From Nocardioidaceae bacterium (GTDB taxonomy: Bacteria > Actinomycetota > Actinomycetes > Propionibacteriales > Nocardioidaceae), in NCBI GenBank assembly GCA_013361955.1, contig JABFXA010000001.1:1-39011 (forward strand): DNA of 39,011 nt, read 5' to 3'. Positions 1 through 39,011 of the stretch are shown one piece after another. Each line of letters starts with the position of its first letter. Positions within the stretch are counted from its first letter, which is position 1. The notes below the pieces were generated by a model that made no database searches, had not been told where the DNA came from, and saw only the letters and a program-made list of their open reading frames with translations. A program made the translations under genes and the position numbers.

Positions 1-35
1 CGCTGCACCTCGGTCGAGAACCGCGGACGCCCCAT
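1..35 (-). CDS. Possible 5' end of a minus-strand gene, cut by the window edge
   Basis: On the minus strand an ATG at 35 opens a frame reading MGRPRFSTEVQ that runs off the window. An in-frame TGA lies just upstream (51-53), so translation must begin at this ATG or at the GTG at 44. A weak GGGGTGG sequence precedes it. Only eleven codons are visible, so no family can be assigned; a basic MGRP start is seen in many unrelated proteins, including some transposases and DNA-binding proteins. The call rests only on the open frame. Confidence 0.3.
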   Translation of the reverse strand, partial: MGRPRFSTEVQ

Positions 36-90
36 CGAGACCACCCCGCATCAATCAGGGTGTTGCGAAAGCACCTTGAGCCCGCGGCCC

Positions 91-110
91 CCTCGCACCT
101 CGACCAGCGG
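91..110. repeat. Short copy of a dispersed GGTTGAGG-type repeat
   Basis: Bases 92-110 match 37068-37086 at 18 of 19 positions (CTCGCACCTCGACCAGCGG here, one A for G there). The two copies lie 37 kb apart, each just beyond or overlapping the end of a minus-strand gene. This looks like one arm of an interspersed palindromic repeat; the copy at 37044-37086 is more complete. Confidence 0.5.
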
Positions 111-114
111 GTGG

Positions 115-498
115 TCAGCCGGCGAGGACGGCCCGGGCGCTCTGCAGGTCGTCGGTCGCGAACACGACGCGGACCCCGCCGAAGGTGGTGTAGGCAAGGT
201 CGATGTTGACGTTGGCGTCGGCGAGGCGCCGGGCCAGCTCCCCCAGGGCGCCGGGCTCGTCGGCGACGCTGACCACGAACACCTCGCGCGCCTCGACCAC
301 GCCCATCGCGGCCTGGTCGAGGGCGTCGCGCAGAGCTTCGAGCCGGTCGTCGTCGACCAGGATGTGCACGACGCCCCGGCCCTCCCCCGTGAACGCCGCG
401 AAGCCGTCGAGGTTCACCCCCGCGGCGCCGGCGACCTCGCCGAGCCGGGCCAGCTCGCCCGGCCGGTCGTCGAGGATCACCGTCACGTCGTACGCCAT
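115..498 (-). CDS. Tandem ACT-domain protein
   Basis: The 127-residue protein is almost entirely two ACT domains. The first starts at the N-terminus (VILDDRPGELARLGEVAG) and the second near residue 70 (VSVADEPGALGELARRLAD). Both carry the D-x-PG-x-L turn where ACT domains normally bind amino acids or related small effectors. There is no catalytic domain, so it is probably a stand-alone sensor or regulatory partner rather than an enzyme. A GTG at 501 directly precedes the ATG at 498, so either could be the start. Neighbours give no pathway link. The fold is secure; the ligand is unknown. Confidence 0.85.
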   Translation of the reverse strand: MAYDVTVILDDRPGELARLGEVAGAAGVNLDGFAAFTGEGRGVVHILVDDDRLEALRDALDQAAMGVVEAREVFVVSVADEPGALGELARRLADANVNIDLAYTTFGGVRVVFATDDLQSARAVLAG

Positions 499-555
499 CA
501 CGACGAATGGTGCCGCACCGGAACGGCACCGTCGAGATCCCCCGAGCCGCCGTGC

Positions 556-732
556 TCAGTGCGCGACGGCCGGGCGGTGCCAGACCAGGCGCCAGGGGAT
601 CCGCCGACGGCGCGACGGACGGTCGGGGCGCAGGGTCCGGTGCAGGTGGTACTGCTCCGCGGCGGCGATATCGTCCGCGCGGGCGGTGCGGGCCAGGCTC
701 AGGGCGGTGGCCGGGTCGATGTAGGTGGTCAT
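556..732 (-). CDS. Small basic protein, 58 aa
   Basis: An ATG at 732 with a well-placed GGAGGG Shine-Dalgarno opens a 58-residue frame. The N-terminal half is helical in character (MTTYIDPATALSLARTARAD), followed by an AEQYHLHR segment, and the C-terminal half is strongly basic (PDRPSRRRRIPWRLVWHR). The family is not recognised with certainty. Short proteins with an N-terminal helix and an arginine-rich tail are common in actinobacteria and often uncharacterised. It diverges from the hydroquinone-reductase gene at 915. The start is chosen on the ribosome-binding site; a longer in-frame extension upstream has no such signal. The basic tail suggests nucleic-acid or membrane contact, but that is inference. 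Confidence 0.6.
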   Translation of the reverse strand: MTTYIDPATALSLARTARADDIAAAEQYHLHRTLRPDRPSRRRRIPWRLVWHRPAVAH

Positions 733-831
733 GGTGCCCTCCGGTGTGGTTGCTGTTGTCGGCACGTTCCACACTCGGCCTAAGCCGCCCCCGGGACATC
801 GGGAGAACTCCTTATCTTGTGCGACCCCGGT

Positions 832-881
832 CCCGGCTACCTCAGACGAGAGGTTTCGGACCCGGTCCAGGAGGTACCGGG
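832..881. other. Inverted repeat in the leader of the GST gene
   Basis: An arm at 832-843 (CCCGGCTACCTC) can pair with GAGGTACCGGG at 871-881, with one bulged C and a 27-base loop. It lies 33 bases upstream of the start at 915, after which come TTGACA and a GGGGAGG ribosome-binding site. It could be an operator, an attenuator hairpin or chance in GC-rich DNA. Confidence 0.35.
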
Positions 882-914
882 TGGTTGACACCTGAACCTT
901 TCTGGGGAGGTCGC

Positions 915-1916
915 ATGCCCGCGTACGTCGAGGACGAGTTCGACCGCGACACCGACTACATCTCCGACCGGGTCACCGCGGACGGCCGCGACGGCTGGCC
1001 GGTCGAGCCGGGGCGCTACCGCCTCGTGGTGGCCCGCGCCTGCCCCTGGGCCAACCGGGCGATCATCGTGCGCCGGTTGCTGGGGCTCGAGGATGCGATC
1101 GGGATGGGGGTCTGCGGACCCACGCACGACGCGCGCAGCTGGACCTTCGACCTCGACCCGGGCGGGCGCGACCCGGTGCTCGGCATCGAGCGGCTGCAGG
1201 AGGCGTACCTCGCCCGCTACCCGGACTACGACAAGGGCATCACCGTGCCGGCGCTGGTCGACGTGCCGTCCGGCAAGGTGGTCACCAACGACTTCCCGAC
1301 GATCACGCTGGACCTGTCGACGGAGTGGCGCGCGTACCACCGCCAGGGCGCCCCGGACCTGTACCCCGAGCCGCTGCGCGACGAGATCGACGAGGTCGCC
1401 GGGTGGGTCTACACCGACGTGAACAACGGCGTCTACCAGTGTGGGTTCGCCGGCCGGCAGTCGGCGTACGAGTGGGCGTTCCGGCGGCTGTTCGACGCCC
1501 TCGACCGGCTGGAGGAGCGGCTGTCGGGGCAGCGGTACCTGGTCGGCGACACGATCACCGAGGCCGACGTACGGCTGTTCACGACGCTGGCGCGGTTCGA
1601 CGCGGTCTACCACGGCCACTTCAAGTGCAACCGGAGCCTGCTGACGCAGATGCCGGCGCTGTGGGGCTACGCGCGCGACCTGTTCCAGACGCCCGGCTTC
1701 GGCGACACCGTCGACTTCGCGCACATCAAGCGGCACTACTACGTCGTGCATCGCGACATCAACCCGACCGGGATCGTGCCGGCAGGGCCCGACCTGTCCG
1801 GGTGGCTGACCCCCCACCACCGCGAGGAGCTCGGCGGCCGGCCCTTCGGCGACGGCACCCCGCCCCCCGCGCCGCGCGCGGACGAGGTGGTGCCCGAGGA
1901 GCACCGCGCGGCGTGA
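915..1916 (+). CDS. Glutathionyl-hydroquinone-reductase-like GST (ECM4/XenB family)
   Basis: This 333-aa protein has the N-terminal thioredoxin-like half of the Omega/Xi-class GSTs, with the catalytic cysteine in ACPWANR (Cys43), and a C-terminal all-helical half (YLVGDTITEADVRLFTTLARFD) typical of the family. Family members reductively remove a thiol from S-conjugated hydroquinones. Because actinobacteria use mycothiol rather than glutathione, the physiological substrate is probably a mycothionyl-hydroquinone; this is inference. ATG at 915 follows a GGGGAGG site. Quinone detoxification fits a genome region rich in aromatic catabolism, but the gene stands alone and ends 4 bases from the convergent DedA gene. 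Confidence 0.88.
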   Translation: MPAYVEDEFDRDTDYISDRVTADGRDGWPVEPGRYRLVVARACPWANRAIIVRRLLGLEDAIGMGVCGPTHDARSWTFDLDPGGRDPVLGIERLQEAYLARYPDYDKGITVPALVDVPSGKVVTNDFPTITLDLSTEWRAYHRQGAPDLYPEPLRDEIDEVAGWVYTDVNNGVYQCGFAGRQSAYEWAFRRLFDALDRLEERLSGQRYLVGDTITEADVRLFTTLARFDAVYHGHFKCNRSLLTQMPALWGYARDLFQTPGFGDTVDFAHIKRHYYVVHRDINPTGIVPAGPDLSGWLTPHHREELGGRPFGDGTPPPAPRADEVVPEEHRAA

Positions 1917-1920
1917 GCGG

Positions 1921-2577
1921 CTAGGCGTGCGCCTTGTCGTCCTCCGCGCACGGCTCCGGTACGTCGGGCGGCTCGGCCTCCCGCGCGTGCCGCCGGCGCG
2001 CCCGCCAGGCGACGAGCGCGACCACGACCATCGCCAGCGCGGCCACGGCGCCGGCCCGCCCGACGTACGACGCGACCTTCTCGTAGGAGCTGCCGGCGAG
2101 GTAGCCGGCCACCACGCAGCCGACGCCCCACAGCAGGCCGCCGAGGGCGTTCCAGGCCAGGAACCGGCGGTAGCGCATCCCGCTGAGGCCGGCCAGGCCC
2201 GGCGTGACGGCCCGCAGGAAGGCGGTGAACCGCCCGACCAGCACGGCCGAGCCGCCGCGACCGTCGAGGAAGGCGCGGGCGTTCGCGACCCGGCCTCGGT
2301 GCCGGCGGAACAACCGCCAGCCGAGCATCCGCGGCCCGAACCGGCGGCCGACCTCGTAGCCCACCGAGTCACCGGCGATCGCGCAGGCCACCACGACGGC
2401 GGCGAGCAGCGCCAGCGACAGCCGCCCCGTCGAGGCCAGGAACCCGCCGAGCAGCACCGCCGTCTCGCCGGGCAGCACGAAGCCGACGAACAGCGCGGCC
2501 TCGCCGAACACCAGCGCACCGACCACCGGCAGCACCACGCCCGCAGGCAGGTGCAGCAGCGCGTGCAGCAGCGACAT
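1921..2577 (-). CDS. DedA-family membrane protein
   Basis: This is a 218-aa polytopic membrane protein of the DedA/SNARE-associated family. It shows the conserved FVLPGETAVLLGGFLA loop near the N-terminus, the G-R-x3-FLRAVTPGLAGLSGM segment in the middle and a C-terminal hydrophobic helix followed by a basic and then acidic cytoplasmic tail. DedA proteins are linked to lipid (undecaprenyl or phosphatidyl) scrambling and membrane homeostasis. The ATG at 2577 is preferred because GAGGA lies about eight bases upstream; longer in-frame starts at 2615 and 2658 would add a non-hydrophobic extension. It is divergent from the dienelactone hydrolase at 2645. Confidence 0.88.
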   Translation of the reverse strand: MSLLHALLHLPAGVVLPVVGALVFGEAALFVGFVLPGETAVLLGGFLASTGRLSLALLAAVVVACAIAGDSVGYEVGRRFGPRMLGWRLFRRHRGRVANARAFLDGRGGSAVLVGRFTAFLRAVTPGLAGLSGMRYRRFLAWNALGGLLWGVGCVVAGYLAGSSYEKVASYVGRAGAVAALAMVVVALVAWRARRRHAREAEPPDVPEPCAEDDKAHA

Positions 2578-2644
2578 CACATCCTCGACGGTAGGCAGAA
2601 GGCCTGAACGCAGCATGAACGGCGGCCGTGGCAGACTCCGCGGC

Positions 2645-3400
2645 ATGACCTTGCACACGTCAACCGTCGAGATCCAGACCCGCGACGGTGCCGTCGACGG
2701 GTTCGTCGCCGCGCCGGACGACGGAGCCGAGCACGCGGGTGTGCTGTTCTACATGGACGCCTTCGGCGTCCGGCCGCGCCTGGAGGAGATGGCCGGGCGG
2801 ATCGCCGAGCAGGGGTACGTCGTGCTGGTGCCCAACGTCTTCTACCGCAGCCGTCCCGCCCCGGTCGTGGACACCTCCGACCTGATGGACCCGCAGGCGC
2901 GGGCCGGCAAGTTCGGCGTGCTCCGGCCGATGATGGCCGAGCTCACCCCGGAGCGGGCGATGAGCGACGCCGACGCCTACCTCGAGTTCCTCGCCGCGCA
3001 CCCGGGGGCCGCGCAGCGCCCCATCGGCGTGACCGGCTACTGCATGGGCGGCGCGCTGGCGCTGCGCACCGCGGCGCACCGGCCGGAGGACGTGGCCGCG
3101 GCCGCCGCGTTCCACCCCGCGCGGCTGGCCACCGACGCCGAGGACAGCCCGCACCTGCTGGCCCGGCGGATCAAGGCCGAGGTGTACGTCGGCAGCGCCG
3201 ACCGCGACCAGGGCATGCCGCCGGAGCAGCAGCAGCGGCTCGACGAGGCGCTGACGGCGGCCGGCGTACGCCACACCTGCGAGCAGTACGACGGCGCCAC
3301 CCACGGCTTCACGATGAGCGACACCGCGGTCTACGACGAGGCCGCCACCGAGCGGCACTGGGACGCGCTGCTCGGCCTGTTCGCCCGCAACCTGGGTTGA
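2645..3400 (+). CDS. Dienelactone hydrolase family protein
   Basis: This 251-aa alpha/beta hydrolase has the dienelactone-hydrolase nucleophile elbow GYCMGG with Cys133, an acid in GSADRD (Asp186) and histidine in ATHGF (His220), forming the Cys-Asp-His triad of the family. Classical members hydrolyse dienelactones in chloroaromatic breakdown, but many actinobacterial paralogues have unknown esters as substrates. It ends one base from the convergent pobA gene, next to the protocatechuate genes, so a catabolic role is plausible but not shown. Start ATG at 2645; the -35/-10 region would overlap the 5' end of the dedA frame. Confidence 0.85.
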   Translation: MTLHTSTVEIQTRDGAVDGFVAAPDDGAEHAGVLFYMDAFGVRPRLEEMAGRIAEQGYVVLVPNVFYRSRPAPVVDTSDLMDPQARAGKFGVLRPMMAELTPERAMSDADAYLEFLAAHPGAAQRPIGVTGYCMGGALALRTAAHRPEDVAAAAAFHPARLATDAEDSPHLLARRIKAEVYVGSADRDQGMPPEQQQRLDEALTAAGVRHTCEQYDGATHGFTMSDTAVYDEAATERHWDALLGLFARNLG

Positions 3401-3401
3401 G

Positions 3402-4589
3402 TCAGAAGCCGATCGGCAGGCCGGCGTAGTTCTCCGCGAGCCCGGCGGCCGCGGCCTCCGACGTGGTCACCCAGCGCAGCTGGGAGAGCTGCAGCTGCTC
3501 GTCGAACGGGTCTCCGGTGGTGTGCAGCATCGACGTCATCCACCAGGAGAAGTGCGTGCACCGCCAGACCCGGCGCAGCGCGTCGTCGGAGTAGGACTCG
3601 GCGAGCCCGGGGGACCCGTCGACCAGCCACGCGGTGAGGGCGCGGGCGAGCAGGCAGACGTCGGCGATCGCGAGGTTCAGGCCCTTGGCCCCGGCGGGCG
3701 GCACGATGTGCGCGGCGTCGCCGGCCAGGAACAGCCGGCCGTGCCGCATCGGGGTGGCCACGAAGGACCGCATCGGCAGCACGCTCTTCTCGGTGATCGG
3801 GCCGGACTGCAGCGTCCAGCCGTCCTCGCCGTGCCCGAGCCGGGTGGCCAGCGCCTCCCAGACCCGGTCGTCGGGCCACTGCGCGAGGTCCTCGTCGGGA
3901 CGCACCTGGAGGTACAGCCGGGAGACCGTCGCCGAGCGCATCGAGTGCAGCGCGAACCCGTCGGGGTGCCAGGAGTAGATCAGCTCGTCGGTGGACGGCG
4001 CCACGTCGGCGAGCACGCCGAGCCAGGCGTAGGGATAGGTGCGCTCCCAGGTCCGGCGCACGTCGTCGGGAAGGGCGCCTCGCGACGGGCCGTGGAACCC
4101 GTCGCAGCCGGCGACCGCCTCCGCCTCCACCCGCCGGGGCGTGCCGTCGGCGTCGGTGAAGCTGACCGCCGGCCGGTCGGTGTCGACGTCGTGCAGGGTG
4201 ACGTCGGCGACCTCGTAGTACGACTGCTGGCCGGCGCGCTCGCGGGCCGCCATCAGGTCCTTGGTCACCTCGGTCTGGCCGTAGATCCACACCGAGCGGC
4301 CGACGTGGTCGACGAAGTCGAGGTGGTGCTTCTCCCCCGGCCAGTGCAGGTAGATGCCGCGGTGCTCGTCGCCCTCGGCGTGGATCCGGTCGCCCAGGCC
4401 GACCTCGGTGAGCAGGTCGACCGACGACGACTCCAGCACGCCGGCGCGGATCCGGCCGAGTACGTAGTCCGGCGAGCGGTTCTCCAGGAGCACCGTGTCG
4501 ATGCCGGCACGGTCGAGCAGGTGGGTGAGCAGCAGCCCGGCGGGGCCGGCTCCGACGACCACCACGCGGGTCCGGATGGGCTGGTTCAT
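3402..4589 (-). CDS. pobA: 4-hydroxybenzoate 3-monooxygenase
   Basis: This 395-aa flavoprotein hydroxylates 4-hydroxybenzoate to protocatechuate using FAD and NAD(P)H. It shows the FAD-binding GAGPAG at 13-18, the RIRAGVLE segment characteristic of PobA, the DG motif (AGCDGFHGPSR), and the GD motif (FLAGDAAHIVPPAGAKGLNLAI). Its length matches PobA (about 390-400 aa). The ATG overlaps the stop of the IclR regulator by four bases, so regulator and enzyme are co-transcribed. The product feeds directly into the divergent pca operon. Confidence 0.95.
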   Translation of the reverse strand: MNQPIRTRVVVVGAGPAGLLLTHLLDRAGIDTVLLENRSPDYVLGRIRAGVLESSSVDLLTEVGLGDRIHAEGDEHRGIYLHWPGEKHHLDFVDHVGRSVWIYGQTEVTKDLMAARERAGQQSYYEVADVTLHDVDTDRPAVSFTDADGTPRRVEAEAVAGCDGFHGPSRGALPDDVRRTWERTYPYAWLGVLADVAPSTDELIYSWHPDGFALHSMRSATVSRLYLQVRPDEDLAQWPDDRVWEALATRLGHGEDGWTLQSGPITEKSVLPMRSFVATPMRHGRLFLAGDAAHIVPPAGAKGLNLAIADVCLLARALTAWLVDGSPGLAESYSDDALRRVWRCTHFSWWMTSMLHTTGDPFDEQLQLSQLRWVTTSEAAAAGLAENYAGLPIGF

Positions 4590-5359
4590 TGCGTCCTCGA
4601 CAGGTCGGTCTCGATGTCGGACACCGCGCGCAGCAGCGGCGGCAGGAACTCCTTGCGGGCCCGGTCGCGGGTGACCCGGCTGATGTGCGAGGAGACGTTC
4701 ACGGCGGCGACCACCCGGCCGTGCCGGTTGCGCACCGGTGCGGCCAGCGAGCGCAGGCCGTGCTCGAGCTCCTGGTCCACCAGCGCGTAGCCCTGCTCCC
4801 GCGCCTCGGTCACCTTCGCGCGCAGCTCGTCGCGGCTGCGCACCGTGTGCGGCGTGATCGCCTCGAGGTCGATGCGGTCCAGCCGGGACTCCAGGTCGCC
4901 CTCGTCGAGGCCGGCGAGCAGCACCCGCCCCATCGACGTGGCGTACGCCGGGAACCGGGTGCCCACGTTGATCGCCACCGTCATGATCCGCGAGGTGGGC
5001 ACCCGGGCGACGTACACGATGTCGTCGCCGTCGAGCACCGACATCGACGAGGACTCCTGCACCTCGCGCACCAGCCGCTCGAGGTGCGGCTCGGCGATGC
5101 CGGGCAGGGAGAGGCTGGAGAGGTACGCGTAGCCGAGGCCGAGCACCTTGGGGGTGAGCCGGAACAGCTTGCCGTCCTGCCGGACGTAGCCGAGGTCGGT
5201 CAGGGTGAGCAGGAAGCGGCGAGCCGCGGCCCGGGTGAGCCCGGCCGCGCGGGCGACGTCACTGAGGGTGAGCGACTGCGCGTCGGGGCCGAAGGCGGTG
5301 ATCACGCTGAGGCCGCGCTCGAGCGACTGCACGAAGTGCGGCTCGCGGGGCTCGCTCAC
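4586..5359 (-). CDS. IclR-family regulator of the pob/pca genes (PcaR/PobR type)
   Basis: This 257-aa regulator has an N-terminal winged helix-turn-helix (about 10-70, LTLSDVARAAGLTRAAARRF) and a C-terminal IclR effector domain. The phrase FVQSLERGLSVITAF is typical of the PcaR/PcaU/PobR subfamily, whose members respond to protocatechuate, beta-ketoadipate or 4-hydroxybenzoate. The GTG at 5359 follows an excellent GGAGG; no better ATG exists. It is the first gene of a two-gene unit with pobA and diverges from pcaF, with candidate operator half-sites between them at 5405-5440. Whether it activates, represses or both cannot be read from sequence. Confidence 0.92.
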   Translation of the reverse strand: MSEPREPHFVQSLERGLSVITAFGPDAQSLTLSDVARAAGLTRAAARRFLLTLTDLGYVRQDGKLFRLTPKVLGLGYAYLSSLSLPGIAEPHLERLVREVQESSSMSVLDGDDIVYVARVPTSRIMTVAINVGTRFPAYATSMGRVLLAGLDEGDLESRLDRIDLEAITPHTVRSRDELRAKVTEAREQGYALVDQELEHGLRSLAAPVRNRHGRVVAAVNVSSHISRVTRDRARKEFLPPLLRAVSDIETDLSRTQ

Positions 5360-5375
5360 CGAGACCTCCGTAACG

Positions 5376-5405
5376 TTGACCGACGTGACGGTGCTTCCGT
5401 AGATT
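5376..5405 (+). promoter_or_regulatory. Candidate promoter of the pcaFHGBDC operon
   Basis: TTGACC (5376-5381) and TAGATT (5400-5405) are spaced by 18 bases and point toward pcaF. The downstream TGTTCG half-sites then lie at and after the -10 element. This is a pattern match only. Confidence 0.4.
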
Positions 5406-5440
5406 GTTCGGCATCGTAACGCATGTTCGCTAGACGAACA
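5405..5440. promoter_or_regulatory. Candidate IclR operator: three TGTTCG half-sites
   Basis: TGTTCG occurs at 5405-5410 and 5424-5429, and its inverse CGAACA at 5435-5440. The last two form a perfect palindrome with a 5-base spacer, and the first is a direct repeat 19 bases upstream. Two inverted half-sites plus one direct half-site is the architecture known for PcaU/PobR operators, and those sites also contain a GTTCG core. It sits between the IclR-pobA unit and pcaF, where such an operator is expected. Confidence 0.7.
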
Positions 5441-5465
5441 CACCTCGGAGAAGGGGAGGCACGCG

Positions 5466-6650
5466 GTGCAGGGTCGTGAGGTGTACGTCGTCGACGCCGT
5501 GCGCACGCCGGTCGGCAGGCACGGCGGCGCGCTGGCCCGGGTCCGCCCGGACGACCTCGGGGCGGTGGTGATCAAGGCGCTCCTCGAGCGCAGCCCGGCG
5601 CTGGACCCGGCCCGCATCGGGGAGGTGTACTTCGGGGCCGCGAACCAGTCCGGCGAGGACAACCGCAACGTCGCGCGGATGGCGGCGCTGCTCGCCGGGC
5701 TGCCGACGTCGGTGCCCGCGGCGACCACGAACCGGCTCTGCGCCTCCGGGCTCGACGCGGTCGTCAACGCGGCCCGCGCGATCGCGGTCGGCGACGCCTC
5801 GGTGATGCTCGCCGGCGGGGTCGAGTCGATGAGCCGGGCGCCGTGGGTGCTGCCCAAGCCGGACCGGCCGTTCCCCGCGGGCAACAGCAGCATGTACTCC
5901 ACGACGCTCGGCTGGCGGATGGTCAACCCCGCGATGCCGTCGGAGTGGACGGTCAGCCTGGGCGAGGCCACCGAGCTGCTCGGCGACAAGTACGGCATCA
6001 GCCGCGAGGCCGCCGACGCGTTCGCCGTACGGTCGCAGAGCCGGGCGGCGCGGGCCTGGTCCGCGGGCGCGTACGACGCCGCGGTCGTGCAGGTGCCCGA
6101 GGCGGAGCTGGCCCGCGACGAGGGCATCCGCGACGGGGTGAGCCTGGAGTCGCTGGGGAAGCTGAAGCCGTCGTTCCGCGGCGACGGGACCGTGACCGCC
6201 GGCAACGCCTCGCAGCTCTCCGACGGCGCCGCGGCGCTGCTGCTCGCCGACGAGCAGGGCGTGGCGGAGCTCGGCGCGGAGCCGCTGGCCCGGATCGTCT
6301 CCACCGGTGTCGACGGGGTGGAGCCGCAGTTCTTCGGGATCGGCCCGGTGCGGGCGGTCCGCCGCGCGCTCGAGAAGGCCGGTCGCGGGTTCGGCGAGGT
6401 GACCACGATGGAGCTCAACGAGGCGTTCGCGGCCCAGTCGCTGGCGTGCCTGTCCGAGTGGCCGGAGCTCGACCACGAGCTGGTGAACCCGCACGGCGGG
6501 GCGATCGCGATCGGGCACCCGCTGGGGTGCTCCGGCGCGCGGCTCGCCGGCGCGGTCGCGCACGAGCTCGCGGCGGCCGGCTCCGGGCTGGGCGTGGCGA
6601 CGCTGTGCATCGGCGTCGGACAGGGACAGGCACTGGTGATGGAACGATGA
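5466..6650 (+). CDS. pcaF: Beta-ketoadipyl-CoA thiolase
   Basis: This 394-aa thiolase cleaves 3-oxoadipyl-CoA to succinyl-CoA and acetyl-CoA, the last step shared by the protocatechuate route and the lower box route. The acyl-accepting cysteine is Cys92 in NRLCASGLDA, and the catalytic His351 (GHPLGCSGAR) and Cys381 (LCIGVGQG) are present. GTG start at 5466 with GGGGAGG upstream. It is the first gene of the pca operon and overlaps pcaH by ATGA. The placement inside pca genes favours PcaF over a general acetyl-CoA acetyltransferase. The CoA-transferase genes pcaIJ that normally precede it are absent here. Confidence 0.92.
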   Translation: MQGREVYVVDAVRTPVGRHGGALARVRPDDLGAVVIKALLERSPALDPARIGEVYFGAANQSGEDNRNVARMAALLAGLPTSVPAATTNRLCASGLDAVVNAARAIAVGDASVMLAGGVESMSRAPWVLPKPDRPFPAGNSSMYSTTLGWRMVNPAMPSEWTVSLGEATELLGDKYGISREAADAFAVRSQSRAARAWSAGAYDAAVVQVPEAELARDEGIRDGVSLESLGKLKPSFRGDGTVTAGNASQLSDGAAALLLADEQGVAELGAEPLARIVSTGVDGVEPQFFGIGPVRAVRRALEKAGRGFGEVTTMELNEAFAAQSLACLSEWPELDHELVNPHGGAIAIGHPLGCSGARLAGAVAHELAAAGSGLGVATLCIGVGQGQALVMER

Positions 6651-7348
6651 GCTCTTTCGACGACGGCGTCCGCAAGGACGACCTCGACCCGCCGTACCTC
6701 TTCGCGGACTACGCGTCCACGGTGCTGCGCTCCCCGGGCAAGGCGCTGCTGGTGCCGCCGCCGGGGCTCACCGAGCTGACCGGCCCGGCCTTCGGCAACG
6801 GCGACGTGCGCGACACCGACGCCGACCTCACCGTGCACGGCAGCGGCGAGGCGATCGGCGAGCGGATCATCGTGCACGGCACGGTCACCGACAGCCTGGG
6901 CAAGCCGGTGCGGAGCTCGCTCGTCGAGGTGTGGCAGGCCAACGCCGCAGGTCGCTACGTGCACGCGCTCGACCAGCACCCCGCGCCGCTCGACCCGAAC
7001 TTCGTCGGCGCCGGGCGCTGCCTGACAGACGACGAGGGCCGCTTCCGGTTCACCACGATCAAGCCCGGGCCGTACCCGTGGAAGAACCACACCAACGCCT
7101 GGCGGCCGGCGCACATCCACTTCTCGCTGTTCGGCCGGGCGTTCACGCAGCGGCTGGTGACCCAGATGTACTTCCCCGGCGACCCGCTGTTCTACCAGGA
7201 CCCGATCTTCAACGGGGTCCGCGACGAGCGCGCCCGCAAGCGGATGATCTCGTCGTACGACCACGGCACGACCTCCCCGGAGTGGGCGACCGGCTACCGC
7301 TTCGACATCGTGCTCGGCGGCGCCGAGGCGACCCCCCTGGAGCACTGA
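6647..7348 (+). CDS. pcaH: Protocatechuate 3,4-dioxygenase beta subunit
   Basis: This 233-aa intradiol dioxygenase subunit carries the iron site. The tyrosine and histidine ligands are visible in AGRYVH, PGPYPW and the H-x-H of WRPAHIHFSLFG. With PcaG it opens protocatechuate between the two hydroxyl carbons to give beta-carboxy-cis,cis-muconate. The N-terminal PPYLFADYASTVLRSP segment is typical of PcaH. It overlaps pcaF by four bases at the start and pcaG by one base at the end (TGATG), consistent with coupled synthesis of the two subunits. Confidence 0.95.
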   Translation: MSSFDDGVRKDDLDPPYLFADYASTVLRSPGKALLVPPPGLTELTGPAFGNGDVRDTDADLTVHGSGEAIGERIIVHGTVTDSLGKPVRSSLVEVWQANAAGRYVHALDQHPAPLDPNFVGAGRCLTDDEGRFRFTTIKPGPYPWKNHTNAWRPAHIHFSLFGRAFTQRLVTQMYFPGDPLFYQDPIFNGVRDERARKRMISSYDHGTTSPEWATGYRFDIVLGGAEATPLEH

Positions 7349-7941
7349 TGACCGAGTACACCTACGACGTCACCGACGTCGCCGCGTCCGCGGGACCGAC
7401 GCCGTCGCAGACCGTCGGCCCGTTCTTCCACATGGCCCTGCCGTACGACGCGGGGCCGGCTGTCGTGGGGCCGGAGCGGCCGGGGGCGCTGACCCTGCAC
7501 GGCTACGTGTACGACGGTGAGGGCGCCGGCGTGCCCGACGCACTGGTGGAGGTGTGGCAGGCCGACGAGGAGGGCGCCTTCTGCGGCACGCCCGGCGTCT
7601 ACGAGGAGCCCGACGCGACCGGTTTCCGCGGCTTCGGCCGCTCGGCGACCGACGAGCACGGCCACTACGCGTTCACCACCGTCCGGCCCGGGGCGGTGCC
7701 GACCACCGACGGCGCGGCGCAGGCGCCGCACCTGGCGATGTCGGTGTTCGCGCGCGGGATGCTGCGCCGGGTCGTGACCCGGGTGTACTTCGCGCCCGAC
7801 GACGCCGACCCGCTGCTCGCGGCTGTCGACGAGGACCGCCGGGCAACGCTGCTCGCGACCCGGGACGAGGGTGGCTACCGTTTCGACGTGCGGCTCCAGG
7901 GTCCCGACGAGACAGTCTTCCTCGATGTCTTCGCCCGCTGA
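7348..7941 (+). CDS. pcaG: Protocatechuate 3,4-dioxygenase alpha subunit
   Basis: This 197-aa protein is the non-catalytic partner of PcaH. It has the PcaG signature TPSQTVGPFFH near the N-terminus, the intradiol fold segment LVEVWQAD, and ends in DETVFLDVF, as alpha subunits do. It lacks the full set of tyrosine and histidine iron ligands seen in PcaH. Its start lies within the pcaH stop and its 3' end overlaps pcaB by 17 bases. Confidence 0.94.
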   Translation: MTEYTYDVTDVAASAGPTPSQTVGPFFHMALPYDAGPAVVGPERPGALTLHGYVYDGEGAGVPDALVEVWQADEEGAFCGTPGVYEEPDATGFRGFGRSATDEHGHYAFTTVRPGAVPTTDGAAQAPHLAMSVFARGMLRRVVTRVYFAPDDADPLLAAVDEDRRATLLATRDEGGYRFDVRLQGPDETVFLDVFAR

Positions 7942-9034
7942 CCACGGGTTGCTGTCGCCGGTCTGGGCCGGGACGGCCGTCGAGTCACTGACCGACGACG
8001 ACGCCGTGGTCCGCGCGCTGCTGCGGGTCGAGGCCGCGCTGCTCACCGCGCAGTCGGCCCCGGAGGGCGCGGCGCAGGCGGTGGCCGCGCTGCGGTTCGA
8101 CTCCCGATCGCTCGCGCTCGCCGCGGTGGCCGGCGGCAACCCGGTGATCCCGCTCGTGGCGGCGGTCCGCGAGGCGGTCCCGGACGAGGTCGCCGCGTGG
8201 GTGCACCGCGGGGCCACGTCGCAGGACGTGCTCGACTCCGCGCTGATGCTGGTGGTGGACGACGTCCGCCGGGAGGTGCTGGTCGACCTCGGCAGCGTCG
8301 CCGCGCACCTGGCGTCCCTCGCCGACCGCACCCGCGCGGTGCCGGCGCTGGCGCGGACGCTGACCCAGCCGGCCCTGCCGACCACGCTCGGGTTCCGGGT
8401 GGCCGGCTGGCTGGCCGGTGTCCAGGACGCCGCGGCCGCGCTGCTCGCGTGCGACCTGCCGGCGTCGCTGGGCGGACCGGTCGGGCACGGGTTCGCCCCC
8501 GACGTGGTCGCGGCGTTCGCCGGCGAGCTCGGCCTGGCCGCCCCGGTGGTCGGCTGGCACGTCCGACGTACGCCGGTGGTGGGGATGGCGCACGCGCTGA
8601 CCGTGGCCGGGGGCGCGGTCGGGAAGATCGCCGCCGACCTGCTGGTGATGGCCCAGGGCGAGGTGGGCGAGGCCCGGGAGGGCGCGCCGGGCGGCTCGTC
8701 GTCGATGCCGCACAAGGCGAACCCGACCCAGTCCGTGCTGGTGGTCTCCGCCGCGCGGCAGCTGCCGGCGCTGGCCTCCGTGCTCGGCGCCTCCCTGGTC
8801 GCGGAGCAGGAGCGCGCGACGGGTGGATGGCACGCCGAGTGGGAACCCTTGAGGTCGATGCTGCGGCTCGCCGGTGGCGCGGCGGCCCGCGGGGCGACGT
8901 ACCTGCCGTCCGTGGAGTACGACGAGGACGCGCTGGCCCGCAACCTCGCGGGGCTCGACGTGACCGCCGACCTGACGCACGTGGACGCGTGGATCGACCG
9001 GGTGCTCGCCCGGCAGGAGGAGGTCTTTCCGTGA
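7925..9034 (+). CDS. pcaB: 3-carboxy-cis,cis-muconate cycloisomerase
   Basis: This 369-aa member of the fumarase/aspartase superfamily lactonises beta-carboxymuconate to gamma-carboxymuconolactone. The superfamily signature is the GSSSMPHKANP loop, and the protein starts HGLLSPVWAGT, like other PcaB proteins. The ATG at 7925 is chosen because homologous sequence begins there, although it places the start 17 bases inside pcaG; an upstream in-frame start at 7871 would lie even deeper in pcaG. It is slightly shorter than proteobacterial PcaB (about 450 aa), as is usual where the C-terminal domain is reduced. Confidence 0.92.
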   Translation: MSSPADHGLLSPVWAGTAVESLTDDDAVVRALLRVEAALLTAQSAPEGAAQAVAALRFDSRSLALAAVAGGNPVIPLVAAVREAVPDEVAAWVHRGATSQDVLDSALMLVVDDVRREVLVDLGSVAAHLASLADRTRAVPALARTLTQPALPTTLGFRVAGWLAGVQDAAAALLACDLPASLGGPVGHGFAPDVVAAFAGELGLAAPVVGWHVRRTPVVGMAHALTVAGGAVGKIAADLLVMAQGEVGEAREGAPGGSSSMPHKANPTQSVLVVSAARQLPALASVLGASLVAEQERATGGWHAEWEPLRSMLRLAGGAAARGATYLPSVEYDEDALARNLAGLDVTADLTHVDAWIDRVLARQEEVFP

Positions 9035-9792
9035 TTCCGGCTCATCGGGTCGACGGTCCCGTCGGCGCGCCGGTGGTGTTCCTCGGCAACTCGCTCGGCA
9101 CGACGTGGGAGATGTGGGACCCGCTGCTGCCGGCGCTGTCGGCCTACCGCGTGGTGCGCTTCGACGCGCGCGGGCACGGGCGGTCCGACGTACCGCCCGG
9201 GCCGTACACCGTCGGCGACCTCGCCGGCGACGTGGTCGAGCTGGCCGACGAGCTGGAGGTGCCACGGTTCGCGTTCGTGGGCCTGTCGCTCGGCGGTGCC
9301 GTCGCGCAGGAACTGTGCGTGGCCCGGCCCGACCTGGTGTCCGCGGCGGTGCTGTGCTGCACGGTGCCGAAGTTCGGCGACCCGGCGACGTGGCACGAGC
9401 GCGCCGCGTCGGTGCGGGAGTCGGGGATGCAGGTGCTGGCAGAGGCGACGAAGGGCCGGTGGTTCACCGACGCCTTCCGGGAGACGTCGCCCGAGACCGT
9501 CGACCGGATGATCGCGATGCTGACGTCGACGCCGCCGGACGGGTACGCCGCCTGCTGCGAGGCGCTGGCCACCTTCGACTCGTGGTTCGCGCTGCCGTCG
9601 GTCGGCGCACCGGTCCGGGTGGTCGCCGGCGCCGACGACCCGGTCGCGACGCCCGCCGTGTGCGAGGAGATGGCGTCGGTGATCCCGGGCGCCGACCTCG
9701 TCGTCGTACGCGACTGCTCGCACATCGCGCCGGTCGGGCAGCCCGAGGCGTTCGCCCGGGCGGTCGTCGAGCACCTGGAGAAGCACCTGTGA
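9031..9792 (+). CDS. pcaD: 3-oxoadipate enol-lactonase
   Basis: This 253-aa alpha/beta hydrolase hydrolyses beta-ketoadipate enol-lactone to beta-ketoadipate. Visible triad: Ser86 in GLSLGG, an aspartate in GADDPVATP (about 202), and His231 in CSHIAP. The GTG start overlaps the pcaB stop (GTGA). In many actinobacteria this activity is fused to the carboxymuconolactone decarboxylase as PcaL; here the two are separate genes that overlap by four bases. Confidence 0.92.
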   Translation: MIPAHRVDGPVGAPVVFLGNSLGTTWEMWDPLLPALSAYRVVRFDARGHGRSDVPPGPYTVGDLAGDVVELADELEVPRFAFVGLSLGGAVAQELCVARPDLVSAAVLCCTVPKFGDPATWHERAASVRESGMQVLAEATKGRWFTDAFRETSPETVDRMIAMLTSTPPDGYAACCEALATFDSWFALPSVGAPVRVVAGADDPVATPAVCEEMASVIPGADLVVVRDCSHIAPVGQPEAFARAVVEHLEKHL

Positions 9793-10148
9793 GCGACCAC
9801 GAGGAGGGCATGCGGGTGCGGCGCGAGGTGCTCGGCGACGAGCACGTCGACCGGGCCGTCGCCGGCACCACCGAGGTGACCGCGGAGTTCCAGGACCTGA
9901 TCACCCGCTACGCGTGGGGCGAGATCTGGACCCGCCCCGGCCTGGCCCGCCGCGACCGGTCGATCGTCACCCTCACCGCCCTCGTCGCCGGCCGGCACTT
10001 CGACGAGCTGGAGTTCCACCTCGAAGCCGCGCTCCGCAACGGCCTCACCAAGGAGGAGATCGTCGAGGTGCTGCTGCAGACCGCGATCTACTGCGGCGTC
10101 CCCGCCGCCAACTCCGCCTTCGCCGTCGCCAACCGCGTCCTCCGGTGA
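9789..10148 (+). CDS. pcaC: 4-carboxymuconolactone decarboxylase
   Basis: This 119-aa protein of the CMD/AhpD fold decarboxylates gamma-carboxymuconolactone to the enol-lactone. Conserved blocks are GEIWTRPGLARRDRSIVTLT, the L-x-FH segment (ELEFHLEAALRNGL) and LLQTAIYCGVPAANSAF. GTG at 9789 overlaps the pcaD stop and a GGAGAAG lies upstream. It is the last pca gene. The final base of its TGA stop is also the first base of the tandem repeat array that follows. Confidence 0.93.
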   Translation: MSDHEEGMRVRREVLGDEHVDRAVAGTTEVTAEFQDLITRYAWGEIWTRPGLARRDRSIVTLTALVAGRHFDELEFHLEAALRNGLTKEEIVEVLLQTAIYCGVPAANSAFAVANRVLR

Positions 10149-10266
10149 CGCCGAGGCGCGCGTCGTTGCGGTGAGAAGTACGCCGAGGCGCGCGTCGTTG
10201 CGGTGAGAAGTACGCCGAGGCGCGCGTCGTTGCGGTGAGAAGTACGCCGAGGCGCGCGTCGTTGCG
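10148..10266. repeat. Left array: four copies of a 32-bp tandem repeat
   Basis: Copies begin at 10148, 10180, 10212 and 10244. Each has a 23-base core starting ACGCCGAGGCGCGCGTCG and ending TTGCG, and the first three are followed by the 9-base linker GTGAGAAGT; the fourth is core only. All four cores and all three linkers are identical. The array starts on the last base of the pcaC stop and ends 53 bases before the ATG of the nuclease-like gene. The same unit recurs in inverted orientation after that gene (11302-11388). Confidence 0.95.
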
Positions 10267-10319
10267 GGCTTGTGGACGACGTCGGACGTCGGCCCGTCCG
10301 ATCGGGCCAGCCTGTCGGG

Positions 10320-11300
10320 ATGACGATCTGGACGCCTCGGCAGGGCCAGCCATTCCTCGACGCCTCGTTCCCGCTCCCGCTCGACCGGCCTTTCACGCGA
10401 CAGCACGCCCTGGCTTCGGGGATCACCCCGTGGGTGCTGCGTCATCTCGTGGACGTGGGACTGGTCCGCCGCCTCGTCCGAGGGGTGTACGTGGCGGCGC
10501 AGGTCGTCGACTCCGTGCCGATGCGGGCGCGGGCGCTGTCGCTCGTCGTACCGCGGACCGCGGTCGTCACCGACTGGACCGCCTGCTGGTTCTGGACCGG
10601 CATCGACGCGCCAGGTGCGCACGAGCGCGCACCCGAGCTGTATGTGTTCCACCGGAATCCGCATACCCGGCTCCACAACGGTCTGAGCATCGGCGGCGCG
10701 CGCAGCTTCAGCCCCGGTGACCTGGTCGTCGTGGAGGGCGTCTCGCTGACGTCGCCGCTCCGCACGGCGTGCGACATCGGCCGGCTCTTCCACCGCGACC
10801 GGGCGATCGGTGCGATCGACGCTCTGCTTCGGCACGGCACCTTCGACCTGGACCATCTCGTGCTGGAGGTGGAGCGCTTCAAGGGGATGCGCGGTGTCCG
10901 CCAGCTGCGAGCCCTGGCTCCGCTCGCCGACGCCCGCGCCGAGTCACCCGGCGAGTCGACCCTGCGGCTGCGGTGGCTCGACGAGTACACACTGCCGGCG
11001 CCGACTCCGCAGGTTCCGATCATCGTGGACGGCGTCGAGGTGTACCGCATCGACCTCGGTGTGCCCGAGCTCCGCTACGGCTGCGAGTACGACGGCGCGC
11101 TGCACCACGGCCCCGGCCAGAAGGCGAAGGACCGCGCGCGGCTGAAGGACCTGTTCGAGCGCTTCGGCTGGGACGTCGAGCCGGCCCGCCGACGCAACGT
11201 GTTCGGGCCGACCCGCGACGTCGAGGAGATGCTGCACGACGGCGTCCGCCGCAACCGGCTGCGTGCCGGCCTTCGCGCCTGGCCGTACGACGCGGCGTGA
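10320..11300 (+). CDS. AbiEi-like / DUF559-type putative nuclease flanked by repeats
   Basis: The 326-aa protein has an N-terminal part resembling the AbiEi-type winged-helix region of actinobacterial proteins (FTRQHALASGITPWVLRHLVDVGLVRRLVRGVYV, 25-58, then VVTDWTACWFWTG) and a C-terminal part resembling DUF559/Vsr-like PD-(D/E)XK nucleases: Glu212 (GEST), Asp245 (YRIDLGVPE) and Glu256-Tyr-Asp258 (CEYDG), followed by KDRARLKDLFERFGWDV. These residues are consistent with a metal-dependent nuclease site. An earlier in-frame GTG at 10272 is possible. No toxin partner is adjacent. It is bracketed by inverted tandem-repeat arrays, which suggests it may recognise or maintain the repeats; that is inference. 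Confidence 0.8.
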   Translation: MTIWTPRQGQPFLDASFPLPLDRPFTRQHALASGITPWVLRHLVDVGLVRRLVRGVYVAAQVVDSVPMRARALSLVVPRTAVVTDWTACWFWTGIDAPGAHERAPELYVFHRNPHTRLHNGLSIGGARSFSPGDLVVVEGVSLTSPLRTACDIGRLFHRDRAIGAIDALLRHGTFDLDHLVLEVERFKGMRGVRQLRALAPLADARAESPGESTLRLRWLDEYTLPAPTPQVPIIVDGVEVYRIDLGVPELRYGCEYDGALHHGPGQKAKDRARLKDLFERFGWDVEPARRRNVFGPTRDVEEMLHDGVRRNRLRAGLRAWPYDAA

Positions 11301-11301
11301 C

Positions 11302-11388
11302 CGCAACGACGCGCGCCTCGGCGTACTCCTCACCACAACGACGCGCGCCTCGGCGTACTCCTCACCACAACGACGCGCGCCTCGGCGT
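11302..11388. repeat. Right array: three inverted copies of the same 32-bp repeat
   Basis: Cores at 11302-11324, 11334-11356 and 11366-11388 are the reverse complement of the left-array core, again with a 32-bp period. The linker is ACTCCTCAC (left-array equivalent ACTTCTCAC), and two cores begin CACAACG rather than CGCAACG. The array starts one base after the nuclease-gene stop; its last base is the final base of the minus-strand VWA gene's TGA stop. Confidence 0.95.
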
Positions 11389-13331
11389 CAACGGGGGCCA
11401 CCACGGCGGGCGCGGAGGTAGTCGGCGACGACGTACTCGCCGAGGCGGGACAGGTCGGGGGTGAAGACGCGGCCACCGGCGCGGCGGGCGACGGCGTCGA
11501 CGAAGCGGGCCAGGCCGGGGTCGTCGCCGAGCATGAAGAAGTTCAGCGCGGCGCCGTAGCGGGTCAGCTCGTCGACCTGGCCGACGGTGGCGCGCAGCGT
11601 CTCCATCGTGGTCGGCCACTGGAACACCGGGAACCCGTCGGAGGCGATGTGCGCGGTCGGCTCGCCGTCGGTGACCACCATGATCACCGGCTCGGCGTCG
11701 GGGTGCCGGCGCAGGTGCCGGGCCGCGATCATCAGCGCGTGCTGCAGGTTCGTGCCCTGCACCCACTCGGGCTCGACGTCGGCGAGCTGCACCGGCGAGA
11801 GCCGCCGTGCGGTCCGGTCGAAGCCGATGATCTCCAGCGCGTCCTGCCGGAACCGGGTCGCGACCAGGTGCGACAGCGCCAGCGCGGTCTGCTTCATCGG
11901 ACCCCAGCGGCCCTCCTGCACCATCGAGAACGACAGGTCGACGCACAGCGCGACCGCGGCCGTCGTACGCCGCTCGGTCTCGACCACCTCGAAGTCCTCG
12001 ACCATCAGCGTCGCAGGCATGGAGGAGCCGCGGCGCAGCGCGTTCGACACCGTCCGCACCGCGTCGATGGGCAGCTCGTCGCCGAACACCCACGGCCGTG
12101 TCGTGCCCACCAGCTCGTCGGCCGACCCGGTGCGGTGGTCCTCGTGGTCGCCGGTGCCGTTCGCGTCGAGCTGCGCGAACACCCGCTTCAGCGCCGTCTC
12201 CCCCAGCCGACGTACGGCGCGGGGGGTCAGCCGGAGCCCGTCGTCGCCGCGGGTCACGAACCCCTGCCGCTCGAGCTCGCGCTCCAGCTCGCGCAACGCC
12301 CGGAAGTCGGCCGCCGCGGACGCGCCGAGGTTCCGCTCGAGCGCCTCCACGTCGACGTCGTCGAGGGTGGCGCCGGCGTGCGTCTGCGCCAGCGACTGCT
12401 CCAGGGCCTCCAGGTCGGCGAGCTCGGCGACCGCCTCCACGGCGTCGCTGTAGCCGAGGGAATCGCCGCCCTCGCGCATGTTCACCGGCCCCCGGTTCAT
12501 GCCGGGCCGCAGCGCGCGCAGGTTGTCCGAAAGCTGCGCCATCTGCGAGGCGAGGTCGGGGTCGCTCAGCGCGTCGCTCATCAGCTGGCCGAGCTGCTGG
12601 CGCTGCTCCGGCGACAGCGACGCGAGCATCCGGTCGGCCGCGGCCTGCCGCCGCGCCAGCGCGTCGATGAGCTCGTCGACGTTCTGCGGGTTCTCCGGGA
12701 ACAGGTCGCCGTGCTTGTCCATGAACTCCCGGAACCGGTCCTCGGTGTCCTCCCCCCGCGCGTGCGCGGCGAGCAGGTTGTTGAGGTCGGCGAGCATGTC
12801 CTTGACGGCCTGCATCGCCTCGGGGTCCTGGTCCTGCAGCAGCCGCTTCATGCCGGCGAACTGCGCGTCGAGCACCTCGCTCTGCAGCATCTGCTGGATC
12901 GACTCGTACGTCGCGCGCGCCTCGTCGGAGTGCCAGTCGTACGGCGCCAGCGCGCGCACCGCGCCGGCGGTGTCGTCGGGGAGCGTCGCGAGCTCCATCT
13001 CGTTCCACCGCGCCGCGTCGGTGTCCTCGGAGGCGAGCTGGTCGCGCTCCTGTGCCAGCGCCTGGTCGAGCGCCGCGCGCACCTGGTCGAGCGTGCCGCC
13101 GAGGTCGCCGCGCCGCCGCGCCGCGTTGCGCATCTGCCGCACCCGGGCGGCGAGGTCGTCGAGCCCGCGGTTGCCGTCGAACCCGCGCCGCAGCAGGTCC
13201 GACAGCGCCTCTCGCAGCGACCCGCCGGAGAGCACGTCGCGGCCCACCTCGTCGAGCGCCGCGCGGACGTCGTACGGCGGGGCGAGCGGGTCGGGACCGT
13301 CGTGCCAGGGGCCGTAGCGGAACCGCGACAT
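11388..13331 (-). CDS. VWA-domain protein (partner of AAA+ ATPase)
   Basis: This 647-aa protein has a long, mostly helical, charged N-terminal region and a C-terminal von Willebrand factor A domain. The metal-ion-dependent adhesion site is complete: D465-x-S467-x-S469 (VDLSFSM), Thr527 in QGTNL and Asp555 in TDGEP. Pairing with the upstream AAA+ ATPase resembles the ChlI/ChlD and MoxR/VWA systems, in which the ATPase remodels or inserts metal into a client. No client gene is obvious here. The start is one base after the ATPase stop. The stop codon coincides with the end of the right repeat array. Confidence 0.88.
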   Translation of the reverse strand: MSRFRYGPWHDGPDPLAPPYDVRAALDEVGRDVLSGGSLREALSDLLRRGFDGNRGLDDLAARVRQMRNAARRRGDLGGTLDQVRAALDQALAQERDQLASEDTDAARWNEMELATLPDDTAGAVRALAPYDWHSDEARATYESIQQMLQSEVLDAQFAGMKRLLQDQDPEAMQAVKDMLADLNNLLAAHARGEDTEDRFREFMDKHGDLFPENPQNVDELIDALARRQAAADRMLASLSPEQRQQLGQLMSDALSDPDLASQMAQLSDNLRALRPGMNRGPVNMREGGDSLGYSDAVEAVAELADLEALEQSLAQTHAGATLDDVDVEALERNLGASAAADFRALRELERELERQGFVTRGDDGLRLTPRAVRRLGETALKRVFAQLDANGTGDHEDHRTGSADELVGTTRPWVFGDELPIDAVRTVSNALRRGSSMPATLMVEDFEVVETERRTTAAVALCVDLSFSMVQEGRWGPMKQTALALSHLVATRFRQDALEIIGFDRTARRLSPVQLADVEPEWVQGTNLQHALMIAARHLRRHPDAEPVIMVVTDGEPTAHIASDGFPVFQWPTTMETLRATVGQVDELTRYGAALNFFMLGDDPGLARFVDAVARRAGGRVFTPDLSRLGEYVVADYLRARRGGPR

Positions 13332-13332
13332 G

Positions 13333-14715
13333 TCAGGCTCCGTACACCGAGCGGCCGCCCACCGACTCCTTGTCGATGCGCCGGGTCAGGTGCAGGCCCT
13401 CGAGCACGAACTCGAGCGCGGCGGCCACCTCGCCCGGGTTCGCGTCGTCGCCGTGCCCGAGCCGGTCGAGCACCTTGGACAGCCCGGGGACGGTGCCGAC
13501 CTGGTCGAGCAGGTCCTGCGCGGGCACCAGCTCGCCGGTCTCCACCGTCTCGCCCTCCGCGAACAGCTCGGTGAAGCCGGACAGGTCGAGCCCGCCGAGC
13601 CGGTCGCGGAACGTCTCCGCGACGGCGACCCGCAGCAGGTGCTGGACGACCTCGGCCTCGCGGCCCTCCTCGCCCATCTCGAACTCCACCTTGCCGAGCA
13701 GCGTCGGCACCACCGTCGGTACGTCGCACACCCGCGCGACCGCGAGGCTCTCGCCGACCCGGGCGCCACGGCGCAGCGCGGACGCGGCGACCCCTTCGGC
13801 CGCCGCGATCGCGAAGCGCGCGCTCACCCCCGACCGGTGGTCGACGGCGGGCGACTCCCGCAGTCCGCGGGTCAGCCGGGCCACCACCTCGACCAGGTGC
13901 TCGGGCACGTCGGCGACCAGCCGCGCCTCCTGTCCGACGAGCGCGACCTCCTCCGCGACCTCCGCCGGGTAGTGGGTGCGGATCTCCGCACCGAACCGGT
14001 CCTTGAGCGGGGTGATGATCCGGCCCCGGTTCGTGTAGTCCTCCGGGTTCGCGCTGGCCACCAGGAGTACGTCGACGGGCAGCCGCAGCGAGTAGCCGCG
14101 CACCTGGATGTCGCGCTCCTCGAGCACGTTGAACATCGCCACCTGGATCCGCTCGGCGAGGTCGGGCAGCTCGTTGATGCCGAAGACGCCCCGGTTGGTG
14201 CGCGGCAGCAGGCCGTAGTGCACGGTCTCCGGGTCGCCGAGCGTGCGGCCCTCGGCCACCTTCACCGGGTCGACGTCGCCGACCAGGTCGCCGACGCTGG
14301 TGTCGGGGGTGGCCAGCTTCTCGACGTACCGGTCCTCGCGGTGCCGCCACGCGACGGGAAGGTCGTCGCCCTGCTCGGCGGCGAGCCGGCGGCAGCGCAC
14401 GCACACGGGCGCGAGCGGGTCGTCGCCGATCTCGCAGCCCTCGACCACGGGGGTCCACTCGTCGAGCAGCTGGCCGACGGTGCGCATCAGGCGGGTCTTG
14501 CCCTGGCCGCGCTCGCCGAGCAGCACCAGGTCGTGGCCGGCCAGCAGCGCGCTCTCGAGCTGCGGCAGCACGGTGTCGTCGAAGCCGACGATCCCGGGGA
14601 AGGCGGGCTCGCCGGTGCGGAGTCGGTGGAGGAGGTTCTCGCGGATCTCGGCCTTGACCGAGCGGGAGCGGTATCCGGTGGCGCGGAGGGCACCCAGGCT
14701 CGTGGGTCGGCTCAT
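13333..14715 (-). CDS. AAA+ ATPase of magnesium-chelatase/MoxR type
   Basis: This 460-aa ATPase has Walker A GERGQGKT (67-74), a conserved ELPDLAERIQVAMFNVLEER helix region and the sensor-1-type LLVASANPEDYTNRGRIITPLKDRF stretch typical of ChlI-like ATPases. Between Walker A and these motifs is a Cys cluster (C94, then C105-x2-C108 in VCVRCR) that could bind zinc. It is followed after one base by the VWA gene, so the two form a functional pair. The insertion of a Cys motif and the lack of bacteriochlorophyll genes argue against a true chelatase subunit. Confidence 0.88.
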   Translation of the reverse strand: MSRPTSLGALRATGYRSRSVKAEIRENLLHRLRTGEPAFPGIVGFDDTVLPQLESALLAGHDLVLLGERGQGKTRLMRTVGQLLDEWTPVVEGCEIGDDPLAPVCVRCRRLAAEQGDDLPVAWRHREDRYVEKLATPDTSVGDLVGDVDPVKVAEGRTLGDPETVHYGLLPRTNRGVFGINELPDLAERIQVAMFNVLEERDIQVRGYSLRLPVDVLLVASANPEDYTNRGRIITPLKDRFGAEIRTHYPAEVAEEVALVGQEARLVADVPEHLVEVVARLTRGLRESPAVDHRSGVSARFAIAAAEGVAASALRRGARVGESLAVARVCDVPTVVPTLLGKVEFEMGEEGREAEVVQHLLRVAVAETFRDRLGGLDLSGFTELFAEGETVETGELVPAQDLLDQVGTVPGLSKVLDRLGHGDDANPGEVAAALEFVLEGLHLTRRIDKESVGGRSVYGA

Positions 14716-14725
14716 GCAGCCGAGC

Positions 14726-15661
14726 CTAGGCCGACGCGTGAAACTCCCAGTCGTACCGGACGTCGGTCAGGTCCTCGCTGAGGCTCCACAGCTTGCCGGC
14801 CAGGGACTCGTCGCGGGCCAGCGGCTGCGCCTTGGCCGGGCCGACCTTCCCGCGCGACTCGCGCATCGACTGCGGCCCGGAGTACGAGCCGGGCGTGGCC
14901 TCGGTGGCGGCGTAGAGGGTCGGCTCGGCGCCGGCCCGGGCGCTCGGGAGCAGCACCCGTCCGACGTACGGCCACAGCTGGCGGACGCCGGGGATGGAGC
15001 CGAGGCCCTGCTCGCTGCTGACCAGGTTGGTCACGCAGACGCCGGGGTGCGCGGCGGTCGAGGTGAGCCCGGCACCGGCCAGCGAGGCCCGCCGCTGCAG
15101 CTCGAAGGCGAAGAGCAGGTTGGCCAGCTTGGCGTTGGAGTACGCCGGACTGGGCCGGTAGTGCTCGCGCGGGTTGCCCTCGAGCAGGCTGCCGCGACCA
15201 CCGTGGTGCGCGATCGACGACACCGTGACCACCCGCGACGCGGGCGCCGCGAGCAGCGAGGGCAGCAGCCGGCCGGTGAGCGCGAAGTGGCCGAGGTGGT
15301 TGGTGCCGAACTGCAGCTCGAAGCCGTCGCTCGTCTCCTGGTAGCGCGGCGGCGTCATCACGCCCGCGTTGTTGACCAGCAGCCCCAGCGGGCCCTGCCA
15401 GCCCTCGGCGAACTCGCGCACCGAGTCGAGGGAGCCGAGGTCGAGCCGGGCGACGTGGAGGGTGCCGGCCCGGTCGTCGAGCTGGCCGCGCATCCGGGCG
15501 GCGGCCGCCTCCGCCTTCTCGACGCTGCGGCAGGCGAGCGTCACGTCGGCTCCGTGGCGGGCCAGCTCGAGCGCCGTCCACCAGCCGATCCCCGAGTTGG
15601 CGCCGGTCACCACGGCGGTGGTGCCGGTCAGCGAGGGCAGGTCCGAGACGCTCCAGCTCAT
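14726..15661 (-). CDS. Short-chain dehydrogenase/reductase (retinol-dehydrogenase-like)
   Basis: This 311-aa SDR has cofactor motif TGANSGIG (19-26), NNAG (97-100), a catalytic serine in VVTVSS (148/149) and Tyr174-x3-Lys178 (YSNAK). Arg45 in LACRS after the second beta strand suggests NADP(H). The C-terminal extension (SGPQSMRESRGKVGPAKAQP) is that of the protochlorophyllide-reductase/WW-oxidoreductase-like SDRs common in actinobacteria. The substrate is unknown. The gene lies just downstream of glgX and just upstream of the ATPase gene on the same strand, with no functional link evident. Confidence 0.85.
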   Translation of the reverse strand: MSWSVSDLPSLTGTTAVVTGANSGIGWWTALELARHGADVTLACRSVEKAEAAAARMRGQLDDRAGTLHVARLDLGSLDSVREFAEGWQGPLGLLVNNAGVMTPPRYQETSDGFELQFGTNHLGHFALTGRLLPSLLAAPASRVVTVSSIAHHGGRGSLLEGNPREHYRPSPAYSNAKLANLLFAFELQRRASLAGAGLTSTAAHPGVCVTNLVSSEQGLGSIPGVRQLWPYVGRVLLPSARAGAEPTLYAATEATPGSYSGPQSMRESRGKVGPAKAQPLARDESLAGKLWSLSEDLTDVRYDWEFHASA

Positions 15662-15691
15662 GACCTGGACAGTACCCAGCAGGACGGCGGC

Positions 15692-17821
<2,130 letters not shown>

Positions 17822-17878
17822 GGGTCTCCCTCGATCGGTGACGGGTGGGCGTGCGGGTCGCACGTCCGCTCCCGAGTG

Positions 17879-17897
17879 CCCCGGAACCCTACCGGGG
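17879..17897. other. Small hairpin in the glgX/ALDH divergent intergenic
   Basis: CCCCGG (17879-17884) and CCGGGG (17892-17897) can pair around a 7-base loop. It sits mid-way between divergent starts at 17821 and 17978. It may be an operator or simply GC-rich self-complementarity. Confidence 0.3.
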
Positions 17898-17977
17898 TCA
17901 CGGGGTGCACGGATGTCCGCGCCAGGACGACTGATTCCGCACTTTTTCGACGCCCAGTCACGTGAAAGAGTGGTCCC

Positions 17978-19354
17978 ATGCCGATTGCGACGACTGACCC
18001 CCGCACCGGAGCGGTGCTCAAGACCTTCGACGAGCTCACCGACGAGCAGCTCGAGGACCGGCTCGCGCGCGCGGCGGCCGCGGCCTCGACGTACCGGCTG
18101 ACCAGCTTCGAGGAGCGCGAGGGGTGGCTGCGCCAGGCCGCGGACATCCTCGACAAGCGCACCGACGAGCTCGCCGAGCTGATGACCACCGAGATGGGCA
18201 AGACCAAGAAGGCGTCGGTCGCGGAGATCGGCAAGTGCGCCGCGGTGCTGCGCTACTACGCCGACAACGGCCGCGACCTGCTCGCCGACGAGGCCGTCGA
18301 CGGCGACGTGGTGAACGCGTCACAGGCCTACACGCGGTACCTCCCCCTCGGCGTGGTGCTGGCGATCATGCCCTGGAACTTCCCGCTCTGGCAGGCGATG
18401 CGGTTCGCGGCCCCGGCGCTGACGGCCGGCAACGTCGGGCTGCTCAAGCACGCCAGCAACGTGCCGCAGACCGCGCTGTTCATGGAGGAGCTGTTCCGCG
18501 ACGCCGGTTTCCCCGACGACGTGTTCCAGACCCTGCTGATCGGCAGCGGCAAGGTCGAGCAGGTGATCCGCGACGACCGCGTCGCGGCCGCGACCCTGAC
18601 CGGCAGCGAGGGCGCGGGCGTCGCGGTCGGCCGGACCGCCGGCGAGTCGCTCAAGAAGGTGGTGCTCGAGCTCGGCGGCTCCGACGCCTTCGTGGTGATG
18701 CCGTCGGCCGACCTGGCCCAGGCCGCCAAGGTGGCGACCACCTCGCGCACCCAGAACAACGGCCAGTCCTGCATCTCCGCCAAGCGGTTCATCGTGCACC
18801 AGGACGTCTACGACGAGTGGGTCGGGCTGTTCGTGGAGCAGATGCGCTCGCTGGTCGTCGGCGACCCGATGGACGAGGGCACCGACGTCGGTCCGCTGTC
18901 CACCGAGCAGGGTCGCGAGGACGTCGAGGAGCTGGTGAAGGACGCCGTCGACAAGGGCGCCCAGGTGCTCCTCGGCGGTGAGCGGCCCGACCAGGCCGGC
19001 TGGTGGTACCCGCCGACCGTGCTCGCCGGCGTCACCGAGGACATGGAGATGTACCTCGAGGAGGTCTTCGGCCCGGTCGCGCAGGTCTACAAGGCCACCG
19101 ACATCGACGACGCGATCCGGATCGCCAACGCCACCCGGTTCGGCCTCGGCTCCAACGCCTGGACCACCGACCCCGAGGAGCAGGAGCGGTTCGTCCGCGA
19201 CCTCGAGGCCGGCCAGACCTTCGTGAACGGCATGGTGGCGTCGTTCCCGGCACTGCCGTTCGGTGGCATCAAGGCGTCCGGGCACGGCCGCGAGCTCGCC
19301 GGTCTCGGCATCCGGGAGTTCATGAACGCCAAGACGGTCTGGGTCGCGAAGTAG
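17978..19354 (+). CDS. Succinate-semialdehyde-dehydrogenase-like aldehyde dehydrogenase
   Basis: This 458-aa NAD(P)-dependent aldehyde dehydrogenase has Asn134 (PWNFP), Lys157 (LLKHAS), Glu231 (ELGGSD) and the nucleophile Cys265 (NNGQSC). These are the complete ALDH active-site set. The length and the IMPWNFPLWQ, ELGGSDAFVVM and SGHGRELAGLGIREF phrases resemble the GabD/SSADH group of actinobacteria. It could supply succinate from succinate semialdehyde. It is not a BoxD candidate by length (BoxD is over 500 aa). No strong ribosome-binding site precedes the ATG at 17978. Confidence 0.88.
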   Translation: MPIATTDPRTGAVLKTFDELTDEQLEDRLARAAAAASTYRLTSFEEREGWLRQAADILDKRTDELAELMTTEMGKTKKASVAEIGKCAAVLRYYADNGRDLLADEAVDGDVVNASQAYTRYLPLGVVLAIMPWNFPLWQAMRFAAPALTAGNVGLLKHASNVPQTALFMEELFRDAGFPDDVFQTLLIGSGKVEQVIRDDRVAAATLTGSEGAGVAVGRTAGESLKKVVLELGGSDAFVVMPSADLAQAAKVATTSRTQNNGQSCISAKRFIVHQDVYDEWVGLFVEQMRSLVVGDPMDEGTDVGPLSTEQGREDVEELVKDAVDKGAQVLLGGERPDQAGWWYPPTVLAGVTEDMEMYLEEVFGPVAQVYKATDIDDAIRIANATRFGLGSNAWTTDPEEQERFVRDLEAGQTFVNGMVASFPALPFGGIKASGHGRELAGLGIREFMNAKTVWVAK

Positions 19355-19358
19355 CCGG

Positions 19359-19868
19359 TCAGCGGCGCTCGACGAGCCCGCGCAGGTACGACGCCTGGCC
19401 GACGTGCTGCGCGGCGTCGTCGAGCACGCTGACCAGCCGTACCATCAGCGACACCGGCGGGTCCCACCGCTCGTCGACGATGCGCTCGTAGTCGTCGGGC
19501 TGCAGCGTCTTGAGGTAGTCGACGGTCGCGTTGTGCACCGCCTCGTGGTACGCCGCGAGCAGCTCGGCCGGCGCCCGCACCAGGCCCACCTCCTCGGCGG
19601 ACATGCCGTAGCCGGTCGCGGCCACGTCGAGGGGCAGCCGGAACCGCTCCACCCAGCCGCCGACGGTCCACACCTGCTCGGACCCGGCCACGTCGGCGAC
19701 GTGGTCGTCCTGCACGCGGGTGAGGTGCCAGACCAGCCAGGCGATGGAGTTCGCCGCCGGGTCGGGACGGAAGGTCAGCGCGTCCTCGTCGAGGCCGCTG
19801 ACCACCGAGGCCACGGTCTCGCGGACCCGGTCGTAGCCGTCGAGGAGCACGTCGGTCGCAGTCGCCAT
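19359..19868 (-). CDS. DinB-fold protein (DUF664 / mycothiol-dependent enzyme type)
   Basis: The 169-aa four-helix protein has the DinB-like metal motif, with His48 in WLVWHLTRVQDDH and His155 in DDAAQHVGQASYLRG. This pattern is typical of the DUF664/maleylpyruvate-isomerase-like mycothiol-dependent proteins of actinobacteria. Known members conjugate mycothiol to substrates or isomerise maleylpyruvate. The reaction here is not predictable. Convergent with the aldehyde dehydrogenase, with a 4-base gap. Confidence 0.82.
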   Translation of the reverse strand: MATATDVLLDGYDRVRETVASVVSGLDEDALTFRPDPAANSIAWLVWHLTRVQDDHVADVAGSEQVWTVGGWVERFRLPLDVAATGYGMSAEEVGLVRAPAELLAAYHEAVHNATVDYLKTLQPDDYERIVDERWDPPVSLMVRLVSVLDDAAQHVGQASYLRGLVERR

Positions 19869-19906
19869 GCCCCGAACCTAGCCCGCGCCACCCACGGGCG
19901 GCCGGG

Positions 19907-20041
19907 TCAGGTGCGCGGGCCGTGGTGAAGGGCGGACCCGCAGCGCGGGCAGTGCCCCCGTGAGCAGATGTCGAGCTCCTGTCCGCAGGAGCAGAGCCGG
20001 ATGGTGCTCGGTCTCGGTCGGTCAAGCTGTTCGATGGTCAT
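19907..20041 (-). CDS. Small zinc-ribbon protein, 44 aa
   Basis: An ATG at 20041 opens a 44-residue frame rich in cysteine: LCSCGQELDICSRGHCPRCG gives Cys at 17, 19, 26, 31 and 34, plus histidines at 30, 39 and 40. Two closely spaced Cys clusters are the hallmark of a small zinc ribbon. GGGGA lies about six bases upstream of the ATG. The frame ends in HHGPRT before a TGA at 19907-19909. No function is known; such peptides often bind nucleic acid or protein partners. The gene lies 38 bases upstream of the DinB-fold gene on the same strand. Confidence 0.72.
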   Translation of the reverse strand: MTIEQLDRPRPSTIRLCSCGQELDICSRGHCPRCGSALHHGPRT

Positions 20042-20168
20042 GTCGTATCCCCAGGTCGGTGCACCTTCCACGCTAGGCGGGACACCTCGGCCTCTCCATG
20101 GTCAGATCAGGCCGAACCGGCCACCGCCCACGTGGTGCCATACCGCCCGAACGTGCACCCCCAGGAAG

Positions 20169-20233
20169 GGGTAGTCCGTGTCGTTCGGCAGGTGGAACAG
20201 GGTCCTGGACCTGCCAACTGACACGGACTACCC
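20169..20233. terminator. 65-bp hairpin after the box operon
   Basis: A perfect 14-bp stem (20169-20182 with 20220-20233, GGGTAGTCCGTGTC) is followed by a symmetric 4x4 internal loop, a 7-bp stem (GGCAGGT with ACCTGCC) and a 15-base apical loop. It begins six bases beyond the stop of the last gene of the minus-strand operon. A long GC-rich stem without a U-tract is the usual actinobacterial terminator type. It could also be the end of a small mobile palindrome. Confidence 0.6.
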
Positions 20234-20238
20234 GTCCG

Positions 20239-21018
20239 TCAGGTGCGGGGGCCGCCGGCGACGTAGAGCACCTGGCCGGAGACGAAGCCGGCGGCGGGTG
20301 AGCAGAAGTACGCCACCGCCTCGGCGACGTCCTCGGGCTGGCCGGCGCGGTTCACCGGGATACCGGCGACCCGGGCGGCGCTGAACTCCTCGAAGCCCTG
20401 GCCGACCCGCTCGGCGGTGGCGCGGGTCATCTCGGTGACGATGAAGCCCGGGGCGACGGCGTTGCAGGTCACCCCGAACTTGCCGAGCTCGTGCGCGACG
20501 GTCTTCGTGAAGCCCTGCAGGCCGGCCTTGGCCGCGGCGTAGTTGGCCTGGCCGCGGTTGCCGAGCGCGGAGGTCGAGGACAGGTTCACGACCCGCCCCC
20601 ACCGCGCCTCGGTCATGTGTCTCTGGGTCGCGCGGGTCATCAGGAACGTGCCGCGCAGGTGCACCTGCATCACGGTGTCCCAGTCGCCGGCGGACATCTT
20701 GAACAGCAGGTTGTCGCGGAGCACGCCGGCGTTGTTGACCAGCACGGTCGGCGGCCCGAGCTCCGCGGCGACGCGGTCGACCACGGCCTGCACGGCGTCC
20801 TCGTCGCTGACGTCGGCGGCGTACGCCGCACTGCGGACGCCCTGCCCCTCGAGGCGGGTCGCGGTCTCGGCGGCGGTCGCCTCGTCGATGTCGACGCAGG
20901 CGACGGCGAGCCCGTCGGCGCCGAGCCGCTCGGCGATCGCGGCGCCGATGCCGCGGCCGGCGCCGGTGACGATCGCGACGACCTGCTCGGGCGGGGTGTA
21001 GGTGGTGTCGGCGGTCAT
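20239..21018 (-). CDS. SDR, FabG-like 3-hydroxyacyl-CoA dehydrogenase candidate
   Basis: This 259-aa SDR carries TGAGRGIG (18-25), Asp43 after the second strand (VDID, suggesting NAD(H)), NNAG (95-98), Ser148 and Tyr160-x3-Lys164. It resembles FabG-type 3-oxoacyl reductases. It is the last gene of the box operon and overlaps the MaoC-CoA-ligase gene by ATGA. In that context it most likely oxidises a 3-hydroxyacyl-CoA, for example the 3-hydroxy-3-phenylpropanoyl-CoA made by a hydratase acting on cinnamoyl-CoA. The substrate is inferred from neighbours only. Confidence 0.88.
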   Translation of the reverse strand: MTADTTYTPPEQVVAIVTGAGRGIGAAIAERLGADGLAVACVDIDEATAAETATRLEGQGVRSAAYAADVSDEDAVQAVVDRVAAELGPPTVLVNNAGVLRDNLLFKMSAGDWDTVMQVHLRGTFLMTRATQRHMTEARWGRVVNLSSTSALGNRGQANYAAAKAGLQGFTKTVAHELGKFGVTCNAVAPGFIVTEMTRATAERVGQGFEEFSAARVAGIPVNRAGQPEDVAEAVAYFCSPAAGFVSGQVLYVAGGPRT

Positions 21019-23222
21019 GCGCCTCTTTCTAGCGGAGCGGCCACGACGACGCCGTCGCCGGGTGGGTCGGCGTACAGCCGGTCGACGAGGTGCGCCCGGT
21101 TCGCGAGCACCCGACGCTGGTTGACGTACCCCTTGTCGGTGACCTCGCCGGCGTCGAGCCCCGGCGGCGCGGTCATCAGCAGCACCCGAGCGACGCGGGC
21201 GGCCGAGCCGACCGCCGCGCCGTGGTCGCGCAGCCGCTCCGCGACGTGTACGGCGAGCTCGGGGTCGGTCCACACCTCGCCCGCGCCGGTCGGCTCGCGG
21301 CCGAGGAGCCGCGCGGCCTCGGCCGGGTTCAGCCAGGCCAGCGCGCACACCTCGTCGCGGTCCTGCCCGGTGACCACCGCGTCGGCGAGCACCGCCACCG
21401 CGGACAGCAGTGCGGTGCGCACCGCGCCGACGTGCACGAACGTGCCGGTGGACAGCTTGAAGTCCTCGGCCAGCCGGCCGCGGAAGAGCAGCCCCAGGTT
21501 CGGGTCGGCAGGGGCGGCGACCTGGACCGCGTCGCCGGTGCGGTAGTAGCCCTCGTCGTCGAAGGACGCCGCGGTCAGGGCGGGCCGGCGGTGGTAGCCG
21601 GGGGTCACCATCGGGCCGCGCACCCGCAGCTCGTAGGCGTCGCCGGCCTCGTCGGGCACCAGCAGCAGGTCGGCGCCGGCCATCGGCACCCCGATCGAGC
21701 GGGGGTCGGTGAACTCGAAGTGCGCGGTCGTCGCGGCCGGCGCGGTCTCGGTCATCCCCCACGACCCGGTCACCGGCACCCGCCGGCCGGTGGTCCGCTC
21801 CCCCAGCCGCAGCAGCCGCTCGCGCAGCGTGCCGGGCAGCGCGGCGCCGGCGTTGAACACCAGCCGCAGCCGGGAGAAGAAGCTCCGCGCGAGGTCGGCA
21901 TCGCCCTCCAGCGCGGGCAGCAGCTGCGCGTAGCCGGCCGGCACGTTGAAGTACACCGTCGGCGGTACGTCGGCCAGGTTCGCGAGCGTCTGCGCGACCA
22001 TCCCCGGGGCCGGCCGACCGGCGTCGACGTACAGGGTGCCGCCGTTGACCAGCACCAGGTTCAGGTTGTGGTTGCCGCCGAAGGTGCGGCTCCACGGCAG
22101 CCAGTCGACGACCACCGGCGGCTCGTCGGCGAGGAACGGCCAGGCCTGCCGGATCATCTGCTGGTTCGCCGACAGCATCCCGTGCGTGGTGAGCACGCCC
22201 TTGGGGCTGCCGGTGGACCCGGAGGTGAACAGCAGCTTCGCGACCGAGTCCCGGCCCAGCCCGTCGTACGCCGCATGCACGGCGGCACCCGGCGCCGTCG
22301 CGGCGAGGTCGTCGAGGCGGAGACCGGACGTACCGCCGCGGGACCTGAGCCGGGCCGCGGCCGGGAACGCGTCGAGGGCGGCCGCGAACACGTCGCCGTC
22401 CTCGGCGTAGACCGCACCGGGCTCGACCAGCGCGGCGATCTCGCGCAGCCGTGCGTGGTCCTTGGACATCAGCGAGTAGGCGACGCTGACCGGCGCGACC
22501 GGCACGCCCGCCACCTGCGCCGCCAGCTGGACCACGAGGTGGTCGACCGAGCCGCCGGACAGCACGACCAGCGGGCGGTCGGGTCCGAGCCCGAGGTCGA
22601 GCAGCGCCTGGCCGAGCGCCAGCGCGCGCCGGTCGGCCTCGCCGTAGCCCAGCCCGCGCCAGCCGCCGTCGCCGTCGCGCTCGGCGACGAGCAGCCGCTC
22701 GGGGTCGCGGCGGGCGTGCTCGCGGAACGCGTGCAGCACGCTCAACGGGTGGTCGCGCAGCGGGTCGGCGGACCACATCCGCAGGCTGCCGTCGGGGCGC
22801 CGCTCGGTGCGGACGTCGGGGGTGGCGAACTGGCCCTCGACCTCGAGGGTGCAGTCGTAGGTGACCAGGAACCCCTCGCCGCGGGGGGCGACCGTGTCGA
22901 CGTGCAGCCGCAGCCGCACCCGGTCGTGCACGGTCACCGGCGAGACGAACCGCACCCGGTCGAGCCCGTAGTTGAAGCCGTGGAACCGGCCGAGGATCGC
23001 CGCCGACAGGTAGTCGAGCAGGGCGAGCAGGTGGAAGCCCTCGACCAGACCCTCCGGGTACTCCGGGCCGAGCCCCTCGCCGTACGTCAGGTCGAGGTAG
23101 GCGCCGCGGAAGAACTGCCCCTCGCGCTCCGGGTCGACCTGCAGCCAGTCGCCGACGAGCTCGCGACCCTCGAGCGCGCGGAGGTCGGCGAGCACGCCGG
23201 GCGTGGTCGCGTTCCGGGTCAC
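21015..23222 (-). CDS. Fused MaoC-like hotdog domain and feruloyl-CoA-synthetase-like ligase
   Basis: This 735-aa protein is a fusion. Residues about 20-142 form a hotdog domain of MaoC type (LVEGFHLLALLDYL and FNYGLDRVRFVSPVTVHDRVRL). The rest is an adenylate-forming acyl-CoA synthetase with LLFTSGSTGSPKG, GMTETAPAATT, YYRTGD and a GRLAEDFKLSTGT region. Phrases such as SVAYSLMSKDHARL, DWLPWSRTFGGNHN and FFSRLRLVFNAGA are those of feruloyl-CoA synthases. The ligase would activate an aryl-acrylic acid and the hotdog domain could hydrate it, but the D-x4-H catalytic pair of MaoC hydratases is not evident. GTG start overlaps the stop of the DUF6158-like gene. Confidence 0.88.
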   Translation of the reverse strand: MTRNATTPGVLADLRALEGRELVGDWLQVDPEREGQFFRGAYLDLTYGEGLGPEYPEGLVEGFHLLALLDYLSAAILGRFHGFNYGLDRVRFVSPVTVHDRVRLRLHVDTVAPRGEGFLVTYDCTLEVEGQFATPDVRTERRPDGSLRMWSADPLRDHPLSVLHAFREHARRDPERLLVAERDGDGGWRGLGYGEADRRALALGQALLDLGLGPDRPLVVLSGGSVDHLVVQLAAQVAGVPVAPVSVAYSLMSKDHARLREIAALVEPGAVYAEDGDVFAAALDAFPAAARLRSRGGTSGLRLDDLAATAPGAAVHAAYDGLGRDSVAKLLFTSGSTGSPKGVLTTHGMLSANQQMIRQAWPFLADEPPVVVDWLPWSRTFGGNHNLNLVLVNGGTLYVDAGRPAPGMVAQTLANLADVPPTVYFNVPAGYAQLLPALEGDADLARSFFSRLRLVFNAGAALPGTLRERLLRLGERTTGRRVPVTGSWGMTETAPAATTAHFEFTDPRSIGVPMAGADLLLVPDEAGDAYELRVRGPMVTPGYHRRPALTAASFDDEGYYRTGDAVQVAAPADPNLGLLFRGRLAEDFKLSTGTFVHVGAVRTALLSAVAVLADAVVTGQDRDEVCALAWLNPAEAARLLGREPTGAGEVWTDPELAVHVAERLRDHGAAVGSAARVARVLLMTAPPGLDAGEVTDKGYVNQRRVLANRAHLVDRLYADPPGDGVVVAAPLERGA

Positions 23223-23644
23223 CGGACCACGCGGGCGCGGCCCGCGGCGGTGATCACCCGGTCCTGCCGGTCGGTGCCGAGCAGGTCGGAGCGGTACAGC
23301 TCGGCGAGGTCGGCCCGGGCGACGCCGAGCACCCGGGCGAGCTGGTGCACCTCGAGCTTGTGCATCCGCCCGCCGGCGTCGTCGACGCGCTTCAGCAGCT
23401 CGCCGACCGGGTCGTCGACCTGCTCGGGGGTGCCGCCCTCGCTGCCCTGCCAGGTGCGTTTGGGGTGCCGGCGCAGGTACTCCTGCTCCAGCTCGAGCAT
23501 CCGCTTCGTGTGCGTCTCGAACTGGGCGGCGGTGCCGTGCAGGAACACCCAGTTGCGGGAGTCGTGCAGCTGCTTGCCCTGCGTCTCGAGCTCCTCGTCG
23601 GTGAGGTCGGCGGCGGGCCGCCCGGTGGTGGGCACGTCGGTCAT
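23219..23644 (-). CDS. DUF6158-like protein of the box operon
   Basis: This 141-aa protein has an N-terminal half with LTDEELETQGKQLHDSRNWVFLHG and HTKRMLELEQEYLRRHP, which I recognise as a DUF6158-type sequence from actinobacteria. The C-terminal half (MHKLEVHQLARVLGVARADLAELY) looks like a helix-turn-helix or other helical bundle. No enzyme motif is visible. It is locked between the amidohydrolase and the CoA ligase by 4-base overlaps on both sides (ATGA, then GTGA), so it is made in step with the enzymes. Possibilities are a regulator, a scaffold, or an accessory enzyme subunit. Confidence 0.8.
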   Translation of the reverse strand: MTDVPTTGRPAADLTDEELETQGKQLHDSRNWVFLHGTAAQFETHTKRMLELEQEYLRRHPKRTWQGSEGGTPEQVDDPVGELLKRVDDAGGRMHKLEVHQLARVLGVARADLAELYRSDLLGTDRQDRVITAAGRARVVR

Positions 23645-24510
23645 CGGTCGCCTCCCGGCAGTCCGGCGTAGACGGTGAGTGCGTTGCCGCCGAGCACGGC
23701 GGCCGCGGTGTCGTCGTCGAGCCCCAGGCCGACCACGTCGCGGGCGTTGCGGGACGTGCTCGGCACGCCGGGCCAGTCGGTGGCGAAGATCCACCGCTTC
23801 GCGAGCCGGCCGAGGTCGTAGCGCCGGTAGTACTCCGGCAGCCGCTTCGGCGGCAGCCCGGACAGCTCCAGCCAGACGGTCGGGTTCGCCAGCGCCATGA
23901 ACGCCGCCGCGTCGTACCACCACCCGCGGCCGCCGTGCGCGAGCACCACGTCGACGGTCGGGAAGTCGCGGACCACCGGGAGCAGGTACTGCGGGTCGGC
24001 GTACTCGTTCATCGAGCCCGGGAAGGTGCTGGTGCCGCAGTGCACGATCAGCGGCACGCCGCGCTCGGCGAGCACCTGGTACGCCGGGTAGAGCATCGGG
24101 TCGTCGCAGCGGAACCCGCCGTGCACCGGGTGCAGCTTGAGGGCCGCCGCGCCGAGGTCGAGCTGGCGGCGCACCTCGTCGGCGAGCGGGAAGTGCAGGT
24201 GCGGGTTGACGTTGGCGACCGGGCGGAACCGCGTCGGGTTCTGCTCGACGATCGGCAGCAGGTCCTCGAAGCGCTGGTAGCCGGTGGCCTTCGGGGAGTA
24301 CTCGCAGAACAGCAGCGCGTGGTCGACGCCCTGCTCCTCGAACAGCGCGTCGAGCCGGTCGGGACGAGGCGTGCCCTCGGCGTCCCAGAGGTCCTCGAGG
24401 ATGCCGTCGGGCCCGAAGTCGCGGGCCCACTGGACCCAGGCGGGCGCGAGCGACGGCAGCACCGGCACGTGCACGTGCGCGTCGACCAGGGTCATGCCGT
24501 CGAGGGTCAC
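23641..24510 (-). CDS. Amidohydrolase-2-family metal-dependent hydrolase (CouO-like candidate)
   Basis: This 289-aa TIM-barrel hydrolase shows H12-x-H14 (VDAHVHVP), Lys125/His127 (LKLHPVHGG), His157 (IVHCGTSTF), His192 (LAHGGRGWW) and Asp245 (FATDWPG), the metal site of the amidohydrolase-2 family. Members include decarboxylases and C-C bond hydrolases. In Rhodococcus jostii RHA1 a metal-dependent hydrolase, CouO, works with a CoA ligase, hydratase and dehydrogenase to remove acetyl-CoA from p-hydroxycinnamates; the same gene set surrounds this gene. GTG at 24510 overlaps the ferredoxin stop; an ATG five codons later is an alternative start. Confidence 0.85.
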   Translation of the reverse strand: MTLDGMTLVDAHVHVPVLPSLAPAWVQWARDFGPDGILEDLWDAEGTPRPDRLDALFEEQGVDHALLFCEYSPKATGYQRFEDLLPIVEQNPTRFRPVANVNPHLHFPLADEVRRQLDLGAAALKLHPVHGGFRCDDPMLYPAYQVLAERGVPLIVHCGTSTFPGSMNEYADPQYLLPVVRDFPTVDVVLAHGGRGWWYDAAAFMALANPTVWLELSGLPPKRLPEYYRRYDLGRLAKRWIFATDWPGVPSTSRNARDVVGLGLDDDTAAAVLGGNALTVYAGLPGGDR

Positions 24511-24842
24511 GCCGACCAGGCCTTCACCAGCGGGGTGTCGGTGCCGACCTCGCCGACCTTGCGGGCGCCGCCGGGCGCGCCCAGCGGCTCGTCGCGGCCG
24601 TCGAGCAGCTCGGTGAAGAACGCCCGGTTGTCCTCGACGAACTGCTCGTCCTCCTCGAGCACCCGGCGGTCCTGGCTGATCGCCTCGACCGGGCAGACCG
24701 GCTCGCATGCACCGCAGTCGATGCACTCCTTGGGGTTGATGTAGCTCTTGCGCTCCCCCTCGTAGATGCAGTCGACGGGGCACTCCTCGACGCAGGACTT
24801 GTCGTTGACGTCGATGCAGGCGCTGGCGATCACGTAGGGCAT
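24507..24842 (-). CDS. 7Fe ferredoxin (3Fe-4S/4Fe-4S)
   Basis: The 111-aa protein has the FdxA pattern. Cys9, Cys17 and Cys21 sit in the first motif (SCVEECPVDC), with Cys25 following, and Cys40, Cys43, Cys46 and Cys50 in the second (ECIDCGACEPVCP). This suits one 3Fe-4S and one 4Fe-4S cluster. A 55-residue C-terminal tail follows. It lies directly before the amidohydrolase and 11 bases after a ferredoxin reductase gene in the box operon. Together they can carry electrons to BoxB, taking the place of a fused BoxA reductase. Confidence 0.92.
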   Translation of the reverse strand: MPYVIASACIDVNDKSCVEECPVDCIYEGERKSYINPKECIDCGACEPVCPVEAISQDRRVLEEDEQFVEDNRAFFTELLDGRDEPLGAPGGARKVGEVGTDTPLVKAWSA

Positions 24843-24853
24843 CTGCGCTCCTG

Positions 24854-25855
24854 TCAGGCGGGGACGGGTACGTCGTGGGGCAGGTCGGTGGAGTGGCCGG
24901 GGAAGAGCTGGGCGCCGGGGTCGAGGTGCACGGCGGCGTTGTTCACGGCGGTGGCCACCTCACCGAACCCGACGGAGATCAGCCGCACCTTGCCGTCGTA
25001 GTCGGTGATGTCGCCGGCCGCGAACAGCCCTGGCACGTCGGTGCGCATGGCGGAGTCGACGACCAGGTGCCGGTTGTCGTGCAGGGTCACGCCCCACTCG
25101 CGCAGCGGGCCGAGGTTCGCGGTGAAGCCGAGCGCGGCGACCACCCGCTGGCAGGGCAGCACCCGCGGCTCCTCGCCCTTCACGGTGACCTCGGCCTTCT
25201 CCAGCAGGTCGCCGCCGTCGAGCCGGGTGACCTGGGCGTTGACCACGATCTCGACGCCGGACTCGCGCACCTGCTGCACGCTCGCGGCGTGCGCCCGGAA
25301 CTGCTCGCGGCGGTGCACCAGCGTCACGCTGGACGCCAGCGGCTGCAGCATCAGGCACCAGTCGAGGGCGCTGTCGCCGCCGCCGACCACGAGCACGTCG
25401 CTGCCCACGTACTCCTGCGCGGAGGGCACGAAGTACTCCAGCCCCCGGCCGAGGAAGTCCTCGCCGGCCGGCAGCGGCCTCGGGCTGAACGTGCCGATGC
25501 CGCCGGTGACCACGACCGCGCCGGCGTCGACCTCGGTGCCGGCGCTGGTCGTGACGCGAAGCCGGCCGTCGTCGAGGTGATCGAGCCGCTGCGCCTCCTG
25601 GCCGAGCAGGTACGTCGGCTCGTACTGCGCCGCCTGCGCCACCAGCCCGGCGACCAGCTCGCGGCCGGAGATCGAGGGGAACCCGGCGACGTCGTAGATC
25701 TGCTTCTCGGGATACATCGCGGTGACCTGGCCGCCGAGCTGCGACAGCGAGTCGACGACCGCGACGGACAGCCCTCGCACGCCGGCGTAGTAGGCGCCGT
25801 ACAGCCCGACCGGACCGGCGCCGACGATCAGCAGGTCGGTCCGCAGGGCGGTCAC
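24854..25855 (-). CDS. Ferredoxin-NADP+ reductase, thioredoxin-reductase-like
   Basis: This 333-aa flavoprotein has an N-terminal FAD GAGPVG (12-17), a central NAD(P)-binding GGGDSALDW and a C-terminal GLFAAGDITDYDGKVRLISVGFGE motif, matching the TrxR-like FNR family. It lacks the redox CxxC of thioredoxin reductase. It should pass electrons from NADPH to the adjacent ferredoxin and so to BoxB. The GTG start overlaps the benzoate-CoA ligase stop (GTGA). Confidence 0.9.
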   Translation of the reverse strand: MTALRTDLLIVGAGPVGLYGAYYAGVRGLSVAVVDSLSQLGGQVTAMYPEKQIYDVAGFPSISGRELVAGLVAQAAQYEPTYLLGQEAQRLDHLDDGRLRVTTSAGTEVDAGAVVVTGGIGTFSPRPLPAGEDFLGRGLEYFVPSAQEYVGSDVLVVGGGDSALDWCLMLQPLASSVTLVHRREQFRAHAASVQQVRESGVEIVVNAQVTRLDGGDLLEKAEVTVKGEEPRVLPCQRVVAALGFTANLGPLREWGVTLHDNRHLVVDSAMRTDVPGLFAAGDITDYDGKVRLISVGFGEVATAVNNAAVHLDPGAQLFPGHSTDLPHDVPVPA

Positions 25856-27438
25856 GTCGCGACCACCGGTCGGACGGCCGGCTCGGTGGTGGGCTCGGCG
25901 GCGGGCTCGGCGGACACGAAGTCGCGCACCTTGAACCGCTGCAGCTTGCCGGTCGCCGTCTTCGGGAGCTCGGAGACGAACACCACCCGTCGCGGCGACT
26001 TGAAGTGCGCCAGTCCGTCGCGGCACCAGGCCACCAGGGACGCCTCGTCGACGTCGGCACCGGTGACCACGACGGCCACCGGCTTGTCGAGCCCGTCGGC
26101 GTCGGCGACGCCCACGACCGCGGCCTCGCGGACCGCGGGGTGCTCGAGCAGCCGGCTCTCCACCTCGGCCGGCGAGACCCAGATGCCGCCGGCCTTGAGC
26201 ATGTCGGAGTTGCGGCCCAGGCAGGTGTAGTAGCCCTCGCCGCTGCGCACGTAGGTGTCGCCGGTCTTCAGCCACTCGCCCTGGAAGACCTGCCGGCTGG
26301 CGTCGGTGCGGTGCCAGTAGCCGAGCGCGATCGACTCACCGCGCACGTGCAGCGCCCCCGGCTCGCCGTCCGGGACCGGTGCGCCGTCGTCACCGCGCAG
26401 CTGTACGTCGTATCCGGGCACCGGCAGCCCCGTGGTCCCGGGGTGGACGTCGCCGGGCCGGTTGGACAGGAAGATGTGTAGCGCCTCGGTGGAGCCGATG
26501 CCGTCGAGGATCTCCACGCCGAAGCGGCCGGTGAACCGGTTCTGCAGCGGCGCCGGCAGCGGCTCGCCGGCCGACGCGCACAGCCGCACGCTCGCGAACG
26601 CGTCGTCCGGCAGGTCGCTGGCGGTCAGCGCCGCGTAGAAGGTGGGCACGCCGAAGAACAGCGTCGGCCGGGCCTCGGCGAGCCGCTCGCGGACCACGTC
26701 GGGGGTGGGCCGGCGCGGCTCCAGCACGGTGGCGGCGCCGACCGAGAACGGGAAGAACATCGAGTTCCCGATCCCGTAGGCGAAGAACAGCTTGGCCACC
26801 GAGAACGTCACGTCGTCGGGGGTGATGCCGAGCACCTGCGCGCCGTACGTCTCGCAGACGTGCCGGATGTTCGCGTGCCGGTGCATCGCCGCCTTGGGGA
26901 GCCCGGTGGTGCCGGAGGTGTAGAGCCACAGCGCCCAGGAGTCGTCGACCGTGTCGGCGTACGACGGGTCGCCACCGCCGCCGGTCAGGTCGGCCCAGCC
27001 GTGCACGGCGACGCCGTCGGGCACCGGCACCTCGCCCCCGCCGGCGACCACCAGGTGCTCGACGTCGGGCGCCTGCGCGAGCGCCTGGCCGACCGCCTCG
27101 AGGAACTCCGGGGTGGCGATCACGGCACGGGCGCCGGAGTCGGCGACGATCCCGCCGAGCTCCTTGCCGGTCAGCATCGTGGAGACCGGCACCGCGACGA
27201 ACCCGGCCCGGAACGCGCCGAGGATGCCGGTGAGCATCGGCACCTCGTCGCTCATCACCAGCAGCACCCGGTCGTCGCGGCGCAGCCCGAGCCCGCGCAG
27301 CCCGGCGGCGACCGCCCCGACCCGTTCGTCGAGGTCGGCATAGCTCAGCGTCTCGGACGCGACGACCGCGGTGCGGTCGCCGCGTCCCTCGGCGACGTGC
27401 CGGGAGACCAGGTAGTCGGCAGCGTTGAAGCCGGTCAT
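25852..27438 (-). CDS. bclA: Benzoate-CoA ligase
   Basis: This 528-aa adenylate-forming enzyme converts benzoate, ATP and CoA to benzoyl-CoA. Motifs: YTSGTTGLPK (173-182), GIGSTEALHIFLSN, YYTCLGRNSDMLKAGGIWVSP, and PKTATGKLQRFKVRD with the C-terminal catalytic lysine. TLFFGVPTFYAAL and SVRLCASAGEPLP are typical of benzoate-CoA ligases. The gene starts two bases after boxC and overlaps the reductase gene. Confidence 0.93.
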   Translation of the reverse strand: MTGFNAADYLVSRHVAEGRGDRTAVVASETLSYADLDERVGAVAAGLRGLGLRRDDRVLLVMSDEVPMLTGILGAFRAGFVAVPVSTMLTGKELGGIVADSGARAVIATPEFLEAVGQALAQAPDVEHLVVAGGGEVPVPDGVAVHGWADLTGGGGDPSYADTVDDSWALWLYTSGTTGLPKAAMHRHANIRHVCETYGAQVLGITPDDVTFSVAKLFFAYGIGNSMFFPFSVGAATVLEPRRPTPDVVRERLAEARPTLFFGVPTFYAALTASDLPDDAFASVRLCASAGEPLPAPLQNRFTGRFGVEILDGIGSTEALHIFLSNRPGDVHPGTTGLPVPGYDVQLRGDDGAPVPDGEPGALHVRGESIALGYWHRTDASRQVFQGEWLKTGDTYVRSGEGYYTCLGRNSDMLKAGGIWVSPAEVESRLLEHPAVREAAVVGVADADGLDKPVAVVVTGADVDEASLVAWCRDGLAHFKSPRRVVFVSELPKTATGKLQRFKVRDFVSAEPAAEPTTEPAVRPVVAT

Positions 27439-27439
27439 G

Positions 27440-29125
27440 TCACACCCGCTGGTAGTCGTAGGAGCCGCGCTGGCCGGACCCGTAGCGCCGCAGCGCCCCG
27501 TCGGGGCCGGACGCGTTCGGGCGGTTGAAGATCCAGTTCTGCCAGGCGGTGAGCCGGCCGAAGATCTTGGTCTCCATCGACTCCGGGCCGACGAAGCGGT
27601 GGTTGGCCTCCATGCCGGTCAGCGCGTCGGGCGACAGCGAGGCCCGCTCCTCGAGGACGATCCGCAGCTCCTCCTCGAAGTCGATGTCGTCGAGCGCCAT
27701 CGTGACCAGCCCGGCCGCTTCCGCGGCGCGGGCGTCGAGCCGCTCGCCGACCTGCTTGCGGGCCGCCTCCAGGTCGTCGTCGTGACCCCAGAACCGCGAC
27801 TCCAGCCGGGACAGCTCGTTGCCCATCGGGAAGCGGCCGTCGTTGCTCGAGGTGAGCACCAGCACCGCGGGGTCGGCGTCCGGGTCGACGTCCTCGTAGA
27901 CCCCCTCGAGCATGTACTGCCGGTCGCACGCGAGCAGCAGCTCGGCCAGGAAGCCGGTGAAGCAGCTCCCGGGCTCGACGACCGCGACCAGGCTGCGGCT
28001 GGTCACGTCGAGCCGCTTGAAGGTCCGCTTGAGGTACTGCGTGGTCTCGTGCACGAACCAGTCGCTCGGCCCGTCGACGTCGGCGTCGGCGAGCTGCGCG
28101 TCGTACGCGAGGACCGCGTCGAGGTCGCCCGCCGTGCGGAACACCCAGGTGCCGAGCTGCTGCTCGTTGGTGCGCAGCCGGAGCACCAGGTCGTCGAGGG
28201 CGCGGGCGACGGCGAACGGGTACCAGTCCACGCCCGCCTCGACCGGGTGCTCCGGCGGCGCGTCGGTCGGGCCGGCGACGGTGATGTCGACGCGCCGGGC
28301 GCCGCGGTCGAGGGTGGCGGTGACGTGCGGGTAGCTGATCGTGTCGCCGTCCTCGGTGCGGTCCAGCGGGGTGAGCGCGACACCTTCACCGCTGCGACGC
28401 CGGGACGCCTCGACGGCCCGGCGGGCGCGCACGCCTAGCTCCTCGTCCCAGCGGTTGCGCGGCACGGTGGCGTCGACCAGGCCCCACTCGACGGCGGTGG
28501 CGCCGCGGTACCCCTCGGCCTTGGTGGCGAACAGGTCGGCGCGGTCCTTGCGCACGTGCCGCTTGTCGACCACCCGGGTCAGCCCGCCGGTGCCCGGCAG
28601 CACGCCGAGCAACGGCACCTCGGGGAGGCTGACCGTCGACGAGCCGTCGTCGACGAGCACGATCTCGTCGCAGGCCAGCGCGAGCTCGTAGCCGCCGCCG
28701 GCCGCGGTGCCGTTCAGCGCCGCGATCCAGGTCTGGCCGGACTCGTGGGCGTCCTCGATCGCGTTGCGGGTCTCGTTGGTGAACTTGCAGAAGTTCACCT
28801 TCCAGGCGTGGCTGCTCTGCGCGAGCATCCGGATGTTCGCTCCGGCGCAGAACATCCGCTCCAGCCCTCCGGTCATCACGACGGCCTTGACCTGCGGGTG
28901 CTCGAAGCGCAGCCGCTGCACCGCGTCGTACAGCTCGATGTCGACGCCGAGGTCGTAGGAGTTGGACTTCAGCTGGTAGCCCTCGACCAGTCCCCCACCC
29001 TCGTCGACGGTCAGCGTCAGCGTCGCGACCTCGCCGTCGACGGCGAACCGCCAGTGCCGGTAGCCGGCCGGGTCGGTCTCGAAGTCGACGACCGGGACGT
29101 GGGGGGCGTCGGACTGCTCGGACAT
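27440..29125 (-). CDS. boxC: Benzoyl-CoA-dihydrodiol (2,3-epoxybenzoyl-CoA) lyase
   Basis: This 561-aa protein contains two crotonase-like regions, the length and layout of BoxC. It hydrolytically opens 2,3-epoxybenzoyl-CoA to 3,4-dehydroadipyl-CoA semialdehyde and formate. MTGGLERMFCAGANIRML (about 84-101), LNGTAAGGGYELALACDEI and the C-terminal MEANHRFVGPESMETKIFGRLTAWQNWIF block are typical of BoxC. ATG at 29125 follows GCGAGGTGCGC. It heads the operon and faces a divergent PaaX-family gene. Confidence 0.95.
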   Translation of the reverse strand: MSEQSDAPHVPVVDFETDPAGYRHWRFAVDGEVATLTLTVDEGGGLVEGYQLKSNSYDLGVDIELYDAVQRLRFEHPQVKAVVMTGGLERMFCAGANIRMLAQSSHAWKVNFCKFTNETRNAIEDAHESGQTWIAALNGTAAGGGYELALACDEIVLVDDGSSTVSLPEVPLLGVLPGTGGLTRVVDKRHVRKDRADLFATKAEGYRGATAVEWGLVDATVPRNRWDEELGVRARRAVEASRRRSGEGVALTPLDRTEDGDTISYPHVTATLDRGARRVDITVAGPTDAPPEHPVEAGVDWYPFAVARALDDLVLRLRTNEQQLGTWVFRTAGDLDAVLAYDAQLADADVDGPSDWFVHETTQYLKRTFKRLDVTSRSLVAVVEPGSCFTGFLAELLLACDRQYMLEGVYEDVDPDADPAVLVLTSSNDGRFPMGNELSRLESRFWGHDDDLEAARKQVGERLDARAAEAAGLVTMALDDIDFEEELRIVLEERASLSPDALTGMEANHRFVGPESMETKIFGRLTAWQNWIFNRPNASGPDGALRRYGSGQRGSYDYQRV

Positions 29126-29165
29126 GCGCACCTCGCGGGGGTCGGCTGGGGCTGTGACCACAAAC

Positions 29166-29204
29166 ACTCTACGCTTGACCGCCAGATCGACAAGAGTTTG
29201 TCGA
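29166..29204 (-). promoter_or_regulatory. Candidate box operon promoter with overlapping operator
   Basis: On the minus strand TTGTCG (29193-29188) and TAGAGT (29171-29166) are spaced by 16 bases as -35 and -10 elements. A palindrome with 7-bp arms, TCGACAA-GAGT-TTGTCGA, spans 29187-29204 and covers the -35, as expected for a repressor site. The PaaX-family gene starts 59 bases to the right. Confidence 0.5.
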
Positions 29205-29262
29205 GTATCAGTCCCGGCGGGTGATCCGGCCCGCCGGCACCGGTTCCTGGGAGGCTGGACCC

Positions 29263-30117
29263 GTGACCGAGCCCGCCCCCGCCGCCTCCCGCCGCCGCGA
29301 GGCCGGGTCCGCGAGCGCCCGCTCGCTGCTGCTCACCGTGCTCGGCGAGTTCGTGCACCCGCGGCACACCTCGGTCTGGACCGCGACCCTGCTCCAGGCG
29401 ATGGCCGCGCTCGGCGTCGAGGAGAAGTCCGCCCGCCAGGCGCTCACCCGGACGGCGTCCGAGGGCCTGCTCACCTCGACCCGGCACGGCCGGCGGGTGC
29501 TCTGGGAGCTCACCCCCCAGGGCGCCGACCTGCTCGAGGAGGGCACCCGGCGGATCTACGGCTTCATGCGCGAGCGGCACCCGTGGGACGGGCGATGGCT
29601 CGTGCTCAGCGTGCCGATCCCGGAGACCCAGCGGCAGCTGCGGCACCGGCTGCGGACCCGGCTGACCTGGCTCGGCCTCGGCTCGCCGACCTCCGGGATC
29701 TGGGTGTCGCCGGACGCCACCAAGGGCCAGGAGGTGCACGCGGTGATCCGCGACCTGGGCCTCGACGAGCACGCGTTCGCCTGGGTGGGCCCGGCCAGCG
29801 GCATCGGCGACGAGTCCCGGCTGCTCGCCGACGCCTGGGACCTCGCCGACGTCGAGGAGCGGTACCTGGCGTTCCTGGCGGACTTCGAGGACCGGCAGGC
29901 GCGCACCCCCGGCGAGGCGTTCGCGGCCCAGGTGCAGATGGTCCAGGAGTGGCGGCGGTTCCCGTTCCTCGACCCGGACCTGCCCGGCGAGCTGCTCGAC
30001 CACGACTGGCCCGGCCCGCGGGCCGCGTCCGCGTTCCACGACCGGCACGCCCGCTGGCACCGGCAGGCGCAGGCCGAGTGGGACCGGATGGACGCGGCCG
30101 CCGGCCCGCGCGGCTGA
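29263..30117 (+). CDS. PaaX-family transcriptional regulator
   Basis: This 284-aa protein has an N-terminal winged helix (SLLLTVLGEFVHPRHTSVWTATLLQAMAALGVEEKSARQALTRTASEGLL, about 20-70) and the PaaX body with LSVPIPETQRQLRHRLRTRL and the C-terminal LDPDLPGELLDHDWPG motif. PaaX repressors respond to phenylacetyl-CoA, but relatives may sense other aryl-CoA thioesters. Its position divergent from boxC makes it the leading candidate to sense benzoyl-CoA. The GTG at 29263 is preferred, with GGAGG nine bases upstream; a GTG at 29221 is an alternative. Confidence 0.88.
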   Translation: MTEPAPAASRRREAGSASARSLLLTVLGEFVHPRHTSVWTATLLQAMAALGVEEKSARQALTRTASEGLLTSTRHGRRVLWELTPQGADLLEEGTRRIYGFMRERHPWDGRWLVLSVPIPETQRQLRHRLRTRLTWLGLGSPTSGIWVSPDATKGQEVHAVIRDLGLDEHAFAWVGPASGIGDESRLLADAWDLADVEERYLAFLADFEDRQARTPGEAFAAQVQMVQEWRRFPFLDPDLPGELLDHDWPGPRAASAFHDRHARWHRQAQAEWDRMDAAAGPRG

Positions 30118-30131
30118 TCCTGCGTATTTAG

Positions 30132-30160
30132 TTGCATGTAGCACGCATCTCGTCTACCAT
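30132..30160 (+). promoter_or_regulatory. Candidate marR promoter
   Basis: TTGCAT (30132-30137) and TACCAT (30155-30160) are separated by 17 bases, in an unusually AT-rich stretch for this genome between the PaaX gene end and the marR start at 30199. Confidence 0.4.
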
Positions 30161-30198
30161 TGCTTGTGGACACCAAGTGATTGGGTGAGACGAGGGAC

Positions 30199-30675
30199 AT
30201 GACCACCACGACGGAGACGATCGCCGCCCCGGTCGGGACGCCGGACCCGGCGACCGAGGAGCTGCTCGGCGCCCTGACCCGGCTCAGCCGGGTGCTCAAG
30301 TCGACCCGCTTCCGGCCGGCCGGCGAGGTGTCGCTGAACCGGGCCGAGATCGGCGTGCTGCGCTGGCTCGAGAAGCACGGCGAGACCCGGGTCGGTGACC
30401 TGGCGTGCGCCTTCGGGCTGAGCCCGTCGGTGATCAGCCGTCAGGTCGGCAGCCTCGTCGAGCGCGACCTGGTCGGCCGGCGTCCCGACCCGGCCGACGC
30501 CCGCGCCGGCCTGATCACCCTCACCGATCGCGGCCGCACCAGCCTCGACGAGATGACCCGGCAATACGTGCGCCGGCTCGGCGAGGTCGTCGGCGACTGG
30601 GCCCCCGAGGACCGCCGGCACGCCGCCGTACTGCTCACCCGGCTGGCCGACCGGCTCGCCGAGTCCCACGACTGA
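30199..30675 (+). CDS. MarR-family transcriptional regulator
   Basis: This 158-aa regulator has a MarR winged helix-turn-helix: LNRAEIGVLRWLEKHG, LACAFGLSPSVISRQVGSLVERDLV and the DPADARAGLITLTDRGR wing. It has an N-terminal extension of about 20 residues. An ATG at 30199 sits close behind a GAGGGAC site. It precedes an MFS exporter on the same strand, separated by a large palindrome, so it most probably represses the exporter and itself. Confidence 0.9.
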   Translation: MTTTTETIAAPVGTPDPATEELLGALTRLSRVLKSTRFRPAGEVSLNRAEIGVLRWLEKHGETRVGDLACAFGLSPSVISRQVGSLVERDLVGRRPDPADARAGLITLTDRGRTSLDEMTRQYVRRLGEVVGDWAPEDRRHAAVLLTRLADRLAESHD

Positions 30676-30678
30676 GAC

Positions 30679-30734
30679 CCGACATCGGACCGCTTTCAGT
30701 GACCCATGGGTCACTGAAACCCATCCGTTGTCGG
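30679..30734. promoter_or_regulatory. 56-bp nested palindrome between marR and the exporter
   Basis: A perfect 26-bp palindrome (30694-30719) is centred on TGACCCATGGGTCA. Four bases outside it on each side lie 11-bp arms (30679-30689, CCGACATCGGA; 30724-30734, TCCGTTGTCGG) that pair with one mismatch. It starts 4 bases after the marR stop and ends 47 bases before the exporter ATG. Extended symmetry around a central dyad fits a MarR dimer operator with flanking sites, or a terminator/attenuator. Confidence 0.7.
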
Positions 30735-30781
30735 AGGGATTTCCACACCGCACCCACGGACCAGCACCCGGAAGGACATCC

Positions 30782-32350
30782 ATGACCACCGCCACGGCCG
30801 CCCCGGCCCGGCCTGCCGCTCCACCGCACGGCGAGGAGCTCACCCACCGCGAGATCCTCGAGGTCCTCGCGGGCCTGCTGGCAGCGCTGTTCACCGCGAT
30901 CGTCTCCTCGACGATCGTGTCCAACGCGCTGCCGACGATCATCAGCGACCTCGAGGGCACCCAGACCCAGTACACCTGGGTGATCGTCGCCTCGCTGCTC
31001 GCGATGACCGTCACCACGCCGATCTGGGCGAAGCTGTCGGACCTGTTCAACAAGAAGCTGCTCGTGCAGACCGCGATCGTGCTGTTCGTCCTCGGCTCGA
31101 TGGCCGCCGGCATCTCCCAGAACGTCACCGAGCTGCTCGGCGCCCGCGTGGTGCAGGGCATCGGCATGGGCGGACTGACCGCGCTCGCGCAGTCGATCAT
31201 CGGCGCGGTGATCCCGCCGCGGAACCGCGGCCGCTACAGCGGCTACATGGGCGCCACGATGGCCGTCGCGACGGTCAGCGGCCCGCTCATCGGCGGCGTC
31301 ATCGTCGACACCGACTGGCTCGGCTGGCGCTGGTGCTTCTTCGTCTGCGTGCCGCTCGCCGTGGTGGCGCTGGCCATCCTGCAGAAGTTCCTGCACGTCG
31401 CGACGTACCGGCGCCGGGTGCGGCTCGACCTGGGCGGCGCGTTCCTGATCTCGGTGGCCGCCAGCCTGCCGCTGCTGTGGGTGACCTTCGCCGGCAACGA
31501 GTACGCGTGGTGGTCCTGGCAGACCGGTGCCTTCCTCGGCGGCGCCACGGTCGCCGCCCTGCTCGCGGTGGTCGTCGAGAGCCGGCACCCGGAGCCGATG
31601 GTCCCGCTGAACGTGGTCCGCGACCGCACCACGGCGCTGGCGATCCTGGCCAGCCTCGCCGTCGGCATCGCGATGTTCGGTGGCTCGGTGTTCCTCGGCC
31701 AGTACTTCCAGATCGCCCGCGGCTACTCGCCGACCGAGGCCGGCCTGCTCACCGTGCCGATGATGCTCGGCTCGCTGGTCGGTACGGCGGGCGCCGGACA
31801 GATCATCACCCGCACCGGCCGCTGGAAGCGGTTCCTGGTGGCCGGGTCGCTGCTACTGGTCATCGGCCTCGGCCTGCTCGGCACCATCGACCACACCACG
31901 CCGATCTGGCACTTGAGCCTGTTCATGGCCCTCATGGGACTGGGCATGGGGATGCTGCTGCAGAACCTGGTGCTCGCGGTGCAGAACACCGTCGACGTGA
32001 CCCAGGTCGGCGCGGCCAGCGGCACGGTCGCGTTCTTCCGTAGCCTCGGCGGCGCGATCGGCGTCTCGGTGCTCGGCGCGCTGCTCACGAACCGGGTCTC
32101 CGACCTGATGACCTCCGGCCTGGCCGCGATGGGCATCGACCCGTCGCGGCTCGGCTCCGGCAGCGGCACGCTCGACCTGCACGCGATGCCGGCCCCGATC
32201 GAGCACCTGACCCGTACGGCGTACGGCGACGCGACCGGCCGGATCTTCCTGGTCGCGGCCTGCGTCGCGGTGGTCAGCCTGCTGGCCGTGCTGGTGATCC
32301 GCGAGGTGCCGCTGCGCACCACGGTCCGCAAGGTCGAGGCCGCCGACTGA
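30782..32350 (+). CDS. DHA2-type MFS multidrug exporter
   Basis: This 522-aa protein has about 14 hydrophobic segments and the DHA2 (EmrB/QacA) motifs: WAKLSDLFNKK after TM2, GARVVQGIGMGG in TM4 and a central LGWRWCFFVCVPL. DHA2 transporters export lipophilic drugs or metabolites using the proton gradient. ATG at 30782 has a GGAAGGA ribosome-binding site. It follows marR, from which it is separated by the large palindrome. A possible role is to export toxic aromatic acids, but the sequence alone does not show this. Confidence 0.92.
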   Translation: MTTATAAPARPAAPPHGEELTHREILEVLAGLLAALFTAIVSSTIVSNALPTIISDLEGTQTQYTWVIVASLLAMTVTTPIWAKLSDLFNKKLLVQTAIVLFVLGSMAAGISQNVTELLGARVVQGIGMGGLTALAQSIIGAVIPPRNRGRYSGYMGATMAVATVSGPLIGGVIVDTDWLGWRWCFFVCVPLAVVALAILQKFLHVATYRRRVRLDLGGAFLISVAASLPLLWVTFAGNEYAWWSWQTGAFLGGATVAALLAVVVESRHPEPMVPLNVVRDRTTALAILASLAVGIAMFGGSVFLGQYFQIARGYSPTEAGLLTVPMMLGSLVGTAGAGQIITRTGRWKRFLVAGSLLLVIGLGLLGTIDHTTPIWHLSLFMALMGLGMGMLLQNLVLAVQNTVDVTQVGAASGTVAFFRSLGGAIGVSVLGALLTNRVSDLMTSGLAAMGIDPSRLGSGSGTLDLHAMPAPIEHLTRTAYGDATGRIFLVAACVAVVSLLAVLVIREVPLRTTVRKVEAAD

Positions 32351-32363
32351 CCTCCCCGCACCG

Positions 32364-32387
32364 GGCCGCGGGCTACGGCTCGCGGCC
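32364..32387. terminator. Putative bidirectional terminator
   Basis: GGCCGCG (32364-32370) and CGCGGCC (32381-32387) form a 7-bp stem with a 10-base loop. It sits between the exporter stop and the convergent hydrolase's last codons. It overlaps the hydrolase's 3' end. Confidence 0.45.
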
Positions 32388-33233
32388 GGTGTGCCGGGCG
32401 ATCCCGTCGACGGCGAGGTCCCACCGCGGCGGGGGTGGGACCTCGTGCCCCATCCCGGGCACCGGCACCAGCCGGGCGTCCGGGATCTCCCGCGCCAGCG
32501 ACTCTCCGTGCGCCGGCGGGAAGAACGGGTCGTCGGCTCCGTGCAGCACCAGCGTCGGCGCCGCGATGTCGGCCATCGCGAACGGCACGTCCTCACCGTC
32601 GAGCACCCAGTGGTTCTTGCTGCTCGACGCCATGTCGCGGGTCCGGGCGACGACCGTGCGACCGATCTCGCGGACGTGCTCCTCGTCGTACCCGAGCGAC
32701 CCGGCGTACGGACGCAGGTCCTCGACCAGCCGGTCCAGCACCGCCTCCGGGTCGGACCAGTCCGGGTCCGGCGGCGGGTCGGTGAAGCCCGCGCGCACCG
32801 CCGGCGACATCGACGGCAGCTCGCTGCGGTCGGCGCGCTCCCCCGCATTCGTGGTTGCGAGCAGGGTCAGCGTGCGTACCCGCTCGGGGTGCACGGCCGC
32901 GAGCTGCTGAGCGATGCCGCCGCCCATCGAGATCCCGACCAGGTGCGCCGAGGCCAGCCCCAGCGCGTCGAGGATCCGCAGCGGGTCGTCCGCCAGGTCG
33001 TTGAACGTGTACGTCGGACGGCCCGGCGGCGAGGCAGACGAGCGGCCGGTGTCGCGGTGGTCGTAGCGGACCACGTAGCGCCCCCGCGCGGCGAGCCGCT
33101 CGCAGAAGCCCGGCTCCCACCAGTCCATCGAGGACGCGGCCCCGGACAGCAGCAGCACCGGCGGGTCGCGGGGGTCCCCGAACGTCTCCAGGCACAGCTC
33201 GGCCCCGGGCACGGTCACGATCCGCTCCGTCAT
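32373..33233 (-). CDS. Alpha/beta hydrolase
   Basis: This 286-aa hydrolase has oxyanion-hole LLLSGAASS, the nucleophile elbow GISMGGG, an acid in GADDPFFPP and the terminal histidine in GMGHEVPPP. It is a close fit to the general alpha/beta-hydrolase fold-1 family (esterase, epoxide hydrolase or lipase-like). The substrate is unknown. It is divergent from the small membrane protein at 33332, with 98 bases between, in which no strong promoter is visible. Confidence 0.85.
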   Translation of the reverse strand: MTERIVTVPGAELCLETFGDPRDPPVLLLSGAASSMDWWEPGFCERLAARGRYVVRYDHRDTGRSSASPPGRPTYTFNDLADDPLRILDALGLASAHLVGISMGGGIAQQLAAVHPERVRTLTLLATTNAGERADRSELPSMSPAVRAGFTDPPPDPDWSDPEAVLDRLVEDLRPYAGSLGYDEEHVREIGRTVVARTRDMASSSKNHWVLDGEDVPFAMADIAAPTLVLHGADDPFFPPAHGESLAREIPDARLVPVPGMGHEVPPPPRWDLAVDGIARHTGREP

Positions 33234-33331
33234 GCCCGTACCGACCAGCGCACCGGCCCGGACTCATCGGCGTGGACCCCGGGGGGCGAAACTCCTGTCG
33301 TCCTGTCGGAGGGCCGACCTACCATGGAGTG

Positions 33332-33751
33332 ATGGTGGTGGTGAAAGCCGCCGCGAGTGTCGTGGTCGTGCTGCTGTTCCTGGTCGTGGGCATCCTGGGC
33401 CCCGCTGGTCTGGCGCGCCTGCGCCGCCGGTTCGCCGACCGGGCCGACCGGGTCCGCCGGCGCCACACCCGCGACCTGCCCGCGGCACCGACCGGTCGGC
33501 CGATCGAGCGGATCGCCTATGACGTGCACCGGCTCGGCCACCGCTACCGCTGCCCGCCCGCGGGCATCTCGTTCGCGCGCTTCGACGCGCGCCGCCGGGC
33601 CTACGACGCGGTGCTCGTCGAGGCCTGCACGGCCCTCGAGGTCGAGCACCTGCTCGCCGTGCTCCCGGCCGGCACCGACCTCGACACCGAGCGGGAGCGG
33701 GTCGAGGGCGCACTCGGGCTCGCCGGCCTCCGGCTCGGCGGGGCCGCCTAG
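33332..33751 (+). CDS. Small membrane-anchored hypothetical protein
   Basis: A 139-aa protein with one N-terminal hydrophobic segment (about 9-26, VVVVLLFLVVGILGPAGL) followed by an arginine-rich stretch (RLRRRFADRADRVRRRH), then a soluble domain. The helix with positive charges after it suggests a signal anchor with the C-terminal part in the cytoplasm. The soluble part (FDARRRAYDAVLVEACTALEVEH) is typical of actinobacterial hypothetical proteins. The family is not recognised. ATG at 33332 follows GGAG. The last four bases of its frame overlap the convergent SixA gene. Confidence 0.7.
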   Translation: MVVVKAAASVVVVLLFLVVGILGPAGLARLRRRFADRADRVRRRHTRDLPAAPTGRPIERIAYDVHRLGHRYRCPPAGISFARFDARRRAYDAVLVEACTALEVEHLLAVLPAGTDLDTERERVEGALGLAGLRLGGAA

Positions 33752-34218
33752 CGCGACGGCAGGTCCACGGCGGTGGGCGGTCGGCCGTGCGCGAGCAGCG
33801 CGCCCGTGCCGAGGTCGACGACCGCGAGCGCCGAGGTCTTCATCTCGACGGCTAGGCCGGTGAGCTCCTCCACCAGCTCCTCGACGCCGGGGTTGTGCGC
33901 CACGAGCACCGTCCGGCCCCGCTCGACCCCGGCGACCACGTCGAGCAGCTCGTCGAGCGAGGCGGCGTACAGGTTGGCGACGACGCGGGTCTCCGGCGGA
34001 GACGCCAGCTCGGCGGCGACCAGGTCCCAGGTCTGCCGGGTGCGGGTGGCCGGCGAGACCAGCGCGACGTCGAGGTCGGGCAGGTGCGCGGCCAGCCAGC
34101 GGCCGGCCTCGGGAGCCTGCCGACGCCCGCGCGGGGCGAGCGGGCGCAGCCGGCCGGGCTCGCCACCAGACCAGTCGGACTTCGCGTGCCGCAGCACCAC
34201 CAGCAGCCGGTCGGTCAT
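33748..34218 (-). CDS. sixA: SixA-like histidine phosphatase
   Basis: This 156-aa histidine phosphatase starts with the family signature LRHAKSDW (His11 is the phosphate acceptor). A second histidine lies in VAHNPGVEELV. The length and the T-R-T-x-Q-T segment (PATRTRQTWDL) match SixA phosphohistidine phosphatases. It may act on phosphohistidine proteins, but the target is unknown. The stop overlaps the convergent gene (shared CTAG). Confidence 0.88.
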   Translation of the reverse strand: MTDRLLVVLRHAKSDWSGGEPGRLRPLAPRGRRQAPEAGRWLAAHLPDLDVALVSPATRTRQTWDLVAAELASPPETRVVANLYAASLDELLDVVAGVERGRTVLVAHNPGVEELVEELTGLAVEMKTSALAVVDLGTGALLAHGRPPTAVDLPSR

Positions 34219-34341
34219 CGGTCGCCCTCCCTCGGGGTATCAGCAGTGACCCGCCCGGGCTCCTCCCAGATGGCCCCACCGGCGCTCACACGCGCGGACC
34301 AGACCAATGTTTCCGCAAGGGCGCCGAGGCAAAGTTGAAGG

Positions 34342-34360
34342 ACGAGACAGGCAGTCTCGT
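34342..34360 (+). promoter_or_regulatory. Hairpin abutting the ribosome-binding site of a 37-aa ORF
   Basis: ACGAGAC (34342-34348) and GTCTCGT (34354-34360) form a 7-bp stem with a 5-base loop. The very next base starts the GGAGGG ribosome-binding site (34361-34366) of the ORF at 34373. This placement could regulate translation or protect the mRNA 5' end. Confidence 0.5.
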
Positions 34361-34372
34361 GGAGGGAACATC

Positions 34373-34486
34373 ATGTGTGAAGCAGCATCCCCGGCGGGCA
34401 ACCTGTCCTGCGTCCGGGACGACTGTGACGGCCGGGGTCACGTGTGGGTGCACGCGAGCTCGGCGCACGACGACAAGGCCGACTGA
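34373..34486 (+). CDS. 37-aa Cys-containing peptide
   Basis: An ATG at 34373 with GGAGGG six bases upstream opens a 37-residue frame: it starts MCEAASPAGNLSCVRDDC and continues DGRGHVWVHASSAHDDKAD. Cysteines at 2, 13 and 18 and histidines at 23, 27 and 32 could bind a metal or a thiol ligand. There is no signal sequence. The family is not recognised. The strong ribosome-binding site and clean stop support it as a real gene. Confidence 0.65.
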   Translation: MCEAASPAGNLSCVRDDCDGRGHVWVHASSAHDDKAD

Positions 34487-34505
34487 CGACAACCTGACCC
34501 GCCGC

Positions 34506-35047
34506 TCAGTAGCGGTGGTCCTCGATGTCCACGTAGGCACCGGCCTCCTCACGGCCGGGCCCGAGGTCGCCCGAGGTCGCCGGGTCGTACGGCGTCGCGT
34601 CGGTCGCTCGCGGCCGCGAGGGTGGCACACGGTTGCCGACCCGCTTGCGCAGGTCGCCGTCGACGGCGCCGCGGAAGCCCCGCACCACCAGCCAGTCGTG
34701 CACCAGCTCACGGCCCTCGTGCTCGCGGATCGTGTTGTAGACGTAGTTGATGCCGCGGCCCGCGGCCTCCTCCTCGAGCTGCTGGAGCACGAAGCTGCCG
34801 ACGCCCTGCTGCTGGCAGCCGGGGTCGACGGCGAGCAGGATCTCGGCGTCGCCGCCCCAGCCGATGTCGAGCCGGCCGTAGCCGACCACCCGGTCGCCGG
34901 CGTCGCGGTCCCGGACCACCCACCACTCGCCGGGCAGCGGGTCGCCGTCGGCGAACGGGATCACGAACGTGCCGGCAGGCGCGCCGCCGATCACCCGCTG
35001 CTTGTCGGCGTCCCAGGCCGGCGCCGCCTCGGGGACCCAGGCGAGGT

Positions 35048-35051
<4 letters not shown>
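34506..35051 (-). CDS. GNAT-family acetyltransferase coupled to boxB
   Basis: This 181-aa protein has the GNAT acetyl-CoA site (Q-x2-GVGS in CQQQGVGSFVLQQL) and GYGRLDIGW/AEILLAVDP strands before it, plus a variable C-terminal tail. Its GTG overlaps the boxB stop (GTGA), so it is co-translated with boxB and is likely to act in the same process, for example protecting an enzyme or acylating a by-product. No known box protein is a GNAT, so this role is inference. Nothing follows it on this strand except the 37-aa ORF on the opposite strand. Confidence 0.85.
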
Positions 35052-36529
<1,478 letters not shown>

Positions 36530-36537
36530 GACCCCAT

Positions 36538-36566
36538 CTTGCGACGTTTCTCTGCCGTTTCGCAAG
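36538..36566. promoter_or_regulatory. Inverted repeat in the boxB/thioesterase intergenic
   Basis: CTTGCGA (36538-36544) and TCGCAAG (36560-36566) are 7-bp arms separated by 15 bases, just upstream of the boxB ATG at 36529. TCG-CAAGAGT (36560-36569) resembles TCGACAAGAGT in the boxC promoter, differing by one base insertion, so both operons may share a regulator. Confidence 0.45.
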
Positions 36567-36629
36567 AGTGGTGTAGAACTTTGTGAGCCCGGTCGGCGGG
36601 CCGCCGTCGCGTGCCGGGAGAATGGCGGG

Positions 36630-37034
36630 GTGAGCCAGCTCCAGGACGACGACGACATCATCGGCCCGTTCGTGCGCCACCTCGGCGTGCAGTTCGACGA
36701 GGTCGGCCCCGACAAGGTGGTGGCCACCTGGACCGCCCGCCCCGAGCTGCACCAGCCCTACGGCATCGTGCACGGGGGCGTGCACTGCTCGGTCATCGAG
36801 ACGCTGGCCAGCGTGGGGGCGGCGTACTGGATGGCCGAGCAGAACCCCGAGGGCAAGGTCGTCGGCGTCAACAACAACACCGACTTCTACCGCGCGGTGC
36901 GCGAGGGCACGCTCACCTCGACGGCGACGCCGTTGCACCGCGGCCGGTCGCAGCAGGTCTGGCTGGTCGAGACCATGGACGCCGACGGCCGGCTCGCTGC
37001 CCGCGGCCAGGTGCGGCTGCAGAACCTGTCGTGA
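36630..37034 (+). CDS. PaaI-type hotdog thioesterase
   Basis: This 134-aa hotdog protein has the PaaI/4HBT motif HGGVHCSVIETLASVGA and the NNNTDFYRAV strand. Such enzymes hydrolyse aryl-CoA thioesters (PaaI acts on hydroxyphenylacetyl-CoA). Placed opposite boxB, it may release CoA from dead-end benzoyl-CoA or epoxide-derived thioesters. The GTG at 36630 is the only suitable start; the frame is open upstream, but the conserved sequence begins here. Confidence 0.88.
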   Translation: MSQLQDDDDIIGPFVRHLGVQFDEVGPDKVVATWTARPELHQPYGIVHGGVHCSVIETLASVGAAYWMAEQNPEGKVVGVNNNTDFYRAVREGTLTSTATPLHRGRSQQVWLVETMDADGRLAARGQVRLQNLS

Positions 37035-37043
37035 ACACCCCCT

Positions 37044-37086
37044 GGTGTCGAGGCTCGCGCTAGCGGGCTCGCACCTCAACCAGCGG
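37044..37086. repeat. Imperfect palindromic dispersed repeat at converging gene ends
   Basis: GGTGTCGAGG (37044-37053) and CCTCAACC (37074-37081) pair around a CGCTAGCG core (37058-37065). The right-hand part matches 92-110 at 18 of 19 bases. The stop codon of the minus-strand SIP gene (37076-37078) lies inside the right arm (GGTTGAGG). I recall similar GGTTGAGG-containing elements being common in Nocardioides-type genomes; this is not verified here. Confidence 0.6.
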
Positions 37087-37978
37087 TCTTGCCCAGCCGC
37101 CAGTAGCCCATGAACGCGACGCTGTCGCGGGGCAGGCCGACCTCGCCGACCAGGTGCCGTCGTACGTCGCGGACCACGCCGGCCTCCCCCGCCACCCACG
37201 CGTACGGCGACCCGCCGGCCGCGACCGCCGCCGGGACCTCCCAGAGCAGCTCGTCGGGGTCGACGTCGTCGACGTCGGCCGGGCCGCCGCCCCAGGCGGC
37301 GGTCACCTGGCGCACCGCGTCCAGCAGCGCCTCGCCGTGCGCCCGGTCGCCGCGGGCCAGCCAGGTCACCGACAGCTCGGCGTGCGTGAACAGGTCCTGG
37401 AAGTCCTCGGCGCCGGGCACCTCGAGCAGCACGTGCCCGACGTACCCGGCGGACAGCGTGGCCAGGATCGACCCGACCGCGGGCACGGCGGTCTCGTCCG
37501 CGGCGAGCAGGACCGGCACCGGCGCACGGTCGGGCTCCGGGGGCGCCCACTCGATGCCGCCGTACGCCGCGCCGTTGCGGCGGTTCGGACCGAGCAGGGT
37601 CAGCCGGTCACCGGGCCTCGCGGAGGTCGCCCACGCGGAGGCCGGACCGGACACCCCGTGCAGCACGAAGTCCACGTCGATCTCGCGGTGCCGTACGGCG
37701 CGGATCGTGTAGGTGCGCATCTCGCCCCGCTCGGCCGGGTCGCGGGCGAGCCAGCGCGGGTACCAGCCGGGCGAGAGGTCCGCGACCGGCGCGGTCGAGC
37801 CGCCGCCGGTGGGCACGATCAGCTTGATCCGCTGGTCGCGCGGGCCGCGCGCGCCGCCGTCGCACAGGTCGTCGAGGCAGTCGCCGCCGAGGGTGACCCG
37901 CACGAAGCTCGGCGAGACCCGGCGGACCCGCAGCACCTCGGTCTCGAAGCACAGCATCGGGCTGATCGAGCGGCTCAC
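37076..37978 (-). CDS. Siderophore-interacting protein (ferric-siderophore reductase)
   Basis: This 300-aa protein of the SIP family has the FAD-binding RTYTIR (88-93), the ferric-chelate-binding domain with [16 protein letters not shown] and the C-terminal [23 protein letters not shown] motif. It reduces iron in an imported ferric siderophore, using NAD(P)H. GTG at 37978 overlaps the stop of the ABC transporter ATPase. The end lies in a dispersed repeat. Confidence 0.92.
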
Positions 37979-38787
37979 AGCGGCACCTCCTGCTGGGCGG
38001 GCACGTGCCGGCCGACCGGCACCACCAGGGGCGTGCCGGTGACCGGGTCGTCGACGACCAGCGACTCCATCGCGAACACCTCGCGGACCAGGTCCTCGGT
38101 GACCACCTCACCCGGGCGCCCGGCGGCGACCACCCGGCCTTCGCGGAGGGCGACGAGGTGGTCGGCGTAGCGGGCAGCGAGGTTCAGGTCGTGCAGCACG
38201 ATCACCACCGTGGTGCCGCGCGCGCGGTTCAGGTCGGTGACCAGGTCCAGCACCTCCACCTGGTGCGCGACGTCGAGGAACGTGGTCGGCTCGTCGAGCA
38301 GCAGCAGGTCGGTGCGCTGCGCGAGCGCCATCGCGATCCAGACCCGCTGCCGTTGCCCGCCCGACAGCTCGTCGACGGGGCGGTCGGCGAGGCCGAGCAC
38401 GTCGGTGGCCGTCATCGCCGAGGCGACCGCCTCCTCGTCGTCGCCGGTCCAGCGGCGGAACCAGCCCTGGTGCGGGTAGCGCCCGCGGCCGACGAGGTCG
38501 GTGACCGTGATGCCCTCCGGGGCGACCGGGGTCTGCGGCAGCAGCCCGAGCAGGGTGGCCACCTCGCGGGTGGACCGCTCGTGGATCGCCCGGCCGTCGA
38601 TGAGCACCGCACCGTGCGCCGGCTTCAACAGCCGGGCCAGGCCGCGCAGCAGCTTGGACTTCCCGCACGCGTTCGCGCCGACCACGATCGTCACGCAGCC
38701 GGGTGGTACGTCGAGGGTCAGCCGGTGCACGACGGTGCGGTCGTCGTACGCGAGCGAGAGGTCCTCGGCGCGCAGGGTGTGGTTCAT
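37975..38787 (-). CDS. Fe-siderophore ABC transporter ATP-binding protein (FecE/FepC type)
   Basis: This 270-aa ATPase has Walker A GANACGKS (37-44), Q-loop, signature [10 protein letters not shown] (141-150), Walker [10 protein letters not shown] (161-169) and H-loop His199. Its FecE/FepC-like [11 protein letters not shown] segment and [12 protein letters not shown] place it with siderophore and haem importers. The Walker A glycine-rich loop reads ANAC in place of the common PNGC. It overlaps the permease gene by ATGA. Confidence 0.93.
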
Positions 38788-39011
38788 GTGGTTCTCCGGT
38801 TGCCGGCCACCAGCAGGTAGACGAGGAACGGCGCGCCGATCGCGCCGGTGACGACGCCGACGGGCAGGGAGACGTCGGGGACCAGGTTGTGCGCGACGAC
38901 GTCGGCGGTGAGCACGAGCAGCGCCCCGACCAGGGCCGCCGCGGCGACCGAGGGCCGGCCGCCGAGCAGCCGCCGGGCGATGGGCCCGGACAGCAGCGCC
39001 ACGAACGCCAC
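38784..39011 (-). CDS. Fe-siderophore ABC permease (FecCD family), 3' part
   Basis: The window contains only the last 75 residues of the permease, and the 5' end is beyond 39011. The visible part shows [20 protein letters not shown], hydrophobic helices ([18 protein letters not shown]) and the conserved [17 protein letters not shown] motif of FecCD-type permeases. ATGA overlap with the ATPase gene confirms a transport operon. Confidence 0.9.

Follow-up and report, generated by a model that had tools for sequence, protein, structure and literature searches.

A gene between inverted arrays of its own repeat suggests an unrecognised enzyme-and-repeat partnership in actinobacteria

One gene of a Nocardioidaceae bacterium lies between two inverted arrays of the same 32-bp tandem repeat. 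Do the gene and the repeat belong together? A sequence-only reading of the window (the whole stretch of DNA analysed, 39,011 nucleotides) had proposed that the gene maintains the repeat, in parallel to REP/RAYT elements. The left array (positions 10148 to 10267, forward strand) contains four identical 23-base cores (10148 to 10170, 10180 to 10202, 10212 to 10234, and 10244 to 10266), and the right array (11302 to 11388, reverse strand) contains three inverted 23-base cores (11302 to 11324, 11334 to 11356, and 11366 to 11388), one identical to the left cores and two with one base difference each. Both arrays have a 32-bp period and turn the tag end of the unit outward, and they are 94 to 96% complementary to each other. 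The linkers are 9 bp long and identical within each array, GTGAGAAGT on the left versus GTGAGGAGT on the right, so the copy numbers, common period, near-identical cores and array-specific linkers first described for this locus are all confirmed. The gene itself (10320 to 11300, forward strand, ATG start) encodes 326 amino acids, and a TGTGGAC motif (10271 to 10277, forward strand), part of a CTGTGGAYRAC-like motif, lies between the left array and the gene start. The gene is intergenic and adjoins three stop codons. The TGA of the upstream CMD-family gene (10146 to 10148, forward strand) shares its last base with the first base of the outermost left unit, the TGA of the convergent VWA gene (11388 to 11390, reverse strand) shares its last base with the first base of the outermost right-array unit, and the right array starts one base past the stop of the bracketed gene.

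To quantify bracketing, we scored the best inverted match between the left and right flanks of each homolog, with a threshold score of 20. This score was reached by 27 of 31 homolog loci (one of 32 was omitted at a contig end) and by none of 1047 shifted intervals of the same size. The result was similar for 13 of 20 further paralogs (shifted intervals, 0 of 715) and for 62 of 76 loci from titled records (0 of 5223; four of 80 loci omitted at contig ends), although several loci are common to the 76-locus set and the other two sets and the counts therefore overlap. A class-wide set comprised 30 loci, three of them previously examined and two of the remaining 27 at contig ends; here 18 of 25 loci reached the threshold (5 of 7 in the gene's own family and 13 of 18 in other families; shifted intervals, 0 of 717). 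Matches in direct orientation reached 20 in 3 of 31 and 5 of 76 loci. Mispaired flanks, joining the left of one locus to the right of another, did so in 13 of 930 and 212 of 5700 combinations, a control less clean than the shifted intervals; the top-scoring combinations in the 31-locus set probably share a neighbour gene or have related repeats. Four of the 31 and 14 of the 76 loci scored below 20. Two loci that fail the test (L065 and L249) nevertheless have arrays on both sides when read by eye, those of L249 enclosing a neighbour gene, and the test is therefore conservative.

Not all flanks have the same make-up. In L070, L074, L184, L186, L187, L286 and L348, the flanks consist of a unit, a shared GGCGTGTC-like stretch and an inverted unit, with no tandem arrays. 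Beyond the gene's own family, in L367 and L371 to L373 (families f17 and f20), each side seems to carry a self-complementary REP-like hairpin in place of tandem arrays, and inverted and direct scores are both high. The tag common to the flanks of L350, L351 and L356 to L360 (families f12, f31, f33, and f43) is another one, TGATCATGCA or a near variant of it; a literature search with this string, which was unspecific, listed no such repeats by title among the best 10 of 45 matches. Some arrays in genome G003 enclose other genes, namely an RDD-like gene in L213 (2064 to 2976) and two genes in L208, all named by eye.

The repeat extends beyond the locus first described, its unit being dispersed genome-wide. 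With up to 3 mismatches, the 21-base core has 91 matches in its own genome (46 forward and 45 reverse), compared to 2 (1 forward and 1 reverse) for the reversed pattern. With up to 1 mismatch, a 20-base form has 64 matches in its own genome and 1 across 57 relatives, six of which belong to the same genus. The 19 dispersed loci that we read often show two units, a short centre and two inverted units, with the tag end outward; the centre measures 4 to 34 bases in 18 loci. When 53 dispersed loci were scanned in three genomes, 30 showed both orientations, and in 27 of these every forward unit precedes every inverted unit. The three exceptions (L001, L013, and L015) involve a stray weak match 220 to 330 bases off.

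Across 65 units from the 19 loci, the majority base accounts for ∼99% in the first 12 core columns and ∼92% over all 22, and the 9-base linker holds 0.03 to 0.32 bits per column; units were collected at up to 5 mismatches in 21, which favours core conservation to some degree. The proposed homogenisation of linkers within arrays is seen at the gene but does not extend to the 19 dispersed loci, where units differ at variable positions by 0.55 within an arm versus 0.53 between loci. Linker pairs from different loci with at least 7 of 9 bases alike numbered 17, versus 4.5 in column shuffles (25 linkers), which makes it likely that some units were copied from others. A free linker and a conserved core would also follow from selection on binding sites.

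We then asked whether other genes of the family have repeats of their own. Seven repeat types were searched (the window's, that of the second gene in the same genome, three from species of the same genus and two from other genera), with the same pattern read backwards as the control throughout. All seven are dispersed in the genome of their gene. The type of the second gene (L032, 42% identity) has 94 matches in its own genome (control, 2) and at most 6 in eight other genomes. The G003 type has 157 matches in G003 (control, 4), 273 in G005 (2), 30 in G002 (2), and 20 in G006 (3), with at most 4 in seven further genomes; despite the 30 matches in G002, a gene matching this repeat was not found there. 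For the G001 type, there are 47 matches (control, 0) and at most 4 in ten other genomes. The G004/G006 type has 183 matches in G004 (control, 60), 185 in G005 (34), and 140 in G006 (28), and lies near or below the control in eight other genomes (highest relative to the control in G002, 44 versus 42, and G025, 22 versus 20). The G019 type (22 matches; control, 0) and the G012 type (66 matches; control, 1) have at most 1 and at most 3 matches, respectively, in eight other genomes. The second family of the window's own genome matches the first in layout: unit order is right in all 20 loci read, both arms are present in 12 of the 20, and the spacing is 22 in 93 of 99 neighbouring pairs.

Genomes G005 and G006 each have two homologs with different repeats. 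The first homologs form a clade with the window gene (support, 100/99), and the second homologs group with a support of 92/62. As each of the two G006 homologs lies between its own repeat, the repeat tracks the gene and not the genome. Without correction for shared descent of the genes, distances between proteins and between units correlate modestly (82 loci; Mantel r = 0.33, P = 0.003), with values of 0.32 for residues 81 to 200, 0.25 for residues 1 to 80, and 0.20 for residues 201 to 326; six loci were left out of the protein set (two with internal stops and four short ones). One outcome had been set against the pairing beforehand, namely, that the repeat is a common dispersed sequence without a link to this gene family; another was that relatives of the gene lack such repeats. 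Neither occurred, as the repeat is tied to the gene family and the relatives mostly carry arrays, each with a different repeat. The pairing of gene and repeat in parallel to REP/RAYT is thus upheld at the level of sequence.

CGYYGA forms a tag common to the outer ends of the units. When arm segments from 84 loci were aligned on a YGA seed, the outer end read CGYYGASNSGKCRC with 11.95 bits, versus 6.94 in control segments treated alike; the seed accounts for YGA but not for the G four positions further along (96%) or the C two positions after that (82%). At least one array is detectable in 83 of 101 loci, compared to 3 of 194 control windows. Array periods of 21 to 22, 31 to 33, 42 to 44, 52, or 63 to 64, i.e., whole helical turns, occur in 127 of 137 arrays, where a period of 44 may in some arrays equal two units of 22. 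Hand-assigned period classes require at least 14 changes on a tree of 76 proteins, versus a shuffled mean of 30.2. Fixed spacing, a free linker and whole-turn periods point to neighbouring proteins that would all contact the DNA from the same face. Helically phased rows of protein-binding sites likewise occur in Tn7-type transposon ends and plasmid iterons, and the likeness of the window arrays to these would lie in the phasing. Pfam scans of eight proteins gave no match to transposase or replication-initiator models.

What kind of protein does the gene encode? We predict an AbiEi-antitoxin-like fold over approximately residues 1 to 204 and a nuclease fold of the Vsr/homing-endonuclease type over approximately residues 207 to 315, the latter resembling the catalytic domain of Vsr and I-Bth0305I. 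E212, E256 and D258 do not vary in an alignment of 29 sequences, including the window protein, and conservation of D245 reaches at least 90%; the sequence-only reading had numbered these putative nuclease residues correctly. The protein is a candidate DNA-cutting enzyme of the Vsr/I-Bth0305I type. The Pfam matches of the eight proteins are to AbiEi, MTES_1575 and DUF559 models and to two weak unrelated models. None of the eight matched NCBIfam above its cut-offs, the lowest E values belonging to weak partial hits, among them a 20-residue match to an IS66 accessory protein. Of 197 genomes sampled from the class, 159 contain profile matches to the gene family.

The motif ahead of the window gene recurs in the family. 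Of 98 homolog loci, 76 have TGTGGAY, usually as part of CTGTGGAYRAC, no more than 200 bases upstream of where the match begins; the motif occurs downstream in 6 of the 98 and in 32 of 1492 control windows, and in L250 it matches inside the repeat itself. The motif (window position 10271) is a candidate DnaA-box-like site. GTCCAC was found in the centres of 6 of 18 elements of the window family (background, 0.9%), three of the six sharing one centre, but was absent from all 12 centres of the second family and from all 11 in G003. These counts do not uphold a DnaA-box-like site as a general part of the dispersed elements.

In REPIN-RAYT systems, as far as the available texts go, a gene is flanked by inverted copies of its own repeat, pairs of the repeat are dispersed, the repeat ends in a tag and different genes have different repeats (PMC3733652, PMC8049555). 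The window family likewise has a gene between inverted copies of its cognate repeat, further pairs of that repeat around a short centre elsewhere in the genome, a tag at the repeat end and gene-specific repeats. In contrast to REPIN-RAYT, however, the window enzyme combines AbiEi-like and Vsr/homing-endonuclease-like parts and is not a Y1 HUH (tyrosine) transposase, its units form phased tandem arrays, mostly 21 to 33 bp apart, instead of single hairpin REPs, and the outer end lacks a GTAG tag. Enzyme, tag and array architecture thus fall outside the RAYT definition. For both REP superfamilies, the phyla given in the available text of PMC3733652 are others, and the word Actinobacteria is absent from it. 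No published description of such a gene-repeat pair appeared, judged by title or the start of the abstract, among the matches listed in the openly licensed literature, which leaves out most subscription papers and preprints; the earlier remark that no described system was known agrees with this. Two familiar kinds of repeat or transcript were set aside. A CRISPR array would have unique spacers of ∼30 bp, which are absent, and a known RNA family found no Rfam match at positions 9700 to 11800. On balance, we consider that the gene and the repeat probably form an enzyme-repeat pair organised like REPIN-RAYT but built from unrelated parts, with a rough probability of 0.6.

The main rival to this reading is selection on the sites for a chromosomal role, which may also act together with an enzyme-repeat pairing. 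The arrays would then be sites of an AbiEi-type regulator or chromosome organiser, for example, roadblocks or bidirectional terminators at gene ends, and the nuclease domain would have another task. The conserved core and spacing, the free linker and the whole-turn periods agree with such a role, and so do the positions of the elements. In the window's own genome, a stop closing a long open frame is found no more than 40 bases from 27 of 37 array ends (one of them, at a contig end, admitted by a laxer rule), versus 390 of 3800 random positions, and 14 of the 37 ends have one base in common with TGA in the same register. Among 48 of the 53 dispersed loci with callable neighbours in three genomes, 18 lie between convergent, 28 between tandem and 2 between divergent genes, with strands called from codon-position GC and not from annotation. 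Ten elements folded as RNA gave z scores of −5.4 to −11. Nevertheless, a regulator or organiser alone leaves the conserved nuclease residues and the alike linkers at different loci unexplained, and arms 1 kb apart around a gene are unable to act as one terminator. It also leaves unexplained that element positions are hardly shared: when flanks were compared (20 loci in G000, the window's own genome, 17 in G001, and 21 in G003), L023/L236 was the single strong neighbour match apart from the nuclease gene, and three flank matches of 29 to 34% identity are taken for paralogs. Such little sharing of sites across the three genomes suggests positional turnover of the elements. We regard a regulator or organiser on its own as unlikely.

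A homing-type element, in which the nuclease cuts gene-free sites of converging arrays, gene and arrays are copied in and gene-free elements are targets or remnants, is quite improbable. Besides the genes, the window's own genome contains at least 19 and at least 20 gene-free loci of the two repeat families, which weighs against homing, as continuous homing would cut or fill them. The same genome has one copy of the window gene, with paralogs at 42% and 29% identity. (The more distant one, L033 [G000:C163], is flanked on both sides by repeats resembling GGTAGTCCGGAACGTTTCGCAGG, which depart from the YGA tag.) No phage record matched and one plasmid-collection record did so weakly, and plasmid or phage cargo was set aside on the same grounds. 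I-Bth0305I is a homing endonuclease of the EDxHD type. Unlike I-Bth0305I and Vsr, the window gene is free-standing between arrays, with no intron or mismatch-repair context seen; as the gene is intergenic and without an Rfam match, a homing endonuclease residing in an intron or interrupting its target gene was also set aside. The gene with its arrays lies beside a VWA gene in G000, G002, G004, G005 and G006, and neither gene nor arrays were seen in the 700 bases read by eye at the VWA genes of G003, G001 and G025. The neighbours differ in these three genomes at the one site compared, and a clean empty site was not found, which counts against the enzyme-repeat reading.

More improbable still is a role in defence or as a toxin-antitoxin-like system, with the gene's own arrays serving as a self label on which the AbiEi-like part would keep the nuclease. 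The AbiEi fold, common to the window protein and AbiE type IV toxin-antitoxin systems, and the matches of the window protein to PADLOC AbiEi models (best E = 1.7e-8) speak for it. Against it, the three neighbours scanned encode CMD, VWA_2 and AAA family proteins and include no AbiEii toxin gene, for which reason AbiE itself was set aside, and dispersal or copying of the arrays is not predicted. The window gene further differs from AbiE in its attached nuclease domain and in having arrays on both sides and dispersed. Finally, the chance that an ordinary gene merely sits between copies of an unrelated dispersed repeat is negligible, even with the few other G003 genes bracketed by the same repeat (L213 and L208), since the shifted-interval controls, all zero, rule out chance bracketing and cognate pairing recurs in seven repeat types.

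For the enzyme-repeat pair, the following course of events may be envisaged. The AbiEi-like part would bind adjacent units from the same face of the DNA, and the converging arms would bring nuclease domains together. A nick or break would be made there, and its repair could duplicate units locally, copy arms to new intergenic sites and keep the cores alike. The host would tolerate or use the elements at gene ends. The protein would in this way bind, cut and copy the repeat, i.e., act as the maintainer that the sequence-only reading had put forward. A broader and more tentative proposal, to which we give somewhat less than even odds, is that AbiEi-nuclease fusions, now annotated as antitoxin-like or DUF559 proteins and probably numbering thousands in actinobacteria, form an independently evolved class of repeat-keeping enzymes, each reading, cutting and propagating private, helically phased repeats, with expression possibly tied to replication via the DnaA-box-like site. 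If this holds, unrelated parts gave rise to the REPIN-RAYT pattern a second time, a role and a DNA target can be assigned to a gene family common in actinobacteria, and a large set of intergenic repeats in their genomes is accounted for. As most of the genes display a candidate binding site on both sides, genome sequence reveals their targets, and the rules of recognition, the cleavage and the turnover of repeats can be tested directly.

Two further kinds of dispersed element were noted. In G001, elements L224, L225, L227, L229 to L232, L235 and L236 have hybrid arms, of the CGACCCGGCTCGAACCTCCC type and a CGAGTCGGCGCGTCTTGCCC-like type, as if the repeats of two enzymes had been joined. In G003, imperfect palindromes (GCAACGAGCGCGCA...GTTGC), possibly another repeat family, lie between the arms of L208, L211, L214 and L217.
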